A stretch of 64,000 bases of DNA from Rothia similimucilaginosa (GTDB lineage: Bacteria > Actinomycetota > Actinomycetes > Actinomycetales > Micrococcaceae): positions 1 to 64,000 of the forward strand of contig NZ_JAOVAM010000001.1 in assembly GCF_029850875.1 (NCBI RefSeq). Direction: 5' to 3'. Below, piece by piece: positions 1 through 64,000 of this stretch. Position numbers and translations under genes: made by a program. The notes beneath the pieces were generated by a model. The model did no database searches. It saw only the letters and a list, made by a program, of their open reading frames with translations, and had not been told where the DNA came from. How positions within the stretch are numbered: position 1 is the stretch's first letter; the number at the start of each line of letters is the position of its first letter.

Positions 1-82
1 TAAATTTGGGGGGGTTTTGCAAAACGGGCCCCCCGGTTTTGTTTACTCGCGGGGCCCCCACTTTTCTATGTTTGGTGCAGTT

Positions 83-117
83 CAGAACCGAACCAGAACT
101 AATTCAGAACCAGAACC
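83..117. repeat. Short CAGAAC repeats just downstream of pgl
   Basis: Four copies of CAGAAC begin at 83, 94, 105 and 111, directly after the pgl stop codon (pgl reads leftwards). The first three are spaced exactly 11 bases apart. Bases 1-82 also contain a 7-G run and GC-rich blocks rich in GGGCCCCC. No gene is visible in 1-117 and no clear terminator with a T run was found there. Confidence 0.5.
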
Positions 118-1209
118 TTACGGGCGGTTCTCAGGAGCCAACGACTCCTCTGTCGCAAAAATCAGGGTCTGCTTCTTACCGCGCGCACCCACCGCCGGGG
201 TTTCCAGCAGCAGCTGCGCGTTCAGATCCTCAGCGTCCAGCTTCGCGCCAGCCAGAAGGCGGCTGGTCGCATCCTGCTTATCCTCACCGGTGATGAGGAA
301 GAACACGTGACGCGAATTATTGATAATCGGCAGGGTCACCGACACACGCTCAGCCGGCGGCTTCGGCGAATCAGAAACCATCACGGTCACAGCCTTACCG
401 CCCTCAACCGGATCCTCCGGCAGACCGGTACCCAGCAGAACCTGCTTACGGCCCGGGAACAGGGAAGCAATATGACCATCCGGGCCCATGCCCAGCAGGG
501 TGATGTCAAAGACCGGTGCGGGCCACTGGCCACCACCGCAGCCTCCGCCGCCGCATCCGCAACCACCTGCGGGCTCAGAAGCCTCAGCGGCAGCGTCGAA
601 GTCTTCCAAGGTGGTCTCTTCGATGGACTGCTCGGGTGCGGAAGAACCACAACCGCCGCCACCACAACCACAGCTGCCAGAGCCGCCGTGCTCGTGACCT
701 GCACCGCCACCGTGACCGCCAGCCAGCGGCAGTTCGGTTGCGCCCTCAGGCATCTGCACGCTCATAGCCGGTGCGGAACCGGCGTAGTCGCGCATCTCAA
801 AGGCGTAGTGCTCGGCGGCAGCCTCAAGGCCGGTGAAAATATCGGACGGACCCATGCGGTGCACATTGTCTACGACCAGGCCGTGCGAAAGCAGGGGAGC
901 GAGCAGCACCTCAATAGCCTGACCGTCATTACGTTCGGGGCTGCGCTCGGGCACGTAACGCTCATCGGAGAACCAGAAGTGCACGCGGGACCAGTCGATA
1001 TTCTTCACACGCTCGTTCTCAGCCCACGCCTTCAAGGTAGCGATACCCATCGTGCCGCCGGTCAGCGAAATGTGGGCGATGGTGCGCTCAGAGAGCACGT
1101 GCTCAATGATGTCGAGGATCCGGGTCACCGCGTCTGCTGCGAGAGCCTCGCGGGTCGGGTGCGTCACCAGGGTAGGGGTGGATGCGCCCATGTTCTGAAT
1201 CTTAGGCAT
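118..1209 (-). CDS. pgl: 6-phosphogluconolactonase with a Gly/Cys/His-rich insertion
   Basis: Hydrolyses 6-phosphogluconolactone to 6-phosphogluconate, the second step of the oxidative pentose phosphate pathway, in the cytoplasm. The family pattern is clear: SLTGGTMG near residue 48, WSRVHFWFSDERYVP near 73-87 and LLGMGPDGHIASLFPG near 238-253. Residues ~150-229 are an insertion not normal for the family. It carries two CGCGGGGCG blocks (Cys 180, 182, 187 and Cys 217, 219, 224), histidines at 166, 172 and 174, and an acidic linker between. The protein is 363 residues, against roughly 230-260 for most homologues. The ATG overlaps the opcA stop by 8 bases and has a GGAGG ribosome site, so translation is coupled. 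Last gene of the tkt-to-pgl cluster. Confidence 0.93.
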   Translation of the reverse strand: MPKIQNMGASTPTLVTHPTREALAADAVTRILDIIEHVLSERTIAHISLTGGTMGIATLKAWAENERVKNIDWSRVHFWFSDERYVPERSPERNDGQAIEVLLAPLLSHGLVVDNVHRMGPSDIFTGLEAAAEHYAFEMRDYAGSAPAMSVQMPEGATELPLAGGHGGGAGHEHGGSGSCGCGGGGCGSSAPEQSIEETTLEDFDAAAEASEPAGGCGCGGGGCGGGQWPAPVFDITLLGMGPDGHIASLFPGRKQVLLGTGLPEDPVEGGKAVTVMVSDSPKPPAERVSVTLPIINNSRHVFFLITGEDKQDATSRLLAGAKLDAEDLNAQLLLETPAVGARGKKQTLIFATEESLAPENRP

Positions 1210-2188
1210 CGAAAACCTCCGGGTATTCTTCGAGATCCAGCATGTCTTCAGGCTGGCAGGTATCGTCCACGAGGGTTACGGTGCGCAGCGCCTGCTTCAG
1301 CACGTCACTGTAGGTGTCGTCCGGGTCGAGGCGGCGCAGCTCCTCAGAGATGCACTCGGCGAGGGTACGCACCGGCAACGCAATCTGCTGATCGGGTGCG
1401 TACGGGGTGGAAATAGTCGCCACGGAAATACCGGGGCGGAACATTGTCACGGAACCGTCTTCACGCTCAATGCTGACGCGGTACAGGCCGCGGTTTGCCG
1501 CACCGATGGTCGCGAGGTGTACGGGCGCTTCAAGCTTCCAACCGAGCCAAGTACCGAGCAGAACCACGGAGGGGGACTTGTCCGAACCCCACACAACCAC
1601 GCGGTGTACGGGGGAGGAAGGCATCTGCTCCAGGAGCGCAGCCAGCTGGGTACGCCACAGGGTGAGGCGGGTCCACGCCAGGTCGGTATCCCCGGCGCGG
1701 TACACCTCGGCGAGGTGCTTGAGAGCTTCCTTCGGATCCTCAGCGCGCGCAGAGTCGGTGATACGACGCTGAGCGATACGACCGATGGAGTGCTGTGCTG
1801 GGTTCTCCGGAACTGAGTGCGGCCACCAGACCACAATCGGGGAGTCAGGCAGTAGCAGACCGGAAATCAGTGCTTCAGTCGGGCGGGATGCGCTACCCCA
1901 ACCGCGCAGAACAATCATCTCGGATGCGCCAGTGTCGCCGCCAAGGTGGATTTCTGCATCCAACTGGTCGGGGTCGAGCGGGTCGTGGGAGATGTGTACG
2001 ATAATGCGGCTCGGGTGTTCGTGGGAGGCACGAATTGCGGCGCGCATTGCTTCGCGGGAATGGCCCTTTTCCGCGAGGACAACGAGGGTGAGTACTCGTC
2101 CGCTGCTGAGGCTACCGTTGTTGGCGCGCAACTGGCTCAGTTCCTTGTTGATGGCAGAAACGGTGGTGTTGTGCAGGTGCGAGATCAC
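1202..2188 (-). CDS. opcA: Glucose-6-phosphate dehydrogenase assembly protein OpcA
   Basis: OpcA is a cytoplasmic partner of Zwf that promotes activity or assembly of glucose-6-phosphate dehydrogenase in cyanobacteria and actinobacteria. The N-terminus has the family look (HLHNTTVSAINKELSQL, then GRVLTLVV) and the middle contains the conserved PIVVWWPHSVPENPA segment. I start it at GTG 2188, not at an ATG 60 bases upstream, because GTG overlaps the zwf stop as GTGA and gives the usual family N-terminus; the product is 328 residues. It lies between zwf and pgl and overlaps both, so all three are almost certainly one transcript. Confidence 0.92.
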   Translation of the reverse strand: MISHLHNTTVSAINKELSQLRANNGSLSSGRVLTLVVLAEKGHSREAMRAAIRASHEHPSRIIVHISHDPLDPDQLDAEIHLGGDTGASEMIVLRGWGSASRPTEALISGLLLPDSPIVVWWPHSVPENPAQHSIGRIAQRRITDSARAEDPKEALKHLAEVYRAGDTDLAWTRLTLWRTQLAALLEQMPSSPVHRVVVWGSDKSPSVVLLGTWLGWKLEAPVHLATIGAANRGLYRVSIEREDGSVTMFRPGISVATISTPYAPDQQIALPVRTLAECISEELRRLDPDDTYSDVLKQALRTVTLVDDTCQPEDMLDLEEYPEVFDA

Positions 2189-3732
2189 GGGCGCCTCCAA
2201 GCGCGGTTGTCGCGTTCGAGCATTTCGTGCGCTGAACGCGGACCCCACGAACCGGACTCGTAGGGTTCAGGCTTAATGCGGTTTTCTTCCCAATACTCTT
2301 CGAAGGGGTCGAGAATCTTCCAGGAGAGTTCAACTTCTTCGTGGCGGGGGAACAGCGGTGGTTCGCCGAGTAGAACGTCCAGGATGAGGCGTTCGTAGGC
2401 TTCGGGGGACTCTTCGGTGAAGGAGTGGCCGTAGCCGAAGTCCATGTTGACGTCGCGGATTTCCATCTGGGTGCCAGGGACCTTCGCAGCGAAGCGGATG
2501 GTCATACCCTCATCGGGCTGCACACGAATAACGACGGCGTTCTGGCCTGCCTGCAGGTTTTCGCTTTCGCCGAAGAGACGGTCGGAGGACTTCTTGAAGA
2601 CCACCGCGATTTCGGTGACGCGGCGGCCCAGGCGCTTACCGGCGCGCAGGTAGAAGGGGGTGCCTTCCCAACGGCGGTTTGCGATGGAGACCTTCAGCGC
2701 CGCAAAAGTTTCGGTGCGGGAGTCTGCAGGGATGTCATTTTCGTCGAAGAAGCCGTTGACGTGTTCTCCGCCCTGGTAGCCTGCAGCATACTGGCCGAGC
2801 GCGAAGGAGTTCGACAGATCGTCAATGCGGAGTGCTTCGAGGACCTTAGCTTTTTCGGCGCGCAGGTGCTTGGCATCGAGGCTGAGGGGCTCTTCCATAG
2901 CGGTGAGGGCGAGCAGCTGCAACAGATGGTTCTGGATGACGTCGCGGGCTGCACCCACGCCGTCGTAGTAGCCTGCGCGGGAGCCGATGCCGATGTCTTC
3001 GGCCATGGTGATCTGGACGTGGTCAACGTAGTTAGAGTTCCAGAGCGGTTCAAACATCTGGTTGGAGAAACGCATTGCCAGGATGTTCTGCACGGTTTCC
3101 TTGCCGAGGTAGTGGTCGATGCGGAACACTGCGTCGGGCGGGAAGACTGCCTCCACGATGGAGTTCAGTTCGCGTGCGCTTTCAAGGTTGTGACCGAAGG
3201 GCTTTTCGATGACCACGCGGCGCCAACCGTCGACGGGGTTGATGGTGTCGTTATCGCCGGATGCGAGGTCGTGTTCAGCGAGCTTGGTGAGAACCTGCTC
3301 GAATGCCTTTGGGGGAATCGACAGGTAGAATGCGTGGTTGCCGTGGGCACCACGCTCATCGAGTTCTGCGAGGGTGCTCTTGAGCTGTTCATAGGCTGCG
3401 TCGTCGTCGAAGGCACCTTCAACGAAGCGCATGCCCTGCTGGAACTGGTTCCACACATCCTCACGGAAGGGGGTACGGGCGTTTGCCTCAACAGATTCAC
3501 GCACGTAGGCGCGGAAGTCGTCATCGCTCCAGGGACGGCGGCCGAAGCCGACGAGGCCGAAGCTCGGGGGGAGCAAACCGCGGTTCATTAGATCGTATAC
3601 TGCCGGAAGCAGCTTCTTGCGGGCCAGGTCACCGGTTACGCCAAAGAAAACGAGCGCGGACGGCCCCGCAATGCGGGTAATGCGGCGGTCGCGAGTATCC
3701 CTGAGGGGGTTCGCTTCATGACCGTTAGTCAC
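2185..3732 (-). CDS. zwf: Glucose-6-phosphate 1-dehydrogenase
   Basis: Oxidises glucose 6-phosphate to 6-phosphogluconolactone with NADP, feeding NADPH and the pentose phosphate pathway. Visible motifs are the coenzyme loop GVTGDLA at residues 31-37, EKPFG at 176-180 and the active-site signature RIDHYLGKE at 204-212. The length of 515 residues matches the family. The reading frame stays open 45 codons further upstream, but GTG 3732 is preceded by AAAGGA with 7 bases spacing and gives the normal N-terminus, so it is the preferred start. The stop overlaps the opcA start by 4 bases. Confidence 0.95.
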   Translation of the reverse strand: MTNGHEANPLRDTRDRRITRIAGPSALVFFGVTGDLARKKLLPAVYDLMNRGLLPPSFGLVGFGRRPWSDDDFRAYVRESVEANARTPFREDVWNQFQQGMRFVEGAFDDDAAYEQLKSTLAELDERGAHGNHAFYLSIPPKAFEQVLTKLAEHDLASGDNDTINPVDGWRRVVIEKPFGHNLESARELNSIVEAVFPPDAVFRIDHYLGKETVQNILAMRFSNQMFEPLWNSNYVDHVQITMAEDIGIGSRAGYYDGVGAARDVIQNHLLQLLALTAMEEPLSLDAKHLRAEKAKVLEALRIDDLSNSFALGQYAAGYQGGEHVNGFFDENDIPADSRTETFAALKVSIANRRWEGTPFYLRAGKRLGRRVTEIAVVFKKSSDRLFGESENLQAGQNAVVIRVQPDEGMTIRFAAKVPGTQMEIRDVNMDFGYGHSFTEESPEAYERLILDVLLGEPPLFPRHEEVELSWKILDPFEEYWEENRIKPEPYESGSWGPRSAHEMLERDNRAWRRP

Positions 3733-3835
3733 AATATATTCCTTTGATTGCCTTGGTTGGTTCGTGCGGCGCGCGGTTCGTACCTTATTCGCACGGAGGG
3801 GATGCCGCATTCTGGAAGGTGTGTACCCTGTATTG

Positions 3836-3841
3836 TACCGG
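3836..3841 (-). promoter_or_regulatory. Candidate -10 box of zwf
   Basis: TACAAT on the minus strand, about 104 bases before the zwf GTG. No good -35 is seen at the normal distance, so this is only a candidate. If used, zwf has its own start inside the cluster with a leader of about 97 bases. Confidence 0.3.
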
Positions 3842-3862
3842 TTTTGACGGGACGATATGAGG

Positions 3863-3950
3863 AGCACCTAACCCGCCTAAATTCTCTGGGACGCTTCGGG
3901 CGGTGAAGCCCGGTGAGAATCTCTGCAAGAATCCGGGTGGGTTGGGTGCT
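3863..3950. other. Long-range inverted repeat with nested hairpins between tal and zwf
   Basis: 3863-3877 pairs with 3936-3950 over 15 bp. Read as plus-strand RNA the only non-Watson-Crick positions are two G-U wobbles; read as minus-strand RNA these become A-C mismatches. Inside, ATTCTC (3881-3886) pairs with GAGAAT (3915-3920), enclosing GCTTC/GAAGC (3893-3897, 3905-3909). The wobble pattern favours a plus-strand RNA, although the neighbouring genes are minus strand. It may be a tal-end structure, a small RNA or a DNA-level element. Confidence 0.4.
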
Positions 3951-4043
3951 TACCAACATATACGTGAGGTGGTGCGTATCCGTAGCGGTAGGTAGCGCGC
4001 TACAGTTGAGCAGCTGTTGAATGTCAGCAGCTAATGGGTATGG

Positions 4044-5147
4044 TTACTTGGCCTGCTCAAGCGCCTTACGGACGGTCTGCAGCACTTCTTCCCAGGAAAC
4101 GTCGAACTTGGACAGGCCCTCAATCTCGAGCTTCTCTACGACCTCGGTGTAGGAGACACCTGCGGCACCAATAGCGTCCAGAACCTTGTTGGATTCGGAG
4201 TAATTCGGCACGATGGTGTTGCCGGTGATTTCACCGTGGTCAGCAACAGCGTTCAGGGTTGCCTCGGGCATGGTGTTCACGGTATTGGGTGCGACCAGGC
4301 CAGTGACGTACAGGGTGTCCGGCAGCGAAGGGTCCTTCACACCGGTGGATGCCCACAGCGGGCGCTGTACGTTCGCGCCGTGTGCCTGCAGGCGTGCCCA
4401 ACGCTGGGAGGAGAACATTTCCTCGAACACCTCGTAGGCGAGGCGTGCATTTGCCAGACCTGCCTTGCCCTTAAGCTGCGCAGCGTCGCCGCCGGCAGCT
4501 TCGAGGCGCGCATCAATTTCGGTGTCTACGCGGGAGACAAAGAAGGATGCGACCGAGTGGATGGTGGACAGGTCCTTACCGTTTTCCAGCGCCTGCTCCA
4601 GGCCGAGCATGTAGGCGTTGATGACCTCTCGGTAGCGGGTCAGGGAGAAAATCAGGGTCACGTTCACGCTGATGCCAGCAGCCAGGGTCTCAGCGATGGG
4701 ACGCAGGCCTTCCTGGGTTGCAGGAATCTTGATCATGACGTTTTCGCGGCCCACACGCTCGTAGAGTTCATGTGCCATCTTGACGGTGCCTTCGGCGTCG
4801 CGTGCCAGGCGAGGGTCAACCTCGATGGAGACGCGGCCGTCAAAACCGTTGGATGCCTTATAGACGGGTGCGAATACGTCGCAGGCTGCGCGTACGTCGT
4901 CGCAGGTCGCGGCGAAGACTGCCTCTTCAACGCTTGCGCCGACTGCGGCAAGTTCACGCATCTGTTCAGCGTATGCGGCACCCTTGGCGAGCGCACCAGC
5001 GAAGATGGTGGGGTTGGTGGTCACACCGACGACATTGTGGGTCTCGATGAGTTCGGCGAGGTTGCCGCTGGTCAGACGCTCACGGGAGAGGTCGTCAAGC
5101 CAGATGGAGACGCCAGCGTCGGAAAGCTTTTGAGTGGACTCAGACAT
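4044..5147 (-). CDS. tal: Transaldolase
   Basis: Moves a dihydroxyacetone unit between sugar phosphates in the non-oxidative pentose phosphate pathway, working with transketolase next door. The family motif GVTTNPTIF is at residues 41-49 and the Schiff-base lysine lies in [12 protein letters not shown] (Lys140). Length is 367 residues, normal for the actinobacterial type. The ATG at 5147 has a GAAGG ribosome site 7-8 bases away. It sits 176 bases after tkt, with a strong hairpin between them that may tune the relative amounts of the two enzymes. Confidence 0.95.
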
Positions 5148-5210
5148 GTGAAAACCTTCGATTCTTTGTCAGAAATAAAATTTGGATAACGGTAAAAAAC
5201 TGCCGGGGTT

Positions 5211-5250
5211 GGGTAGGCTCCGGCTCAGTAATATGAGCCGGAGCCTACCC
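5211..5250 (-). terminator. Perfect 17-bp inverted repeat between tkt and tal
   Basis: Bases 5211-5227 are an exact inverted copy of 5234-5250 around a 6-base loop. In the tkt-to-tal direction a TTTTTT run begins about 10 bases after the stem, which is further than in a standard intrinsic terminator. It could partly terminate tkt transcripts or protect an mRNA end. Confidence 0.55.
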
Positions 5251-5323
5251 GTCGTTCACCACAACCACCTCATATATGTGCCCTAAGAGGGTGCATACTT
5301 AGACGGATGTGGTGGACAAAGTT

Positions 5324-7426
5324 TTATTTTGCTGCCTCGATGGATTCCTTAGCGGCAGCCACGACAGCTTCCGAGGTGATACCGAATTCGCGGTACAGGG
5401 TCTTTGCATCGGCGGAGGCACCGAAGTGCTCTATAGATACGGCGCGGCCGGCGGTGCCGAGTAGGTCGTACCAGCTCATTGCCAGGCCAGCCTCAACGGA
5501 GACACGGGCGGCAACCGAGGAGGGCAGAACCGACTCGCGGTATTCTGCGTCCTGCTCAGCGAACCACTCACGCGAAGGCATGGAAACCACGCGAGCGGCG
5601 ATGCCCTGCTCTGAGAGAGTTGCGCGGGCCTGAATGGCCAGCTCAACCTCAGAACCGGTAGCGATCAGGATGACGTCCGGGGTGCCCTCGGTATCAGCCA
5701 TGATGTAGCCGCCGCGTGCGGTGCCCTCAGCGGAAGCGAACTTTTCGCCCTCAGCGTCTGCATGCACGTCTTCGCGAGCCCAGACGGGCAGGTTCTGGCG
5801 GGAGAGTACGATACCTGCGGGGCGATCGGACTTCTCCAGGATGGTGCGCCATGCGACGGCGGTTTCGTTAGCGTCCGCGGGGCGAACCACGTCGAAGCCG
5901 GGGATAGCGCGCAGGGCGGAGAGGTGCTCGATCGGCTGGTGGGTGGGGCCGTCCTCGCCCACACCAATGGAATCGTGGGTCCACACGTACACTGAGGGAA
6001 CGCCCATCAGTGCGGAGAGGCGAACAGCCGGGCGCTGGTAGTCGGAGAACACGAAGAAGGTGCCCGAGAATGCGCGGGTGGGGGAGGAGAGCACAATACC
6101 GTTAACGATTGCTGCGGCAGCATGCTCACGAATACCGAAGTGCAGCACACGGCCGTAGGGGTTGCCGGTCCAGTCTTCGGTGCTGCGCGATGCCGGGTTG
6201 AAGGACTCTGCACCCTTGATAGTGGTCAGGTTTGAGCCAGCGAGGTCAGCGGAGCCGCCCCATAGTTCGGGGAAGGTGTCAGCAATAGCGTTGATGACAG
6301 TGCCGGATGCCGCACGGGTTGCCACGGAGGTGCCAGCCTCGAACACGGGGAAAGCACCCTTGTAATCTGCGGGCAGTTCGCCTGCAACGAGGCGCCTGTA
6401 CAGTTCGGAGCGTTCAGGGTTTGCCTTGGCCCATGCCTCGAACTTCTCGTCCCATGCCTTGTGCGCCGCTGCGCCGCGCTCAACAAGCTGGCGGGTGTGT
6501 GCCAGCACGTTCTCCTCAATGAAGAAGCTCTTGGCGGGGTCAAAGCCGAGCAGTTCCTTAGTGGCAGCAACCTCATCGGCGCCGAGCTTGGAACCGTGTA
6601 CTGCGCCGGTGTTCTGCTTAGTGGGGGCGGGGTAGCCGATGACGGTGCGCAGCTCAATGAAGGAGGGCTTGTCGGTGACAGCCTTCGCACGCTCAATAGC
6701 GGCGTACAGTTCTGCGACGTCCTCAACGTAGTCGCCGGTGCGGGTCCAGTCCACTCGCTGAACATCCCAGCCATAGGACTCGTAGCGCTTTGCTACATCC
6801 TCGGTGAATGCAACGTCGGTGTCCTCCTCAATGGAGATGTGGTTGCGGTCCCAGACGACAATCAGGTTGCCGAGCTCCTGGTGACCTGCGAGCGCGCACG
6901 CCTCGGCGGTGACGCCTTCCTGAACGTCACCCTCGGAGGCGATGACGTAGACGTGGTGATCGAAGGGGGAGGTGCCCGGTGCTGCTTCGGGGTCGAACAT
7001 GCCGCGCATACGGCGCTGTGCGTAGGCGAAGCCAACGGCGGATGCCAGGCCCTGGCCGAGCGGGCCGGTGGTGATTTCTACACCCTTGGTGTGCTTGTAT
7101 TCGGGGTGGCCGGGGGTGAGAGCACCCCAGGTGCGCAGGGCTTCCAGATCGCTCATTTCCAGGCCGTAGCCGCCGAGGAACAGCTGAGTGTACAGGGTGA
7201 GGGAGGTATGGCCGGGGGAGAGGATGAAGCGGTCACGGCCTTCCCAGCGGTCGTCGGCGGGATCCTGGTTCATGATCTTCTGGAAGAGTAGGTATGCGAC
7301 CGGAGCCAGACTCATTGCGGTTCCGGGGTGACCGGATCCGACCTTTTCTACGGCGTCTGCAGCGAGGATACGTGCGGTATCTACGGCGCGCTGGTCGGTT
7401 TCTGTCCACTGGAAGTTCTCTGCCAC
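5324..7426 (-). CDS. tkt: Transketolase
   Basis: Thiamine-diphosphate enzyme that transfers two-carbon units between sugar phosphates. The 700-residue protein has the N-terminal GHPGTAMSLAP segment, a cofactor region around SEGDVQEGVTAEA, the catalytic-glutamate signature FGIREHAAAA and a C-terminal domain with LIATGSEVELAI. The start is GTG 7426 with AAAGGA 7 bases upstream. It is the first gene of the tkt-tal-zwf-opcA-pgl cluster, whose order matches other actinobacteria. Upstream lies a long gene-free region with operator-like features. Confidence 0.96.
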   Translation of the reverse strand: MAENFQWTETDQRAVDTARILAADAVEKVGSGHPGTAMSLAPVAYLLFQKIMNQDPADDRWEGRDRFILSPGHTSLTLYTQLFLGGYGLEMSDLEALRTWGALTPGHPEYKHTKGVEITTGPLGQGLASAVGFAYAQRRMRGMFDPEAAPGTSPFDHHVYVIASEGDVQEGVTAEACALAGHQELGNLIVVWDRNHISIEEDTDVAFTEDVAKRYESYGWDVQRVDWTRTGDYVEDVAELYAAIERAKAVTDKPSFIELRTVIGYPAPTKQNTGAVHGSKLGADEVAATKELLGFDPAKSFFIEENVLAHTRQLVERGAAAHKAWDEKFEAWAKANPERSELYRRLVAGELPADYKGAFPVFEAGTSVATRAASGTVINAIADTFPELWGGSADLAGSNLTTIKGAESFNPASRSTEDWTGNPYGRVLHFGIREHAAAAIVNGIVLSSPTRAFSGTFFVFSDYQRPAVRLSALMGVPSVYVWTHDSIGVGEDGPTHQPIEHLSALRAIPGFDVVRPADANETAVAWRTILEKSDRPAGIVLSRQNLPVWAREDVHADAEGEKFASAEGTARGGYIMADTEGTPDVILIATGSEVELAIQARATLSEQGIAARVVSMPSREWFAEQDAEYRESVLPSSVAARVSVEAGLAMSWYDLLGTAGRAVSIEHFGASADAKTLYREFGITSEAVVAAAKESIEAAK

Positions 7427-7618
7427 GTGGGTGTCCTTTCACAATGTGAGTGGATGCGCCAGCAGGCTTGTGCTAGCGCGCTGTCCGTTGGGTGTAACGT
7501 GCCTTCGGGCGTGCTTATTCCCGCGCCGGGAGGTACCCCGGTAGGTGCGGTGAGCTGGGAGGTTTGTTTCGACCCTTTTGTTTTAACAGGATAGTTCAGG
7601 AGGCGGGATGATCCGATG

Positions 7619-7638
7619 TGTGAATGCAGACATTCACA
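7619..7638. promoter_or_regulatory. Operator-like perfect palindrome upstream of tkt
   Basis: TGTGAATG and CATTCACA are exact inverted copies separated by CAGA. The size and symmetry fit a dimeric repressor site. It lies about 190 bases before the tkt start and 18 bases from the 12-G run. No cognate regulator can be named from sequence alone. Confidence 0.45.
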
Positions 7639-7656
7639 GGATGATACGGGGATGGC

Positions 7657-7668
7657 GGGGGGGGGGGG
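7657..7668. repeat. 12-G homopolymer
   Basis: Twelve consecutive Gs in the region upstream of tkt. Runs this long usually vary in length between cells through polymerase slippage. No promoter spacer or coding frame obviously depends on it, so an effect is uncertain. Confidence 0.8.
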
Positions 7669-7843
7669 TAATGCGAGGGTAAAGCGGGGGTGATGTGCCG
7701 TTATGGTGCAGGTTGTGGGGGTCTGTGCGGAGTTCGCGGTGTATATCTGAGCTGCATTTCTGAGCTTGTGGCTGAATATTGTTCAGTTTCGTAACATTTT
7801 TGTGTAATTGGTGAAGCTCATGTCAAGGTTGAGTAGCAAAGTT

Positions 7844-8066
7844 GTAGACCGAAACAGTGGTTGGGTCGGTCTACATCTCGGTGATTGAAGCCCCTCTTCC
7901 GCGTGGAAACCGTCGATTATCTTACTGTGGTTGTGAGATAAAAGGTTCTGGAGAAGAGGGCTTTTATTTCGTCCCGTAGCGTGTGTATTGTACGCGATCT
8001 AAGGGACGAAAGGTCAGTGTATAGGGCGCCGGATATGATCGGAACATATCCGGCGCCCACCTTTTT
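7844..8066 (+). ncRNA. Candidate structured RNA of four consecutive hairpins
   Basis: Four hairpins follow one another. H1 is GTAGACCGA/TCGGTCTAC (7844-7852, 7866-7874). H2 is AAGCCCCTCTTC with GAAGAGGGCTT (7888-7899, 7953-7963), with an inner TTATCT/AGATAA stem and a following TTTTATTT. H3 is TTTCGTCCC/GGGACGAAA (7967-7975, 8003-8011). H4 is a 14-bp terminator stem. No protein frame fits. It does not show the conserved cores of tmRNA, RNase P RNA or SRP RNA that I can recognise. It may be a small RNA or several processed ones. Confidence 0.4.
8024..8066 (+). terminator. Intrinsic terminator (plus strand)
   Basis: A 14-bp perfect stem, 8024-8037 with 8045-8058, and a 7-base loop, followed by ACCTTTTT on the plus strand. 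The T run is on the plus side only, so it ends a plus-strand transcript coming from the gene-free region. It is not the expected terminator of the minus-strand exporter genes. Confidence 0.7.
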
Positions 8067-8134
8067 AACCTGCTTTTAACCTGTGATGACAAGAAGCGCT
8101 GTCTGCTCTTGTATTGTCTGCATTTACGCTGCTG

Positions 8135-9037
8135 CTAGTCGGACCACTTGAACTTGCGTGAGGCAATAAATCCAATGACCACGGTCCACACGATGATGAC
8201 CCAGTGAGGGTCGGCAAGCCACTGGTGCTGAATGAAGTTGCCGCGCAACGCATCACCCAGAGCCGCCGAGGGTGACCAGGCCACAATTCCGGCGTACCAG
8301 TCAGGGAAGGAGTTCAGCGGGAACACGACACCGCCGGCACCGGCAAGAATTACCCAGGCAATATTCACGATGGCGAGGGTCGCCTCCGCACGCACCGTAC
8401 CGGCAATGAGCAGACCCAGCGCCGTAAATGCGCCAGCACCCATAATCATCGTGATGATGGAGCGCGAGAGGGCGATAGCGTCTGGGCGCCACCCAAGACC
8501 GTACCCGAGCGCCGCCACCAGGGTGAACTGAATCGCCACGACCACCAGCACCGCAATACACTTGCCCATAATCAGGCCGTCACGGCCCAGGGGAGTGGTC
8601 GCCAGGAACCGCAGCACGCCGTAGCGACGGTCAAAACCGGTAGCAATGCCCTGACCCGACAGCGCCGTAGAAATCACGCAGAGCGCCAGAACGCCGGGGA
8701 CCGCCGCATCCATGCGGGAGACCCCCACCGAGTTCGCGTATTCATCAATCAGACCGGTGAACCGCAGGGCAATGAGCGCCATGACGGGAAAAATAATGTT
8801 GAGCATCAGCTGCTCGCCGTTGCGTAGCATCGCCATGGTTTCGTAGCGGCCCTGCTCAATCACGCGCACGAGCGGGTAGTTCGCACGCGGGGGAATGTAC
8901 TCCTCATCTTCGTCAATAGAAGAGACCTTGGGGTGGAGGTTCGCGGCGTGTTCTTCCATTAGATTCCCCTCTGCGCGGTTCTCTTCTATCGGGTTTTGAG
9001 CAGTCCGTTTGTTGTCGGTGCGTGCGGTGTTGCTCAT
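8135..9037 (-). CDS. ABC-2 type transporter permease
   Basis: Membrane subunit of an ABC exporter. After a polar N-terminal stretch of about 65 residues there are about six hydrophobic segments, including LNIIFPVMALIALRF and the C-terminal pair ending FIASRKFKWSD, as in the ABC-2 family. Its ATG overlaps the ATPase stop by 4 bases, so the two genes are co-translated. The substrate is unknown; the position beside the suf operon is shared with other actinobacteria, as I recall it, but does not define cargo. An in-frame ATG inside the polar N-terminus could also be the real start. Confidence 0.88.
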   Translation of the reverse strand: MSNTARTDNKRTAQNPIEENRAEGNLMEEHAANLHPKVSSIDEDEEYIPPRANYPLVRVIEQGRYETMAMLRNGEQLMLNIIFPVMALIALRFTGLIDEYANSVGVSRMDAAVPGVLALCVISTALSGQGIATGFDRRYGVLRFLATTPLGRDGLIMGKCIAVLVVVAIQFTLVAALGYGLGWRPDAIALSRSIITMIMGAGAFTALGLLIAGTVRAEATLAIVNIAWVILAGAGGVVFPLNSFPDWYAGIVAWSPSAALGDALRGNFIQHQWLADPHWVIIVWTVVIGFIASRKFKWSD

Positions 9038-10167
9038 CGGATATCACGTCCTGAAATGTCGAGGAAGACATCCTCAAGAGTCTTCGGTTCCATGGTGAGA
9101 GAAATTGGCATGAGATAGTGCTCGGCGAGTGCCGCGGTGAATGCCGCCAGGTGCTCGGGGCGTAGCGCACCGACCAGCTCATACTCGCCGGGCACGGATG
9201 GGGTGCCGTCACGAGCCAGGGTGTAGGGCACCTTCTCGATGAGCTCCACACCGGCACGCAGATGCGCGGGCAGTAGCTGCTCACAGGTGAGGGTGGGCGC
9301 GTTCAGACTGTACTGCAGACGGTTCGTGCCGTCGCTGGCGATGAGCTCGGAAACGGTACCCTCCTGAACCGTGGCGCCGTTTTCAATGATGTACACGTAG
9401 TCGGCGAGCTTCTGTGCGTCGTCAATCAGGTGCGTGGTGAGCACAATGGCGGTGCCGAGTTCACGCTGTTCACGAATGATGTCGAAGACGACGTTGCGTG
9501 ATTGCGGATCCAGGCCCGCGGAGGGCTCGTCGAGGAAGAGCACGTCCGGGCGGCCGATGAGGGCTGCGGCAAGGGAGACGCGCTGCTTCTGACCACCCGA
9601 GAGGCGGCGAATAGTGGTGCCGTTGAATGTGTCAATACCAAGGCGTTCTGCGAGCTCTTCGACCGGGTACGGGTCGGTGTACATGGTCGAGATGTGTTCC
9701 AGTAACGGAATGGGGTGCATGGCGTTGGGCAGGCCGCCGTCCTGGAGCATAATGCCGACCTTAGCGCGCAGTTCTGGGTCCGCCTGCAGTGGGTTTTCTC
9801 CGAGGAGGCGTACGGTACCGCGGGTGGGTTTAAGTAGACCCTGCGCGCAAGCGAGAGTCGTGGTTTTACCGGCACCGTTGGCTCCGAGTAGGACAACCAC
9901 CTCACCGGGGAAGACGCGCAGGTTGACCTTGTTGACGGCGCGGTAGAGCCCGCTGGCGGTGAGCCGTTCGGGGTATTTGGTGCGGAAGGCGCGTGAAGGT
10001 TTGAACTCTTTGATGAGGTCTTTAATGCTCAGCGCCGGTTCTTCAGCGACGGTGCGTCGTCGTGCGGTGGGTGAGGCGCTGGGCTCTGTGTGGTGCTCAG
10101 CGTGTGCTGTTGGTGCGGCGGATGCACGCCCCGGGTGATCCTGCTGGCCCGCGGTGGTGGTCTCCAT
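9034..10167 (-). CDS. ABC transporter ATP-binding protein (exporter)
   Basis: Energises the permease encoded just downstream. It has Walker A GANGAGKTTT, the signature LSGGQKQRVSLA, Walker B VLFLDEPSAGLD and the switch histidine in LTTHLID. The 377 residues are longer than a bare ABC domain because of about 60 low-complexity residues at the N-terminus (Ala, Thr, His-rich) and a C-terminal extension typical of CcmA/DrrA-like ATPases. It is divergent from sufR across 175 bases. Confidence 0.9.
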   Translation of the reverse strand: METTTAGQQDHPGRASAAPTAHAEHHTEPSASPTARRRTVAEEPALSIKDLIKEFKPSRAFRTKYPERLTASGLYRAVNKVNLRVFPGEVVVLLGANGAGKTTTLACAQGLLKPTRGTVRLLGENPLQADPELRAKVGIMLQDGGLPNAMHPIPLLEHISTMYTDPYPVEELAERLGIDTFNGTTIRRLSGGQKQRVSLAAALIGRPDVLFLDEPSAGLDPQSRNVVFDIIREQRELGTAIVLTTHLIDDAQKLADYVYIIENGATVQEGTVSELIASDGTNRLQYSLNAPTLTCEQLLPAHLRAGVELIEKVPYTLARDGTPSVPGEYELVGALRPEHLAAFTAALAEHYLMPISLTMEPKTLEDVFLDISGRDIR

Positions 10168-10267
10168 AAACTGTCACTTTCGATTTTTTCGATGAATGAG
10201 AGTGTGTGTTCCTTCATCTTATGCCCTAACTCACGTTTAAAGCACGCTCGGTACGACTCAAAACTTC

Positions 10268-10306
10268 ACCTTAAGGTAAAAAAGTTAGCAAGTAGGGGTA
10301 CCTAAC
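10268..10306. promoter_or_regulatory. Candidate operators between the exporter genes and sufR
   Basis: Two inverted repeats lie in the divergent gap: ACCTTAAGGT (10268-10277, perfect 10-bp palindrome) and GTTAG/CTAAC (10284-10288, 10302-10306) around GGGGTACC. SufR proteins are known to repress their own operon from such sites, so this is a reasonable place for SufR binding. The assignment is inference from position. Confidence 0.4.
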
Positions 10307-10342
10307 TAGCCAAAGAAAAACTAATTAGGACATACTTTATTT

Positions 10343-11209
10343 GTGTATTCCGTGAATAAGACCCCTCAGCGTGCCTCAATGAACGAGGCGCAGACCCGAA
10401 ACGGCGCCCGAACCGCCGCCTCGGGCTCTACTGGTGCTTCCAGTACAAAGTCCTCCGCGGCACGCACATCCAAACGCAAAGCCGAGGCAGAAGAACGCAC
10501 CAGGGACCGTGTCCTACGCGAAGTCCTCAACAACGGCCCCGTATCCGCCGCAACCCTCGGTGAGCTCCTCAGTCTCACCCCCGCAGCAGTACGCCGCCAC
10601 CTCGATGCCCTCGAATCCAACAATATGATTGAGGTCGCGCCCATCAAAAAGCACGGCGCCGGAGCTGGACGACCCGCCCGCCGCTACGTTATCGCCCCCC
10701 AGGGCCACGAACGCCTCGGCAACGATTACCTCCTCATCGCCCGCAATGCCTTGCAAATGCTCCGCGACACGGTCGGACAGGAAGCTCTCGAAGCTTTCGC
10801 ATCCGCCCGCGCCGCAGACATGGAAGCCCGCTACCGCCCCATCGTAGAAGCCGCCGGTGACGATGTAGCAGCCCGAGCACAGGCACTCGCAGAGGCAATG
10901 AGCAAGGACGGCTTTGTGGCAACCGCTCAGGTTACCGCACCTCCTGCAGGACGCACCGTTCCCGAGCATTTCCTTGCAAGTATTCAGCTCTGTCAGGGGC
11001 ACTGCCCGGTACGCGACCTCGCTGGAGACTTTCAAGTGTTCTGCGAGCAGGAAACCGGGATTATTTCTGACCTGCTCGGCGTTGATGTCCGTAGGCTGTC
11101 AACCATGGCTTCGGGTGCTCATGTGTGTACCACGCACGTGCCCCTGAACCGCGTCACCGCCGAGAGTGAGAAGAACACAGAAGAATCCGCAGAGGAACCT
11201 TCCGTGTAA
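10343..11209 (+). CDS. sufR: Fe-S cluster-sensing repressor SufR
   Basis: Helix-turn-helix repressor that holds an Fe-S cluster and controls the suf operon. Residues ~50-115 form a winged helix (VSAATLGELLSLTPAAVRRHLD). The C-terminal part has the cluster-type cysteines LCQGHCPVRD, FCEQETG and HVCTTHVP. I use GTG 10343; it has AGGA 12 bases upstream and also a CATACT hexamer exactly six bases before it, so it could be leaderless. GTG 10352 and ATG 10379 are alternatives. The first ~45 residues are Ala/Ser/Thr-rich and poorly informative. Confidence 0.88.
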   Translation: MYSVNKTPQRASMNEAQTRNGARTAASGSTGASSTKSSAARTSKRKAEAEERTRDRVLREVLNNGPVSAATLGELLSLTPAAVRRHLDALESNNMIEVAPIKKHGAGAGRPARRYVIAPQGHERLGNDYLLIARNALQMLRDTVGQEALEAFASARAADMEARYRPIVEAAGDDVAARAQALAEAMSKDGFVATAQVTAPPAGRTVPEHFLASIQLCQGHCPVRDLAGDFQVFCEQETGIISDLLGVDVRRLSTMASGAHVCTTHVPLNRVTAESEKNTEESAEEPSV

Positions 11210-11396
11210 CGATCACGCAGTACCCAGCGGCGCACCCCGATGAACCCCTCAAGGGTGCGACCCGCACGCTGAACCCCACCCGCAACCACACCGCATCACG
11301 CATTGTGGTTGAGTGCGGCGTCAGCCCCCTCAACTACCGCACCTGTAACCGGCAGGTGCCGGCGAGAAATGTAATAACCATCGAAGAAAGGCCGTA

Positions 11397-12854
11397 ATGA
11401 CTGAGAAAGTTGGGCAGAACGCCAACGACACCGTCATTTCAGAGATCCTGGAGATGAACCCCGAACTCGAGGGCATTGGCAACTACGAGTACGGTTGGGC
11501 AGACTCCGACGAAGCAGGCCAGGTAGCAAAGCGCGGCCTGGATGAGAACGTCGTGCGTGACATCTCTGCAAAGAAGAATGAACCCCAGTGGATGCTGGAT
11601 ATGCGTCTGAAGGCGCTGAAGTTCTTCGAGCGTAAGCCTATGCCCACCTGGGGTGCGGATCTTTCCGAAATCGACTTCGACAACATTAAGTACTTCGTGC
11701 GCTCGACCGAGGGTCAGGCGACCTCTTGGGAGGAGCTGCCCGAGGACATCCGCACCACCTACGAGCGCCTGGGCATTCCCGAGGCGGAGCGTAACTCCCT
11801 CGTCGCGGGTGTGGCTGCACAGTACGAGTCTGAGGTTGTGTACCACCAGATCCGTGAGGACCTGGAGCAGCAGGGCGTGATCTTCGTCGACACCGACACC
11901 GGTCTGCGCGAATACCCTGAACTGTTCAAGGAATACTTCGGCTCCATCATCCCGATTGGCGACAACAAGTTCTCCGCACTGAACACCGCCGTATGGTCCG
12001 GTGGCTCCTTCGTGTACGTTCCCCCGGGAGTTCACGTGGAGATCCCGCTGCAGGCGTACTTCCGCATTAACACTGAGAACATGGGCCAGTTCGAACGCAC
12101 CCTGATCATTGCGGACGAAGGCTCCTATGTTCACTACATTGAGGGCTGCACCGCCCCTATTTACAAGTCCGACTCCCTGCACTCCGCAGTGGTTGAGATT
12201 GTGCTGAAGAAGAACGCACGCGTTCGCTACACCACCATCCAGAACTGGTCGAACAACGTCTACAACCTGGTGACCAAGCGTGCGGTTGCGCACGAGGGCG
12301 CCACCATGGAATGGGTGGACGGCAACATTGGCTCCAAGGTCACCCAGAAGTACCCGGCTGTTTACATGGTCGGCGAGCACGCTAAGGGTGAGACCCTATC
12401 CATCGCATTCGCGGGTGAGGGCCAGCACCAGGACACCGGCTCGAAGATGGTTCACATTGCACCGAATACCTCCTCGACCATTGTGTCCAAGTCCGTGGCA
12501 CGTAACGGCGGCCGTAGCGCATACCGCGGCCTGGTTCAGGTTCGTGAGGGCGCTAAGCACTCCAAGTCTTCCGTGGTCTGTGACGCACTGCTGGTGGACA
12601 CCATCTCCCGCTCTGACACCTACCCCTACGTGGATGTGCGCGAGGACGATGTGACCATGGGTCACGAGGCGACCGTTTCCCGAGTCTCCGAGGACCAGCT
12701 GTTCTACCTGATGCAGCGCGGCCTGAGCGAAGAAGAAGCAATGGCAATGATTGTCCGCGGCTTCGTTGAGCCCATCGCACGTGAGCTGCCGATGGAGTAC
12801 GCACTCGAACTGAACCGCCTGATCGAACTTCAGATGGAAGGATCTGTGGGCTAA
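11397..12854 (+). CDS. sufB: Fe-S cluster assembly protein SufB
   Basis: Core scaffold of the SUF machine; with SufC and SufD it forms SufBC2D, where Fe-S clusters are built. The 485-residue sequence has the hallmark [19 protein letters not shown], the segment [19 protein letters not shown], and a C-terminal [22 protein letters not shown]. The ATG follows an AAAGG ribosome site. A 187-base gap after sufR contains small hairpins (for example CACCTG/CAGGTG near 11341-11359) but no gene. The sufB stop overlaps the sufD start by one base. Confidence 0.96.
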
Positions 12855-14128
12855 TGCCGACCAACGAAGAAACCCTGGGTTACCACTCCCCAATCATCCC
12901 CGGCATGGACCAGGAGGGCGAGAAGCTCGCCACCGAGTTCGCCCACGATGACACCCTGCTGCGTGCCACCGAGGAACACCACCAGGGCTCAAACCCGAAC
13001 AACATCCAGAAGGTACTCGAAGCATCCCGTGCAGAGCGTAAGACCTCCTACAAGGTGGAGGACTTCGCACCCCTGACCGGTCGTGAAGAGGACTGGCGCT
13101 TCACCCCGCTGAAGCGTCTGGGTGGCCTGCACCTGGAGAAGCTGACCGGCACCGCACCGGCACCGCAGATTACTGCACCCGAGCAGGTTCAGGTTGAGAC
13201 CGTCTCCCGTGAGGATGCACGCATCGGCTCCGCAGGTATCCCTGAGGACCGTGTGGCAGCGAACGCGTGGTCCAGCTTCACCGAAGCAACCGTGGTGACC
13301 ATCCCCGCCGAAACTGAACTGGCTGAGCACGTGGAAATCGACATCACCGGCACCGGCAACGAGCCTGCCGCGCAGCACATCGTGATTGAGGCTAAGCCCT
13401 TCTCGAAGGCTGTTGTGGTTCTGCGCCACACTGGCTCCACCGTCCTGGCACAGAATGTTGAGTTTGTGGTGAACGACGAGGCTGAGCTGAATGTTGTTTC
13501 CGTGCAGCAGTGGGCTGACGACGCAATCCACGCCTCCGCACACTACGCTAAGCTGGGCCGCAACGCACGCTTCAAGCACGTTGTGGTGTCCCTCGGCGGC
13601 GACCTGGTGCGCGTGACCCCCTCCACCAAGTTCACCGCTCCCGGTGCTGAGACTGAAATGTATGGTCTGTACTTCGTAGATGCAGGTCAGCACATTGAGT
13701 CCCGCCTGTTCGTGGACCACTCCGTACCCAACTGCAAGTCCCGCGTGACCTACAAGGGCGCGCTGCAGGGCAAGGGTGCACACTCCGTATGGGTTGGTGA
13801 CGTTCTGATTGGTAAGGATGCAGAAGGCACCGACACCTACGAGCTGAACCGTAACCTGCTGCTGGAAGTTGGCCCCCGCGCCGATTCCGTGCCGAACCTG
13901 GAGATTGAGACCGGCCTAATTGAGGGCGCCGGCCATGCATCCACCACCGGCCAGCTCGATGAGCAGCACCTGTGGTACTTGCAGGCTCGCGGTATTCCGG
14001 AGGCAGAGGCACGCCGTCTGGTCGTGCGCGGCTTCCTGAACGAGATTATTCAGCAGATTCGTGTTCCCGAACTTGAAGAGCAGCTCACCGAGGCCCTTGA
14101 GGCAGAGCTCGCCCTCAGCAATAACTAA
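12854..14128 (+). CDS. sufD: Fe-S cluster assembly protein SufD
   Basis: Partner of SufB in the SufBC2D scaffold, needed for iron entry. It shares the beta-helix fold; recognisable parts are HVVVSLGGDLVRVTPS, the segment HSVWVGDVLIGKDAEGTDTYELNRNLLL and the family ending EAEARRLVVRGFLNEII. Length is 424 residues. Start ATG overlaps the sufB stop (TAATG), so translation is coupled. Confidence 0.95.
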   Translation: MPTNEETLGYHSPIIPGMDQEGEKLATEFAHDDTLLRATEEHHQGSNPNNIQKVLEASRAERKTSYKVEDFAPLTGREEDWRFTPLKRLGGLHLEKLTGTAPAPQITAPEQVQVETVSREDARIGSAGIPEDRVAANAWSSFTEATVVTIPAETELAEHVEIDITGTGNEPAAQHIVIEAKPFSKAVVVLRHTGSTVLAQNVEFVVNDEAELNVVSVQQWADDAIHASAHYAKLGRNARFKHVVVSLGGDLVRVTPSTKFTAPGAETEMYGLYFVDAGQHIESRLFVDHSVPNCKSRVTYKGALQGKGAHSVWVGDVLIGKDAEGTDTYELNRNLLLEVGPRADSVPNLEIETGLIEGAGHASTTGQLDEQHLWYLQARGIPEAEARRLVVRGFLNEIIQQIRVPELEEQLTEALEAELALSNN

Positions 14129-14147
14129 GCTTTACCAGGAGAAATCA

Positions 14148-14906
14148 ATGTCTACTCTTGAAATCAAGGACCTTCACGTCTCGGTTATCCTCGACGACGA
14201 AACCACCAAGCCCATCCTGAAGGGCGTTAACCTGACCATCAACTCGGGCGAGATTCACGCAATCATGGGCCCGAACGGTTCCGGTAAGTCCACTCTGGCT
14301 TCCACCATTGCTGGCCACCCCAAGTACCAGGTTGACTCCGGTCAGATCCTGCTCGACGGTGAGGACATCACCGAGATGAGCGTGGACGAGCGTGCACGCG
14401 CAGGCCTGTTCCTGGCTATGCAGTACCCGGTTGAGATCCCCGGTGTGACCATGTCCAACTTCCTGCGTTCCGCTAAGACCGCTGTGGACGGCAAGGCTCC
14501 CTCCCTGCGTACCTGGACCAAGGACGTTAAGGAAGCCATGAAGAACCTGGAGATTGACCCCGCGTTCATCGCACGTAACGTGAACGAGGGCTTCTCCGGT
14601 GGTGAGAAGAAGCGCCACGAGATCCTTCAGCTGGAGCTGCTCAAGCCCAAGTTCGGCATCCTGGACGAGACCGACTCCGGTCTGGACGTTGACGCACTGA
14701 AGATCGTTTCTGAGGGCGTGAACCGTGCGCACGACGAGAACGACATGGGCGTCATGCTGATTACCCACTACACCCGCATCCTTCGCTACATCAAGCCGCA
14801 GTTCGTGCACGTGTTCGTGGACGGCAAGATGGTTGACCAGGGCGGCCCCGAGCTGGCTGACCGCCTGGAAGAAGAGGGCTACGTAGCTTACGTGGGTAAG
14901 AAGTAA
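14148..14906 (+). CDS. sufC: Fe-S cluster assembly ATPase SufC
   Basis: ABC-type ATPase that drives conformational change in SufBC2D. Walker A GPNGSGKST is at residues 41-49, the signature is FSGGEKKRHE, Walker B is GILDETDSGLD and the switch histidine is in LITHYTRIL; these are the SufC versions. The ATG at 14148 is preceded by AGGAG, so I reject an upstream in-frame ATG inside sufD. 252 residues is normal. It follows sufD by 19 bases. Confidence 0.96.
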   Translation: MSTLEIKDLHVSVILDDETTKPILKGVNLTINSGEIHAIMGPNGSGKSTLASTIAGHPKYQVDSGQILLDGEDITEMSVDERARAGLFLAMQYPVEIPGVTMSNFLRSAKTAVDGKAPSLRTWTKDVKEAMKNLEIDPAFIARNVNEGFSGGEKKRHEILQLELLKPKFGILDETDSGLDVDALKIVSEGVNRAHDENDMGVMLITHYTRILRYIKPQFVHVFVDGKMVDQGGPELADRLEEEGYVAYVGKK

Positions 14907-14946
14907 GCTTCTTCTCCTTACCGGATTCTGACAGAAAGATAGAACT

Positions 14947-15276
14947 ATGACTGAGACTGTGCAGGGTCGTGTTCCTCAGGAAGAAATTGAGGAAACCCTC
15001 AAGGAGGTCATTGACCCGGAGCTCGGCGTCAATATTGTTGACCTCGGTCTGCTCTACGGTCTGCGCTGGGATGAGGATGGAACCCTCATTCTGGACCTGA
15101 CTCTGACCACCGCAGCGTGCCCGCTGCAGGAGGTTATTGAGGAGCAGGTTCAGGCTAACCTGGATAACCTGGTTGATTCTTGGCGTGTGAACTGGGTTTG
15201 GATGCCGCCGTGGGGCCCGGAGCGTATTACTGAGGACGGCCGCGATATGATGCGCGCGCTGGGCTTCAACATCTAA
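14947..15276 (+). CDS. sufT: SufT / DUF59 metal-sulfur cluster assembly factor
   Basis: Small DUF59 protein (109 residues) involved in Fe-S cluster maturation or transfer. It has the family core VIDPELGVNIVDLGLLYG followed by LTTAACPLQEVIEEQV with the conserved cysteine, and the WVWMPPWGPERIT segment. It is the last gene of the operon, 40 bases after sufC. In many actinobacteria sufS and sufU lie between sufC and this gene; here they are absent. Confidence 0.92.
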   Translation: MTETVQGRVPQEEIEETLKEVIDPELGVNIVDLGLLYGLRWDEDGTLILDLTLTTAACPLQEVIEEQVQANLDNLVDSWRVNWVWMPPWGPERITEDGRDMMRALGFNI

Positions 15277-15293
15277 GCTCCTGACTCGCAGAT

Positions 15294-15349
15294 AAGGTAC
15301 CCGCCCGGTGCGGAAGGCATATGCCTTCGGCACCGGGCGGGTACCTTTA
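15294..15349 (+). terminator. Terminator of the suf operon
   Basis: An 18-bp perfect outer stem (15294-15311 with 15330-15347) continues into an inner GAAGGC/GCCTTC hairpin, followed by TTTAT. It is one of the strongest hairpins in the window and closes the suf transcript. Confidence 0.88.
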
Positions 15350-15409
15350 TGCGATATCAGATATGTGAGCAGTGGATGCTTGTTCTGAGCAACGCCAATT
15401 TTTGCCACT

Positions 15410-15437
15410 TTGACAATGGGGGGGGGTCGAGTATATT
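15410..15437 (+). promoter_or_regulatory. Promoter with a 9-G run in the spacer
   Basis: The -35 TTGACA (15410-15415, perfect consensus) and -10 TATATT (15432-15437) are 16 bases apart. Nine of the 16 spacer bases are a continuous G run (15418-15426). The transcript would start near 15445 and give a leader of about 70 bases to the lipoprotein gene. Loss or gain of single Gs would change the spacing to 15, 17 or 18, which strongly changes sigma-70 type promoter strength. Confidence 0.75.
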
Positions 15438-15513
15438 TCCTTGTGAATCATCCACCCACTTTATATTGGTTTTCTTCATGCAACGGTTGCTTGAAGAAAG
15501 CCGAAAGGAAATC

Positions 15514-16068
15514 ATGGCACAAAAGATTATTGCCGCTGACGGTTCTGTCTACGTTAAGAAGAAGCCCTTCTACCTCCGTTGGTGGTTTATCACTCTCGTC
15601 ATTATTTTTCTTCTTGGTGGTTGCGCTTCAATGATGGGCGGCGGCTCTAAGAGCTACACCACGGTAAGCGCTCCCTCATCTCCTGCCGCTGCTAACTCAG
15701 CTGCTACGAGCGATTCTGCTACCGTGGACTCCTCTGCGGCAGAGTCTAATGCAAAGCAGAGCGATAGTGTACCGAGTGAGTACAAATCGGCATTGAAGAA
15801 GGCCGAATCGTACTCACGTACTATGCACATGTCCAAGCAGGGTATCTACAACCAGCTCACCAGCGAATTCGAACAGTTTACTCCTGAAGCTGCTCAGTAT
15901 GCAGTGGACAATATGAAGGCTGACTGGAATGCAAATGCTTTGGAAAAAGCAAAGAGCTACCAGAAGACGATGAACATGTCTCCTGAGGCAATCCGTTCTC
16001 AGCTGACTTCTTCTTTTGAAGGTTTCACTGAGGAAGAAGCTGATTACGCAGTCTCTCACCTGAGCTAG
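15514..16068 (+). CDS. Ltp-family lipoprotein (phage-exclusion type)
   Basis: Surface lipoprotein of 184 residues. A basic N-terminus and membrane segment (~20-36) end in the lipobox LLGGC with Cys37, followed by a Ser/Ala linker (~50-88). Two repeats of the host cell surface-exposed lipoprotein domain follow at ~90-137 and ~141-184; each has the pattern KAxSYxxTMxMS...QLTSxFExFTxEAAxYAV. In streptococcal phage TP-J34 the Ltp lipoprotein with such repeats blocks injection of incoming phage DNA; actinobacteria carry many relatives of unproven role. The start is ATG 15514 with AAAGGAA just upstream. Confidence 0.85.
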   Translation: MAQKIIAADGSVYVKKKPFYLRWWFITLVIIFLLGGCASMMGGGSKSYTTVSAPSSPAAANSAATSDSATVDSSAAESNAKQSDSVPSEYKSALKKAESYSRTMHMSKQGIYNQLTSEFEQFTPEAAQYAVDNMKADWNANALEKAKSYQKTMNMSPEAIRSQLTSSFEGFTEEEADYAVSHLS

Positions 16069-16083
16069 TTCAACATATGATTC

Positions 16084-16133
16084 AGAGAAGCCGCCCGGTG
16101 TGGAACACATTCCATACAGGGCGGCTTCTCTAT
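16084..16133. terminator. Bidirectional terminator
   Basis: AGAGAAGCCGCCC (16084-16096) pairs with GGGCGGCTTCTCT (16119-16131), with a further inner stem. It lies between the lipoprotein gene and the convergent alarmone hydrolase gene and can serve both. Confidence 0.8.
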
Positions 16134-16148
16134 AGGGTTTGCTACATA

Positions 16149-16649
16149 TCAGTCGTCTAGCTGTAGCAGTTTCAGGGAGTATTTGTACTTATCCGTGAGC
16201 TTTGCGCGGGTCGACTCATCCAAAAGCGCCATACGCTGCGGGTCAGTATTATCCGCAACATCAGCAAGCTTCACCAGACGAGCCAAATCATTCACACGTA
16301 CCCTACCCAGGTACGTCTCGTAGGATTCGCCGGGGCGGCGAGTCAGGGCATCAATCGCATCCACAATACGCGTCGAGAAGTGACGCGCCAAGAAAGCGAG
16401 AGAAACGCCGGTATCCTCCACCGTGTCATGCAGCAGCGCCACAATCTGCGCTTCAGCCTTCAGCTCCTCCAAAGAGGTATCAGGGTGAGTTGCGGCAGCC
16501 AACTCACACACAAGCTTACGCGCCCCAAGAGCCACACGGCGGGGGTGGGAGATATAGGGCCAGCCATTATGGTCAGTCTGCCCCTCATGCGCCTTATCAG
16601 CGATGCTGTCTGCCAGGCGAACCATCTCTTTGTAGTAGTTATTCGACAT
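16149..16649 (-). CDS. Stand-alone HD-domain alarmone hydrolase (SAH-like)
   Basis: A 166-residue protein made only of an HD hydrolase domain of the RelA/SpoT type. Visible metal and substrate residues are AHEGQ (His21), YISHP (His35), the HD pair in ALLHDTVEDT (His74, Asp75) and LVKLADVADN. There is no synthetase, TGS or ACT domain, so it resembles small alarmone hydrolases (MESH1-like) that degrade (p)ppGpp or related nucleotides. The ATG has a good ACGGAGG ribosome site. Its substrate here is inferred, not shown. Confidence 0.82.
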   Translation of the reverse strand: MSNNYYKEMVRLADSIADKAHEGQTDHNGWPYISHPRRVALGARKLVCELAAATHPDTSLEELKAEAQIVALLHDTVEDTGVSLAFLARHFSTRIVDAIDALTRRPGESYETYLGRVRVNDLARLVKLADVADNTDPQRMALLDESTRAKLTDKYKYSLKLLQLDD

Positions 16650-17190
16650 GAGAACCTCCGTTGGTTTGAACTCCTGCGAGTTGATGGTCCCAGCGTCGTT
16701 TTCCGTACCAATGCGGCACGGGTGGTAGCTGGTACCAACACTTTACTCCAGCAGCTATGCGGCAGCGGCGGAACTCGCCCGAGACGCTCTTAATACGTCA
16801 AATATGACGCGCCGAAGAAGAAAATAGGGTGTTTTTCCTTCTGAAATTGTGGGTTTGGTGCCCTTTCTGCCGTGTATCTGCGGTTGATAACAGGCATTCA
16901 GGCGGCGCCCGCCACCTCCACAAAAGTGTCCGCCGAACCCTTTGACACCGCCCGGTGTAACTCGCCCAAAATCTCATATGGTGGCGAAAAATTTCTAACT
17001 TTTTCTGGCGAAAACAGGTGCGCAAACCGCCCAACACAAAGGCAGTTTAAGCGTGTTTAGCACACACCGATACACACTCATCACACGAAAAAATCGCGTA
17101 CCCTCCGCGCCCTGCTGAAACATCCAAAAACCCATATTTTTGTGCGAAAATAGGCGATAAACTGGGGGCAACCAAACATCGGAGAAAACC
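16650..17190. other. Gene-free region between the alarmone hydrolase and DUF4253 genes
   Basis: No convincing gene. Short open frames on both strands lack ribosome sites and recognisable sequence. The segment 16970-17170 is less GC-rich than the surroundings and contains several copies of GCGAAAA (near 16982, 17008, 17143). It must hold the two divergent promoters, but none stands out. Confidence 0.45.
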
Positions 17191-18045
17191 ATGGCAGAGC
17201 TCTATGAGCGCTTCATCGCCTTGTATCCCTACCCACACGAGCGAATCCGCCACGGCGCCCCACGAGCCGAACTTAACCGGCGATACCTCGAACACCTCCA
17301 CGAGGGCAAGAACCGGGGAACAACCCCCATCGTGGTTGCCCTCGACCCGACCCTGCTCGGAACCATCGAGAATAACGTATCCCTGCGTACCTTAACCCCC
17401 GTGCAGGACCTCACCGCCGACACCATCAAACGGTACGCACATGACCTCCTCACCGACCAGCATCATTACGTGGACCAGTTCGGTGTAGAAGTTGCTGCGC
17501 ACGAAGCTTTCCGGCGCCTGAACGAGAACGCCTACCGACAGACGTATTGCCGCCTCATGAAAAACGGCGAACTCGACGAAGAGGATATTAGCACGCCCCT
17601 GAAAGCAGAGTATCCTTTCGAACTGACCGCCGGCATCATCAATGAGAAGGTCAAATCCACCGACATTGACAGCGCCGCGGAACTGCTCATCATGGACCTG
17701 CCGCTGCGGGACGCCTCCGGGGTGTTTGCCTATCTACCCTTCGGCGGGTGGGACTCCAGCCCCAGCCCCGAAACGTTGCTGCTCATCGCCCTCTACTGGC
17801 TTGAACGCGATGACGCCTACCCGGCTGTTATCGCCTCGGACTTCATAGAGTTCTACACACCGGTACCGGTCGCCACCCGCCGCGATGCAGAAATCCTGGC
17901 GGTCGAGCACACGATGGTTTCCTCGGCGATGCCGGTGCGTGTCTATCGCGGCTTCGACAAGCTCGTGGAGGCGCTCTACGGCCAGCACGACTGGTATCTG
18001 TGGTGGGAGCAACTCCCCGCAGCCCTGGTGGTTGAAACTCCCTAA
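17191..18045 (+). CDS. DUF4253 domain-containing protein
   Basis: A 284-residue cytoplasmic protein with no signal or membrane segment. The C-terminal part from about residue 178 looks like DUF4253: AYLPFGGWDSSPSPE, then ALYWLERDDAYPAVIASDFIEF, and the ending HDWYLWWEQLP. The N-terminal 170 residues are not recognised. The molecular role of DUF4253 is unknown. It stands alone with a GGAG ribosome site and its own terminator. Confidence 0.7.
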   Translation: MAELYERFIALYPYPHERIRHGAPRAELNRRYLEHLHEGKNRGTTPIVVALDPTLLGTIENNVSLRTLTPVQDLTADTIKRYAHDLLTDQHHYVDQFGVEVAAHEAFRRLNENAYRQTYCRLMKNGELDEEDISTPLKAEYPFELTAGIINEKVKSTDIDSAAELLIMDLPLRDASGVFAYLPFGGWDSSPSPETLLLIALYWLERDDAYPAVIASDFIEFYTPVPVATRRDAEILAVEHTMVSSAMPVRVYRGFDKLVEALYGQHDWYLWWEQLPAALVVETP

Positions 18046-18080
18046 AAGCATCTGAAAATAAACCCGAGTTAAATGCGAAA

Positions 18081-18117
18081 GGGTGGGGTGAACTAAACGG
18101 TTCACCCCACCCCTTTT
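18081..18117. terminator. Terminator after the DUF4253 gene
   Basis: GGGTGGGGTGAAC (18081-18093) pairs exactly with 18100-18112, followed by CCTTTT. It also lies just beyond the end of the convergent bioN gene and may serve both directions. Confidence 0.82.
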
Positions 18118-18165
18118 CGGATGTCTGCGCGGGTTCGTCCCAGGTTGTCGCGTTATGTCACTGTA

Positions 18166-18840
18166 CTATTTCAGCTCATCCACGTGCCGCGCTCGCAACG
18201 CCTTCGCGGTCGCCGTCGCATAATCCACCGCCTGCACCACCCACGGAATCAGCAGCCGCCAATACATGCGCTTGGGCAGATTACGCGCCACCGCCGCCCT
18301 ACGCAACGCACCCCAACGGTCCATAAGCGCCGGAATCGACCGAATCATCAACGCAATCAGCAGACCCAGACGCTCGGGAGAAAGACCCACGAAACGCAGC
18401 GGTGAACAGAGCCTCACAAAACCGTCAATCAGAACCGGCAGGGGAGTGCTCACCAGCAGGGCACGGGAAGCGTAGAAAGCGGTCAGCATGGTCGCGATAG
18501 CATCCGCGCCGGAGGCGTACTGACCCGTAAACACGTAATAGGCGACCATGATCAGTAGCAGCAGAGACAGCATGCGAACCACCAGCCACAGCTGGGAGGC
18601 AGGCACACCAGCCCACAACGCGCAGAGCGTGGACGCCACCAGCGCCACCAACGCCACCTGCCAGCTGGTCACCGCCAATAGCAGGAACAACCCAAAGAAG
18701 AGCGTGCCCTTGAGCCACAGCGGCACCCGATGCACCGGCGTATTCAACGGCTGGTAGAAACCCACCAGCATAGTACCGGGGTTGAAATCCGAGCCCTGGG
18801 AGGCGGGGCGAGGATTCACGCGCGGCGTGTTAGCGCCCAT
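18166..18840 (-). CDS. bioN: ECF transporter transmembrane protein (BioN/EcfT)
   Basis: Membrane scaffold of an energy-coupling-factor transporter, here for biotin because bioY is in the same operon. It has about five hydrophobic segments and the cytoplasmic coupling region SIPALMDRWGALRRAAVARNL with the Ala-Arg-Arg-type motif that contacts the ATPase. I start at ATG 18840, which overlaps the end of bioM by 11 bases. The frame stays open further upstream inside bioM, but that extension does not look like protein of this family. 224 residues. Confidence 0.87.
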   Translation of the reverse strand: MGANTPRVNPRPASQGSDFNPGTMLVGFYQPLNTPVHRVPLWLKGTLFFGLFLLLAVTSWQVALVALVASTLCALWAGVPASQLWLVVRMLSLLLLIMVAYYVFTGQYASGADAIATMLTAFYASRALLVSTPLPVLIDGFVRLCSPLRFVGLSPERLGLLIALMIRSIPALMDRWGALRRAAVARNLPKRMYWRLLIPWVVQAVDYATATAKALRARHVDELK

Positions 18841-19738
18841 GCGCGCCTCCTGCCGAGTCCAGATCTTCGGTAGCGCCTTCGTTGGGGAACCCCTCGGCAC
18901 ACCAGGTGCGGTACTGTTGCACCAGCTGCGCCGCATCCCCCTGAGCGAGCAAACGGCCGTCATGAATAATCACGGCTTCATCGCAGGACGCCGCCAAATC
19001 CAGGTCGTGTGTGCTGAGCACCAGCATCTGATTCAGCGACTCCAAATGCTTCAGCAGCCGAGCGCGATTGCGCAAATCCAGCAGGGTAGTCGGCTCGTCA
19101 AGCAGAAGAATCTGCGGGCGTGCCGCCAGCACACTGGTGAGAGCAACCAGCTGCTTTTCGCCTCCTGAGAGGGTGAAAACGCTCTGGTCCTCCAGACGTT
19201 CGAGGCCGCGCTCACGGAGCAGTTCACGAATCCGTTCGCGGCGCTGCTCACTGCTGAGGGCACTACCTTCAACGGCTGCGGCACGGCGCAGGCTTAAGTC
19301 AATATCTTCGACAACGGTGGGCATAATCAGCTGCGCCTCCGGCTGGGCGAAGAGCATGCCCACCCCCTCAAAAGCGCCCTGCGAATTACCGCGAGCACCC
19401 ATCGAGCCGCGGCTCGGTGTCTCCAGGGTGTCGACACTGTTCACGCGCACAATACCTTCATCCGGGTGGGTGAGCCCATTGAAAAGCCCCAGTAGGGTGG
19501 ACTTGCCACTACCGTTCAGACCCAGAACCGCGGTACGCTTCGCCGTGAACCGCAGACTCACATCCTTGAGGATACGGCGATGCCCGCCTTCGGACAGCTC
19601 GGTGAAAACACTCACCGATTCAAGCTCAAGGGCGGGCATGCTGGAAGAGGTGCTCACTGTCTGCTCGCCCTGTACCTGCTGCGGTGCAGGCTGGCGCGTG
19701 GAGCGGCGAAAAAACATAGCTATCCTCTCGTGCGGCAT
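18830..19738 (-). CDS. bioM: ECF transporter ATP-binding protein (BioM)
   Basis: ATPase of the biotin ECF transporter. It has Walker A GLNGSGKST, a Q-loop region FAQPEAQLI typical of ECF ATPases, the signature TLSGGEKQLV and Walker B LLLDEPTTLLD. The ATG at 19738 is served by AAAGG overlapping the bioY stop; ATG 19717 with AGAGG is an equally possible start. About 40 N-terminal residues precede the ABC domain. It follows bioY by 11 bases and overlaps bioN. Confidence 0.9.
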   Translation of the reverse strand: MPHERIAMFFRRSTRQPAPQQVQGEQTVSTSSSMPALELESVSVFTELSEGGHRRILKDVSLRFTAKRTAVLGLNGSGKSTLLGLFNGLTHPDEGIVRVNSVDTLETPSRGSMGARGNSQGAFEGVGMLFAQPEAQLIMPTVVEDIDLSLRRAAAVEGSALSSEQRRERIRELLRERGLERLEDQSVFTLSGGEKQLVALTSVLAARPQILLLDEPTTLLDLRNRARLLKHLESLNQMLVLSTHDLDLAASCDEAVIIHDGRLLAQGDAAQLVQQYRTWCAEGFPNEGATEDLDSAGGAHGR

Positions 19739-19749
19739 ATTGTGTGCCT

Positions 19750-20382
19750 TTAACGCCGGGTAGAAGCCAGGGACGGGAAGGCGCGGCGTACCGACAAACC
19801 AACCAGAACCGCAATCGTGGACTTCACCAGATCCCAGGGAACGAATACCATTGCCGCGCTGAATGCGGCGTCAAAAGTCATGTGGGCGTTCACCATCATA
19901 CCGGCGATACCGCAGGCGGTCAGAACCACAAAACCGCAGAAGTTCGCGATCAGAGCCATGAGGAAGGTCGCACCAACCGAACGGGTGTTGCGGGTGAACA
20001 GGTAGGCGAGGGTACCGGCAATAGCGGCGAAGGGCAGGAAGCCCAGTAGGTATCCTGCGCTCGGAGACGCAAGCGAACCCAAACCGGCGCCGCCCTTAGC
20101 GAAGATGGGCAGGCCAGCAAAACCAACCAGCAGGTACAGCGCTACGGAGGCGGTGGCACGCTTACCACCGAGGACCTGCGCGGTGATGTAAATGCCGAGG
20201 GTCTGGAAGGTGAAGGGAACCGCAACGCCACCCAAGCTGACGGCGGGCATGATGGCGAGCGCGGCGATGAAGCCCGCGAATACTGCGATGAGGGAGAGGT
20301 CGGTGGCGAGAGAGGTCTTTGCTGCTACGTTACTGCGCGGTACCTGGGTTGCCTGGGCTGATTCGCGTATGGAATCGGTCAT
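19750..20382 (-). CDS. bioY: Biotin transporter substrate-binding subunit BioY
   Basis: Integral membrane S-component that binds biotin. The sequence shows six hydrophobic segments and the family motifs VPFTFQTLGIYITAQVLGGK and YLLVGFAGLPIFAKGGAGLG. I choose ATG 20382, preceded by AAAGGAG at 10 bases; an ATG eight codons upstream has no ribosome site. 210 residues. It is the first gene of bioY-bioM-bioN, preceded by a promoter with an overlapping inverted repeat. Confidence 0.93.
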   Translation of the reverse strand: MTDSIRESAQATQVPRSNVAAKTSLATDLSLIAVFAGFIAALAIMPAVSLGGVAVPFTFQTLGIYITAQVLGGKRATASVALYLLVGFAGLPIFAKGGAGLGSLASPSAGYLLGFLPFAAIAGTLAYLFTRNTRSVGATFLMALIANFCGFVVLTACGIAGMMVNAHMTFDAAFSAAMVFVPWDLVKSTIAVLVGLSVRRAFPSLASTRR

Positions 20383-20483
20383 TGGGGTAGTACTCCTTTG
20401 GTACATATTGCTCTGCAGATTTTTCTGCAGAGTTGAGAGTTGAGGGTAGCGGTGGTTGATTTGCTTGTTACAACCCAGTTTTT

Positions 20484-20542
20484 GAACAATGCTCTATGAA
20501 TAGTGTTCGGTATGTATAGTACACCTCACACCACAAAAACAA
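20484..20542 (-). promoter_or_regulatory. Candidate bioY promoter with overlapping operator
   Basis: On the minus strand, TTGTTT (20537-20542) and TATACA (20513-20518) are 18 bases apart. Just downstream, at the expected transcription start, is an imperfect inverted repeat GAACACT...ATTGTTC (20502-20508 and 20484-20490). Biotin uptake genes in actinobacteria are often repressed by BioQ (TetR family) at GAAC/GTTC-type sites, so this may be such an operator; the spacing is wider than I would expect. Confidence 0.4.
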
Positions 20543-20682
20543 AAGGTGCCCCACATGCGCACTCGGCACACCTGCACTAAAATTGATGAGGTGCTCCGCA
20601 CGCTCGCCGCTTTTAGCCCGGTGAATCCCGCCTACAGAGCACTATCAATCCGCACACCAGACCGCCATCCGGAAAGGCACCC

Positions 20683-22281
20683 ATGATTGCTGTACAGAAC
20701 CTCGAATTGCGTGCAGGCGCGCGCCTGCTCATGGAAGAGGTTACCTTCCGCATCGATAGGGGCGACAAGATTGGCTTGGTGGGCCGTAACGGTGCCGGTA
20801 AGACCACTATGACTAAGGTGCTTGCCGGTCTGACCCTGCCCGCTGACGGTACGGTGACCCGCAGCGGCACTATCGGCTACCTTCCGCAGGACCCGAAGGT
20901 GGATGACATGAGCCAGCTGGCTCGTGATCGCATCCTCTCAGCGCGTGGCCTGGACGGTGTGGCACGCAAGATGCGTCAGGCGCAGGAAGACATGGCGAGC
21001 GAAGACCCGGCGCTGCGCGCTAAGGGTATGCGCCGCTACGACCGTCTTGAGGCTGAGTTCATTGCCGGTGGCGGCTATGCGGCGGAGTCGGAGGCGGCGG
21101 TCATCACCTCCAACCTGGACCTGCCGGAGCGTGTGCTCGCCCAGCCGCTGTCTACACTGTCGGGTGGTCAGCGTCGCCGCGTGGAGCTGGCGCGTATTCT
21201 CTTCTCCAACGCAGATACCATGCTGCTGGATGAGCCGACGAACCACCTGGATGCCGACTCTATTCTGTGGTTGCGTGACTTCTTGAAGAACTTCTCTGGT
21301 GGATTGCTGGTTATTAGCCACGATGTTGACCTGATGGAGCTGGTCGTCAATCGCGTCTTCTATCTGGACGCGAACCGCTGCGTAATTGACCAGTACAACA
21401 TGGGCTGGAAGAACTACTTGCTTCAGCGTGAGCAGGATGAGCACCGCCGCAAGCGTGAGCGTGCGAATGCACAGAAGAAGGCGAATGCTCTGATGGAGCA
21501 GGCGAATAAGATGCGCGCCAAGGCGACGAAGGCTGTTGCTGCTCAGCAGATGATTAAGCGCGCCGAGAAGCTTCTGCGTGGCCTGGAGGAGGAGCGTCAG
21601 AGCGATAAGGTTGCGGCGATTCGCTTCCCGGATCCGGCGCCGTGTGGTAAAACCCCGCTCTCTGCGCAGGGCCTGTCGAAGTCCTACGGCTCTTTGGAGA
21701 TTTTCACGGACGTTGATTTGGCGATTGACCGCGGTTCGCGCGTGGTGGTGCTGGGCCTGAACGGTGCCGGTAAGACCACTCTGTTGCGCATGCTGGCTGG
21801 CTCAACCCAGCCAGATACGGGTGAGGTTGTGTACGGTCACGGCGCGAAGCTGGGTTATTTCGCGCAGGAACACGAAATTCTTGATGGTGACCGCACTGTC
21901 TTTGAGAACATGAAGTCTGCCGCGCCGGATCTGGATGACACCCGCGTGCGTACGATTCTGGGTTCGTTCCTGTTCTCCGGTGATGACGTGGATAAGCCTG
22001 CTGGTGTGCTTTCCGGCGGCGAGAAGACCCGTCTGTCCCTGGCGACCCTGGTGGCATCGAGTGCGAACGTGCTACTGCTCGATGAACCGACTAACAACCT
22101 GGACCCCGCCTCACGTGAGGAGATTCTAAACGCGTTGAAGGCGTACCAGGGCGCCATTGTGATGGTTTCTCATGATGAGGGTGCAGTGGAGGCGCTGGAT
22201 CCTGAGCGTGTGCTGCTTCTGCCGGATGCGGTGGAGGATTTATGGTCGAAGGAATACCAGGATTTGATTTCGCTAGCGTAA
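20683..22281 (+). CDS. ABC-F family ATPase
   Basis: Cytoplasmic protein with two ABC domains and no membrane part, of the ABC-F group that acts on ribosomes (translation factors and antibiotic-protection proteins). Domain 1 has GRNGAGKTT and LSGGQRRRVELARIL; domain 2 has GLNGAGKTT and LSGGEKTRLSLATL; both have LLLDEPTN. A charged linker of Arg/Lys/Ala/Gln-rich residues (~245-300) separates them, as expected for the P-site tRNA-interaction motif. 532 residues. Which subfamily it belongs to cannot be fixed by eye. Confidence 0.92.
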   Translation: MIAVQNLELRAGARLLMEEVTFRIDRGDKIGLVGRNGAGKTTMTKVLAGLTLPADGTVTRSGTIGYLPQDPKVDDMSQLARDRILSARGLDGVARKMRQAQEDMASEDPALRAKGMRRYDRLEAEFIAGGGYAAESEAAVITSNLDLPERVLAQPLSTLSGGQRRRVELARILFSNADTMLLDEPTNHLDADSILWLRDFLKNFSGGLLVISHDVDLMELVVNRVFYLDANRCVIDQYNMGWKNYLLQREQDEHRRKRERANAQKKANALMEQANKMRAKATKAVAAQQMIKRAEKLLRGLEEERQSDKVAAIRFPDPAPCGKTPLSAQGLSKSYGSLEIFTDVDLAIDRGSRVVVLGLNGAGKTTLLRMLAGSTQPDTGEVVYGHGAKLGYFAQEHEILDGDRTVFENMKSAAPDLDDTRVRTILGSFLFSGDDVDKPAGVLSGGEKTRLSLATLVASSANVLLLDEPTNNLDPASREEILNALKAYQGAIVMVSHDEGAVEALDPERVLLLPDAVEDLWSKEYQDLISLA

Positions 22282-22312
22282 AGCACTATTTGCTGGCGTA
22301 AAAGCCTGGGGA

Positions 22313-22346
22313 GGCTCCGGTGCCGTGTAGCGCCGGGGCCTTTTTT
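22313..22346 (+). terminator. Terminator of the ABC-F gene
   Basis: GGCTCCGG (22313-22320) pairs with CCGGGGCC (22333-22340, one G-U pair), followed directly by six Ts. Confidence 0.9.
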
Positions 22347-22665
22347 GTGTGTATTAGGCGTTGTTTTATCGTTCGCGGCGTATTTTTTGTGTTCTGAAAA
22401 TATGTTGTGGAGATATATTGTCGGTATTTTTCTCGTGAATAGCGCCGAAAAATATGACCTGACCCGTGGGTTTGTATTGTTTTCTGAGCGTATATGCTGT
22501 TATTGCGTTCCCATGCATGTGATTTGTGGGTTCTGGCATATGAAACTTGCAGCCTATTTGACGGGAAATAATGTTGCCTTGTGGGTTATTCTGAGGGAAA
22601 GAAAAGCTCCTGGGCGGTATTTCAGGGGGTCTGTGTGGGCTTTTTGAATTTTTCATGTGTCTCTA
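22347..22665. other. AT-rich gene-free stretch
   Basis: About 320 bases that are clearly less GC-rich than the surroundings. Open frames of about 100 codons exist on both strands but have no ribosome site, no family resemblance and Cys- or Arg-rich composition, so I do not call them. It may be a spacer that carries upstream promoter elements of the small gene that follows. Confidence 0.45.
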
Positions 22666-22705
22666 CATACATTGTGGGAAAAATAGTAGAAACACAACAT
22701 GTATG
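22666..22705 (+). promoter_or_regulatory. Large inverted repeat upstream of the 28-codon gene
   Basis: CATACATTGTG (22666-22676) is mirrored by CACAACATGTATG (22693-22705), identical except for two extra bases, with 16 bases between. It lies immediately before the structured leader, in the place of the promoter, so it is probably a repressor or activator site. A TAGACT at 22711-22716 could be the -10 box. Confidence 0.5.
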
Positions 22706-22726
22706 GGGCGTAGACTTGTAACTGTT

Positions 22727-22831
22727 CCCGCGGTTGCGAGGACGCAAATGCGAACATATAGGGCTCACTGTCGATGGTGAGCTAACGCGGGGGAGAAGAG
22801 ATTCCCGCCCGCTCACGAAGGAGAATTGCCA
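22727..22831 (+). ncRNA. Structured leader RNA (three-way junction) of the small gene
   Basis: P1 CCCGCG/CGCGGG (22727-22732, 22786-22791) encloses P2 TTGCG/CGCAA with an AGGA loop (22734-22747) and P3 GCTCAC/GTGAGC (22763-22782), leaving a single-stranded ATGCGAACATATAGG joiner. A further GGGGA/TTCCC hairpin shares bases next to P1 and could compete with it. The ribosome site GAAGGAG follows at ~22817-22823. It has the architecture of a riboswitch or protein-binding leader, but I cannot match it to a known class. Confidence 0.5.
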
Positions 22832-22918
22832 ATGCACAACACTGAGTTCGAGAAGTACCCCACCTCCGGTGAAGAGAACGTTGAGGTTGACGTCTTCTGG
22901 CCCATCCAGGACGCTTAA
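22832..22918 (+). CDS. 28-residue small protein, function unknown
   Basis: A short gene with a strong GAAGGAG ribosome site about 8 bases before ATG, codons typical of highly expressed genes here (AAC, GAG, TTC, AAG, CCC, GTT), and its own promoter region, leader and terminator. The product begins MHNTEFEKYP and ends EVDVFWPIQDA; it is acidic (seven Asp/Glu, one Lys, one His), with no Cys, no signal peptide and no membrane segment. It is not an attenuation peptide: no gene follows on this strand. It could be a regulatory small protein, a peptide signal or a modified-peptide precursor, but no modifying enzyme is nearby. Confidence 0.62.
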   Translation: MHNTEFEKYPTSGEENVEVDVFWPIQDA

Positions 22919-22950
22919 TCTCTCACCCCGATAGGTCGGGATAAGGATTA

Positions 22951-22996
22951 GAAAAGCGCCCCGCCGCTTCCGTAGGGAAGTGACGGGGCGCTTTTC
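22951..22996. terminator. Bidirectional terminator after the small gene
   Basis: GAAAAGCGCCCCG (22951-22963) pairs exactly with CGGGGCGCTTTTC (22984-22996), with an inner CTTCC/GGAAG stem and T/A tracts inside the arms on both sides. It serves the small gene and probably the convergent hydrolase-like gene as well. Confidence 0.88.
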
Positions 22997-23016
22997 TGTC
23001 CTCATTGAGAATTTAG

Positions 23017-23745
23017 TTATGCGGCGTGAATACCCAGCCCAAACATTTGCAGGGGGTATTCGGTAAAGCCCATCATGGCTGCCGCGTACCAGGCGACGTA
23101 CCCGGTCAGCGCTAGAACGAGCGCCTTCTCGCGTACGCTGCCAGCATCACCCAGGAGTGGCAGTGCTATGTAGCCGCTCTTTTTCCATAGGGGAGAAGCC
23201 ACTAGGGGCTTGATAACGATGGGGTAGAGGGGCAGTAGGCCGCGGGTTGTCAGCAGGTCGCCCATCAGGTGAATGGTGGCGCCGACAGAAATAGCCCAGG
23301 GGAGCAGTGCCAGCGAATCGGTTGTATAGGCGGCGTACCCGAGGGCAACGGCACCGATCCATCCACCCGGTGCACCGAGCACGCGCAAGGCTAGACCGCC
23401 CGAGAATGCAGCAAGAAGTAGTGAAGCCCAGGGGATTCCGTTGTAGCTCAGGTTGGCGCTGAAATAGGCAATTGCCCAGAAGACTACCAGGCCCAAAATA
23501 GAGTGTGTTCCCTTGCGGTGTCCGCCACTGACTGCCCCGACAATGCGTGCCACACAGCGTGAAATGGGCGGAATGGAGTTGGCGATACTGCCGTTGTGGT
23601 GGTCAATATCCGGCAGCATGCCGGCACCGGCACAAGCCAGGGTGGTCACAATGAGAGTGGGGGTATCGGGAACCTGCACCACTCCCGTCTCGACGAGCAC
23701 TAGCCAGCCAGCTGTGGCACTGACAGTGTGCGAATAGCCCATCAT
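23017..23745 (-). CDS. YdjM-like membrane-bound putative metal-dependent hydrolase
   Basis: A 242-residue multi-membrane protein of the LexA-binding inner membrane hydrolase family (YdjM/PF04307). Diagnostic residues are HTVSATAGW near the start, GMLPDIDHHNG (~42-52), GGHRKGTHSILG (~74-85) and HLMGDLLTTRGL (~155-166); these His and Asp residues form the predicted metal site. The function in actinobacteria is not established. It starts with ATG preceded by AAGGAGG and stands alone. Confidence 0.87.
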   Translation of the reverse strand: MMGYSHTVSATAGWLVLVETGVVQVPDTPTLIVTTLACAGAGMLPDIDHHNGSIANSIPPISRCVARIVGAVSGGHRKGTHSILGLVVFWAIAYFSANLSYNGIPWASLLLAAFSGGLALRVLGAPGGWIGAVALGYAAYTTDSLALLPWAISVGATIHLMGDLLTTRGLLPLYPIVIKPLVASPLWKKSGYIALPLLGDAGSVREKALVLALTGYVAWYAAAMMGFTEYPLQMFGLGIHAA

Positions 23746-23897
23746 GGGGAGGAGCCTCCTTGGTGTGATTGCTCAGCGAGTGTGATTGCCTAGGTGCCGG
23801 GATGCTCCCCCGAACTCATTAGAACAAATATAGCATATATCGAAATTACTTTCGATAGGTAGGGTTATTACTCAAGCAGTGCTACCTTTCGATGACA

Positions 23898-24125
23898 CTA
23901 CCCTTCAAACGGAAGAGTCTGCTTCCAGAACTCACGCTCACGCAGGTAATTCTCCAGCCAGCCCACATGCTCGGAGCACGCCAACCAGACCTTGCGACGC
24001 TCGGGGGTGTGCACCTTCGGGTTGTTCCAGAGCAGCTGAAATTCTGCCGCCTGCTGGCAGCCCTTGCGAGAGCACTTGGCGTACTCGGGCTGTGCGTTCT
24101 GTGAAAGTGAACCGAGCAGATCCAT
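23898..24125 (-). CDS. Small conserved Cys-containing protein
   Basis: A 75-residue protein with a probable zinc site: CSRKGC near residue 18-23 and a later ACSEH. The sequence LLWNNPKVHTPERRKVWLAC is one I associate with small conserved proteins of Micrococcales, sometimes mislabelled acetone carboxylase; there is nothing of that enzyme here. AAGGA lies about 9 bases before ATG. It is divergent from fabG. Confidence 0.7.
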   Translation of the reverse strand: MDLLGSLSQNAQPEYAKCSRKGCQQAAEFQLLWNNPKVHTPERRKVWLACSEHVGWLENYLREREFWKQTLPFEG

Positions 24126-24412
24126 GTTTTCTTATCCTTACTCTTGCGCTTCAACATGCGGTGGTATTCCGTGCCCACGCGATTCAGTGGAAAGGGAGGT
24201 GCGGGCTGTTCCGCTTCAGCCAGTGTACTCGCCCGATGAGGCATGTAAAAGAAGGGGAGTGGGTGTTCAACGTTCAAGAGTGGAGTGTAGCCTGCGGCAC
24301 CTTTGTGCTAAAACGCGGTAAAATAAGGTTCGACTGTCCATCCGTCCACACCCCAACCGTGGAGCCGCTGCATCGGCTCTGATCGCGAGGGGTCGACTCA
24401 TCAAGGAAGCTC

Positions 24413-25129
24413 ATGAGCGAGAACACTCCCAAGACCGTGCTGGTCACCGGCGGCAACCGAGGCATCGGCTACGAAATTGCCAAGGAATTCCAGGCAGCAG
24501 GACACAACGTCTGCATCACCTACCGTAGCGGTGAAGCCCCCGAAGAATTTTTCGCCGTCAAGGCAGATGTACGCGATGCCGACAGCATTAACGAAGCATT
24601 CAAGGAAATCGAAGCAGAATTCGGCCCCGTGGAGGTGCTGGTTGCCAACGCAGGTATCACCCGCGACATGCTGCTGATGCGCATGAAGGAATCCGACTTT
24701 ACCGATGTGGTCGACACCAACCTCACCGGTTCTTTCCGCGTGGTTCAGCGCGCCATCAAGGGCATGCTGAAGCTCAAGCGCGGCCGCATCATCCTGGTTT
24801 CCTCCGTGGTGGGTCTGTACGGTTCCCCTGGCCAGGTCAACTATTCCGCATCTAAGGCTGCACTGGTTGGTATGGCACGCTCCATCACCCGTGAGCTGGG
24901 CGGCCGTAACATCACCGCTAACGTGGTGGCACCGGGCTTCATTAACACCGCTATGACTGATGTTCTGCCCGAGGAAACTAAGAAGAACTACCTGGCGTCC
25001 ATCCCGGCTGGTCGCTTCGCTGAGGCGGAAGAGGTCGCTCGCGTGATTCGCTGGCTCGTCTCCGATGAAGCTAGCTACATTTCTGGAGCTGTCATCCCCG
25101 TTGATGGCGGCCTGGGCATGGGGCACTAA
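24413..25129 (+). CDS. fabG: 3-oxoacyl-[acyl-carrier-protein] reductase
   Basis: Reduces beta-ketoacyl-ACP with NADPH in fatty acid synthesis. It is a classical short-chain dehydrogenase: TGGNRGIG (12-19), NAGITRD (~80), catalytic Ser in VSSVVGLYG and the YSASKAA Tyr-Lys pair, and the C-terminal GAVIPVDGGLGMGH typical of FabG. 238 residues. The ATG has a GGAAG ribosome site. A second SDR follows 72 bases later, in the position taken by inhA after mabA in mycobacteria. Confidence 0.9.
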   Translation: MSENTPKTVLVTGGNRGIGYEIAKEFQAAGHNVCITYRSGEAPEEFFAVKADVRDADSINEAFKEIEAEFGPVEVLVANAGITRDMLLMRMKESDFTDVVDTNLTGSFRVVQRAIKGMLKLKRGRIILVSSVVGLYGSPGQVNYSASKAALVGMARSITRELGGRNITANVVAPGFINTAMTDVLPEETKKNYLASIPAGRFAEAEEVARVIRWLVSDEASYISGAVIPVDGGLGMGH

Positions 25130-25201
25130 CCCCACCTGGTACGGACTACATGAAACGCCCGGGCGTGGGCGCACCCTTTCTAGACTTAAGGACATAAAAC
25201 T

Positions 25202-25945
25202 ATGGCACAGCTGACCGGCAAGACCATCATCATTACCGGTTCCTCCCGCGGCGTTGGCGCAGACACCGCACAGATTCTCGCCGCTGAGGGCGCGAATATT
25301 GTGGTGAACTACCGCTCTAAGGCACCGCGCGCGAACAAGGTCGTCAAGGCTATTGAAGAGGCTGCTGGCAAGGCAATCGCAGTGCAAGCTGACGTGACCA
25401 ACAACGAGGACCTGCAGAATCTCGTTAACACTGCCGTGGAGACCTTCGGTTCCCTGGACTACCTGATCCTCAACGCGTCGGGTGGTATGGAATCCGGTAT
25501 GGGCGAAGACTACGCAATGCGCCTGAACCGTGACGCACAGCTGAACCTGGCACGCCTGGCTGCAGAGAAGATGCCCGAAGGCGCACGCATCGTGTTCGTA
25601 ACCAGCCACCAGGCGCACTTTATCCGCGAAGTTGAGACCATGGACGAGTACAAGCCCGTTGCAGAATCCAAGCGTGCCGGTGAAGATGCACTGATCGCCG
25701 AGATTCCCGCACTCTCTGAGAAGGGTATCTCCCTGGTCGTTGTGTCCGCTGACATGATTGAAGGCACCGTCACCGCAACCCTGCTGAACCGCCTGCACCC
25801 CGGCGCTATTGAACAGCGCCGCGAGACCGCAGGCAAGCTCTACACCGTCAACGAGTTCGCGCAGGAAATCGCGAAGATGGTCACCGCAGACGTTGAGACC
25901 GGCCACGTTGAGCTGGTTGGCGGCGCACGCGGCTTCATCGACTAA
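25202..25945 (+). CDS. SDR-family oxidoreductase, atypical active site
   Basis: A 247-residue Rossmann protein with TGSSRGVG near the N-terminus, an Asp in VQADVTNNED and NASGG. The usual YxxxK catalytic motif is not intact: the lysine of ESKRAGEDAL has Val at the tyrosine position, and the nearest Tyr lies three residues earlier. Ser is present in VFVTSHQ. It may be a reductase with a shifted active site or a non-catalytic paralogue of FabG. It probably shares a transcript with fabG. Confidence 0.82.
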   Translation: MAQLTGKTIIITGSSRGVGADTAQILAAEGANIVVNYRSKAPRANKVVKAIEEAAGKAIAVQADVTNNEDLQNLVNTAVETFGSLDYLILNASGGMESGMGEDYAMRLNRDAQLNLARLAAEKMPEGARIVFVTSHQAHFIREVETMDEYKPVAESKRAGEDALIAEIPALSEKGISLVVVSADMIEGTVTATLLNRLHPGAIEQRRETAGKLYTVNEFAQEIAKMVTADVETGHVELVGGARGFID

Positions 25946-25957
25946 TAAATTTAGCTG

Positions 25958-26042
25958 CTATAGATGCCGGTGCGGATGCGCCCGCCCCTCTGACAAGGTA
26001 CATTTGATAAGGCGGCCGCCCCTTACGCATCGGCACCTATAG
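25958..26042. other. Imperfect long inverted repeat
   Basis: 17 bases at 25958-25974 are mirrored at 26026-26042 with two mismatches that become G-U pairs in minus-strand RNA. A GC-rich centre includes GGCGGCCGCC. There is no T run, so it is not a standard terminator. It lies between the second SDR gene and the ABC ATPase. Confidence 0.4.
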
Positions 26043-26172
26043 CCCCTAAGACTTTGCGCGAAGAACCCAATGTGGGGTGCCCGCGCACTATGCACCAACC
26101 GCTCCGATAACCCGGTATAGGTTGCGGGGTGGGGGGCGCATCCCATCCATCTAACTCACTGGAAGAAGAACC

Positions 26173-26961
26173 ATGAGCACCGTACTCAACCTTCAGAATG
26201 TCTCCGTGATTCGCGGCGGCCGCCCCATCCTTAACAACGTTTCGTGGACTGTGAACGAAGGTGAACGCTGGGTCGTTCTGGGCCCCAACGGCGCCGGTAA
26301 GTCCACTCTGCTTTCGATTGCGGCAGCCCGCCTGCACCCGACCAGCGGCGAGGTTGAGATCCTTGACGAGACCCTCGGCGCTGTTGACGTGTTCGACCTG
26401 CGCCCGCGCATTGGTCTGTCCTCCGGTGCTTCAGCTACCCAGATTCCCGCCAACGAGAAGGTTTCCGACGTTGTCGTGACCGCAGCGTACGCTGTGTCCG
26501 GCCGTTGGAAGGAAGAATACGACGTCATGGACGACGATCGTGCCACCGAGTTGCTGGCTGAGTGGGGCGTCGATACCCTCGCTGACCGCACCTTCGGTTC
26601 CCTCTCCGACGGCGAGCGCAAGCGTGCACTGATTGCCCGCGCCCTCATGACTGACCCCGAAATGCTGCTGCTGGACGAGCCCGGTTCCGGCATGGACATC
26701 TCCGGTCGTGAGGACCTGGTTGAGCGTCTGACCGTGCTGGCTGCTGACCCCTACGCACCGGCTACCGTGCTCATCACCCATCACCTCGAGGAAATCCCGG
26801 CGGGCTTCACCCACGCCCTGCTGGTCCGTGACGGTGGCGTGGTCGCTGCCGGCCCGATCCTGTCCACCATTACCGAGGCGAACCTCGCAGCAACCTACGA
26901 TATGGACCTGGCTCTGACCGTCACCTCCGCGGGTCGTTACTCCGCGTTTAAGCGCGCATGA
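26173..26961 (+). CDS. ABC ATPase (YlmA-like, no permease nearby)
   Basis: Single ABC domain of 262 residues: Walker A GPNGAGKST, a signature of the unusual form SLSDGERKR, Walker B LLLDEPGSGMD and switch His in LITHHLEE. No membrane partner lies next to it. The gene overlaps a SpoU methyltransferase gene by 4 bases, which suggests a joint role, perhaps in RNA or ribosome function, but that is inference. Ribosome site GGAAG is present. Confidence 0.85.
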   Translation: MSTVLNLQNVSVIRGGRPILNNVSWTVNEGERWVVLGPNGAGKSTLLSIAAARLHPTSGEVEILDETLGAVDVFDLRPRIGLSSGASATQIPANEKVSDVVVTAAYAVSGRWKEEYDVMDDDRATELLAEWGVDTLADRTFGSLSDGERKRALIARALMTDPEMLLLDEPGSGMDISGREDLVERLTVLAADPYAPATVLITHHLEEIPAGFTHALLVRDGGVVAAGPILSTITEANLAATYDMDLALTVTSAGRYSAFKRA

Positions 26962-27836
26962 GCCGTGCCCCGAAGCAGCTGAGCGCCGAACAGATCGCTG
27001 AGCGTGCCGAGCGTGTCTACGCCATCGAATCGGTCACGGCTCTGGCGCAGGCACCCGAGCAGGCGTTACGCCACTACACGCAGCTGACTGATGTGAAGCT
27101 CCGTAGCGCCATGGAGCCGCAGTGGGGTATTTACATTGCGGAGTCTTCGAAGGTGATTCGTCGTGCGCTCGCTGCAGGTCATCAGCCTGTTTCTTTCCTG
27201 ATGAGTGAGAAGTGGGCTGATGATTTGGCGGATGTTTTGCGCGCCCATCCTGACACTCCCGCGTATGTGGGTAGTGAGGAGCAACTGGAGCAGGTGACCG
27301 GTTTTCATCTGCATCGTGGCGCGTTGGCGGCGATGGCTCGTCCGGCGCCGCAGCCTCTGGAGCAGTTGTTGCGAGGTGCCTCTCGCGTGGCGATTTTGGA
27401 AGACATTGTGGACCACACGAATGTGGGAGCTATTTTCCGTTCGGCTGCCGCGCTGAACGTGGATGCTGTGCTAGTGACTCCGCGATGCGCTGATCCGCTG
27501 TATCGCCGCTCGATTCGCGTGTCGATGGGTACTGTTTTTCAGGTGCCGTGGGCTCGCTTGGAGTCGTGGCCTGATAACTTGCAGACTTTGCACGAGCTGG
27601 GCTTTAAGAGCGCGGCGTTGGCTCTGAAGGAGGACTCGCTGACCCTGGAGGAGCTGTCTGCTCGCCGGGATGAGAAGCTTGCGCTGATTCTGGGCACGGA
27701 GGGGCACGGTCTGTCGTTCCGCACCTTGGCGGCGTGTGGCGATACAGTGATGATTCCGATGTCGCACGGTGTGGATTCTTTGAATGTTGCGGCGGCGAGC
27801 GCCGTGGCGTTCTGGGAGACCCGCCCGCGTTCATAG
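26958..27836 (+). CDS. SpoU/TrmH-family RNA 2'-O-methyltransferase
   Basis: Methylates a ribose in rRNA or tRNA with S-adenosylmethionine. The three SpoU motifs are clear: EDIVDHTNVGAIFRSAAA, LILGTEGHGLS and IPMSHGVDSLNVAAASAVA. An N-terminal substrate-binding domain of about 130 residues precedes the trefoil-knot domain. 292 residues. The start ATG overlaps the stop of the ABC ATPase gene. The target nucleotide cannot be told from sequence. Confidence 0.9.
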   Translation: MSRAPKQLSAEQIAERAERVYAIESVTALAQAPEQALRHYTQLTDVKLRSAMEPQWGIYIAESSKVIRRALAAGHQPVSFLMSEKWADDLADVLRAHPDTPAYVGSEEQLEQVTGFHLHRGALAAMARPAPQPLEQLLRGASRVAILEDIVDHTNVGAIFRSAAALNVDAVLVTPRCADPLYRRSIRVSMGTVFQVPWARLESWPDNLQTLHELGFKSAALALKEDSLTLEELSARRDEKLALILGTEGHGLSFRTLAACGDTVMIPMSHGVDSLNVAAASAVAFWETRPRS

Positions 27837-28042
27837 CCTGGGTTCTGATCTGATTAGTAACCCCCGTGAGTGCCTTCTTCGGGTGCCCTTGCGGTGTGTG
27901 GGTTGGTGCCTGTGAGGGAACGTACTGGGATTTAATCCGTGAAGATGGTACCCTTAATGGGTTGTGCGCGCCCTACGCGGGCACAATGGTGATGCGCTCT
28001 GAGATTTTCTCGATAGCTGCACATCGAAAAACCTACTCCATC

Positions 28043-28073
28043 TATATAAGGGCTACTGGCAAAATCCAGTAGC
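28043..28073 (+). promoter_or_regulatory. -10 box and inverted repeat before the L31 gene
   Basis: TATATAAG (28043-28050) is a likely -10. It is followed at once by GCTACTGG (28052-28059) and CCAGTAGC (28066-28073), a perfect 8-bp inverted repeat around CAAAAT, ending 16 bases before the ATG. It may be an operator over the transcription start or an mRNA hairpin for control by L31 itself. A second, weaker repeat (TTTTCTCGAT / ATCGAAAAA) lies at ~28005-28031. I do not see a clear Zur box. Confidence 0.5.
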
Positions 28074-28089
28074 AGAAGAAGGTATATCA

Positions 28090-28344
28090 ATGAAGGCAGA
28101 AATCCACCCGGACTACAACCTGGTTCTGTTCCGCGACCTCGCATCCGGCAAGGTCTTCCTGACCCGTTCCACCATGACCTCGGACAAGACTGAGAAGTGG
28201 GAAGACGGCAACGAGTACCCGATCGTCGAGGTTGAAATCTCGTCCGAGTCGCACCCGTTCTACACCGGTAAACAGCGCATCATGGACTCCGCAGGTCGCG
28301 TCGAGCGCTTCAACGCACGCTTCGGCAACTTCGGTAAGAAGTAA
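28090..28344 (+). CDS. rpmE2: 50S ribosomal protein L31, type B (zinc-free)
   Basis: Ribosomal protein of the large subunit, 84 residues. It begins [17 protein letters not shown] and contains [25 protein letters not shown] and [11 protein letters not shown], the type B pattern. There are no cysteines, so it does not bind zinc; type B L31 usually replaces the zinc form under zinc shortage. AGAAGG lies before the ATG. Confidence 0.96.
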
Positions 28345-28378
28345 ATCTTCTTTCCCAGCTTTGCTTTTTAGCGAGATT

Positions 28379-28418
28379 AATGCCCCGTTCTCCTTGGTTT
28401 TCAAGGAGGCGGGGCATT
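28379..28418 (+). terminator. Terminator of the L31 gene
   Basis: AATGCCCCG (28379-28387) pairs with CGGGGCATT (28410-28418), enclosing CTCCTTG/CAAGGAG (28390-28396, 28402-28408). A looser T-rich stretch follows. The remaining bases to 28669 hold only the promoter region of the LCP gene. Confidence 0.8.
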
Positions 28419-28669
28419 GCGCATTTTACGGTGCAATCTAAAATATTCGCCCAAACGGGAGGAAAGTTGTAATGTAAAACCTTTCGCTTACGGGTGCGTA
28501 GACCAGCTGACAGCGTTACAATGAGTAAGTATTTTGCGAGCTGTGCATTTTCTGTGCCCTCCAGCACCGCCCCATATCGGCGGGTATTCTCCGGCTCTCT
28601 GTATTCTAGAGACTTCGCTGGATGCGCTGCGCGTCTCGCGTATCACCATCTCAAACAAAGGACAACTTA

Positions 28670-29800
28670 ATGAGCGACGCGCATTCTGAACCGTCGCAGA
28701 GGAAGAAATGGGTCAAGCGTGCCCTGCTGATCCTGCTGATTCTTCTGCTGGTTATTACCCTCGGTATTGGTTTCTTTATCTGGCGTGCTGGCCACACTTG
28801 GGATAGCAAGACCGAGAAGTTCGACTCCATCACTAAAGTGGACGAAGACCTCAGAAAAATTAGGGAGCAGCTTGGAGAGGCTAAGAAGCTCAACGTAACG
28901 GAGCTGAAGGCTCCGGGGGATACCAACTCAGATAATGCCAGCGAGCACGATAAGGACGGCGACGGCATCCTCGATAACGGCTACAACTACGGAGTTGTCA
29001 AGGGCCCGGGTAAGAATATTCTGCTACTCGGTAGTGATACTCGTTCCGGCTCTGAAGCAGCTCAGGTGAGCGGCTCCCGTGCAGATAGCATCATGCTCAT
29101 GCACATTCCGGCTGATGGCAAGGGCGTGTACCTGGTCTCAATCATGCGTGATACCTGGGTGAACATCCCCGGTTACGGTGCGGCGAAGATTAACGCTGCA
29201 CTCAACTACGGCGGTATTTCTCTGCAGGTGGCGACCGTTGAGAGCCTGGTTGGTATCAAGATTGATCACGTGGCTGAAATTGAGTTTGAGGGCTTCAAGG
29301 CTCTTGTGAACTCGGTCGGTGGTGTGGATGTCCAGGTACCGTTCGACTTCGACATCAATGCCTGGTCTTTCAAGCAGGGTGTGCAGCATATGGATGGTGG
29401 TGCGGCTCTTGCGTTCGTGCGTGCTCGCTACCAGTTCGCTGACGGTGACTACCAGCGTGTCCGTAACCAGCGTGCATTCCTGCGCGGCCTATACAACACG
29501 ATGAAGGTTAAGGGTGCGCTGAGCAGTGTGGGCACTTTCCAGTCTTCCGTTGAGTCTATTTCTGGTTATATGCGTGTGGATTCCGGCCTGAACGCTGCGC
29601 AGATTGCCCAGATTGCGGCTCCGGTGCTGACCAGTGGTGACACTACGATGCGTATGACCACCCTGCCGAACGCAGGCCCGGGTTGGTCCTACGACGGTCA
29701 GTCAATCATTCTGGTTAACCAGGCTGCAAATGCCCACCTGGCAAGCGCACTGCGGAATGATACGATGGATCAGTTCTTGGCTACTTACGGTCAGGATTAA
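28670..29800 (+). CDS. LytR-CpsA-Psr (LCP) family cell-wall ligase
   Basis: Membrane-anchored enzyme of the family that attaches polymers such as teichoic acids or arabinogalactan-like glycans to peptidoglycan. A single membrane segment lies at residues ~17-37, then an outside linker (~50-100), then the LCP domain with LLLGSDTR, SRADSIMLMHI, SIMRDTWVNIPG, KINAALNYGG and FVRARYQFADGDYQRVRNQRAF, including the conserved Arg and Asp residues. ATG 28670 follows AAAGGA; an upstream in-frame ATG lacks a ribosome site. 376 residues. Stands alone. Confidence 0.92.
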   Translation: MSDAHSEPSQRKKWVKRALLILLILLLVITLGIGFFIWRAGHTWDSKTEKFDSITKVDEDLRKIREQLGEAKKLNVTELKAPGDTNSDNASEHDKDGDGILDNGYNYGVVKGPGKNILLLGSDTRSGSEAAQVSGSRADSIMLMHIPADGKGVYLVSIMRDTWVNIPGYGAAKINAALNYGGISLQVATVESLVGIKIDHVAEIEFEGFKALVNSVGGVDVQVPFDFDINAWSFKQGVQHMDGGAALAFVRARYQFADGDYQRVRNQRAFLRGLYNTMKVKGALSSVGTFQSSVESISGYMRVDSGLNAAQIAQIAAPVLTSGDTTMRMTTLPNAGPGWSYDGQSIILVNQAANAHLASALRNDTMDQFLATYGQD

Positions 29801-29881
29801 GATTTGACTCCTGCGCGGGAAAGCTTGTATAAGCTTCCACCCCCGCTGTGTTTAACCGTTCCTGGAGAAACTGTGTACGTG

Positions 29882-29923
29882 AAAGGGCGGCTACCTCACC
29901 ATAATGGTGGGTAGCCGCCCTTT
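29882..29923. terminator. Bidirectional terminator between convergent genes
   Basis: AAAGGGCGGCTACC (29882-29895) pairs exactly with GGTAGCCGCCCTTT (29910-29923), with inner CACC/GGTG. It lies between the LCP gene and the convergent HIRAN-like gene. Confidence 0.88.
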
Positions 29924-29948
29924 GTGCGTATGTTCTGAGGGGAGGAGC

Positions 29949-31184
29949 TTATGCCTTCGATTCAGGCTTTTCCTCTTGCTCAGTAGCCTCTTCGTTATCG
30001 TAGGCTTCGTAGTAGGGCTGACGACCAAAGTAGAATGCCACAGCCGCAACAGCGCCACCCATGATAGCGATGAGGATGCCGAGCATCGGGGTCCACAGCA
30101 TCGAAATCAGGCCGGCGACCAGAACGGCGAGGCCTGCACCCTTGATCAGGTTCAGCAGGCGGTCACGCTCGTTCGGTTCGTAGTACTCCTCTTCTTCCAA
30201 GCTGTACTCGATTATCGGCTTCTCGGCGGCGGGCTCATAGTGGGTCGGCTCAGAGGCGGCGGAACCGCCGGTCAGGGAGCTCATGAAACCACGACGCTTC
30301 TTCGGTGCTTGCTGTGCGGAGGATTCCAGGTAGTGACGCTCACCTTCGGTGGGCACGAATGCGGCGGGTACCTCGTACTCTTCACCAGCGGGTAGCAGTG
30401 CCGGAACGTTATTGGGCAGAGTCTCGTACCACTCCTGTGGAATATCGGCGGGGCGTGCAGCCTGAACGGTCAGGGATAGTTCCAGGGTGTTACCGCGAAT
30501 AGTACCCCAGGCGCTGGTAAGGCGGTCATTCTCAAATGCGTAACGGATGACGGGCGTCAGCTGCTCGGACATCTGGGTGCTCAGGCGGCCCACGAGCTTG
30601 CGGTCGTGGCGCACCTCAACGCTGTCGACGAAGCGCCCGTCGGAGGTTTTGAGCTGATTTGCTTCCAGGGTCAGGATTACGCGGCCTTCACCGCTGGGCG
30701 GCAGGATACTGTGCAGGTATTCGGAGTGCTCCTTCTCATCGAGCACCTTCATTGACGGGCCCTGGGGCAGCAGGGTTGCGCGGGTCGGCGCGTCGTTGAG
30801 GGGGAAGAGAGAGCCGGGTGCGGACAGGGAGAGCACGCCGGTGCTCTTCACGTGCATGCCGCCGCCTTCAGCGCGTACGGCAACAGCGGAGAGCTGCAGG
30901 TGCGCGATGGGTTCGTAGCCAGAGGCGACCACGCGGGTAATGGAATCCCAGTACGCGGCGGAGTCCTCCACACTCATACGGCCTACCTTGAATTCGTCAA
31001 TGTAGACGGCGATGCTATTGGGCTCGTAGGGGTTATCCGATTCGGGAACAAGGCGCGCTTCACCGTACCAGATCCGTTCACGGTCGATGTGCAGTTCCTC
31101 AAAAATTTGGAGGGTTTCTGCTTCATAGTAATCATCGGTGACGACGTCAACGCTACCGCGGTCACCGAGTGCGTAATCGACCAC
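29949..31184 (-). CDS. HIRAN-like protein with C-terminal membrane anchor
   Basis: A 411-residue protein I cannot assign to a characterised family. Residues ~37-85 (GEARLVPESDNPYEPNSIAV, then DEFKVGRMSVEDSAAYW) resemble the HIRAN/DNA-end-binding type fold. A second similar stretch (VILTLEANQL...LVGRLSTQMSEQLTPVI) follows near ~170-215. The middle is a Pro/Glu-rich linker with a basic patch (PKKRRGF). Two membrane segments lie near the C-terminus (~345-390), followed by an acidic tail. It is probably a membrane-tethered protein with two HIRAN-like domains; function unknown. Confidence 0.6.
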   Translation of the reverse strand: MVDYALGDRGSVDVVTDDYYEAETLQIFEELHIDRERIWYGEARLVPESDNPYEPNSIAVYIDEFKVGRMSVEDSAAYWDSITRVVASGYEPIAHLQLSAVAVRAEGGGMHVKSTGVLSLSAPGSLFPLNDAPTRATLLPQGPSMKVLDEKEHSEYLHSILPPSGEGRVILTLEANQLKTSDGRFVDSVEVRHDRKLVGRLSTQMSEQLTPVIRYAFENDRLTSAWGTIRGNTLELSLTVQAARPADIPQEWYETLPNNVPALLPAGEEYEVPAAFVPTEGERHYLESSAQQAPKKRRGFMSSLTGGSAASEPTHYEPAAEKPIIEYSLEEEEYYEPNERDRLLNLIKGAGLAVLVAGLISMLWTPMLGILIAIMGGAVAAVAFYFGRQPYYEAYDNEEATEQEEKPESKA

Positions 31185-31421
31185 TGAAAACTCCTTCTGA
31201 TATATCTAAGCGAGCGGATACCTAGTCTATTCTCTCATGCTTTCAGAGCGGACAGCTCACAAAAACGGGTGACATTTATCTGTCTTTTAGCACCGGGTGC
31301 ATATAGTTTGGTGTTTGGGGGAATCAGTCCCGGTAACACTGGCTCACGTCAACGCACTAAAGAGCCGCGACCCCTCCGTGTGGACACTCCCAAAACAAAA
31401 ATTTTGGCTGAGAAAGCCACG
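31185..31421. other. Gap between the HIRAN-like gene and the pepN terminator
   Basis: No gene is supported. It should contain the promoter of the minus-strand HIRAN-like gene, close to 31185-31260. A plus-strand open frame of 74 codons at 31269-31493 has no ribosome site and runs through the pepN terminator. Confidence 0.4.
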
Positions 31422-31481
31422 AAAAAGACCACCGCCCAAACACCACCCGGTTTACAACCGGGTAAGTGCCAAGCGGTGGTC
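31422..31481 (-). terminator. Nested-hairpin terminator of pepN
   Basis: Read on the minus strand, GACCACCGC (31473-31481) pairs with GCGGTGGTC (31427-31435), and inside it ACCCGGTT pairs with AACCGGGT (31456-31463, 31445-31452) around a 3-base loop. TTTTTC follows directly on the minus strand, as expected for the pepN end. Confidence 0.85.
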
Positions 31482-31550
31482 TACATCAATTAGCCTGAGA
31501 GCCTCACAGGGCGGTCATAGCACCCCGCTCAGCTACTCAAACCATGCAAC

Positions 31551-34223
31551 TTAGTCCTGTAGGGAAACGTTGAACTTCTGGGCCACAATTGAACGATGGC
31601 CGTGATCCTGCGCCTCTAGAACCAGACGACGCAGAGCCGAAGGAGCCTCTGGGTTCGCCTCCAACCAGCGCTGAGCCAGCGCGACGGAGGGGTTACCCTC
31701 AACACCCAGACCCTCGGTGGAGCCGGTGTTGTACGGAGCCTTCGGGTACAGGCCACGCACAATGCGGGTCGCCATACCAATTGAACGGGACGCCCAAAGG
31801 GGCAGCAGAGCCTCAAAGTAGGAGTCGTAGTAGGACTCACGCAGTTCAACCGGACCGCGAGCAAAACCGTTAATGGTCGAAGCCAGAGCGTCGTTCGACA
31901 GTGACTCATCTTCCATGATGGTCTTGTACGCGGCAGCCTTACGCTCAGCAGAGGGCAGGGCCGCAATCGCGTACGCGTAACCATTCGAAGAAATCGAGGA
32001 GGGGCTGTACTTAGCCGCACGGTCCAGATCCTCAACGGTCACCAGGTCGCGGCTTGCGAGCGCACCCAGTGCACTCCAACCCAGGTTCTGGTCGTAAGGA
32101 ATGCCGGTTGCGTCAGCAATATCGCCGGTGGTGTCTTCGAAAGCACCGCGGGCAATATCGCGGCAGAGCTCTTCACCCTTGGTCGCGTTGGTGGAGACCG
32201 AAATCAGGGCGCGCAGCAGAATCAGCTGCTCGTCGGAGCCGGGCTTAGCCTGTGCCAGTGCTGCTGCGAATGAGTCGTAGAGAGCGTCGTAGAGGCGCTC
32301 GCGGCCGGTGGGTGCGGAGAAGGTTGCGATAGCGACCTGTGCGTTGTTGACCATGGTGCCCAGCAGGGATGCGCTCGGTTCCTTGGAGACGTTGCGTACG
32401 ACTGCGTCGACGTAGGTGGTGACGGGCAGGCGTGCATCGCGCACGTTCTCCCAGAGGGAGCCCCAGATGAGGCCGCGGGAAAGTGCGGATTCGAGGGTGG
32501 AGACACCTTCGATAGCTGCCTGCAGGCCGTCTTCGTCGGTCAGGGCGACCTTGGCGTAGGTGTGGTCTTCTGCGTTGAGCATGAGCAGGTCAGCTTCACC
32601 AACGAGCTTCTTCTGCTCCTCGGTGAGCTCTACGCGGTGCTCGGAGACGGGCTCTGCCGGGTATTCGAGGGAGAGTAGGCCGGTGGAGGTGAGCTTGCCG
32701 TCGGTCAGCGCGAAGGTTTCCAGCTTTGCCACGTGGGGGCGGCCCAGACCTGCGGGCTGCTGTGCGGGCAGTTCCTGGGTGAGGATCAGGTCGGTGAGCC
32801 GACCGTCTTCGCCGTAGACGCGCTTGGTACCCAGTGCGGACACGCCGGAGGTCTGCAGCCATGCGTTAGCCCATGCCTGCATGTCGCGGCCGGACACCTC
32901 GTTGAGTACCTGCAGGAAGTCGTTCAGGGAGGTGTTGCCCCACTCGAAACGCTTGAAGTACACGCGTGCTGCTTCGATGAAGGTGTCGAAGCCGACGTAG
33001 GCAACTAGCTGCTTGAGCACGGATGCGCCCTTTGCGTAGGTGATGCCGTCGAAGTTCTGCGATGCTGCTTCCAGGTGGGGGATGTCAGCGACGATGGGGT
33101 GGGTGGTGGGCAGCTGGTCCTGCATGTATGCCCATGCCTTGCGGTTGTTCGCGAAGGTGACCCATGCGTCGTTGAAGTTGTTGGCTTCCTTAGCGCCGAG
33201 GGTGCCCATGAAGTCTGCGAAGGACTCCTTGAGCCACAGATCGTCCCACCACTTCATGGTGACGAGGTCGCCGAACCACATGTGTGCCATTTCGTGGCAG
33301 ATGGTGTTGGTTCGGCCTTCGAGGTCGTCCTCAGTTGCGCCGGAGACGAAGATGTAATCTTCGGTGAAGGTGACCAGGCCGGGGTTCTCCATTGCGCCGA
33401 TGTTGTATTCAGGTACGAATGCCTGCTCGTACTTGGGGTACGGGTAGGGGTAGTCGAAGAGGTCCTGGAAGAAGTCCAGGCCGTTTTCGGTGACCTTGAA
33501 GATGTGGTCGTAGTCGAAGTGCGGCTTGAGGGACTGGCGGCAGTATGCGACCAGGGGGATGTCACCGCTGTTGACTTTGCTCTTGGGCTTGTAGGTGGTG
33601 GTTGCGGTGAAGTATTCGCCGGCAACGATTGCGGTGATGTAGGTGGAGATCTTTGCGGTGGGGGAGAAGACTCGCTTGGTGATGGAGTCGTCGGCGGGGT
33701 CTACGACCTGGCTTTCGAGTACGCCGTTGGAGCTGACGACCCAGTCCTTGGGTGCGGTGATGCGGAAGTTGAAGACTGCCTTCAGGTCGGGCTGCTCGAA
33801 GTTCGGGAAGACTCGGCGGCAGTCGGAGGGCTCGTACTGGGTGTACAGGTAGACGCGACCGTCGGAGGGGTCGAAGTAGCGGTGCATACCTTCGCCGGAG
33901 CGGGAGTAGTAGGAGCGACCGTGGATGGTGAGCACGTTTTCTGCCTGCAGGTTGGGCAGGGTGATGCGTGCGCCGTCGACGACATCAGCCAGGGGTAGTT
34001 CGGTGCCGTTGAGCTTAACGGAGTCGACGCTGTGGTGGATGTAGTCGATGAAAGTTTCTGCGCCGGGGGTGTTGCAGGAGAATCGGACGGTGGTGACGGT
34101 AGGGTAGGACTCGAATTCGGGGTCCTTGGCATTAGTCAGGTCGACATGCACGTCGTAGGTGTCGACACTGATGAGAGCCGAACGTTCTGCGGCTTCTTCG
34201 CGGGAGAGGTTCTCATTATTCAT
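31551..34223 (-). CDS. pepN: Aminopeptidase N (M1 family)
   Basis: Zinc metallopeptidase that removes N-terminal residues from peptides in the cytoplasm. The M1 motifs are complete: GAMEN at residues 276-280 and HEMAH (310-314) followed by the third zinc ligand in LKESFADFMG (Glu333). The 890-residue length and the C-terminal helical ERAP1-like domain match actinobacterial PepN. No strong ribosome site precedes ATG 34223, but the N-terminus matches the family. Stands alone with its own terminator. Confidence 0.96.
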   Translation of the reverse strand: MNNENLSREEAAERSALISVDTYDVHVDLTNAKDPEFESYPTVTTVRFSCNTPGAETFIDYIHHSVDSVKLNGTELPLADVVDGARITLPNLQAENVLTIHGRSYYSRSGEGMHRYFDPSDGRVYLYTQYEPSDCRRVFPNFEQPDLKAVFNFRITAPKDWVVSSNGVLESQVVDPADDSITKRVFSPTAKISTYITAIVAGEYFTATTTYKPKSKVNSGDIPLVAYCRQSLKPHFDYDHIFKVTENGLDFFQDLFDYPYPYPKYEQAFVPEYNIGAMENPGLVTFTEDYIFVSGATEDDLEGRTNTICHEMAHMWFGDLVTMKWWDDLWLKESFADFMGTLGAKEANNFNDAWVTFANNRKAWAYMQDQLPTTHPIVADIPHLEAASQNFDGITYAKGASVLKQLVAYVGFDTFIEAARVYFKRFEWGNTSLNDFLQVLNEVSGRDMQAWANAWLQTSGVSALGTKRVYGEDGRLTDLILTQELPAQQPAGLGRPHVAKLETFALTDGKLTSTGLLSLEYPAEPVSEHRVELTEEQKKLVGEADLLMLNAEDHTYAKVALTDEDGLQAAIEGVSTLESALSRGLIWGSLWENVRDARLPVTTYVDAVVRNVSKEPSASLLGTMVNNAQVAIATFSAPTGRERLYDALYDSFAAALAQAKPGSDEQLILLRALISVSTNATKGEELCRDIARGAFEDTTGDIADATGIPYDQNLGWSALGALASRDLVTVEDLDRAAKYSPSSISSNGYAYAIAALPSAERKAAAYKTIMEDESLSNDALASTINGFARGPVELRESYYDSYFEALLPLWASRSIGMATRIVRGLYPKAPYNTGSTEGLGVEGNPSVALAQRWLEANPEAPSALRRLVLEAQDHGHRSIVAQKFNVSLQD

Positions 34224-34365
34224 GCTTTTTATTCTAGTCGTTATGACCGCAAATATGGCAGTTGAGTGGGCGTGCCGGTCATATTACTCGCGGTGCGAGA
34301 AGATCACCCAGGATGCGGGGAATCAATCAGCCCTGAATATGTGATATAGAACATGTTCATTCGAT

Positions 34366-34394
34366 TTGCAGAGTATCCAGAAAGCCCGTATAGT
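34366..34394 (+). promoter_or_regulatory. Promoter of tRNA-Leu
   Basis: TTGCAG (34366-34371) and TATAGT (34389-34394) are exactly 17 bases apart. Transcription would start near 34402, about 45 bases before the mature tRNA. Confidence 0.7.
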
Positions 34395-34445
34395 ATTACG
34401 TGTTGCTTCGAGCGGCACCGAAAGGAAAACGTTCGAAAGTCACCT

Positions 34446-34531
34446 GCGCGGGTGGCGGAATAGGCAGACGCGCTAGCTTGAGGTGCTAGTCCTCGTATTA
34501 GAGGGTGGGGGTTCAAGTCCCCCCTCGCGCA
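34446..34531 (+). tRNA. tRNA-Leu (GAG anticodon)
   Basis: Class II tRNA of 86 bases. The acceptor stem GCGCGGG pairs with CTCGCGC (34524-34530, one G-U), with discriminator A at 34531. The anticodon arm is CTAGC-TTGAGGT-GCTAG, giving anticodon GAG, which reads CUC and CUU leucine codons. There is a long variable arm, and the T arm reads GGGGGTTCAAGTCCCCC. CCA is not encoded. Confidence 0.95.
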
Positions 34532-34536
34532 CAGAT

Positions 34537-34567
34537 AATCCCCGGTTCTTCGGAACCGGGGATTTTT
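34537..34567 (+). terminator. Terminator of tRNA-Leu
   Basis: AATCCCCGGTTC (34537-34548) pairs exactly with 34553-34564 around a TTCG tetraloop, followed by a T run. Nothing else is visible up to the end of the dehydrogenase gene at 34813. Confidence 0.93.
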
Positions 34568-34812
34568 GTATGTTTGGACAATTTCACCAGCAGTTTGCTG
34601 GCCTGCGCCTTTCGGGAAGACCTCGGCTGAAACCTTTCAGACTGAAAACTTTCGGGCTGCAAAAATAGGCGCAGAAACTTCTGGCACAAAGAAGCACTCA
34701 AAATATATCAGCGCGCAAAAAAGTAGTGGGGTGAGGCTCCTTGAAGGGAATCTCACCCCACACTAGCTACGCTAGGGAAGCTAGAAGAACAGCTATATCA
34801 GCTGAAACTGTA

Positions 34813-35898
34813 TTACTCAGCCAGACGCTCCGGGTCAGTGGTGACCAGAATCTTCACAGCGGTCTCGTTGTGGTGGATCAGGGTGTCGAAGCCCTTGTCA
34901 ATTAGGTCCTCCACGGCAATCTTGCCGGTGATGAAGGGCTTGAGGTTAATCTTGCCGGACTCAACGAGCTTAATGGTTTCCGGGTGGGAGTTCACGTATG
35001 CGATGGTGCCGCGGATATCGATTTCCTTGAGCACAATCTTCTGCACATCCAGGGAAGCGGGCTTGCCCCAAATGGAGACGATGACAACCTTGCCGGTCGG
35101 CTTAAGGGCATCCAGAATCAGATCCAGTGCGGGCTGAACGGAGGTGCACTCGAAGGCGATGTCAGTGCCACGGCCGTCGGTCAGCTTGTGAATCTCAGCC
35201 AGAACGTCGGTCTCTGCGGGGGAGAAAGCGTAGTCAGCAACACCGGAGTCCAGAGCCTTCTGGCGGCGCAGCGGGGACAATTCGGAGATGATGACCTTAG
35301 CGCCCTTAGCCTTCAGAACTGCGGAGGTTAGCAGACCGATGGGGCCAGCACCGGTGACCAGCGCGAATGCGCCCTCTTCGAACTCGCCTGCACGCTCAAC
35401 AGCGTGGTAGCCAACGCTCAGGGGCTCAATCAGTGCAGCCTCGTCCAGGGGAATGTTATTAGGAATCTTGTGAACCCAGCGACGCTTGACGGCAACCTTC
35501 TCGGACAGACCACCACCGCGACCTGCCAGGCCGATGAAGTTCATGTCCTTAGACAGGTGGTAGTCCTTGGAATCGGGGCCGGTGTAGACATCATCGCGAA
35601 TGATGTAGGGCTCGACAACAACGTGGTCGCCAACCTGCAGGTCGTCTACGCCTTCGCCCAGTGCTTCAACAACACCGGAGAATTCGTGACCGAGGGTGAC
35701 GGGGGAGTCCTCGCCAGAAATGGGGTGGGGGTGACCGTGCTGGGGGCAGAAGATGGGGCCGTCCAGGTATTCGTGCAGGTCGGTACCGCAAATGCCGCAC
35801 CAGGCGACCTTAACCAGAACCTCGCCCGCAGCGGCTTCGGGTGCGGGGATATCTTCAATGCGGATGTCGTGGCGGTCGTAGAAGCGTGCTGCCTTCAT
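34813..35898 (-). CDS. Zinc-dependent 2,3-butanediol dehydrogenase-like alcohol dehydrogenase
   Basis: Medium-chain zinc dehydrogenase of 361 residues. It has the catalytic zinc region WCGICGTDLHEYLDGPIF, the GHEFSGVVE motif, and a Rossmann segment VTGAGPIGLLT. The sequence closely resembles (R,R)-butanediol dehydrogenases (KAARFYDRHDIRIEDI at the start and PHPISGEDSPVTLGHE). The structural-zinc four-Cys lobe is not present, as usual for this subgroup. ATG 35898 has AAGGAG at 10 bases; the open frame further upstream is not used. Substrate is inferred. Confidence 0.87.
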   Translation of the reverse strand: MKAARFYDRHDIRIEDIPAPEAAAGEVLVKVAWCGICGTDLHEYLDGPIFCPQHGHPHPISGEDSPVTLGHEFSGVVEALGEGVDDLQVGDHVVVEPYIIRDDVYTGPDSKDYHLSKDMNFIGLAGRGGGLSEKVAVKRRWVHKIPNNIPLDEAALIEPLSVGYHAVERAGEFEEGAFALVTGAGPIGLLTSAVLKAKGAKVIISELSPLRRQKALDSGVADYAFSPAETDVLAEIHKLTDGRGTDIAFECTSVQPALDLILDALKPTGKVVIVSIWGKPASLDVQKIVLKEIDIRGTIAYVNSHPETIKLVESGKINLKPFITGKIAVEDLIDKGFDTLIHHNETAVKILVTTDPERLAE

Positions 35899-36237
35899 GG
35901 GATGGAGCTCCTTAGCGTGGTTGTGGCGCTCACCGCGGTGTGTGCATGCTGGTACGGTTCGCATCCATGGGTCTGTCACGGTATTGACAGAGGCCCAAAC
36001 GACATGGTCTGGACCGGTTGTGAACTGTCCTGCCGGCATTCGCATCGCTAGCGCCGGATGGTGATGGGTGCGGCTGGATTGTCGCTCCCATGTGTTTAAC
36101 GCTACTCCAATGAATCAAAGATTCATAGGATATATACAAATTTTCTTTTATGTGACAGATATTTCTTTTTGGATGTTTTCGACTCCATCACGCCTGACCA
36201 TCTAGCGCCCGGCGAGCGCAGACGGTAGCGTGGAAGC
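35899..36237. other. Divergent gap with operator-like sites
   Basis: 339 bases without a gene between the dehydrogenase (minus) and the M20 hydrolase (plus). They contain the ATGAATC palindrome (36110-36126), a second inverted repeat CTGTC/GACAG with matching flanks near 35973-35994, and an AT-rich patch (~36120-36180). The dehydrogenase promoter is probably in the AT-rich patch. Confidence 0.45.
36110..36126. promoter_or_regulatory. Operator-like palindrome upstream of the butanediol-type dehydrogenase
   Basis: ATGAATC and GATTCAT are exact inverted copies around AAA, about 210 bases before the dehydrogenase start. The size fits a dimeric regulator site. The regulator is not in the window. 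Confidence 0.45.
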
Positions 36238-37782
36238 ATGACTGACACGAACGCACAGGGCACCGCCGCCCACACCCAGCCCACTTCTGACAGTTCCGGT
36301 CGAATGACACCGAACCGACCTGCCGCAATAACCCGCCACTATGATGCGCCCGATGCTGATTGCGTGCGCGGTAGCGAGTACTCCGAGATCCTTGCCCTTG
36401 AAACTGAGCAGTGTAAGCGTGCCGCTGAGCACCGCCACAAGCGTGGGCTTGCGCATCCTGAGCAGGAGCGTAGCCGCGGCGAGCGCCAGGGTCACGGAAA
36501 GGGGCGCGGTCACCGTCTTGATGAAGACAGTGGGCTGGCGCATATTCGCCGCGACCTGGCCGCATCTGTAGCCACTCGTGCGGATTCTTTGACCGCAATT
36601 CTCAAGGCGATTCACGCGCATCCTGAGACTGCCTACGAGGAGTATTTCGCATCCCGAACGCTCGTTGATGCGGTCCGCAAAGCGTACCCGAACCTCAGTA
36701 TCGAGTACCCTGCCTTCGGCCTGGGTACCGCGTTCAAGGTGGAACTCACCAGTGCCGACTACGACCCCACCAAACATCGCACCATTGCGATTCTCTCCGA
36801 ATATGATGCACTGCCTGGCATCGGCCACGGCTGCGGTCACAACGTTATTGCGGTATCCGGGCTGGGTGCTTTCCTCGCCCTGGTGGATGCGTTCGCCGCC
36901 GGCCCCGAGACATTCAGCGGTAGGGTCCTCTACTACGGCACGCCTGCCGAAGAGTCTGATGCCGGTAAGGAGCTGATGGCGCGCGCCGGCGCGTTTGAGC
37001 AGGTGGATGCCGCGATTATGGTGCACCCCTACTTTATGGATGTGGCCGATCAGGCGTGGTTGGGTCGCCGCGAATGTCGCGTGACCTATACGGGCGTAAG
37101 CGCGCACGCTTCCTCGCACCCGTTTATGGGTCGTAACGCCCTGGACGCGGCGAATCTGGCGTATCAGGGTTTGGGTTTGTTGCGTCAGCAGATTCCCGGT
37201 TCGGACCGTATCCACGCGATTATTGACCACGGTGGGGACGCGCCGAACCTGATTCCTGCCACCGCGAGCCTGCATATTAATATCCGTTCTAAGCATGCGC
37301 CGACTCTGCGTGCACTGTCGCGACGGGTTGAGGAGGTGCTGCGCGGTGCGGCGCTCATGGCTGGTGTGAGTGCGGAGGTGACCTGGGATCCTTCACCGAT
37401 GACCATGCCGGTGCGTACGAACCGTCCGCTGTTGAAGCGTTGGGTTTCGGCTCAGCGTTCGGTGGGTCGCCACCCGTATCCACCCGGCACGGTTAGCGAC
37501 ACCTTGGCGGCTTCTACCGATTTTGGTAATGTGAGCCTGCGTGTGCCCGGCATTCACCCGCTGATTCAGATTGCTCCAGAGGGTACCGGTATGCATACGG
37601 TGGAGTTCGCGCAGTGTGCGGACACTCCGGCAGCGGTGGATGCTGCCCTGGATGCTGCGTTCGGTTTGGCTTCTGTGGCTTTGGATTTCCTGGTTGACGA
37701 CGAGTTGGCGCAGGTGGTTCGTGCTGATTTTGAGGCTTCCGGCGGTGCCGTGGATGTAGAGGGCTACTTTAGCGGCATGTGA
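36238..37782 (+). CDS. M20-family amidohydrolase / peptidase
   Basis: Metal-dependent amidohydrolase similar to AbgB/AbgA-like p-aminobenzoyl-glutamate hydrolases and M20 dipeptidases. The domain starts near residue 110 (LTAILKAIHAHPETAYEE) and shows LSEYDALPGIGHGCGHNVIA, PAEESDAGKELM and GVSAHASSHPFMGRNALDA. The first ~105 residues are rich in Arg, His, Gly and Gln, unlike the rest, and not typical of the family. The ATG at 36238 has TAGCGT exactly six bases upstream, suggesting a leaderless mRNA; no convincing later start was found. Confidence 0.82.
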   Translation: MTDTNAQGTAAHTQPTSDSSGRMTPNRPAAITRHYDAPDADCVRGSEYSEILALETEQCKRAAEHRHKRGLAHPEQERSRGERQGHGKGRGHRLDEDSGLAHIRRDLAASVATRADSLTAILKAIHAHPETAYEEYFASRTLVDAVRKAYPNLSIEYPAFGLGTAFKVELTSADYDPTKHRTIAILSEYDALPGIGHGCGHNVIAVSGLGAFLALVDAFAAGPETFSGRVLYYGTPAEESDAGKELMARAGAFEQVDAAIMVHPYFMDVADQAWLGRRECRVTYTGVSAHASSHPFMGRNALDAANLAYQGLGLLRQQIPGSDRIHAIIDHGGDAPNLIPATASLHINIRSKHAPTLRALSRRVEEVLRGAALMAGVSAEVTWDPSPMTMPVRTNRPLLKRWVSAQRSVGRHPYPPGTVSDTLAASTDFGNVSLRVPGIHPLIQIAPEGTGMHTVEFAQCADTPAAVDAALDAAFGLASVALDFLVDDELAQVVRADFEASGGAVDVEGYFSGM

Positions 37783-38057
37783 GCTTTCTCAAAAGGTCAG
37801 AACGTCATTATTTGGTTTTATGAGTGAAAAACACTCCTCATAGCCCATAAAGTCACCAGCACCTATCGAAAAAAGCAAAATAACCCAACACAAAACGCAG
37901 AATTTGCGGCATAATAGAACATAACGGAGCGAGCCCACCGGAGAAGAACGACCACCTAAGGAAATTCAACCCCGAGGCACACACCCGCTTCCCTATAAAC
38001 CACGCGAGAATCCTCTCGCACCACACGGATAACTCTCACGAAAGAGGGCATACAGCA

Positions 38058-39017
38058 ATGAACGGTGTCAACAACCCCACCAAGCTCGGCGTCATCGGTG
38101 CAGGCGGCGTCGGTAGCGCAACCGCATACGCAGCTATGGTCCGCGGCTCCGCAGACGAAATCGTCCTGTACGACATCGACGGCAAGCGCGCACACGCTGA
38201 AGCACTAGACATCGCACACGGCGCAATGTTCGCACACGAAGCAACCGTAACCGGTGGCGACGACATCGAACTGCTGCGCGACTGCGACATGGTCATCATC
38301 ACCGCTGGTGCTCGCCAGAAGCCCGGCCAGCCCCGCCTCGAACTGGCAGGCGCAAACGTCGCAATCCTCGAGAAGCTACTGCCGAACATCCTGTCCGTAG
38401 CACCCAACGCAATCATCATGCTCGTCACTAACCCCTGTGACGTTCTCACCATTGTTGCCCAGAAGATTACCGGCCTGCCCGCAAACCGCGTGCTGTCCTC
38501 CGGTACCGTTCTGGACTCCTCCCGCCTGCGTTGGCTGATTGCTAACAAGGCTGGCGTCTCCATCAAGAGCGTTCACGCAAATGTGGTCGGTGAGCACGGC
38601 GACTCCGAGTTCCCCATCTGGTCCGCAGCAAACATCGGTATGGTTCCTCTCTCCGAGTGGGAGCAGGACGGCAAGCTCGTCTTCACAGAAGAGGTTCGTG
38701 CAGAACTGGCAACCGAAGCAATGCGCGCAGCATACAAGGTCATCGAGGGCAAGGGCTCCACTAACTACGCAATCGGTATCTCCGGTGCACGTATCGCTGA
38801 GGCATTCCTCGGCGGCCAGAACGCAGTCCTGCCCGTCTCCACCACCATTGCTGGCGAGCTGTACGGCTTCAAGGACGTTGCACTGTCCCTGCCCACCATC
38901 GTGAACCGTGAGGGCATCCAGCGCGTGCTTGAGGTCCCCATGAACGATGCTGAGCTGGCACAGCTGAAGGCATCCGCTGAGGCAATCCGCGCATCCGCAG
39001 CTTCCCTCGGTTTCTAA
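38058..39017 (+). CDS. ldh: L-lactate dehydrogenase
   Basis: Converts pyruvate and NADH to lactate and NAD in fermentation. The NAD loop GAGGVGSATA is at residues 14-23. The substrate loop GARQKPGQPRLEL has the Gln typical of LDH, not the Arg of malate dehydrogenase. The catalytic His is in GEHGDSE (His180), with Arg in DSSRLRW. 319 residues. Codons are strongly biased as for a highly expressed gene. The 275-base upstream gap contains AT-rich sequence and a possible -10 CATAAT near 37910. Confidence 0.95.
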   Translation: MNGVNNPTKLGVIGAGGVGSATAYAAMVRGSADEIVLYDIDGKRAHAEALDIAHGAMFAHEATVTGGDDIELLRDCDMVIITAGARQKPGQPRLELAGANVAILEKLLPNILSVAPNAIIMLVTNPCDVLTIVAQKITGLPANRVLSSGTVLDSSRLRWLIANKAGVSIKSVHANVVGEHGDSEFPIWSAANIGMVPLSEWEQDGKLVFTEEVRAELATEAMRAAYKVIEGKGSTNYAIGISGARIAEAFLGGQNAVLPVSTTIAGELYGFKDVALSLPTIVNREGIQRVLEVPMNDAELAQLKASAEAIRASAASLGF

Positions 39018-39391
39018 TCTTGGCTTCTAAAAACCCCGGCTTCTCATTCTTTCGGGTTCATGACCCGTAAGAAGCAAACATTCAGTAGGCGCAGCGTCAA
39101 GCTGAGCTAACCGACAGAAGAACCCGCCGCACCCGACACCTGCTCCTTTGAGGAGTGGGGAGCTGGGGGCGGCGGGTTCGCTGTGGCTGTAAGGTTTTTT
39201 ATGCGGGGCTTGATGTACCGCGTGCTGCTTGGCTTGACCAACCTAGGCTTACCGTTCTGGCTTTGGTGTTCTCTTCACGGCACCGAATTTACCCGCTGAT
39301 TTACCTGCCGTGACCGTTCATAGTTCCGCATTTAAATCGCCGTATGACCGCCCGGCGCACACCATAGGCGCGTAGGTAGTAGAATAATGGC
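39018..39391. other. Gap holding the ldh terminator and the next promoter
   Basis: No gene is seen. It contains the ldh terminator (39120-39179) and, at its right edge, TAGAAT (39380-39385), exactly six bases before the next ATG. Confidence 0.5.
39120..39179 (+). terminator. Terminator of ldh
   Basis: GAACCCGCCGC (39120-39130) pairs with GCGGCGGGTTC (39169-39179), with an inner CTCC/GGAG hairpin. No strong T run follows immediately; it may act as a 3' end stabiliser as well. Confidence 0.7.
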
Positions 39392-39664
39392 ATGAGCATT
39401 GATCCTCGCACCGAACTCACCCGCCTCCTTGACGCGCTGGAGGCGCACCTGACCGCCGTCGTAAACCGAACCGGCGAACACGACCCCGCCGTCGATGAGG
39501 CGTACGTAGAAATCGCCAACGCCTTCGAAGCCTACGAAGATGCCCTCTTCGAAGCTCACAACGAGGTCACCCCCTTGAGTGTCTACGGTGACGAAGACGA
39601 CCTGGAAGAAATCCTCGATGACGAAGAAGATGAAGACGACGACGATATCGAGTACGAAGACTAA
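39392..39664 (+). CDS. Small acidic conserved protein
   Basis: A 90-residue protein. The first ~60 residues look helical (TELTRLLDALEAHLTAVVNR, then EIANAFEAYEDALFEAHNE). The last ~25 are almost all Asp and Glu. I recall similar proteins next to recO in other Micrococcales but know no function. There is no ribosome site; TAGAAT lies six bases before ATG, pointing to a leaderless mRNA. Confidence 0.72.
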   Translation: MSIDPRTELTRLLDALEAHLTAVVNRTGEHDPAVDEAYVEIANAFEAYEDALFEAHNEVTPLSVYGDEDDLEEILDDEEDEDDDDIEYED

Positions 39665-39691
39665 ATAGCGCCTCGCCCATACGTTACGGAC

Positions 39692-39738
39692 CGACCCCTG
39701 ACCGGTACCCCCTACGCGGGGTAATACGGCAGGGGTCG
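39692..39738 (+). terminator. Hairpin after the acidic-protein gene
   Basis: CGACCCCTG (39692-39700) pairs with CAGGGGTCG (39730-39738), enclosing TACCCC/GGGGTA (39706-39711, 39718-39723). No T run follows, so termination is uncertain. Confidence 0.55.
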
Positions 39739-39776
39739 AACCGTACCCGCAACACCCGCGCAGCGCCTACTGAGAG

Positions 39777-39818
39777 CCCCCCCCCGCCGAAACCCCCCCC
39801 GCCGAAACCCCCCCCGCC
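39777..39818. repeat. Tandem C-tract repeat upstream of recO
   Basis: Three runs of 9, 8 and 8 Cs (39777-39785, 39793-39800, 39808-39815) are separated by two identical GCCGAAA spacers, so the unit is 15 bases, about 2.7 copies. It ends about 40 bases before the recO GTG. Both the C runs and the tandem unit are prone to length change. Confidence 0.85.
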
Positions 39819-39856
39819 TAATACCCACCGAGCATGCACCGAGAACGGAGAAACCC

Positions 39857-40708
39857 GTGAGCGAACCCCGCACCTGGCGCGACGCCGCCCTCATCCTCCG
39901 CACCCAAAAACTCGGCGAAACCGACCGCATCATCATCATGCTCACCCGCGACGGCGGAATCACCCACGCCGTCGCCAAAGCCGTACGCAAACCCACCTCC
40001 AAGTTCGGTGGACGACTCGAACCGTTCATGCACACCGACCTGTCCTTCAGCCGCGGCCGCACCAACCTGCACACCATCACCCAGGCGGTAACCCTGCACG
40101 CCTACACCGCACCGATCATGGCGAACTACGATGCGTACACATGCGCCTCTACCATCGCCGAACTGGCGGAAGCACTCACCAAAGATACCGACAGCACCGC
40201 CGACATCTACACCCTGACCCACGGGGCGCTTGCCGCGCTCGCGCACGGCCAACATGTACCGCAGAGGATTCTGACCCGCTACCTGGCGCGCAGCATGAAC
40301 GCCGCCGGCTGGCCGCTCATCGGTGAAAACTGCACCCGATGCGGCACCCCGCTCGTGAACGCAGATTACCCGGGCGATAACCGAGCAGACAGTAGCACCC
40401 CCGGTACTACAAGCGGAAGCGGCAGGTACATAGCCTTCCACACCGCCCACACCTACGGGCACCACACGGTCCTATGCCCCCAATGCGCACCCGCCACCGA
40501 CACACCCCTAACCGGCCTGCGTGCCGAAGAGCTCGGCTATGCGCTCGCCACCGCATCGGCGGATCCGCGCGCCTGGGCGACGATTGACACCGCACCCGTG
40601 CCGGTTGCCTCCAAAGTTCTGGGACTCTACCTGAAAACCACCCAGAACCTGCTTGAACACCCCCTCAAAACGGCGAGCGCCCTCGAAGCGGAGATCCCTG
40701 CACCGTAA
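39857..40708 (+). CDS. recO: DNA repair protein RecO
   Basis: Recombination mediator that loads RecA onto gaps and anneals strands, in the RecFOR pathway. The N-terminal OB domain shows TWRDAALILRTQKLGETDRIII. A zinc site is visible at CTRCGTPL and the later CPQCAP. 283 residues. Start GTG 39857 has ACGGAG. The recO-uppS order is conserved in actinobacteria. Confidence 0.93.
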   Translation: MSEPRTWRDAALILRTQKLGETDRIIIMLTRDGGITHAVAKAVRKPTSKFGGRLEPFMHTDLSFSRGRTNLHTITQAVTLHAYTAPIMANYDAYTCASTIAELAEALTKDTDSTADIYTLTHGALAALAHGQHVPQRILTRYLARSMNAAGWPLIGENCTRCGTPLVNADYPGDNRADSSTPGTTSGSGRYIAFHTAHTYGHHTVLCPQCAPATDTPLTGLRAEELGYALATASADPRAWATIDTAPVPVASKVLGLYLKTTQNLLEHPLKTASALEAEIPAP

Positions 40709-40969
40709 AACCGGGGCAGTAAAAATTGGCTCAGTAAAGACCGGTCGGCATAGCAAAGACCCGCCAGAACCCACCCGGAACAGTCGGCACAGCGCAGATG
40801 CACATGGGTGCGTCAAACATGGGTCAACCAGGACGCAAAATAACCCCCGAAGCACCCGCCCATGCGCGCTGTGTCACGGTAAAATAGCTAACAGCACACC
40901 AGGTTTATATCTGGCGCATATCTAGGCAAACGACCCCGGGGGAGAACCCGCCAGGGAAGAAAGGCACAC

Positions 40970-41761
40970 ATGGCACGCACCCAGCCCGTACCCCCGCCGG
41001 CACACCCCACCGGGGCAACCCCGCCGCCGATTCCGAAGAAGTTCATTCCGCAGCATGTTGCTGTTGTCATGGACGGTAACGGACGCTGGGCGAACGAACG
41101 CGGCCTACCTCGCACCGAGGGCCACCGCACCGGTGAGGCGGCACTGCTGGACGTCGTTGCGGGCGCTATCGAAATGGGTATCCCGTACGTGACCGCCTAC
41201 GCGTTCTCCACCGAAAACTGGAAGCGCTCACCCAGCGAAGTTGCGTTCATCATGCGTTTCTCCACCGAGGTGCTGCAGCGTCAGCTGGCAACCCTCAAGA
41301 CCTGGGGTGTGCGCATCCGCTGGGCTGGCCGCCGACCCAAGCTGTGGAAGAACGTCATCGAAGAGCTCGAACACTGCGAGCGTGAAACCATCGATAACAC
41401 CGTCTGCACCCTCACCATGTGCGTGAACTACGGCGGCCGCGCAGAAATCGCCGATGCGGCGGCAGCTATCGCGGCGGACGCAGTGGCGGGCAAGCTCAAG
41501 CCCGGTAATATTACCGAAAAGACCATCCAGAAATACCTGGACGAGCCTGACCTGCCCGACGTTGACCTGTTCCTGCGTTCCTCCGGTGAGCAGCGCATCT
41601 CGAACTTTTTGCTCTGGCAGAGCGCCTACGCCGAGATGATTTTCATGAACGTGCTCTGGCCCGACGTTGACCGCCGCACCCTCTGGGAAGCTGTCGAAGA
41701 GTACGCGCGCCGCGACCGCCGCTACGGTGGCGCTGTCGACGCCGTCGCCAACGACAAGTAA
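40970..41761 (+). CDS. uppS: Isoprenyl transferase (cis-polyprenyl diphosphate synthase)
   Basis: Makes the long-chain polyprenyl diphosphate that carries cell-wall precursors. Family motifs are [10 protein letters not shown] (catalytic Asp35), [24 protein letters not shown], and the C-terminal [24 protein letters not shown]. 263 residues. The ~20 residues before the domain are Pro-rich. It follows recO by 261 bases without a visible gene. Chain length cannot be told from sequence. Confidence 0.94.
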
Positions 41762-41851
41762 CCCCCAGGCATACAAACCGGCATACAGACCCGGCACGCC
41801 CGGCTCATAGCCCCATAAACCACCCACACCCTCCAACACTAGGGAGAACAA

Positions 41852-42940
<1,089 letters not shown>

Positions 42941-42993
42941 AAGGTTTACAGGCAGGGGGCTTTTTGCTCCCCGTGTGCTGATTCGGCGTGCTG

Positions 42994-43044
42994 AAAAGGG
43001 GGCACCGTTCTCTACCCGTTGGGGTGGAGGCGGTGCCCCCTTTT
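42994..43044 (+). terminator. Terminator of pyrD
   Basis: AAAAGGGGGCACCG (42994-43007) pairs exactly with CGGTGCCCCCTTTT (43031-43044), with additional pairing in the loop and a built-in T run. Confidence 0.9.
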
Positions 43045-43101
43045 GTATGCCCACTATTCCGCCGATAGCACGCATAGTTATTTGACGTATAAAGCATTGA
43101 A

Positions 43102-43521
43102 TTGTCGCGCCTGCTGGGTAGCGGCGCACTCGTGGGCCTTGGCGCCTTGCTCGCGGTGTGTGGCCAGAAGGCGAATAATGAGGCGGCAGCCACCGCCTCC
43201 GCCGCGCCTAGTGAGTCGGCTTCAGCATCTGAGCCGCCTTCGGCGAGTGCCACCCCGTCTACTGTCTGCTGCTACTCGGGCGGCTCAAAGGCACCGGATG
43301 GGGAGTACCGCCCTACTGATTCGAAGGGACCGCCCAGAATGACCCCAAGCCTGAGGCACCGGAATAGGGATATCGAGATAAGTCGATTTTCGGCTTGGAA
43401 GACGATTCGCGCTTGGGTCTTGAATGAAAATTACTCAATTCAAACTGGAGACTATACGGAAACCTTCAAAGAAGTAGCTTCTCGAAACACATGTGGCTTC
43501 TCACGCAAGAACATAAAATAA
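43102..43521 (+). pseudogene. Decayed lipoprotein gene (DUF6318-like)
   Basis: Read from TTG 43102 the frame gives a signal segment with a lipobox (LLAVCGQK), a Ser/Ala-rich linker and then GEYRPTDSKGP, as in DUF6318-type lipoproteins. After that the frame turns to Arg-rich text, while a shifted frame reads AQNDPKPEAPE and then a stop. The original frame then resumes plausible sequence (NENYSIQTGDYTE). This suggests two compensating frameshifts or decay. There is no ATG and no ribosome site; TATAAA lies 8 bases upstream of the TTG. A sequencing error is possible. Confidence 0.45.
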
Positions 43522-43534
43522 GAACACAAAAATA

Positions 43535-43567
43535 GGGGAGAGGCCTGAACCTTCAGGACCTCTCCCC
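43535..43567 (-). terminator. Terminator of the DUF3043 gene
   Basis: GGGGAGAGG (43535-43543) pairs with CCTCTCCCC (43559-43567), enclosing CCTGAA/TTCAGG. On the minus strand TATTTTTG follows, as expected for the DUF3043 transcript. Confidence 0.85.
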
Positions 43568-43591
43568 AAGCACCTATAAGGCACTAACGAC

Positions 43592-44221
43592 TTAGTGCGG
43601 GTACTCGCCGTACTTCACCATCGGAACCGGGCGGCGCATACGACGAATCATCATCACACGGTTAAACGCATACATGCCAGAACCGCGCTGAACCTCGCCG
43701 AACTTCGCAATCAACTTCTTCTTCAGGCTACGCCACAAAATAAAGTAGTCAACAACCCACAGAATCATCAGCGCATACATTGCGTACACGGAACCGTAAT
43801 AGATCGTTGCACCAACGCTAGACGTACCAGCCACGCCCTGAGCAATCCAGCCACCAATAAGCAGAACCAGCAGAATAGCCAACATAAAATCGCCAAGGTT
43901 ACGACGCGCATCCACATAATCACGGATATAACGGCGCTGCGAACCACGGTCCACAGCGGGCAGGTAACGCTGATCGCCACCCATCAACGCATCATTCTGA
44001 CGCTCACGAGCCTTCGCCATCGCCTCACGTTCACGCGCCTTCGCCTCCTTACGGTCATTAACAACCAGAGGCTGACGACGAGCCGCCTGCTGCTCCTTAC
44101 GCGAAGGAGTAGGACGGCCCTTCTTCGGGGTGAACTTCGGATTAACCGGAGCCTGAGGCTCCTCTACAACCTGCGGCTGAACAGCTTCCGCTTCAGCATT
44201 CTCTTTCTTACGACCAAACAC
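43592..44221 (-). CDS. DUF3043 membrane protein
   Basis: A 209-residue protein of unknown function with the DUF3043 pattern: FGRKKEN at the start, KKGRPTPSRKEQQAARRQPLV, GGDQRYLPAVDRGSQRRYIRDYVDARRN, two membrane segments (~115-160) and a basic C-terminal tail. Start GTG 44221 gives the usual family N-terminus, and a TATGAT hexamer lies exactly six bases before it. The frame is open for 186 codons further upstream, but that part runs antisense to the dipeptidase gene and is rejected. Divergent from the dipeptidase gene across 126 bases. Confidence 0.85.
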   Translation of the reverse strand: MFGRKKENAEAEAVQPQVVEEPQAPVNPKFTPKKGRPTPSRKEQQAARRQPLVVNDRKEAKAREREAMAKARERQNDALMGGDQRYLPAVDRGSQRRYIRDYVDARRNLGDFMLAILLVLLIGGWIAQGVAGTSSVGATIYYGSVYAMYALMILWVVDYFILWRSLKKKLIAKFGEVQRGSGMYAFNRVMMIRRMRRPVPMVKYGEYPH

Positions 44222-44347
44222 CCTCCCATCATACCCGAACGGCACACACCAAACCCGCCCCCACAAGCCCACACCAGCAACTGAAACGAACCCAACCACC
44301 CGGCGGTTGGGGCCAAGACAGGGCCAAGGTGGGGGTAAGGTAGAAAT

Positions 44348-45742
44348 ATGACTACTGAATTCACCCACCACAGCGCCCTGAGCGACGCCGTCACCAAAAA
44401 CTTCGAAGCAAACCTGCAGACCCTCACCGAGCTCGTCGCCATTCCCTCCATCGCCTGGGAATCGCACGACCTCACCCAAGTAGACCGCAGCGCCGAAGCA
44501 GTCGCCGCGCTCGCAACCAAGGCAGGCTTCGACAACGTACGCATCGAACGCGCCACCTACACCACCGCAGACGGCACCGAAAAGCAGGGCATGCCCGCCG
44601 TCATCGCCTCCCGCCCCGCCGCAGAAGGCTACCCGACCATCCTGCTCTACGCCCACCACGACGTGCAGCCCGCCGGCGACCTCGAGCTGTGGGACACCGA
44701 CCCCTTCGTCGCAACCCGCAAGGGCGACCGACTTTACGGCCGCGGCGCAGCAGACGACAAGGCAGGCATCCTCGTGCACCTCGCCGCGCTCGCAGCCCTC
44801 AACGAAACTCTCGGCGAAGACTTCAAGCTCGGCGTGAAGCTCTTCATTGAGGGTGAAGAAGAGGCAGGCTCGCCCTCCTTCGTCTCCTTCCTCAACACCT
44901 ACCGTGAAGAACTGTCCGCCGACTACATTGTGGTTGCAGACTCCGCCAACTGGCGTGCCGGCGTACCCGCACTGACCACCAGCCTACGCGGCGTCGCATC
45001 CGGCGACATCGAAGTACGCGTCGGTAGCCACGCCATCCACTCCGGCATGTTCGGCGGCCCCATGCTCGACGCCCACACCCTCATGGCACAGCTCATCGCC
45101 ACACTGCACGACGCCACCGGCGCCGTAGCCGTCGAAGGCCTACACCGCGCCCCCGAACCCGAACTCGAATACGCCGAAGCAGACTTCCGCAACGACTCCG
45201 GAATCCTTGACACCGTACCCCTGGCAGGCACCGGTAGCGTTGCCTCCCGACTGTGGACCCAGCCGGCAATCTCCGTCATCGGCATGGACATCCCCTCCAT
45301 CGCAACCTCCTCCAACACCCTCGCCGTCGTATCCCGCGCACGCATCAGCACCCGCCTAGCACCCGGTGACAACCCCGAAAACGCACACCGCGCACTCGCC
45401 GAACACATCAAGGCACACGCACCCCACGGCGCACAGGCGAAATACACCGCCGTTGACTCCGGCATGCCCTTCGCCACCGAAGTCGACGCAGACGGCGCAC
45501 AGACCGCCCTCGACGCAATGCGCGCCGCATGGGACATCGAACCCGTACAGACCGGCATGGGCGGCTCCATCCCGTTCATCTCCGATCTGAAGGACATCTT
45601 CCCGCAGGCACAAATCCTCGTCACCGGCGTAGAAGACCCCGACACCCGCGCACACAGCGCCAACGAGTCCCTCTACATCCCGGACTTCAAGAACGCAATC
45701 CTCGCGGAGGCGCTACTGCTCAGCGCACTCGGCGCCCGCTAA
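44348..45742 (+). CDS. M20-family dipeptidase
   Basis: Zinc peptidase acting on dipeptides or similar amides in the cytoplasm. It shows LLYAHHDVQPAGDLELWDTDPF (first metal ligands), GRGAADDKAGILVHLAAL, the catalytic EGEEEAGSPSF and the dimerisation-domain GSHAIHSGMFGGPMLDAHTL. The C-terminal ligand His is in DTRAHSANESLYI. 464 residues. TAAGGT lies exactly six bases before ATG and no ribosome site is seen, so a leaderless mRNA is likely. Confidence 0.92.
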   Translation: MTTEFTHHSALSDAVTKNFEANLQTLTELVAIPSIAWESHDLTQVDRSAEAVAALATKAGFDNVRIERATYTTADGTEKQGMPAVIASRPAAEGYPTILLYAHHDVQPAGDLELWDTDPFVATRKGDRLYGRGAADDKAGILVHLAALAALNETLGEDFKLGVKLFIEGEEEAGSPSFVSFLNTYREELSADYIVVADSANWRAGVPALTTSLRGVASGDIEVRVGSHAIHSGMFGGPMLDAHTLMAQLIATLHDATGAVAVEGLHRAPEPELEYAEADFRNDSGILDTVPLAGTGSVASRLWTQPAISVIGMDIPSIATSSNTLAVVSRARISTRLAPGDNPENAHRALAEHIKAHAPHGAQAKYTAVDSGMPFATEVDADGAQTALDAMRAAWDIEPVQTGMGGSIPFISDLKDIFPQAQILVTGVEDPDTRAHSANESLYIPDFKNAILAEALLLSALGAR

Positions 45743-45808
45743 ACGCGCCCGCTAACCAGTACCCACTCGGATAGAAAGTTTCAGGAAGCGCGGGGGAGAA
45801 ACAGCCAC

Positions 45809-45852
45809 AAAAAGTGGGGGAGAAGGGTCACACACCCCAACCCCCACTTTTT
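45809..45852 (+). terminator. Terminator of the dipeptidase gene
   Basis: AAAAAGTGGGGG (45809-45820) pairs exactly with CCCCCACTTTTT (45841-45852), with a built-in T run. Confidence 0.9.
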
Positions 45853-46032
45853 CGGTATTCTAGAAGCAGAATTACATGTCAAACCCCCACACCAACACTC
45901 ACGCCCCCGGCGAACTATGCACACCCTAGGTTGTACATCAAACACCCGGGCGCGTATCGTGAAGGCTAAAACGCCCACACGCACCCACACGCGGCGCACA
46001 TGGGCAACCAACCAAACAAAAGGACAACACCA

Positions 46033-46386
46033 ATGAGTGAAACCACCACCGAACTGCCGACCCACGGCGTCAACCTCACCGAAGTAGCACAGACTAAGGT
46101 CCGCACCCTGCTCGAACAGGAAGGCCGCACTGACCTGCGCCTGCGCATCGCCGTCCAGCCCGGCGGCTGCTCCGGCCTCATCTACCAGCTCTACTTCGAC
46201 GAGCGCGTCCTCGACGGCGACGCAGTCCGCAACTTCGACGGTGTAGAAGTCATCGTCGACAAGATGAGCGCACCCTACCTCGACGGCTCCACCATCGACT
46301 TCGAAGACACCATCGAAAAGCAGGGCTTCTCCATCGACAACCCCAACGCAGCAGGCTCCTGCGCATGCGGTGACTCCTTCCACTAA
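46033..46386 (+). CDS. erpA: Iron-sulfur cluster insertion protein ErpA
   Basis: A-type carrier that passes Fe-S clusters to target proteins. It has the three conserved cysteines: one in VQPGGCSGLIYQL and two in the C-terminal GSCACGDSFH. 117 residues. I start at ATG 46033 with AAAAGGA upstream; an in-frame ATG 33 bases earlier lacks a ribosome site. It works downstream of the SufBCD machine encoded at 11397-14906. Confidence 0.93.
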   Translation: MSETTTELPTHGVNLTEVAQTKVRTLLEQEGRTDLRLRIAVQPGGCSGLIYQLYFDERVLDGDAVRNFDGVEVIVDKMSAPYLDGSTIDFEDTIEKQGFSIDNPNAAGSCACGDSFH

Positions 46387-46430
46387 ACCGAAGGCACCCA
46401 CCCGCGCCACTAAAGCGCAACACGCCTAAC

Positions 46431-46484
46431 AAACCCCCGTCTCGCATACTGCGACCAACCATGCAGATACGCGGCGGGGGTTTT
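46431..46484 (+). terminator. Terminator of erpA, overlapping the trpD promoter
   Basis: AAACCCCCG (46431-46439) pairs with CGGGGGTTT (46475-46483), with inner CTGC/GCAG and a T run. The trpD -10-like TACACT (46484-46489) begins right at its end. Confidence 0.75.
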
Positions 46485-46495
46485 ACACTTAACAC

Positions 46496-47566
46496 ATGAC
46501 TACGCACGAAATCACCTGGAAATACATCCTCAACCAGCTCGTCAAACACCAAAACCTCACCGACACCGAAGTCGCCTGGGCAATGGACCAAATCATGACC
46601 GGCCAAACCGAACAGCCGATCCTCGCATCCTTCCTCACCGCCCTCCACTCCAAAGGCGAAACCCCCGAAGAACTCGGCGCACTCGCAGCCGGCATGATTG
46701 CCAAAGCCGAAACCGTCGACATCGACCCCCACGCCGTAGACATCGTCGGCACCGGCGGCGACCAGCAAAACACCGTCAACATCTCCACCATGGCAGCCCT
46801 CGTCATCGCAGGCACCGGCGCCACCGTCGTCAAGCACGGCAACCGTGCATCCACCTCCAAATCCGGCTCCGCAGACGTCCTCGAAGCCCTCGGAATCCGC
46901 CTCGACATGCCCATTCCCGCAGTCGCCGAATGCGCTCGCGAGACCGGCATCACGTTCCTGTTTGCGATGACCTTCCACCCGGCAATGCGCCACGTGGGCC
47001 CGACTCGCCGCCTGCTGGGCATTCCGACCGCTTTCAACTACCTGGGTCCCATGACGAACCCGGCTCGCGTGAAGTCCTCAGCTATCGGTGTTGCTAACCC
47101 GGTCATGGCTGAGAAGATGGCTCACGTCTTCGCGGAGCGCGGAGATCACGCCCTGATTTTCCGTGGTGATGACGGCCTGGATGAGCTGACCATCGCCACC
47201 ACGAGCTGCCTGTGGGAGGCCGTAGACGGTGAACTGACCGAGTACCGTTTTGATCCGACCGAATATGGTCTGCAGAACGCACCGCTGGAGCAGTTGCGTG
47301 GCGGCGACGCCGAGTACAACGCGGGCGTTTTCCGTGCAATTTTGGCGGGGGAGGGCGAGGCCCCGAAGAGCCCGCTGCGTGCCATTCACGATGCTGTGAT
47401 GATGAACGCTGCCGCTGGCCTGGTCGCGTACCGCCCGACCAACGGCGAAAGCTTTGAGGCCCGCTTCACGCAGGCTTTGGCTGATGCACGCGAATCTATT
47501 GCATCCGGTGCAGCAGAGCGCGTGCTCAATGCCTGGGTAGAGTTCAGCTCCAAGCATGCAGAATAA
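46496..47566 (+). CDS. trpD: Anthranilate phosphoribosyltransferase
   Basis: Second committed step of tryptophan synthesis: joins anthranilate and phosphoribosyl pyrophosphate. Motifs are GTGGDQQNTVNIST, VKHGNRASTSKSGSADVLEALG and HPAMRHVGPTRRLLGIPTAFN, followed by LGPMTNPA. 356 residues. It is separate from other trp genes here. No ribosome site is present; TACACT lies exactly six bases before ATG, so the mRNA is probably leaderless. Codon use shifts from C-ending in the first half to mixed in the second half (from about 46930). Confidence 0.94.
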   Translation: MTTHEITWKYILNQLVKHQNLTDTEVAWAMDQIMTGQTEQPILASFLTALHSKGETPEELGALAAGMIAKAETVDIDPHAVDIVGTGGDQQNTVNISTMAALVIAGTGATVVKHGNRASTSKSGSADVLEALGIRLDMPIPAVAECARETGITFLFAMTFHPAMRHVGPTRRLLGIPTAFNYLGPMTNPARVKSSAIGVANPVMAEKMAHVFAERGDHALIFRGDDGLDELTIATTSCLWEAVDGELTEYRFDPTEYGLQNAPLEQLRGGDAEYNAGVFRAILAGEGEAPKSPLRAIHDAVMMNAAAGLVAYRPTNGESFEARFTQALADARESIASGAAERVLNAWVEFSSKHAE

Positions 47567-47590
47567 AGAAGCCTAGTAGCTGATGATAGG

Positions 47591-47637
47591 CACCCGAGAT
47601 GGGGCGCACTGAATGGTGTGAGCTTGTCTCGGGTGTT
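47591..47637 (+). terminator. Terminator of trpD
   Basis: CACCCGAGA (47591-47599) pairs exactly with TCTCGGGTG (47627-47635), with inner GCGCAC/GTGTGAGC pairing, followed by TTTGT. Confidence 0.8.
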
Positions 47638-47639
47638 TG

Positions 47640-48095
47640 TCGTTTAACGGGACGTACTGAGGAGTCAGAGGTTCGGAGCATGTGAGCGTACGGCTAGTTG
47701 AGGTGGGCTGAGCGCAGAGAAAGATGCGAGGGGCGCGGATCCCGAATGGAACAGTGCAGTCGCAACAGTTGCATTATCAGGAGCCCCGGTTTGGTCCGTG
47801 CCAGCTAGAGCGTATAAACCATCCGTGGGCAGCCGGTGGGGTAGTGAAAAATAGGTTTACTTTACATAATGTATATTATCGGCTTTTTAGGGAGGTCTAG
47901 AATGAACCCAAGATTCCCCGTATCTAAATAAAGTCTTAACAGTTCATGTATTAACCTTACCCGGTCACCAGAACCGTCGACAGTACTCAATCCACCTGGA
48001 ATAATGGATATACCCCGCATCACGAAGGTGTTCTTGCCTCGTGTACAGATTTAGTGTCAACCACGCCGGTTGATGTACATCAAAGGAGAAAACTC
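47640..48095. other. Gene-free region upstream of the NfeD/SPFH pair
   Basis: No normal gene. A small palindromic AT-rich site ATAAT-GTAT-ATTAT lies near 47866-47879. An AGGGAGG ribosome-like site precedes a 9-codon frame at 47902-47931, too short to call. The promoter of the NfeD gene is probably in 47860-48060. Confidence 0.45.
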
Positions 48096-48545
48096 GTGGA
48101 TTGGCTTTTTGGGACACCCTGGACACTTTGGGTCGCACTCGCACTCGTTTTCGCCGTTATAGAAATGCTCAGCCTCGACCTGTTCTTTCTCATGCTGGCA
48201 ATTAGTGCAGGCGTCACTGCAGCAATATCACCCTTCGTGGATAACATGTTGATTCGAACCGTTATTTTCGTGGTGACCTGCCTGATTCTGGTTCTTGGTC
48301 TGCGCCCGCCGCTGCTGAAAAAACTTAATAAAACAGCCACCGGAGCTGTCACTAATGCCGAAGCACTCATTGGTTCTGAGGTGCGCGTCACTCAAGACGT
48401 GACTAGTGAAACCGGCTTGGTGGTACTATCGGGCGACACTTGGACGGCGCGCACCGCCTCCGGAACGCTTGTTGCAGGATCACACGCGAGGGTGCGAGCC
48501 ATCGAGGGTGCTACTGCAATCGTAGAGCCTCTCCCCTACGCTTAA
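48096..48545 (+). CDS. NfeD family membrane protein
   Basis: A 149-residue protein with two or three hydrophobic segments in the first ~75 residues (WTLWVALALVFAVIEMLSLD; then FVVTCLILVLGLRPP) and a C-terminal OB-fold of the NfeD type (ALIGSEVRVTQDV ... GDTWTARTASGTLVAGSHARV). NfeD proteins pair with SPFH/stomatin-like proteins in membrane microdomains; such a gene follows directly. GTG 48096 has AGGAG at 7 bases. Lacks the protease domain of long NfeD forms. Confidence 0.87.
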   Translation: MDWLFGTPWTLWVALALVFAVIEMLSLDLFFLMLAISAGVTAAISPFVDNMLIRTVIFVVTCLILVLGLRPPLLKKLNKTATGAVTNAEALIGSEVRVTQDVTSETGLVVLSGDTWTARTASGTLVAGSHARVRAIEGATAIVEPLPYA

Positions 48546-48622
48546 GACCCATCTGAATACCGGCTCTAGAAGCAGGTTCAGATACAAAAACACACCATAT
48601 AACTCACCCATAAGGAGAAGCA

Positions 48623-49618
48623 ATGCCTATCAGCCTTATTTTGACAGTCCTACTCATTCTCTTTGTACTGACGATGCTCGCAAAGACCGTGCGCGTTATC
48701 CCGCAGGGACGAGCCGGCATCGTCGAACGACTGGGTAAGTTCCACGCCGTTCTCAACCCCGGCCTGCACATCGTCATCCCCGTGATTGACCGTGTGCTGC
48801 CCCTGATTGACCTGCGTGAACAGGTCGTTTCCTTCCCCTCGCAGTCTGTGATCACCGAAGATAACCTCGTGGTCGGCATCGACACCGTCGTGTACTTCCA
48901 GGTCACCGACCCCCGCTCGGCGACCTACGAAATTACCAACTACATTCGCGCCGTGGATGAACTGACCAGCGCAACTCTGCGTAATGTCGTCGGTGGCCTG
49001 AACCTGGAGCAGACCCTCACCTCCCGCGACCAGATCAACGCGGAGCTGCGAGGGGTACTCGACTCAACCACCGGACGCTGGGGCCTGCGCGTCTCCCGCG
49101 TGGATATCAAGGAAATCCAGCCCCCGGCATCCATTCAGGACTCCATGGAGAAGCAGATGCGTGCAGAGCGTGACCGCCGCGCCGCAATCCTCACCGCAGA
49201 AGGCCAGAAGCAGTCCGACATTCTGACCGCAGAGGGCGAATCCCGCGCAGCCATCCTGCGTGCAGAGGGTGAAAAACAGGCACAGATCCTTCGTGCAGAA
49301 GGTGACGCACAGTCCGCAATCCTGCGGGCAAACGGTGAAGCAGAAGCCGTGCAGAAGGTCTTCGCGGCAATCCACGAATCCAACCCCAGCCAGCAGTTGC
49401 TCACCTACCAGTACCTGCAGACCCTGCCCAAGCTCGCCGAAGGTGACGCCAACAAGCTCTGGTTCATCCCGACCGAACTCGGCGATGCACTGCGCGGTCT
49501 GGGCAACGCATTTGGCACCCTGCCCGCATCCGACCTGGCAGGCGCACCGAAGAAGCCTGCAGCGGCGGCACCCAAGAGCGCACCGCAGGCATCCGGAAGC
49601 TACGGCATCAACAGCTAA
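48623..49618 (+). CDS. SPFH-domain (stomatin/QmcA-like) membrane protein
   Basis: Membrane-anchored scaffold of 331 residues. One N-terminal hydrophobic segment (~3-20) is followed by the SPFH/band-7 domain (VIPQGRAGIVERLGKF, DLREQVVSFPSQSVITEDN, VDIKEIQPPASIQDSMEKQM). Then comes a coiled-coil of five 11-residue repeats (ILTAEGQKQSD, ILTAEGESRAA, ILRAEGEKQAQ, ILRAEGDAQSA, ILRANGEAEAV; ~190-245). The tail is Pro/Ala/Lys-rich. It pairs with the NfeD gene 77 bases upstream. Probably organises membrane protein quality control; inferred from family. Confidence 0.9.
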   Translation: MPISLILTVLLILFVLTMLAKTVRVIPQGRAGIVERLGKFHAVLNPGLHIVIPVIDRVLPLIDLREQVVSFPSQSVITEDNLVVGIDTVVYFQVTDPRSATYEITNYIRAVDELTSATLRNVVGGLNLEQTLTSRDQINAELRGVLDSTTGRWGLRVSRVDIKEIQPPASIQDSMEKQMRAERDRRAAILTAEGQKQSDILTAEGESRAAILRAEGEKQAQILRAEGDAQSAILRANGEAEAVQKVFAAIHESNPSQQLLTYQYLQTLPKLAEGDANKLWFIPTELGDALRGLGNAFGTLPASDLAGAPKKPAAAAPKSAPQASGSYGINS

Positions 49619-49807
49619 ACGCGAAATCTAACGCATAAAAAGGCGTGAATTACCAAAAATCACGCCGAATAAACACCACCACGCTGGGCAGGTGGAGACT
49701 ATTACCGATATAATAGATGTTTTGTAAACGTTCGAGGGAATAGCTCTCCCCCGCCCAACGTTACGCCTAAAGCGCCAAAGAGCGCACCCGACGACACTGG
49801 AGGAAAA

Positions 49808-50146
49808 ATGAGCGATCGTAGCCTGCGCGGTATGCGCCTGGGTTCCCAGTCGATGGAAACCGAATCGAACGTACAGCCCGCGCCCCGCCAGCGCGTCGAA
49901 TACCGTACCGCAGACGGTGACCGCGTTTTCGTGACCTTCGCGGCAGAAGCAGAAATCCCCTCGGTATGGACCGCAAAGTCCGGTAAGGAAGCCTACCTCG
50001 TCAACGGCGACTCCACCGCAGACGCCGAAGAGGGGAAGCCCGCACGTACCCACTGGGATATGCTCATGGAACGTCGTAGCATCGAAGAGCTGGAAAAGAC
50101 TCTGGAAGGCCGCTTGGAATACTACCGCAAGCACTACGCGCTCTAA
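49808..50146 (+). CDS. rbpA: RNA polymerase-binding protein RbpA
   Basis: Actinobacterial transcription factor that binds the primary sigma factor and stabilises the open promoter complex. It has RSLRGMRLGSQSMETE at the start (core-binding tail), PAPRQRVEYRTADGDRVFV, and the sigma-interacting C-terminus ARTHWDMLMERRSIEELE. 112 residues. It has no cysteines, so the central fold is zinc-free here. AGGA lies upstream of ATG. Its presence is good evidence for an actinobacterium. Confidence 0.96.
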   Translation: MSDRSLRGMRLGSQSMETESNVQPAPRQRVEYRTADGDRVFVTFAAEAEIPSVWTAKSGKEAYLVNGDSTADAEEGKPARTHWDMLMERRSIEELEKTLEGRLEYYRKHYAL

Positions 50147-50175
50147 AAGCACCGTAGACATGCTGTAGAAACGCT

Positions 50176-50225
50176 GTAGAAGCCCGCTAAGAGCAACTCG
50201 CACTTTAGCGGGCTTCTACCGTTTT
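50176..50225 (+). terminator. Terminator of rbpA
   Basis: GTAGAAGCCCGCTAA (50176-50190) pairs exactly with 50205-50219, followed by CGTTTT. Confidence 0.88.
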
Positions 50226-50278
50226 AGCGCTGACTCCGTGGGTACATGAGCCAGGAAAGAGCGCTACACAAAGCGTAA

Positions 50279-50323
50279 AAAGATAGAGGCGGATACGTTA
50301 CGTATCCGCCTCTATCTTTCGTT
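50279..50323. terminator. Terminator of the mannosyltransferase gene (bidirectional form)
   Basis: A perfect 19-bp stem (50279-50297 with 50301-50319) with a 3-base loop; A/T ends give a T run in both directions. It lies 48 bases after the end of the minus-strand glycosyltransferase gene. Confidence 0.85.
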
Positions 50324-50366
50324 TAAAGCTTAGGCGCGAGAAGCATCTGCGCAAAAAGCTACCGGC

Positions 50367-51101
50367 TTACTTGCCCAGGGCCTTCTTCAGCTTCTGAACG
50401 CGGTTAGCCATGCCCCAGCGAGTCACCTTAGACATAGAGTCAAAGATAATGTTGCCGTCCATCTTCGAAGCGCCAATCTCACGCTCAACAAAAGTAATCG
50501 GAACCTCAACAATGTTCAGGCCAGCCTGCTCAGAACGCCACGCCAGATCAACCTGGAATACGTAGCCCTTCGAGTCGATACCCTCAAGGTTCAGACGCTG
50601 CAGGGCCTCACGACGGTACGCACGGAAACCAGCGGTGATGTCCTTAATGGAGGTACCCAGAATCAGGCGGGTGTACAGGTTAGCGCCGCGAGAGAGAATC
50701 TGGCGGTGAGCCGGCCAGTTCTTGGTCTTGCCGCCGGGAACGTAACGCGAACCAATAGCCAGGTCAGCGCCTGCCTCCACAGCACGAACCAGAGAAGGAA
50801 GCTGCTCAGGCTGGTGCGAGCAGTCAGCGTCCATCTCAATCAGAACGTCGTAGCCTGCTTCAAGGCCCCAATCGAAGCCAGCGAGGTATGCGCCACCCAG
50901 ACCGTCCTTAACGGTGCGGTGCAGAACGTGAATCTGGGAATCCTTAGCTGATAGCTCATCAGCAATCTGACCGGTACCATCGGGGCTGTTATCATCCACC
51001 ACGAGAATATCCACCTCGGGTGCTGCCTTGCGAAGACGCTCTACCACGATGGGCAGGTTCTCCTTCTCGTTATACGTTGGGATGACAGTTAGAACGCGCA
51101 T
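50367..51101 (-). CDS. Polyprenol monophosphomannose synthase (GT2)
   Basis: Transfers mannose from GDP-mannose to polyprenyl phosphate, supplying the mannose donor for membrane and wall glycans. The GT2 motifs are [30 protein letters not shown], the metal-binding [14 protein letters not shown] and [14 protein letters not shown]. 244 residues, domain without membrane segments, as in Ppm1 domain-1 or Dpm1. A GGGAG ribosome site precedes ATG 51101. Confidence 0.92.
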
Positions 51102-51232
51102 ATTACTCCCTCACAGGTGCATATAAAACAGGCAGTTTAGGTATCCATTATACCGGGTAAACATTTGAGCAACTGAACCATTGGGGGCCTCTACTGCTCT
51201 AAACCGCCTAAAAAGTGTTGACAAGCTAAAAA

Positions 51233-52411
51233 TTATTTACCTTCAGTGTAAATAGATTCCAGGACGGGCAGTTCCACATGCTCATCCAGCACCGGAAGCA
51301 GCGGAATGCGAGCGCGAGGGTCAGTACTCCACGATGCTACGCGGGAGTCGGGCGCCTGGACCATGAGGGCTTCGACGCGCCACTGTGCTACGTATGCGGG
51401 GGTGTCGGGGGTTAGCTGGCCGGTGAAGGGGTTTTCTTCGTGTGCGAGGCGGTATACGCCGCGGGTGAGGGCGGCGAAAGCGCTGCGGGCGGAGATGCCA
51501 TGTTCGTCGTTGACGAGTTCGCGGATGAGGGACCAGGTGCCGGGTGCGTAGAGCTGAGTGTCAGAGCCGAGCGCAATGGAGGTGCCAACTGCGTTTGCGC
51601 GGCGTGCTACGGAGGCTACCGACTCACGCGCCTCTCCCCCAGCGTGTGCGAGGAGTGCCTGGACGGTGTCGCTGGCTGCTTCATCTTCTTCGGGTTCGCA
51701 GACGCTCAGACCGAGGTTGATGCGTGCTTCTGCCAGTTTGGTGAGGTATTCGTCGGTGACGGGGTCTTGCGGGGTGCTGATTGTTGCGTCGAGGCGTATG
51801 GACAGCCAGGGGTGGTTTTTGCGTACGGTGAGTGCGGCATCGGCTGCGGTGGTGAAGCCGGTGGATGCATCTATAGAGAGCAGGAGTGCGGCGTCTTCGG
51901 CTACCTGCGCTGCTGCGGGGGCCTCGGTGGGTGCGACAAAGATGCCGACCAGCTGCAGGCCCTTGACGGCGCGTTCGCCTTCGGTGAGGGGGCGTAGTGC
52001 CTTGATGGCACTGATTAGTTCGTCGGTCTCAATGCCGGTGGCGTTGAGGATGAAGCGGATGTCGGGTGTGCCGTGTTCGGCGCTGTAGTAGCTGAGAGCG
52101 GAGACGAGGTCGGGGACGTCCTCCATGCCGGCGAGTAGGGTGTGCGTGTGGTAGCCGGCTGCGCGGTATGCCTGCAGGTAGTCGAGGATTTCGGGTGCTT
52201 CCTTGCCTGTGACCGGTGCCAGTGCGCGCGCGAAGGCGGGGGTTAGTAAGGCGCCGTCAAGTTCGGTGATGGTAGCTGACTCGTCAGCAATTGAACGTGC
52301 GCCTGAATCGGAACCAACCCAGCGGACGAATCCGTCTTCGACTAGCATTGCGGTTGCGTACGGGTCGACCGGGCTGTACACGCTACCATCTACAAAAATA
52401 CGGGTAGACAT
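51233..52411 (-). CDS. Amidohydrolase-like protein lacking metal ligands
   Basis: A 392-residue protein with the outline of an imidazolonepropionase/dihydroorotase-type amidohydrolase: a small N-terminal beta domain (VDGSVYSPVDPYATAMLVEDG), GALLTPAFARALAPV where the family has TPAFVDAHVH, and a C-terminal FAALTRGVYRLAHEENPFTGQLTPDTPAYVAQW. The HxH metal site is absent, so normal hydrolytic activity is doubtful. ATG 52411 has AAAGGATT upstream. It stands alone between ppm-like and helY genes. Confidence 0.78.
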   Translation of the reverse strand: MSTRIFVDGSVYSPVDPYATAMLVEDGFVRWVGSDSGARSIADESATITELDGALLTPAFARALAPVTGKEAPEILDYLQAYRAAGYHTHTLLAGMEDVPDLVSALSYYSAEHGTPDIRFILNATGIETDELISAIKALRPLTEGERAVKGLQLVGIFVAPTEAPAAAQVAEDAALLLSIDASTGFTTAADAALTVRKNHPWLSIRLDATISTPQDPVTDEYLTKLAEARINLGLSVCEPEEDEAASDTVQALLAHAGGEARESVASVARRANAVGTSIALGSDTQLYAPGTWSLIRELVNDEHGISARSAFAALTRGVYRLAHEENPFTGQLTPDTPAYVAQWRVEALMVQAPDSRVASWSTDPRARIPLLPVLDEHVELPVLESIYTEGK

Positions 52412-52640
52412 TAGAATCCTTTCACCGTTGAGGCGCGCCGAAAGCGCACACGAGGGCGGGTACTTCAGTTGTGCCCGCGTAGCTCAGCTGAGCATCTCAT
52501 TTGAGTATAGAAGCACCCCCGCTACCTACGGTAGTTCGTTCGTCCTTAGATGAGGGGGAACTTAGATGATGCAGAACAATGCACAGTGGCGGGGGTGGTA
52601 GCCCGAACCGGTTGGGTACGGTGTAGCACTGAGGTGCGGG

Positions 52641-55600
52641 TTAGACGTCCAGGGCGACCACACCGCGGCGGACCGCCTCAATCGCCTCTTCACAGCGGGC
52701 GCGAATCACCGGGTCCAGTGAGCGGATGTGCGCGATCTGGTCCAGTGCGTCCAGTACCTGCTTTGCCCAGCGCACGAAGTCGCCGGCGGCAAGGCCGGTG
52801 TCCTCGATTGCCTTTGCGAGGTGCGCGCCGTTCGCCCAGGCGTACATGGGTTCGACCAGACCGAAGTCGCATGTCGGGGTCGGGGTGACCTTGAACTGTT
52901 CCTCAGCTGCGTTCAGGTCGGCGAGGCGCTGCGTAATCGTCGCAATGGGTGCGCGCAGGGACGGGTGCGGGTAGTGAGCCAGGTATTCCACCGCGTCGCG
53001 CTTACCCTGGTAGGTCAGTGCGGCAACGGTTGCCGCGATGGCGGCGGGTTCCAGTCCATCGAGGAAGTGCGCGTCCAGGCACAGAGCGGTCAGCAGGTCG
53101 CGCTCGCCGTAGATGCGGCGCAGAGCCTGGCCGCCGGTAGTTAGCGATAATTCGTTATCCGCGGTGCGCTCGACGTAGCCGTAGCTTTCCAGCAGGCGCG
53201 CAATGCGGTTGAAGACCTGCGCGATCGTGTTGGTGCGGCGGGCAATCTGACGGCGCAACCCTTCCGTTTCAGAGTTGAGCTTCTGCCAGCGCTCAGCCCA
53301 ACGCATGTGGTTCGCGCGGTCGGAGCAGCCGTGGCACGGGTGGTTACGCAGCTGAGCCTGCAGAGCCTCCAGTTGTGCGTCAACGCTGTTCTGACGAGTC
53401 GGGATGTTCTGCTGCGCGAGCGCTCGAGGGGCGCGGCCGTCGTAGAGTGCCTGGCGCATGCGGCTTGCGGTATCACGGCGTTCCTTGGCGGTTTTGAGGC
53501 TCAGGCGCTTGGGGATTTTGATGCGTGAGACCGGTTCGATGGCGCCTTCGAAGTCGCGAGTTGAGGCGGTGCGCTGGTGCGCGTCCTCGGTAACGATGCC
53601 GATGCGCGGGTCGGCGTGCGAATCGGAGCGGGTGATGACGACTGCGTAGCCGCGGGAGCGGCCATGTGGAATGTAGATGATGTCGCCCGGCAATAGCTGC
53701 TGGATGCTGTGGTGTGCCTGCGCGCGTGCGTGGCGTTCGTTGCTCTTGGATGCCTTCTTTTCCAGTTCGGCGATGTGGCGGCTGAGCTGGACGTATTCGG
53801 TGAAGTCGCCCAGGTGGCATGCCATTGCTTCGCGGTAGCCTTCGAGGGCGTTTTCGTTTTTGCGTACGCGGGAGGCGACGCCCACGACCGATTTGTCTGC
53901 CTGGAACTGTGCGAAGGAGGATTCCAGGATTTTGCGGGTGCGTTCGGCGCCGTAGGAGGCGATGAGGTTTGCCGCCATATTGTAGGTGGGGCGGAATGAG
54001 GAGTTCAGCGGGTAGGTGCGTGTTGAGGCAAGGGTTGCCACGTGTTCCGGGGACATGCCGGGGCGCCACATGACAACCGCGTGGCCTTCGATGTCGATGC
54101 TGCGGCGGCCGGCGCGTCCGGTTAGTTGGGTGTATTCACCGGGGGTGATGTCCACGTGGGATTCGCCGTTGTATTTGGTGAGCTTCTCCAGGATGACGGT
54201 GCGTGCAGGCATGTTGATGCCCAGTGCGAGGGTTTCGGTGGCGAAGACCAGCTTGATGAGGCCTTGTGCGAAGAGGGTTTCTACAACCTCCTTGAACAGT
54301 GGCAGTAAGCCGGCGTGGTGTGCGGCGATACCGCGAATGAGGCCGTCACGCCACTCGTAGTAGCCGAGGGTGTTCAGGTCGCGGGTGTCTAGGTGGGATG
54401 TTGCTTCCGCGATGTAGGCGCGGATGGTCTGCTGCTGTTCAGGGGTGGTCAGTGTAATATCGGCGGATACGCAGTGGCTGACTGCGCCGTCGCAACCGGC
54501 ACGGGAGAAGATAAAGCAAATGGCCGGTAGCAGTCCCTGCTTGTCGAGGGCGCGCACCATCTCGGGGCGGGTAATGCGCTGCGGGCGCAGGGGCTTCTGC
54601 TCACCGCGCGCATCAAAGTCCCGGTCGTTACTGAAATGATTATTATTGAAGCCATCGCGACGGTTTGCGCCGCTGCTGAATGTCTCATTCAGCCAGCCCT
54701 CACGACGGTGACGGAAACGTTCACGCTTGCCACCGTAACGTCCACGGCCCGGTGCGGAACGGAAGCCGGGGCGTAGCGCTTTCAGCTGCGGGTTTAGGCG
54801 CAGACCGGCCAGCAGGGGGTTGGTGCCCGACTCTACGGTTGTTCCGCGCTGCTTAGCTTTCTGTGCCTTCTTCGCCTGCTTGCGGGAGAGCTTCTCCTCC
54901 GGCTCCTGGGTCTTGCCCTGTGCGGAGTTGTCTTCGGGTACGAACAGGTCCACCACACGGTGACCGACCATCATGTGCTGCCACAGGGGCACCGGACGGT
55001 GCTCAGAAACAATAATGTCCGTGCCGCCGCGTACCGTATCCAGCCACGCGCCGAACTCCTCAACGTTCGACACCGTCGCCGATAGAGAGATAACGTTTAC
55101 ATGCTCGGGAAGGTGAATAATTGCCTCTTCCCATACTGCGCCGCGGAAACGGTCCGCGAGGTAGTGCACCTCATCCATCACCACGTAGCCTAGGCCGGTT
55201 AGTGTGGTCGAGTTGGCGTAGAGCATGTTGCGCAGGACCTCGGTGGTCATCACGACCACGGGTGCTTCCGTGTTGATGCTCGTATCGCCGGTCAGCAGAC
55301 CCACGTAATCTTCACCGTACGCGCGCACAAAGTCGTGGTACTTCTGGTTGCTCAGCGCCTTAATGGGGGTCGTATAGAACGCTTTCATGCCGCGGCGTAG
55401 CGCCAGGTATATGCCGAATTCACCCACAATGGTCTTACCGGCACCGGTGGGTGCGGCAACGAGGACGGAGCGGTCCGCCTCCACGGCGGCACACGCCTGA
55501 CGCTGAAAATCATCCAGCGGAAAATCTAGGGACGCCTCAAAAGCGCCGAGGGCAGTCTTTGCGTAGGCGGCGCGCTCTCGGGATGCGGTGTAGGCGGCAG

Positions 55601-55679
55601 CGTAGTCGGTGTGCTGCGCCGGAGTCTGTGCGTTAGAAGTGTGTGCGTCGGATGTGTGCTGTGCGTGGTGCTTGCTCAT
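52641..55679 (-). CDS. helY: DEAD/DEAH-box RNA helicase HelY (Ski2/Mtr4-like)
   Basis: Large ATP-dependent RNA helicase. Motifs in order: FQRQACAAVE, Walker A APTGAGKTIVGE, TTPIKALSNQK, LTGDTSIN, MDEVHYLADR (motif II DEVH), SLSATVSN, then in domain 2 IAAHHAGLLPLFKEVVE, FATETLALGINMPARTV and QLTGRAGRRSIDIEGHAV. The C-terminal DSHCT-like domain follows. An Arg-rich insertion (~260-330) between the RecA domains is low complexity. I start at ATG 55679 (1012 residues). In actinobacteria it usually sits beside tatC, as here. Confidence 0.93.
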   Translation of the reverse strand: MSKHHAQHTSDAHTSNAQTPAQHTDYAAAYTASRERAAYAKTALGAFEASLDFPLDDFQRQACAAVEADRSVLVAAPTGAGKTIVGEFGIYLALRRGMKAFYTTPIKALSNQKYHDFVRAYGEDYVGLLTGDTSINTEAPVVVMTTEVLRNMLYANSTTLTGLGYVVMDEVHYLADRFRGAVWEEAIIHLPEHVNVISLSATVSNVEEFGAWLDTVRGGTDIIVSEHRPVPLWQHMMVGHRVVDLFVPEDNSAQGKTQEPEEKLSRKQAKKAQKAKQRGTTVESGTNPLLAGLRLNPQLKALRPGFRSAPGRGRYGGKRERFRHRREGWLNETFSSGANRRDGFNNNHFSNDRDFDARGEQKPLRPQRITRPEMVRALDKQGLLPAICFIFSRAGCDGAVSHCVSADITLTTPEQQQTIRAYIAEATSHLDTRDLNTLGYYEWRDGLIRGIAAHHAGLLPLFKEVVETLFAQGLIKLVFATETLALGINMPARTVILEKLTKYNGESHVDITPGEYTQLTGRAGRRSIDIEGHAVVMWRPGMSPEHVATLASTRTYPLNSSFRPTYNMAANLIASYGAERTRKILESSFAQFQADKSVVGVASRVRKNENALEGYREAMACHLGDFTEYVQLSRHIAELEKKASKSNERHARAQAHHSIQQLLPGDIIYIPHGRSRGYAVVITRSDSHADPRIGIVTEDAHQRTASTRDFEGAIEPVSRIKIPKRLSLKTAKERRDTASRMRQALYDGRAPRALAQQNIPTRQNSVDAQLEALQAQLRNHPCHGCSDRANHMRWAERWQKLNSETEGLRRQIARRTNTIAQVFNRIARLLESYGYVERTADNELSLTTGGQALRRIYGERDLLTALCLDAHFLDGLEPAAIAATVAALTYQGKRDAVEYLAHYPHPSLRAPIATITQRLADLNAAEEQFKVTPTPTCDFGLVEPMYAWANGAHLAKAIEDTGLAAGDFVRWAKQVLDALDQIAHIRSLDPVIRARCEEAIEAVRRGVVALDV

Positions 55680-55811
55680 AGTATGTCCAGTGTAACGGTT
55701 CGCCTGCCGCGAGTCTCCAGAAAGCATCCTGCACGGGTACTAATCCGGTATGGGCGAACAGCGAGCGTATCGGTGGCGTGCGAGAGGGATGCGGTTTTGT
55801 GGAACATGCGA

Positions 55812-55846
55812 AAAGGGGCGGGATACAGGTTCTCTGTATCCCGCCC
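55812..55846 (-). terminator. Terminator of tatC
   Basis: GGGCGGGATACAG (55816-55828) pairs exactly with 55834-55846; on the minus strand CTTTTCG follows. Confidence 0.85.
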
Positions 55847-55882
55847 GTTGCAGCGACGTTGCTCAAAGCAAACTCTATTTAG

Positions 55883-56764
55883 TTAGGAAGTCTTCTCTTC
55901 CTCAAAGTAACCCATCTTAGCTAGGTCTTCACTGCTGGTTGCGGTGTTTAGGCTTGCTTCATCCGTACCCTGAGCCAGCTTGACAAGCTTGCGGTCGCGG
56001 TGCTTGTCGTTGATCATGCAGATGCCGATTGCTGCGAAGAAGAAAATCAGCAGCGGCGCCATGAGTACGAACATCATCATGATGTCGCTACCGGGTGCGG
56101 TCAGCGCTGCAATCACTGCGACGAGGACGACGACCCAACGCCAGGACTTCAGGATGGTCTTGCCTCGGATGAGGCCGAGCATGTTAACGCCAACCAGAAT
56201 CACCGGGATGATGAAGGCGCAGGAGAACGTCACAACAAACTTCAGGATGAAGGAGATGTACACGCCCGCGTCAATGTAGTTACTTTCGTTGACGGGGGTG
56301 AACTTCAGCAGTGCGTAGACTACGCCGGGGAGGGTGAAGTAGGAGATGGCGACACCGCAGGCAAACGCGAAAATAGATGCGGTGAGGAAGCCGAAGAGGT
56401 ACTTCTTTTCCTTGGTGTGCAGTGCCGGCAGCAGGAATCGCAGTGCCTGGTAGAGCCAGACGGGAGAAGCGATGACCAGGCCAATGTACATACCGACCTT
56501 AAGCAGCTGGTCGAAAGGAGATGCGACGCTACCGTAGTTCAGGTTTGCGTTGCGGCCGGTTTCTGAATTGATCTGTTGCAGGGGCGCAGAGATCATTTCA
56601 ATGAAAGGCTGGTAGAGGAAGACCGTACCGATGATGGCTGCGATGATGGTTGCGATAGCCGCTTTGATGAGGCGGTCGCGGAATTCGCGTAGGTGTTCCT
56701 TGAGTTCCATGCGCGCTTCAGGGTTGAGTTTGCGGTTGCGCACGTCCTGGTCGGGTGTTGCCAC
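55883..56764 (-). CDS. tatC: Sec-independent protein translocase subunit TatC
   Basis: Receptor of the twin-arginine pathway that binds signal peptides of folded exported proteins. It has the cytoplasmic N-terminal motif MELKEHLREFRDRLIKA, six membrane segments, and FLLPALHTKEKKYLFGF. 293 residues with a charged cytoplasmic C-terminal tail. It is 131 bases downstream of tatA, with a hairpin between them. Confidence 0.95.
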   Translation of the reverse strand: MATPDQDVRNRKLNPEARMELKEHLREFRDRLIKAAIATIIAAIIGTVFLYQPFIEMISAPLQQINSETGRNANLNYGSVASPFDQLLKVGMYIGLVIASPVWLYQALRFLLPALHTKEKKYLFGFLTASIFAFACGVAISYFTLPGVVYALLKFTPVNESNYIDAGVYISFILKFVVTFSCAFIIPVILVGVNMLGLIRGKTILKSWRWVVVLVAVIAALTAPGSDIMMMFVLMAPLLIFFFAAIGICMINDKHRDRKLVKLAQGTDEASLNTATSSEDLAKMGYFEEEKTS

Positions 56765-56837
56765 GTGGTGTCCTCTGGGTATCGGTGCCGTGTATGATTC
56801 GGCTGAGGGGGCTGGTGGGGTTTTATGGGGTGGTGCC

Positions 56838-56874
56838 GCAAAACCCGTGCCGGCCGGTGGGCTGGCACGGGTTT
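56838..56874 (-). terminator. Hairpin between tatA and tatC
   Basis: AAACCCGTGCC (56841-56851) pairs exactly with GGCACGGGTTT (56864-56874); on the minus strand the stem runs into TTTTGC. It may partly terminate tatA transcripts and so set a high TatA to TatC ratio. Confidence 0.75.
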
Positions 56875-56895
56875 GGTGCGTCGGGGGCGAGACCG

Positions 56896-57132
56896 TTACT
56901 TAGTTTCGGTCTTGCCGTTGTCTACTACCTCAGCGGTGACGACCTCTTCGCCGTCCTTCTCGCGGGGGTCCTTCTTGGAGTCGTTCTTCAGGCCCTCAAC
57001 TTCGGTCTTGAAGATGCGCATGGACTGGCCGAGGCTGCGTGCCATGCCGGGCAGCTTGGGTGCGCCGAAGAGCAGGACGATAAGGAGGATAACGACGATG
57101 ATGGTCGCGGGGTGGCTGAAAATCTGGCCCAT
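56896..57132 (-). CDS. tatA: Twin-arginine translocase subunit TatA
   Basis: Pore-forming small subunit. One N-terminal membrane helix (~9-23) is followed by the hallmark [25 protein letters not shown] amphipathic region (LFGAPKLPG then an amphipathic helix) and a charged tail. 78 residues. AGAAAGGC precedes ATG. Next to tatC and downstream of pafBC, as in many actinobacteria. Confidence 0.94.
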
Positions 57133-57147
57133 GGTGTGCCTTTCTGG

Positions 57148-57486
57148 TTAGAGCAGGTCTCCGATGTTTTGAGGTTGGCCGAGTCGATCTCGTCGGGAGA
57201 CCCGTCGCTTGATCCGCTCAGACCTGCGTGTCTGCTTACCTTGTTCGTAGTTATTGTATGCCTCGGTGATGGGCGTGAATACCCCGAGGGTGGTGTCTCG
57301 CGGGAGTTTTCGGCTTGCGTTCGCTTGCGCTGCGTCGAATTGTCCCTCGATTGACTCGACCCAGGTTACGGTTTCGTCAAGGAGCGTGAAACCGCGAGTG
57401 AGTGCTTTGTAGGTGAACCATGCCAAATAGAGGAGCGAGCAGATGATGAGCGCGCCCCATAGCAAAATCCAGAACCACCAAGACAT
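57148..57486 (-). CDS. Small membrane protein, function unknown
   Basis: A 112-residue protein with one N-terminal membrane segment (SWWFWILLWGALIICSLLY) and a basic, Arg-rich C-terminus (~80-105, with RRSERIKRRVSRRD). No family recognised. The gene ends 16 bases before tatA and probably shares its transcript. TATAAT lies exactly six bases before ATG 57486, a very clear leaderless-type start; an ATG five codons upstream lies inside that -10 box region. Confidence 0.75.
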   Translation of the reverse strand: MSWWFWILLWGALIICSLLYLAWFTYKALTRGFTLLDETVTWVESIEGQFDAAQANASRKLPRDTTLGVFTPITEAYNNYEQGKQTRRSERIKRRVSRRDRLGQPQNIGDLL

Positions 57487-57565
57487 GAGCCCATTATACA
57501 AGTTTTAGGTTAATGTTTTGGCGCCTTAGATGGGTTTTGGGACGTTTTTGCTTGTGGGTGAAGTG

Positions 57566-59830
57566 CTATTTTTCTGTGGGCGCACTTGCGGGCACACCGC
57601 TGCGGCTGCTCGCCTTAAGTGTTTGCAACTGGTCAAGCAACGCCGCGCGCAGGTGCGCCGGACCGATGAGTTCGAGGGCACCTCGGTGCGCGATGACGGT
57701 GTCGAGGATGTTCTTATCGCCAGCGCCGTGGGCGTTGTTGTAGTAGTGGATGCGCACGTATTGGGTGCGTGAAGCCTTCTTCACGTGGTGGGTGCTTCGG
57801 CGCATGTACGTTGCGGTGAGAGTACCGAGCGGCTCACCGCTGGGAATATGTTCGGTCGGGTGAATACGCAACTCAGCAAAGGGGTTGCTCTGAGTGTTGT
57901 GCTGTTGTGCGTGCCAATGAGGGACAGTGTCACCGGTGACCGGGTGGGTACGACCCTCACCCGCCTCGTGAATATGGTTGATACGGGTGAGGCGGAAGTT
58001 ACGCCAGAAAGTAGGGGGCTTCTCCCCCGCCTCGTTGCCTGCAACCTCACCGGTGGCTGCGTTAGCAAAAGCCTCAGGTGCATACTCAGGGACCTCTTCA
58101 CCGCGCGCGGTATAGTAGCGTTCCTCAGCGGTACGGCACCACGCATGCAGATACATGTGGTCGCGGTGCAACACCAACGCATACGGGTCCACCAGACGAT
58201 CCGCGGCACGCTCAGAGGTACCGTACCCAATGGTCACGGCGTTGCCGCTACTCAGAGCGGCAGTCGCCTCCTGCAACAAAGGCTCCTCCGGGGCGAAGCA
58301 CAGGTGCTGAGCATAGACGGGCGCGTTCGGGTATGCGGCGGCGAGCGCCGCCCGGATACTGCCCAGACGGGCATCCGCCGGGTGCAGAATATCTGCGGCA
58401 GAGAGGGTAAAGACAAGAATGGCGAGCTCAGTGTCAGTAAGGCTCGCGTAGTTCAGCAGCGTGTTTGGGGTGGCGCCGTCAAAATCTGGCAGCAGGTTAA
58501 TGTAGGTGGGCTTGAGCGCGTCCGGGTCCTTGGGGTCAGACTCGAAGGGAACAGTATTGAAAGGAGATGCGTCTACCTGCGCGAAAATCTCGGCAATAGT
58601 TTTGCCGAGGGCACGGTTCTTGTCGGTGTCTACGCTGTAGAGGGTGTTGAGCTGGTTCAACGGCATGGGCGCCTCATCGTGGGCGCTCGCCCAGCGGTCG
58701 GCACGGTGCAAACCCAGGAGCAGATCCACAAGGTCGTCGAGAGAGTTGTTACGGTTGCGCTGGTTGATATCTGTCCAGGTGCCGGGGTCTTCAACTGCGC
58801 CGCTGTGCAGGGCGGTGAGGGTGCGCAACAGCTGCTGCTGGGCGGCGTAGCTGTCACGCTGGCGGGTAGAGGCAGCCTCGGATTCCTCGGGCGGCTCGAT
58901 AACGCAACTGTAGCTGGTCGCCGCCACAGCGCTATCAATCGTGCCGTACGAGGGCACGGTGAAAGGCTCCGAAAGTGTGGAATCGGCGCTGACCTCCACG
59001 ACTGACAGGTACTCTTCGTATCCCCTGATGTCTTCTAGCCAGTTCTTAGCGTTGAACGTCGTGTTGATGGGGATCGAATCGATACGCGAGAGCATCGTGA
59101 GCTTCTGAATACGGCTAGCACGGAATGTGTACTCCTTACGTTCCGCACTCTCGGTGTAGTACCCGACGAAGTACCAGGTGCCGTAACGGTAACCAATACC
59201 GGCAACACTGACCTTCTCCTGTATACGGGTTGCACCGGCAGCCGTCTGATAGGTGAACGTGACCGTCTTACGCTCCGCATAGGCGGTAAACAGTTCATTT
59301 AGGTGGGGGTTATCGCTAAAGTAAATGCGCTGAAGGGGCTCACGGTAGGTGTGCAGGTTCTTCGCGCGCTGACGCTTGCCGGTCTTCGGGTCCTGGATCT
59401 TCGCTGCGGCGAGTGCCTCGTCAGTGAGGTTCTTGCTGGTGAGCGCAATCTTACGCAGGATGCGGTAGGCATCATCCTGTAGCTCGGTGCCTTCCCAGCC
59501 TCGCAGGATGGTGTTGATGAGGCGGAACTCCTCAGCAGTGGGGTTCCAGGCGGGCAGCTTTGCGGCGTTGCTGGGTTCGAGGCGGTAGCGCTCCCCCAGA
59601 TCCGTGGTCACGTGGGTGATGTGCGCGCCGGCATCACGCAGGGTCTGCTTGGCTCGTTCAAAGGCGCGTTCCTGGGCCTCGTTGAGGGAGCCGTTAGCGC
59701 GTGTGCTAATACCGAGCAGGGTCAGTAGCTCGTTGCGGCTGATGCCCTGGGTTCGGGTTGCGGTGTCGGGTGTCTCGGCGGCGGTGGCGAGGCGGTGAAG
59801 AGTCATGTAAAGCTGAGCTGCGGTGGACAT
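57566..59830 (-). CDS. pafBC: Fused WYL-domain DNA-damage regulator PafBC
   Basis: Transcription activator of the LexA-independent mycobacterial-type DNA damage response. The 754-residue protein holds two units in one chain: HTH plus WYL (TAAQLYMTLHRLATA at the start; VTFTYQTAAGATR...GIGYRYGTWYFVGYY) and a second WYL half (NAVTIGYGTSERAADRLVDPYALVLHRDHMYLHAWC has the core). PafB and PafC are separate genes in mycobacteria and fused in Arthrobacter relatives. The gene begins at ATG 59830 with TATGAT six bases upstream (leaderless type). It lies between the FKBP genes and tatA. Confidence 0.88.
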   Translation of the reverse strand: MSTAAQLYMTLHRLATAAETPDTATRTQGISRNELLTLLGISTRANGSLNEAQERAFERAKQTLRDAGAHITHVTTDLGERYRLEPSNAAKLPAWNPTAEEFRLINTILRGWEGTELQDDAYRILRKIALTSKNLTDEALAAAKIQDPKTGKRQRAKNLHTYREPLQRIYFSDNPHLNELFTAYAERKTVTFTYQTAAGATRIQEKVSVAGIGYRYGTWYFVGYYTESAERKEYTFRASRIQKLTMLSRIDSIPINTTFNAKNWLEDIRGYEEYLSVVEVSADSTLSEPFTVPSYGTIDSAVAATSYSCVIEPPEESEAASTRQRDSYAAQQQLLRTLTALHSGAVEDPGTWTDINQRNRNNSLDDLVDLLLGLHRADRWASAHDEAPMPLNQLNTLYSVDTDKNRALGKTIAEIFAQVDASPFNTVPFESDPKDPDALKPTYINLLPDFDGATPNTLLNYASLTDTELAILVFTLSAADILHPADARLGSIRAALAAAYPNAPVYAQHLCFAPEEPLLQEATAALSSGNAVTIGYGTSERAADRLVDPYALVLHRDHMYLHAWCRTAEERYYTARGEEVPEYAPEAFANAATGEVAGNEAGEKPPTFWRNFRLTRINHIHEAGEGRTHPVTGDTVPHWHAQQHNTQSNPFAELRIHPTEHIPSGEPLGTLTATYMRRSTHHVKKASRTQYVRIHYYNNAHGAGDKNILDTVIAHRGALELIGPAHLRAALLDQLQTLKASSRSGVPASAPTEK

Positions 59831-59981
59831 GATTCCATCATAACCTGTGTGTTCCGCAGCACTTACGTAGCGTATGGGGTGGCTGAGGGAGAAATACGCG
59901 GGTATAAAATCTCGCGGATGCGCTGATAGCCCGACGCCCAAAACCACGGTACACAAAACCCGGTACATAAAGTCGGGCAGG

Positions 59982-60026
59982 CAAAAGCCCGGTGCCCCTC
60001 CCACAATCGGGAGAAAGCACCGGGCT
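59982..60026 (-). terminator. Terminator of the small FKBP gene
   Basis: AGCCCGGTGC (59986-59995) pairs exactly with GCACCGGGCT (60017-60026), enclosing CTCCC/GGGAG; TTTTGCC follows on the minus strand. Confidence 0.85.
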
Positions 60027-60058
60027 AGATGTCTCTTATGCGAGAACCTGGCTAGTCC

Positions 60059-60454
60059 TTAGCGGACGTCCAGCAGGTCCACCACGAAAATCAGGGACTC
60101 ACCGGGTTTAATGACCGAACCTGCGCCGCGGTCACCGTACGCCATGTCGGCGGGAATCTCCAGGCGACGACGGCCGCCGACCTTCATGCCGAGCAGACCC
60201 TCATCCCAGCCACGGATAACCTGGCCAACGCCCACCTGGAACGGCAGCGGCTCGCCGCGGTTCCAGGACGCGTCAAACTCTTCACCGGTGGAGAATGCCA
60301 CACCAACGTAGTGGGTGAGCACGCGGGAGCCGGCAACAACCTCAGCGCCTGCACCCTCGATCAGATCGGTGATGACCAGCTCGGTGGGCGCGTCGCCCTC
60401 GGGGAAATCGATTTCAGGCTTTTCGCGGTCGAGGTTACGCTGACCGAAAGACAT
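60059..60454 (-). CDS. FKBP-type peptidyl-prolyl isomerase, cytoplasmic
   Basis: Speeds proline isomerisation during folding. A single FKBP domain of 131 residues: VLTHYVGVAFSTGEEFDASW, PLPFQVGVGQVIRGWDEGL, GGRRRLEIPADMAYGDRGAG and LIFVVDLLDV. There is no signal peptide. AAAGGAG precedes ATG. It follows the larger FKBP lipoprotein gene by 114 bases, which contain a GC-rich hairpin without T run (60499-60533). Confidence 0.93.
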   Translation of the reverse strand: MSFGQRNLDREKPEIDFPEGDAPTELVITDLIEGAGAEVVAGSRVLTHYVGVAFSTGEEFDASWNRGEPLPFQVGVGQVIRGWDEGLLGMKVGGRRRLEIPADMAYGDRGAGSVIKPGESLIFVVDLLDVR

Positions 60455-60568
60455 GGGTGTCTCCTTTGATTGGTTCGAAATACATCGAAATAGTGGGTGC
60501 GCCCGCCGCCTAAGCCATATAAGCGGCGAGCGCGGTATAAAAATGTGACGTAAAACGTGGGTACCGGG

Positions 60569-61624
60569 CTACTGTGCGGTAGCCGAAGCGGTAGCTGCCG
60601 GGGTTGCGGTCGCAGAAGCGGTTGCCGAGGCGCTCGCCTGCGCAGCAGCCGCGCTAGAAGCTGCCTGAGCACGCTGCAAGGTCTGCGGGTTCTCCTCCGC
60701 TCCCAGAATATCAACCACGAACACGAGGGTACCCGAAGGCTTGGAGCCGCCGGCGTCGTTACCGTACGCCAGATCCGCCGGGATAATCAGCTCAACGCGG
60801 GAACCGACCTTCTTGCCCTTCAGGCCCTGGGTCCAGCCCTTGATAACACCCTGCAGGGAGATGCCCGTCGGGGTGGCAGCGTCGTAGTTGCTGTCAAAGA
60901 CCTTACCATCAGAGTACTTTACGCCAATGTAGCGCACGTAGACGGTATCGGTTTCCTTAACTTCAGCGCCCTCGCCCTCAATGAGGTTCTTCGAGACGAG
61001 CTCAGTGTATTCCTGCTTGGTGTCAGGCAGCTTGACGTCAGCCTTGCCGGTGGACTCGTCCAGCGTGAAGGACGGCAGCGACGGGTCAGCCTCAACAGCC
61101 TTACCGGTTGCGTACTTGGGCAGCTTTGTCTTCACGGTGTACACCTCAACGTTAGTTGCGGTACCGGGCGAAGCGGTCGTAGTGGTCACGCCCGCGGTGC
61201 TACGCTGCTGCAGAACGTTGGTGGTGTACGAGAAGGAACCGCCAACCTTAATCTTCTTGAGGGTTTCGTACACCTGCGGTGCAGCCTTCTTCAGCTGATC
61301 GTTAACCGGTAGCAGAATCGGCTCGCTGGAGTAAGTGGAACCGTTGAGCTTGCCGTCGGTGCCGTTGAATACGGCAGCCTCAACAAGCACGTAGTCACCA
61401 TCGTTGATGGAGTCGCCGTTACCTTCCTCAATCACGTACGCGGAGGGGCTAGAAGCGGCGAAGGGAGTTGCGAAGGACGCTTCAGGCTCAGCGGTCGCAT
61501 TCTTCAGGGTGTACTGCACCTTGGACAGGTCGCCATTATTAGACTGTGCACCACATGCAGACAGTGCGAGCGCGAGAGCTGCCGTGCTGGCACCGAAAAT
61601 AGTGAGCTTAGAGCGTTTGGTCAT
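60569..61624 (-). CDS. FKBP-type peptidyl-prolyl isomerase lipoprotein
   Basis: Cell-surface folding factor of 351 residues. Signal peptide with lipobox LALSACGAQ (Cys ~24). The C-terminal FKBP domain is clear (VYVRYIGVKYSDGKVFDSN, ISLQGVIKGWTQGLKGKKVGSRVELIIPADLAYGND is its core region, then TLVFVVDI). The middle (~70-170) is a degenerate FKBP-like half. The tail is Ala/Ser/Thr repeats. ATG 61624 with AGAGGA upstream; the frame is open further but without a ribosome site. Confidence 0.9.
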   Translation of the reverse strand: MTKRSKLTIFGASTAALALALSACGAQSNNGDLSKVQYTLKNATAEPEASFATPFAASSPSAYVIEEGNGDSINDGDYVLVEAAVFNGTDGKLNGSTYSSEPILLPVNDQLKKAAPQVYETLKKIKVGGSFSYTTNVLQQRSTAGVTTTTASPGTATNVEVYTVKTKLPKYATGKAVEADPSLPSFTLDESTGKADVKLPDTKQEYTELVSKNLIEGEGAEVKETDTVYVRYIGVKYSDGKVFDSNYDAATPTGISLQGVIKGWTQGLKGKKVGSRVELIIPADLAYGNDAGGSKPSGTLVFVVDILGAEENPQTLQRAQAASSAAAAQASASATASATATPAATASATAQ

Positions 61625-61829
61625 AGTGTTATCCTCTGGGGTTTTCTGTGAGAGTGGGGCGTATGAGTGCCCGTGTGCCACAGAACAGTTTACAGGTATA
61701 GGTTTAGCTGTTTTATGCTACGGCACGTAGCTGTGTTCAGGCTGTGTCGCGGCGCGGGGTGCGCTGGGAACTTTGGGCGGGAACACACCGTGCCGTGGTG
61801 TGGCGAGCCCGGGGCTTTAGCGGCGCTGT

Positions 61830-63302
61830 TTAGCAGGGCGGCGGGAATGCCGCCTCCTGATGCTGACGCTCCTTAGACGCCAGCAGGCTCAGCACCTCCT
61901 CCAGCTCCTCGCTGCCGGTAGCGAACGGGTCCTTACACACCAGCGTGTGCTGCGGGTAGGCGTTGAGCTTCAGATGCACCCAATCCACGGTGAACTGCTC
62001 CCCCGCCGCAACCGCCGCGTTAATGAAACGCGAACGCTGGGTCGCGCGAGTGTTCGGCGGCTGAGTCTTAGCCGCCTCCGCAACGCCCTCGGGCAGGATG
62101 CGCTTGACCGCACCGCGACGAACCAGCGCATGGAAGACACTACGCTCCGGGTCAATGTCGTGGTACGCCAAGTCCAGCTGACGGATGCGGGCACTCGCAT
62201 AATCGGCAGGCTGACCGGCCGCGCGGGCACGGGCAATGTACGCATCCAGAAGCTTCTTCTTAATCGCCCAGTCAATCTCAGTATCAATGCTGCTGTAGTC
62301 GCCGGACTCGATAGCATCCAGGGTGCGCTGCCACAGGTCCAGGGCGTATTCCGTATGGTGGTGGTGCACGCCGTACTGTTCCACATACTGACGGGCGGCG
62401 TCCAAGTAGTGACGCTGAACGCTCAACGCCGTGTAGTACTTACCGTCGGTGGTTTCGAAGGTCGCGGTGCCAGTTAGATCGTGGCTGATAGCGCGCAGAG
62501 CCGCCGGAACAGACACAATATCCAGGCTCGTCACCGGGAAGCGATCCTCCAGCATGCGCAGCACCAGGTCAGTGCTGGCAATCTTCAGCAGGGTCGTCGG
62601 CTCCGCCATGTTCGAGTCACCATTAATGACGTGCATGCGGCGGAACTTCGAAGCGTCCGCGTGCGGCTCGTCGCGCGTGTTAATGAGCGGGCGAGCGCGC
62701 GAGGTGGAGGTGGATGCCGCCTCCCAAATATGGTCGGCACGCTGCGAGAACGAGTACGAGGGCACACCCGTGCTGGACGCCGGGTCGGTCGAACCGGGCA
62801 CCGGGCCGCCGTTCGGGTGGGTCTTACCGGCACCGACCAGAATCTGGCGGGTCACCAGGAAGGGCACGAGCTGCTTAATCAGGTCGTTGAACTGCAGTTT
62901 GCGGCTAATCAGGTAGTTCTCATGGCTGCCGTAGGAGTTGCCCGCCGAATCCACGTTGTTCTTGAACAGGTACAGTTCACCGTCAAGGGGACGGCCCTCC
63001 GAGCCTGCGAGCAGTCGCTTGCGGGCGGTACGCGCCAGATCAGCGAAAAGCAGCTCACCGGCGCGTTCCTGCGCGAGTAGCTCGTCAATGCTACCGCATT
63101 CGGCGGAGGCGTACTCGGGGTGCGAACCCACGTCAAGGTAGAGCCTACCGCCGTTGGGTAGGAAAACGTTCGTTGAGCGCCACTGATCCAGGACGGGCTT
63201 GAAAAGGGCAGCGGCGGATTCTTCGATGCTCAGCCGACCGAGCCCATGCGGGACGTAGCTGAGCCCGAATTCGCTTTCAATGCCGAAAATACGGTGTTCC
63301 AT
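61830..63302 (-). CDS. pafA: Pup-protein ligase PafA
   Basis: Attaches the C-terminal glutamate of Pup to lysines of target proteins using ATP. The glutamine-synthetase-like core shows RIFGIESEFGLSY, LYLDVGSHPEYASAECGS, YLFKNNVDSAGNSYGSHENYL, INTRDEPHADASKFRRMHVI and GDSNMAEPTT, and TVDWVHLKLN near the end. These fit PafA rather than Dop. 490 residues. It follows pup by 29 bases, with no proteasome genes between. Confidence 0.95.
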   Translation of the reverse strand: MEHRIFGIESEFGLSYVPHGLGRLSIEESAAALFKPVLDQWRSTNVFLPNGGRLYLDVGSHPEYASAECGSIDELLAQERAGELLFADLARTARKRLLAGSEGRPLDGELYLFKNNVDSAGNSYGSHENYLISRKLQFNDLIKQLVPFLVTRQILVGAGKTHPNGGPVPGSTDPASSTGVPSYSFSQRADHIWEAASTSTSRARPLINTRDEPHADASKFRRMHVINGDSNMAEPTTLLKIASTDLVLRMLEDRFPVTSLDIVSVPAALRAISHDLTGTATFETTDGKYYTALSVQRHYLDAARQYVEQYGVHHHHTEYALDLWQRTLDAIESGDYSSIDTEIDWAIKKKLLDAYIARARAAGQPADYASARIRQLDLAYHDIDPERSVFHALVRRGAVKRILPEGVAEAAKTQPPNTRATQRSRFINAAVAAGEQFTVDWVHLKLNAYPQHTLVCKDPFATGSEELEEVLSLLASKERQHQEAAFPPPC

Positions 63303-63331
63303 GATGCTGACCCGGCGTGCAGGTGCGCCGG

Positions 63332-63526
63332 TTACTCGCCACCCTTCTGGACGAAGCCGGTGACGAAGTCTTCAGCATTCTCAGCGAGCAGGCCGTCAAT
63401 TTCGTCGAGCAGGTCGTCGACCTCGCTCACGTCAGAGACAACGTGGGAGGCGGCGAGGGTCAGTTCCTGCTCCTGCTCGGCTGCGGTGGTTTCGGTCTGC
63501 TGTGCGCTGATGCGTTCGCGGCTCAT
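63332..63526 (-). CDS. pup: Prokaryotic ubiquitin-like protein Pup
   Basis: Small disordered protein tag of 64 residues. It has the Pup pattern: acidic and Gln/Glu-rich N-terminal half, coiled DVSEVDDLLDEIDGLL, then ENAEDFVTGFVQKGGE. The last residue is Glu, so it can be ligated without deamidation by Dop. ATG 63526 is preceded by GAGGAGAG. The order dop-pup-pafA is seen. Confidence 0.96.
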   Translation of the reverse strand: MSRERISAQQTETTAAEQEQELTLAASHVVSDVSEVDDLLDEIDGLLAENAEDFVTGFVQKGGE

Positions 63527-63717
63527 GGTTCTCTCCTCAAGGGGTTTTCGGTTGTGGACAAATAAGTTTTTAGTGGTGTCGGGTGCGGGGTGTAAGGGTT
63601 TTTTTAGTACCCGAACCTTCATGCACCCTACCTGTGGGTTATGTGGTTTTCACTCTTCCAAATGGGGGTATTCGCCCCGGGGAAGAATATGAGTTCATGT
63701 GGGTTTAGGGGATGCTA

Positions 63718-64000
63718 CTAGCGCAGCCGGTTCAGCAGCTCATCCGAATGGTTTACCTCATCCAGCAGCGGTTCCACCGCGGCGGCACCGTACCGGGTCG
63801 GTTCCATCATCGTAAAACGAGTAAGATCCTTCGAATACCTGCCACGGCAAGACACCGTATCCCAGTTAATACCCAGAATCTCCTCCGGCCAACGCGCCAT
63901 CAAAGTACCACGCAAAAACGCCCGCGTCTCACGCGGCGGCTCAGTGGTCGCACGCTCGATCTGCTCCGCAGAGAACAGCGTACGTATACGGCCACGGGCC
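63718..64000 (-). CDS. dop: 3' end of Dop (Pup deamidase/depupylase), partial
   Basis: The open frame continues past the window edge at 64000, so only the last ~93 codons are seen. The sequence (LFSAEQIERATTEPPRETRA, then FLRGTLMARWPEEILGINWD and VEPLLDEVNHSDELLNRL) matches the C-terminus of Dop. Dop removes Pup from targets and deamidates Pup where it ends in Gln. About 190 bases separate it from pup, enough for a pup promoter. Confidence 0.88.
   Translation of the reverse strand, partial: ARGRIRTLFSAEQIERATTEPPRETRAFLRGTLMARWPEEILGINWDTVSCRGRYSKDLTRFTMMEPTRYGAAAVEPLLDEVNHSDELLNRLR

Follow-up and report, generated by a model that had tools for sequence, protein, structure and literature searches.

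In the genome of Rothia similimucilaginosa, a run of nine G separates the -35 and -10 elements of a promoter-like sequence in front of ltp, a gene of a phage-type superinfection-exclusion family, and both the length of this run and the spacing between the two elements differ among three related species. These differences hint, although they do not yet prove, that cells may switch Ltp on and off at random. We consider phase variation of this exclusion gene through its poly-G spacer to be the best explanation for the locus, with roughly an even chance of being correct. All coordinates below refer to the window, by which we mean the whole stretch of 64,000 nucleotides that was analysed.

A run of nine G in the promoter spacer of ltp

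The ltp gene (15514..16068, + strand, from an ATG at 15514 to a stop codon ending at 16068) encodes a 184-aa Ltp-family protein that is probably exported and membrane-anchored. Upstream of it, on the same strand, the hexamers TTGACA (-35 element, 15410..15415) and TATATT (-10 element, 15432..15437) are separated by a spacer of 16 bases, nine of which form an uninterrupted G run (15418..15426). The locus therefore has what we used to recognise the homopolymer-promoter class, namely a run of at least eight identical bases flanked by a recognisable -35 and a recognisable -10 element. Taken together, the two hexamers agree with the sigma-70 consensus at 11 of 12 positions. The original prediction had described this promoter as perfect, which is accurate for the -35 element, the 16-base spacer and the nine G, but not for the -10 element, which matches at only five of its six positions. 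When both strands and spacers of 15-19 bases were considered, 15410-15437 was the sole match of at least 11/12 in the window, the expected number per window being 0.25 (mean of 20 first-order Markov simulations). Long G/C runs are themselves in excess, with three runs of at least nine within the window versus 0.6 in the simulations; one of these is located at 7657-7668.

Just 3′ of the -10 element lies an imperfect palindrome, GTGNATSATNCAC (15443..15455, + strand), a putative operator that could reflect ordinary regulation. Just two of its positions vary among the three species, both of them symmetric. Allowing up to one mismatch, the window contains this single match, but chance alone predicts 0.99. 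Further downstream, folding indicated a possible 5′ leader hairpin (15466..15504, + strand) ahead of the ribosome binding site AAAGGA (15504..15509, + strand), which was read from the sequence and is identical in the three species. The folding z-score of this hairpin was -2.3 in the window and -1.5 in the relative G013 (two sequences folded). RNAalifold, applied to three sequences, found two-sided changes in 0 of 10 pairs, so a conserved RNA leader structure is a weak candidate that we mention only in passing.

Run length and spacing differ within the Rothia mucilaginosa clade

As the search set contained one genome per species, the window genome, R. mucilaginosa 141_RMUC (G013), G014 and G015 were counted as four species of one clade. 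Their identity to the window in the suf region is 97.8% for G015, 98.0% for G014 and 93.5% for G013. Both G015 and G013 carry ltp at the same site as the window, while G014 is without it: the alignment breaks between the flanks and no PF07553 match was found in this genome. The promoter reads TTGACA-AT-G9-TCGAG-TATATT in the window (spacer of 16 bases), TTGACT-TT-G8-CGAG-TATATT in G015 (spacer of 14) and TTGACT-G10-TCCAAG-TATGAT in G013 (spacer of 16). In support of the original prediction, the run comprises nine, eight and ten G in the three species (one genome each). With both run length and spacing differing among three relatives, the locus also behaves as expected of the homopolymer-promoter class.

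In an alignment of the three species, the invariant columns amount to 42 of 56 in the promoter block, 39 of 52 in the leader and 115 of 125 at the start of the gene, whereas the interval from the upstream inverted repeat to the promoter has only 14 of 101. The bases beside the G run vary among the three species while the run itself persists. Because the promoter block is so much better conserved than the region upstream of it, and the number of G nevertheless changes, the promoter with its G run looks constrained while the G number is variable. Promoters usually work well with spacers of 16-17 bases and poorly with one of 14. Under this rule, the three sampled alleles, with their spacers of 16, 14 and 16 bases, would straddle the expected boundary between ON and OFF. 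The same alleles, each from one genome per species, could also represent ordinary divergence.

G-run promoters among Rothia genomes

A search of 35 Rothia genomes for TTGAC followed by a G run and TANNNT returned four matches, three of them at the ltp locus, and the reversed control pattern returned 0 matches in the same genomes. The fourth match, in G017 (L069, reverse strand, about 1530-1511), consists of TTGAC, then G11 and a weak -10 element, TAGGGT, and precedes a gene that, judged by eye, resembles one for a secreted surface protein (with no NCBIfam match). Near this site, CTTGCGAATCAT resembles CTTGTGAATCAT of the ltp promoter.

The genome to which the window belongs contains 31 G/C runs of at least nine bases, the longest reaching 25. 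For the 30 runs other than that at ltp, the best promoter score was 8/12 in 58 strand tests, which does not support the idea that poly-G promoters form a set across this genome. For ten of the 31 runs, a contig end is no more than about 100 bases away, as if the assembly had failed at difficult G tracts. Outside the clade, none of 11 ltp genes from nine Rothia genomes has a G/C run of at least seven near its start. Two other tracts were observed along the way. In G026, a degenerate ltp fragment is situated behind a run of 29 C (L082, about 1326-1608), and in G013 a G10 run within a 410-aa open frame (L038, near 1500-1516) is a possible coding phase-variable tract. This frame presumably encodes a ThiF/MoeB-like protein.

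Ltp belongs to a phage-type exclusion family

The Rothia protein has a basic N-terminus followed by a hydrophobic segment up to LLGGC, then a linker rich in Ser and Ala and finally two Ltp repeats, encoded at 15778..15915 and 15922..16062 (+ strand; PF07553). The protein matches PF07553 with an E-value of 3.6e-46, the tandem repeats scoring 83.7 and 82.6 bits against a curated cut-off of 23.2, and PHROG 4980, named 'superinfection exclusion', matches residues 1-183 (E 3e-63). These repeats, together with the PHROG match over the whole length, bear out the original assignment to an Ltp-repeat family of the phage-exclusion type. No model in PADLOC or NCBIfam matched the protein. The only solved relative found, which supplies a sequence match to an Ltp structure, is PDB 4eqq (E 3.2e-30, profile positions 86-184). 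We take this entry, titled 'putative host cell surface-exposed lipoprotein', to be Ltp of phage TP-J34. The earlier description of the Rothia protein as a lipoprotein is probably right but falls short of certainty: all three orthologs retain the Cys of LLGGC, yet this residue follows an N-terminal stretch that is, by eye, unusually long and atypical, and a lipobox-like Cys occurs in only 11 of 75 ltp homologs (loose pattern).

Phage relatives are numerous, with 84 matching records, 12 of which cover at least 80% of the protein. Those covering most of its length come from phages of Corynebacterium, Leuconostoc, Bifidobacterium and lactobacilli, and several of the nearest full-length ones carry annotations for superinfection exclusion or immunity. 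In six of the seven phage loci inspected (of the 84 records), an annotated integrase adjoins ltp. The gene is also common in actinobacteria, with matches in 13 of the 35 Rothia genomes and 107 of the 201 Corynebacterium genomes. One of the three annotated genes on the 2488-bp Kocuria palustris plasmid pKPAL2 (L318) likewise encodes an Ltp family lipoprotein. In PMC3952083, ltp is argued to be a moron that has spread horizontally, with members scattered across phages and bacteria. PMC11480721, a study concerned with the Ltp-like gp41 of a Cutibacterium phage, states that TP-J34 Ltp acts on the tape measure protein.

ltp is a stand-alone chromosomal gene

The ltp gene stands alone, with an inverted repeat on either side. 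The upstream repeat, which is terminator-like, separates the suf-type genes from the ltp cassette (15296..15345, + strand; opposite-strand self-match at 15286-15354), and an inverted repeat is present at this site in all four clade genomes. The repeat 3′ of ltp (16084..16131, + strand), equally terminator-like, was read from the sequence. A consensus scan of the window listed neither of the two. According to Pfam, one flanking gene, upstream, encodes an FeS_assembly_P protein and was recognised by eye as the end of a suf operon; the other lies on the opposite strand and encodes an HD-domain protein. As neither is a phage gene, a prophage remnant is not supported as an explanation (two flanking genes scanned). 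Adjacency to an integrase, a trait that is typical of phage members of the Ltp family but not required of bacterial ones, is absent from the same two flanking genes. A distant blastn search with the ltp cassette against phages gave 13 records, none of which covers 80% of it; among the matches listed, eight rows cover the coding sequence only.

The gene also stands out in its composition. Its G+C content is 48.8% versus 58.9% for the window, and its third-position G+C content is 53%, compared with 76-78% in two suf-type genes and 62% in the HD gene. This composition fits, without proving, acquisition from elsewhere. With its deviating composition, its own promoter, inverted repeats at both ends and no adjoining integrase, the Rothia gene fits the picture of a domesticated moron.

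Repair background of the clade

A MutL model found no match in the three clade genomes tested (G014 not among them), versus 11 of 14 control genomes, whereas NucS was present in all three. In PMC11551767, the NucS of M. smegmatis is described as leaving indels of 1-2 bases unrepaired, and the authors link this to homopolymer phase variation. Because MutL was not found in the three clade genomes, NucS is present and the M. smegmatis enzyme spares such indels, slippage of the G run is plausible in these hosts, though solely by analogy.

G runs near ltp genes in other bacteria

A species-wide scan counted 75 ltp loci, five of the initial 80 (L174-L178) having been dropped as weak or N-terminal matches. 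These 75 loci (383 kb) contain four G/C runs of at least eight in all, each located just upstream of ltp: in R. mucilaginosa, Corynebacterium oculi, Lachnoclostridium An181 and a Clostridium MAG. Such a run occurs in the 200 bases 5′ of the gene in 4 of 75 ltp loci versus 0 of 327 other long reading frames (Fisher p 0.001, or 0.006 minus the R. mucilaginosa locus), in a post hoc test whose controls are long reading frames rather than verified genes. The C. oculi tract is a C10 run with no clear promoter around it, and that of the Clostridium MAG is a G8 run at the ribosome binding site of ltp.

The Lachnoclostridium An181 promoter, TTGATT-TTTA-G10-TAAAG-TATAAT with a spacer of 19 bases, has the same build as that of Rothia, and the switch seems to have originated there independently, as judged from one genome. 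Only five G runs of at least eight are present in this 2.8-Mb genome. At two An181 sites other than ltp (L245, 1529; L249, 1456), runs of G10-G11 abut TATAAT/TATGAT after a shared AAATTTTC; one of these two runs precedes an apparent ABC transporter gene, and a set of switched promoters is possible. As An181 has MutL, the repair argument made for the clade is not transferable to it. A search with the An181 promoter matched 6 of 61 genomes, An181 included, with six partial hits in the five others; the four of these six that were inspected (L265, L266, L268 and L270) have no run of at least seven. Within the Lachnoclostridium family, nine of ten ltp loci are without a run of at least seven (whole stretches scanned, including the short L189 and L196).

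For Corynebacterium, we inspected 70 of the 107 ltp-bearing genomes. In 40 of 40 stretches there is no run of at least eight anywhere (the reading frame was placed in 32 of the 40, and L306 ends at a contig end), and among 30 other loci a run was seen only in C. oculi, plus one doubtful G8. The C. oculi stretches L253-L263 contain many G/C runs of 9-11, several of them within reading frames, which may be a set of contingency loci. Because of these many other runs in the genome, the C. oculi ltp tract may be less special. No run of at least seven was found in any of seven phage ltp loci or on the Kocuria plasmid. In IMG/VR, two exact patterns gave no match and a protein scan no relative; a scan with the Lachnoclostridium protein yielded eight loci, none with a G/C run of at least eight. 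A general rule linking ltp genes to G runs is ruled out by the loci from Corynebacterium, other Rothia and the Lachnoclostridium family.

Proposed switch and alternative explanations

We propose that a phage-type superinfection-exclusion gene, ltp, became a stand-alone chromosomal cassette in the R. mucilaginosa clade, where it would be read from a single promoter, the one whose -35 and -10 elements lie on either side of the poly-G tract. Slipped-strand mispairing within a population would alter the G count by one or two, with a spacing of 16-17 bases being ON and one of 14-15 or at least 19 being OFF or hardly active. Cells of one lineage would then differ in transcription of ltp and in the amount of Ltp outside the membrane. 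The ON cells might block DNA injection by some tailed phages, with Ltp probably binding to their tape measure protein, a mechanism reported for Ltp of TP-J34, and such a mixed population could amount to bet-hedging.

Alternatively, the promoter might be real but unswitched, with the G run acting as a static spacer or protein-binding feature, expression being constitutive or set by a regulator at 15443-15455, and run length drifting neutrally. This would agree with the retention of the run in three species, with two of the three spacers being 16 bases long and with a conserved palindrome near the expected transcription start, even if one such match in the window is expected by chance. We nevertheless consider it unlikely, given that a sigma-70-type promoter should, by the usual spacing rule, poorly tolerate the 14-base spacer seen in one species, that runs of 8-10 G should be unstable where MutL is missing, and that the run is kept while the bases flanking it vary. 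Coincidence or an assembly effect, in which one of many long G runs came to lie in a promoter by accident and the lengths on record are sequencing errors, appears very improbable: long runs are indeed common in this genome (31 G/C runs of at least nine) and ten of them lie within about 100 bases of contig ends, but the ltp run occupies the same place in three separate genomes and none of the other 30 runs exceeds 8/12 as a promoter.

A further question is what a switched Ltp would act on. The protein might be phase-variable but directed at something other than phages, having no more than the Ltp repeats in common with exclusion proteins and serving in the envelope or in interaction with a host. 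The frequency of ltp in actinobacteria (13/35 Rothia and 107/201 Corynebacterium genomes) is compatible with such a role, as is the G017 run in front of an apparent surface-protein gene, since surface variation generally may be the theme. However, superinfection exclusion or immunity is the annotated function of several of the nearest full-length phage relatives, six of seven inspected phage relatives adjoin integrases and the PHROG match spans the whole protein, and we regard a non-phage target as quite improbable. Phase variation of a phage-exclusion gene stays our preferred reading. Its broader version, in which phage-type exclusion genes have been captured repeatedly under slippable poly-G promoters and turned into a stochastic phage defence of the host, is more doubtful and is put forward tentatively; the captures would comprise those in the R. 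mucilaginosa clade and a Lachnoclostridium, and possibly those in C. oculi and a Clostridium.

Relation to known systems and significance

Homopolymer-spacer promoters, phase-variable exclusion and Ltp proteins are each already known. With Ltp of the Streptococcus thermophilus phage TP-J34, the Rothia protein shares two Ltp repeats, a probable hydrophobic N-terminal anchor and a small moron-type gene; it differs in that its gene is chromosomal, has no adjoining integrase or repressor and possesses its own G-run promoter, and in that its exclusion activity is putative. The porA and opc promoters of Neisseria switch by homopolymer length in the spacer and resemble the ltp promoter in having a one-base run between the -35 and -10 elements, with the spacing as the switch, but they drive other genes, whose products are Gram-negative outer-membrane proteins. 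In function, CwpV of Clostridioides difficile comes closest to the proposed system; its switch is an invertible DNA element and not a homopolymer. PMC4737114 describes CwpV as a phase-variable protein of the cell surface that keeps phages from injecting their DNA and is under an epigenetic switch. Like the system proposed here, it is a surface protein that the host encodes and switches, with an effect resembling superinfection exclusion, but it is a cell-wall protein and hence a functional analogue for which we claim no homology. Homopolymer phase variation in mycobacteria, as presented in PMC11551767, is similar in its NucS-type repair that leaves small indels, and concerns other genes. Among open-licence papers, searched by titles and the beginnings of abstracts, we found neither a phase-variable Ltp nor G-run promoters in Rothia. 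PMC11480721 was considered as a possible precedent, but no word of its text begins with homopolymer, phase, promoter or guanine.

If the proposed switch is real, a common mouth bacterium would encode a compact barrier to phage DNA entry that turns on and off at random and consists of a phage-type gene and a run of nine bases. The switch would provide actinobacteria with a phage-related contingency locus and would link superinfection exclusion with phase variation in a case other than CwpV of C. difficile. Judging by the Lachnoclostridium example, this combination may have arisen more than once.
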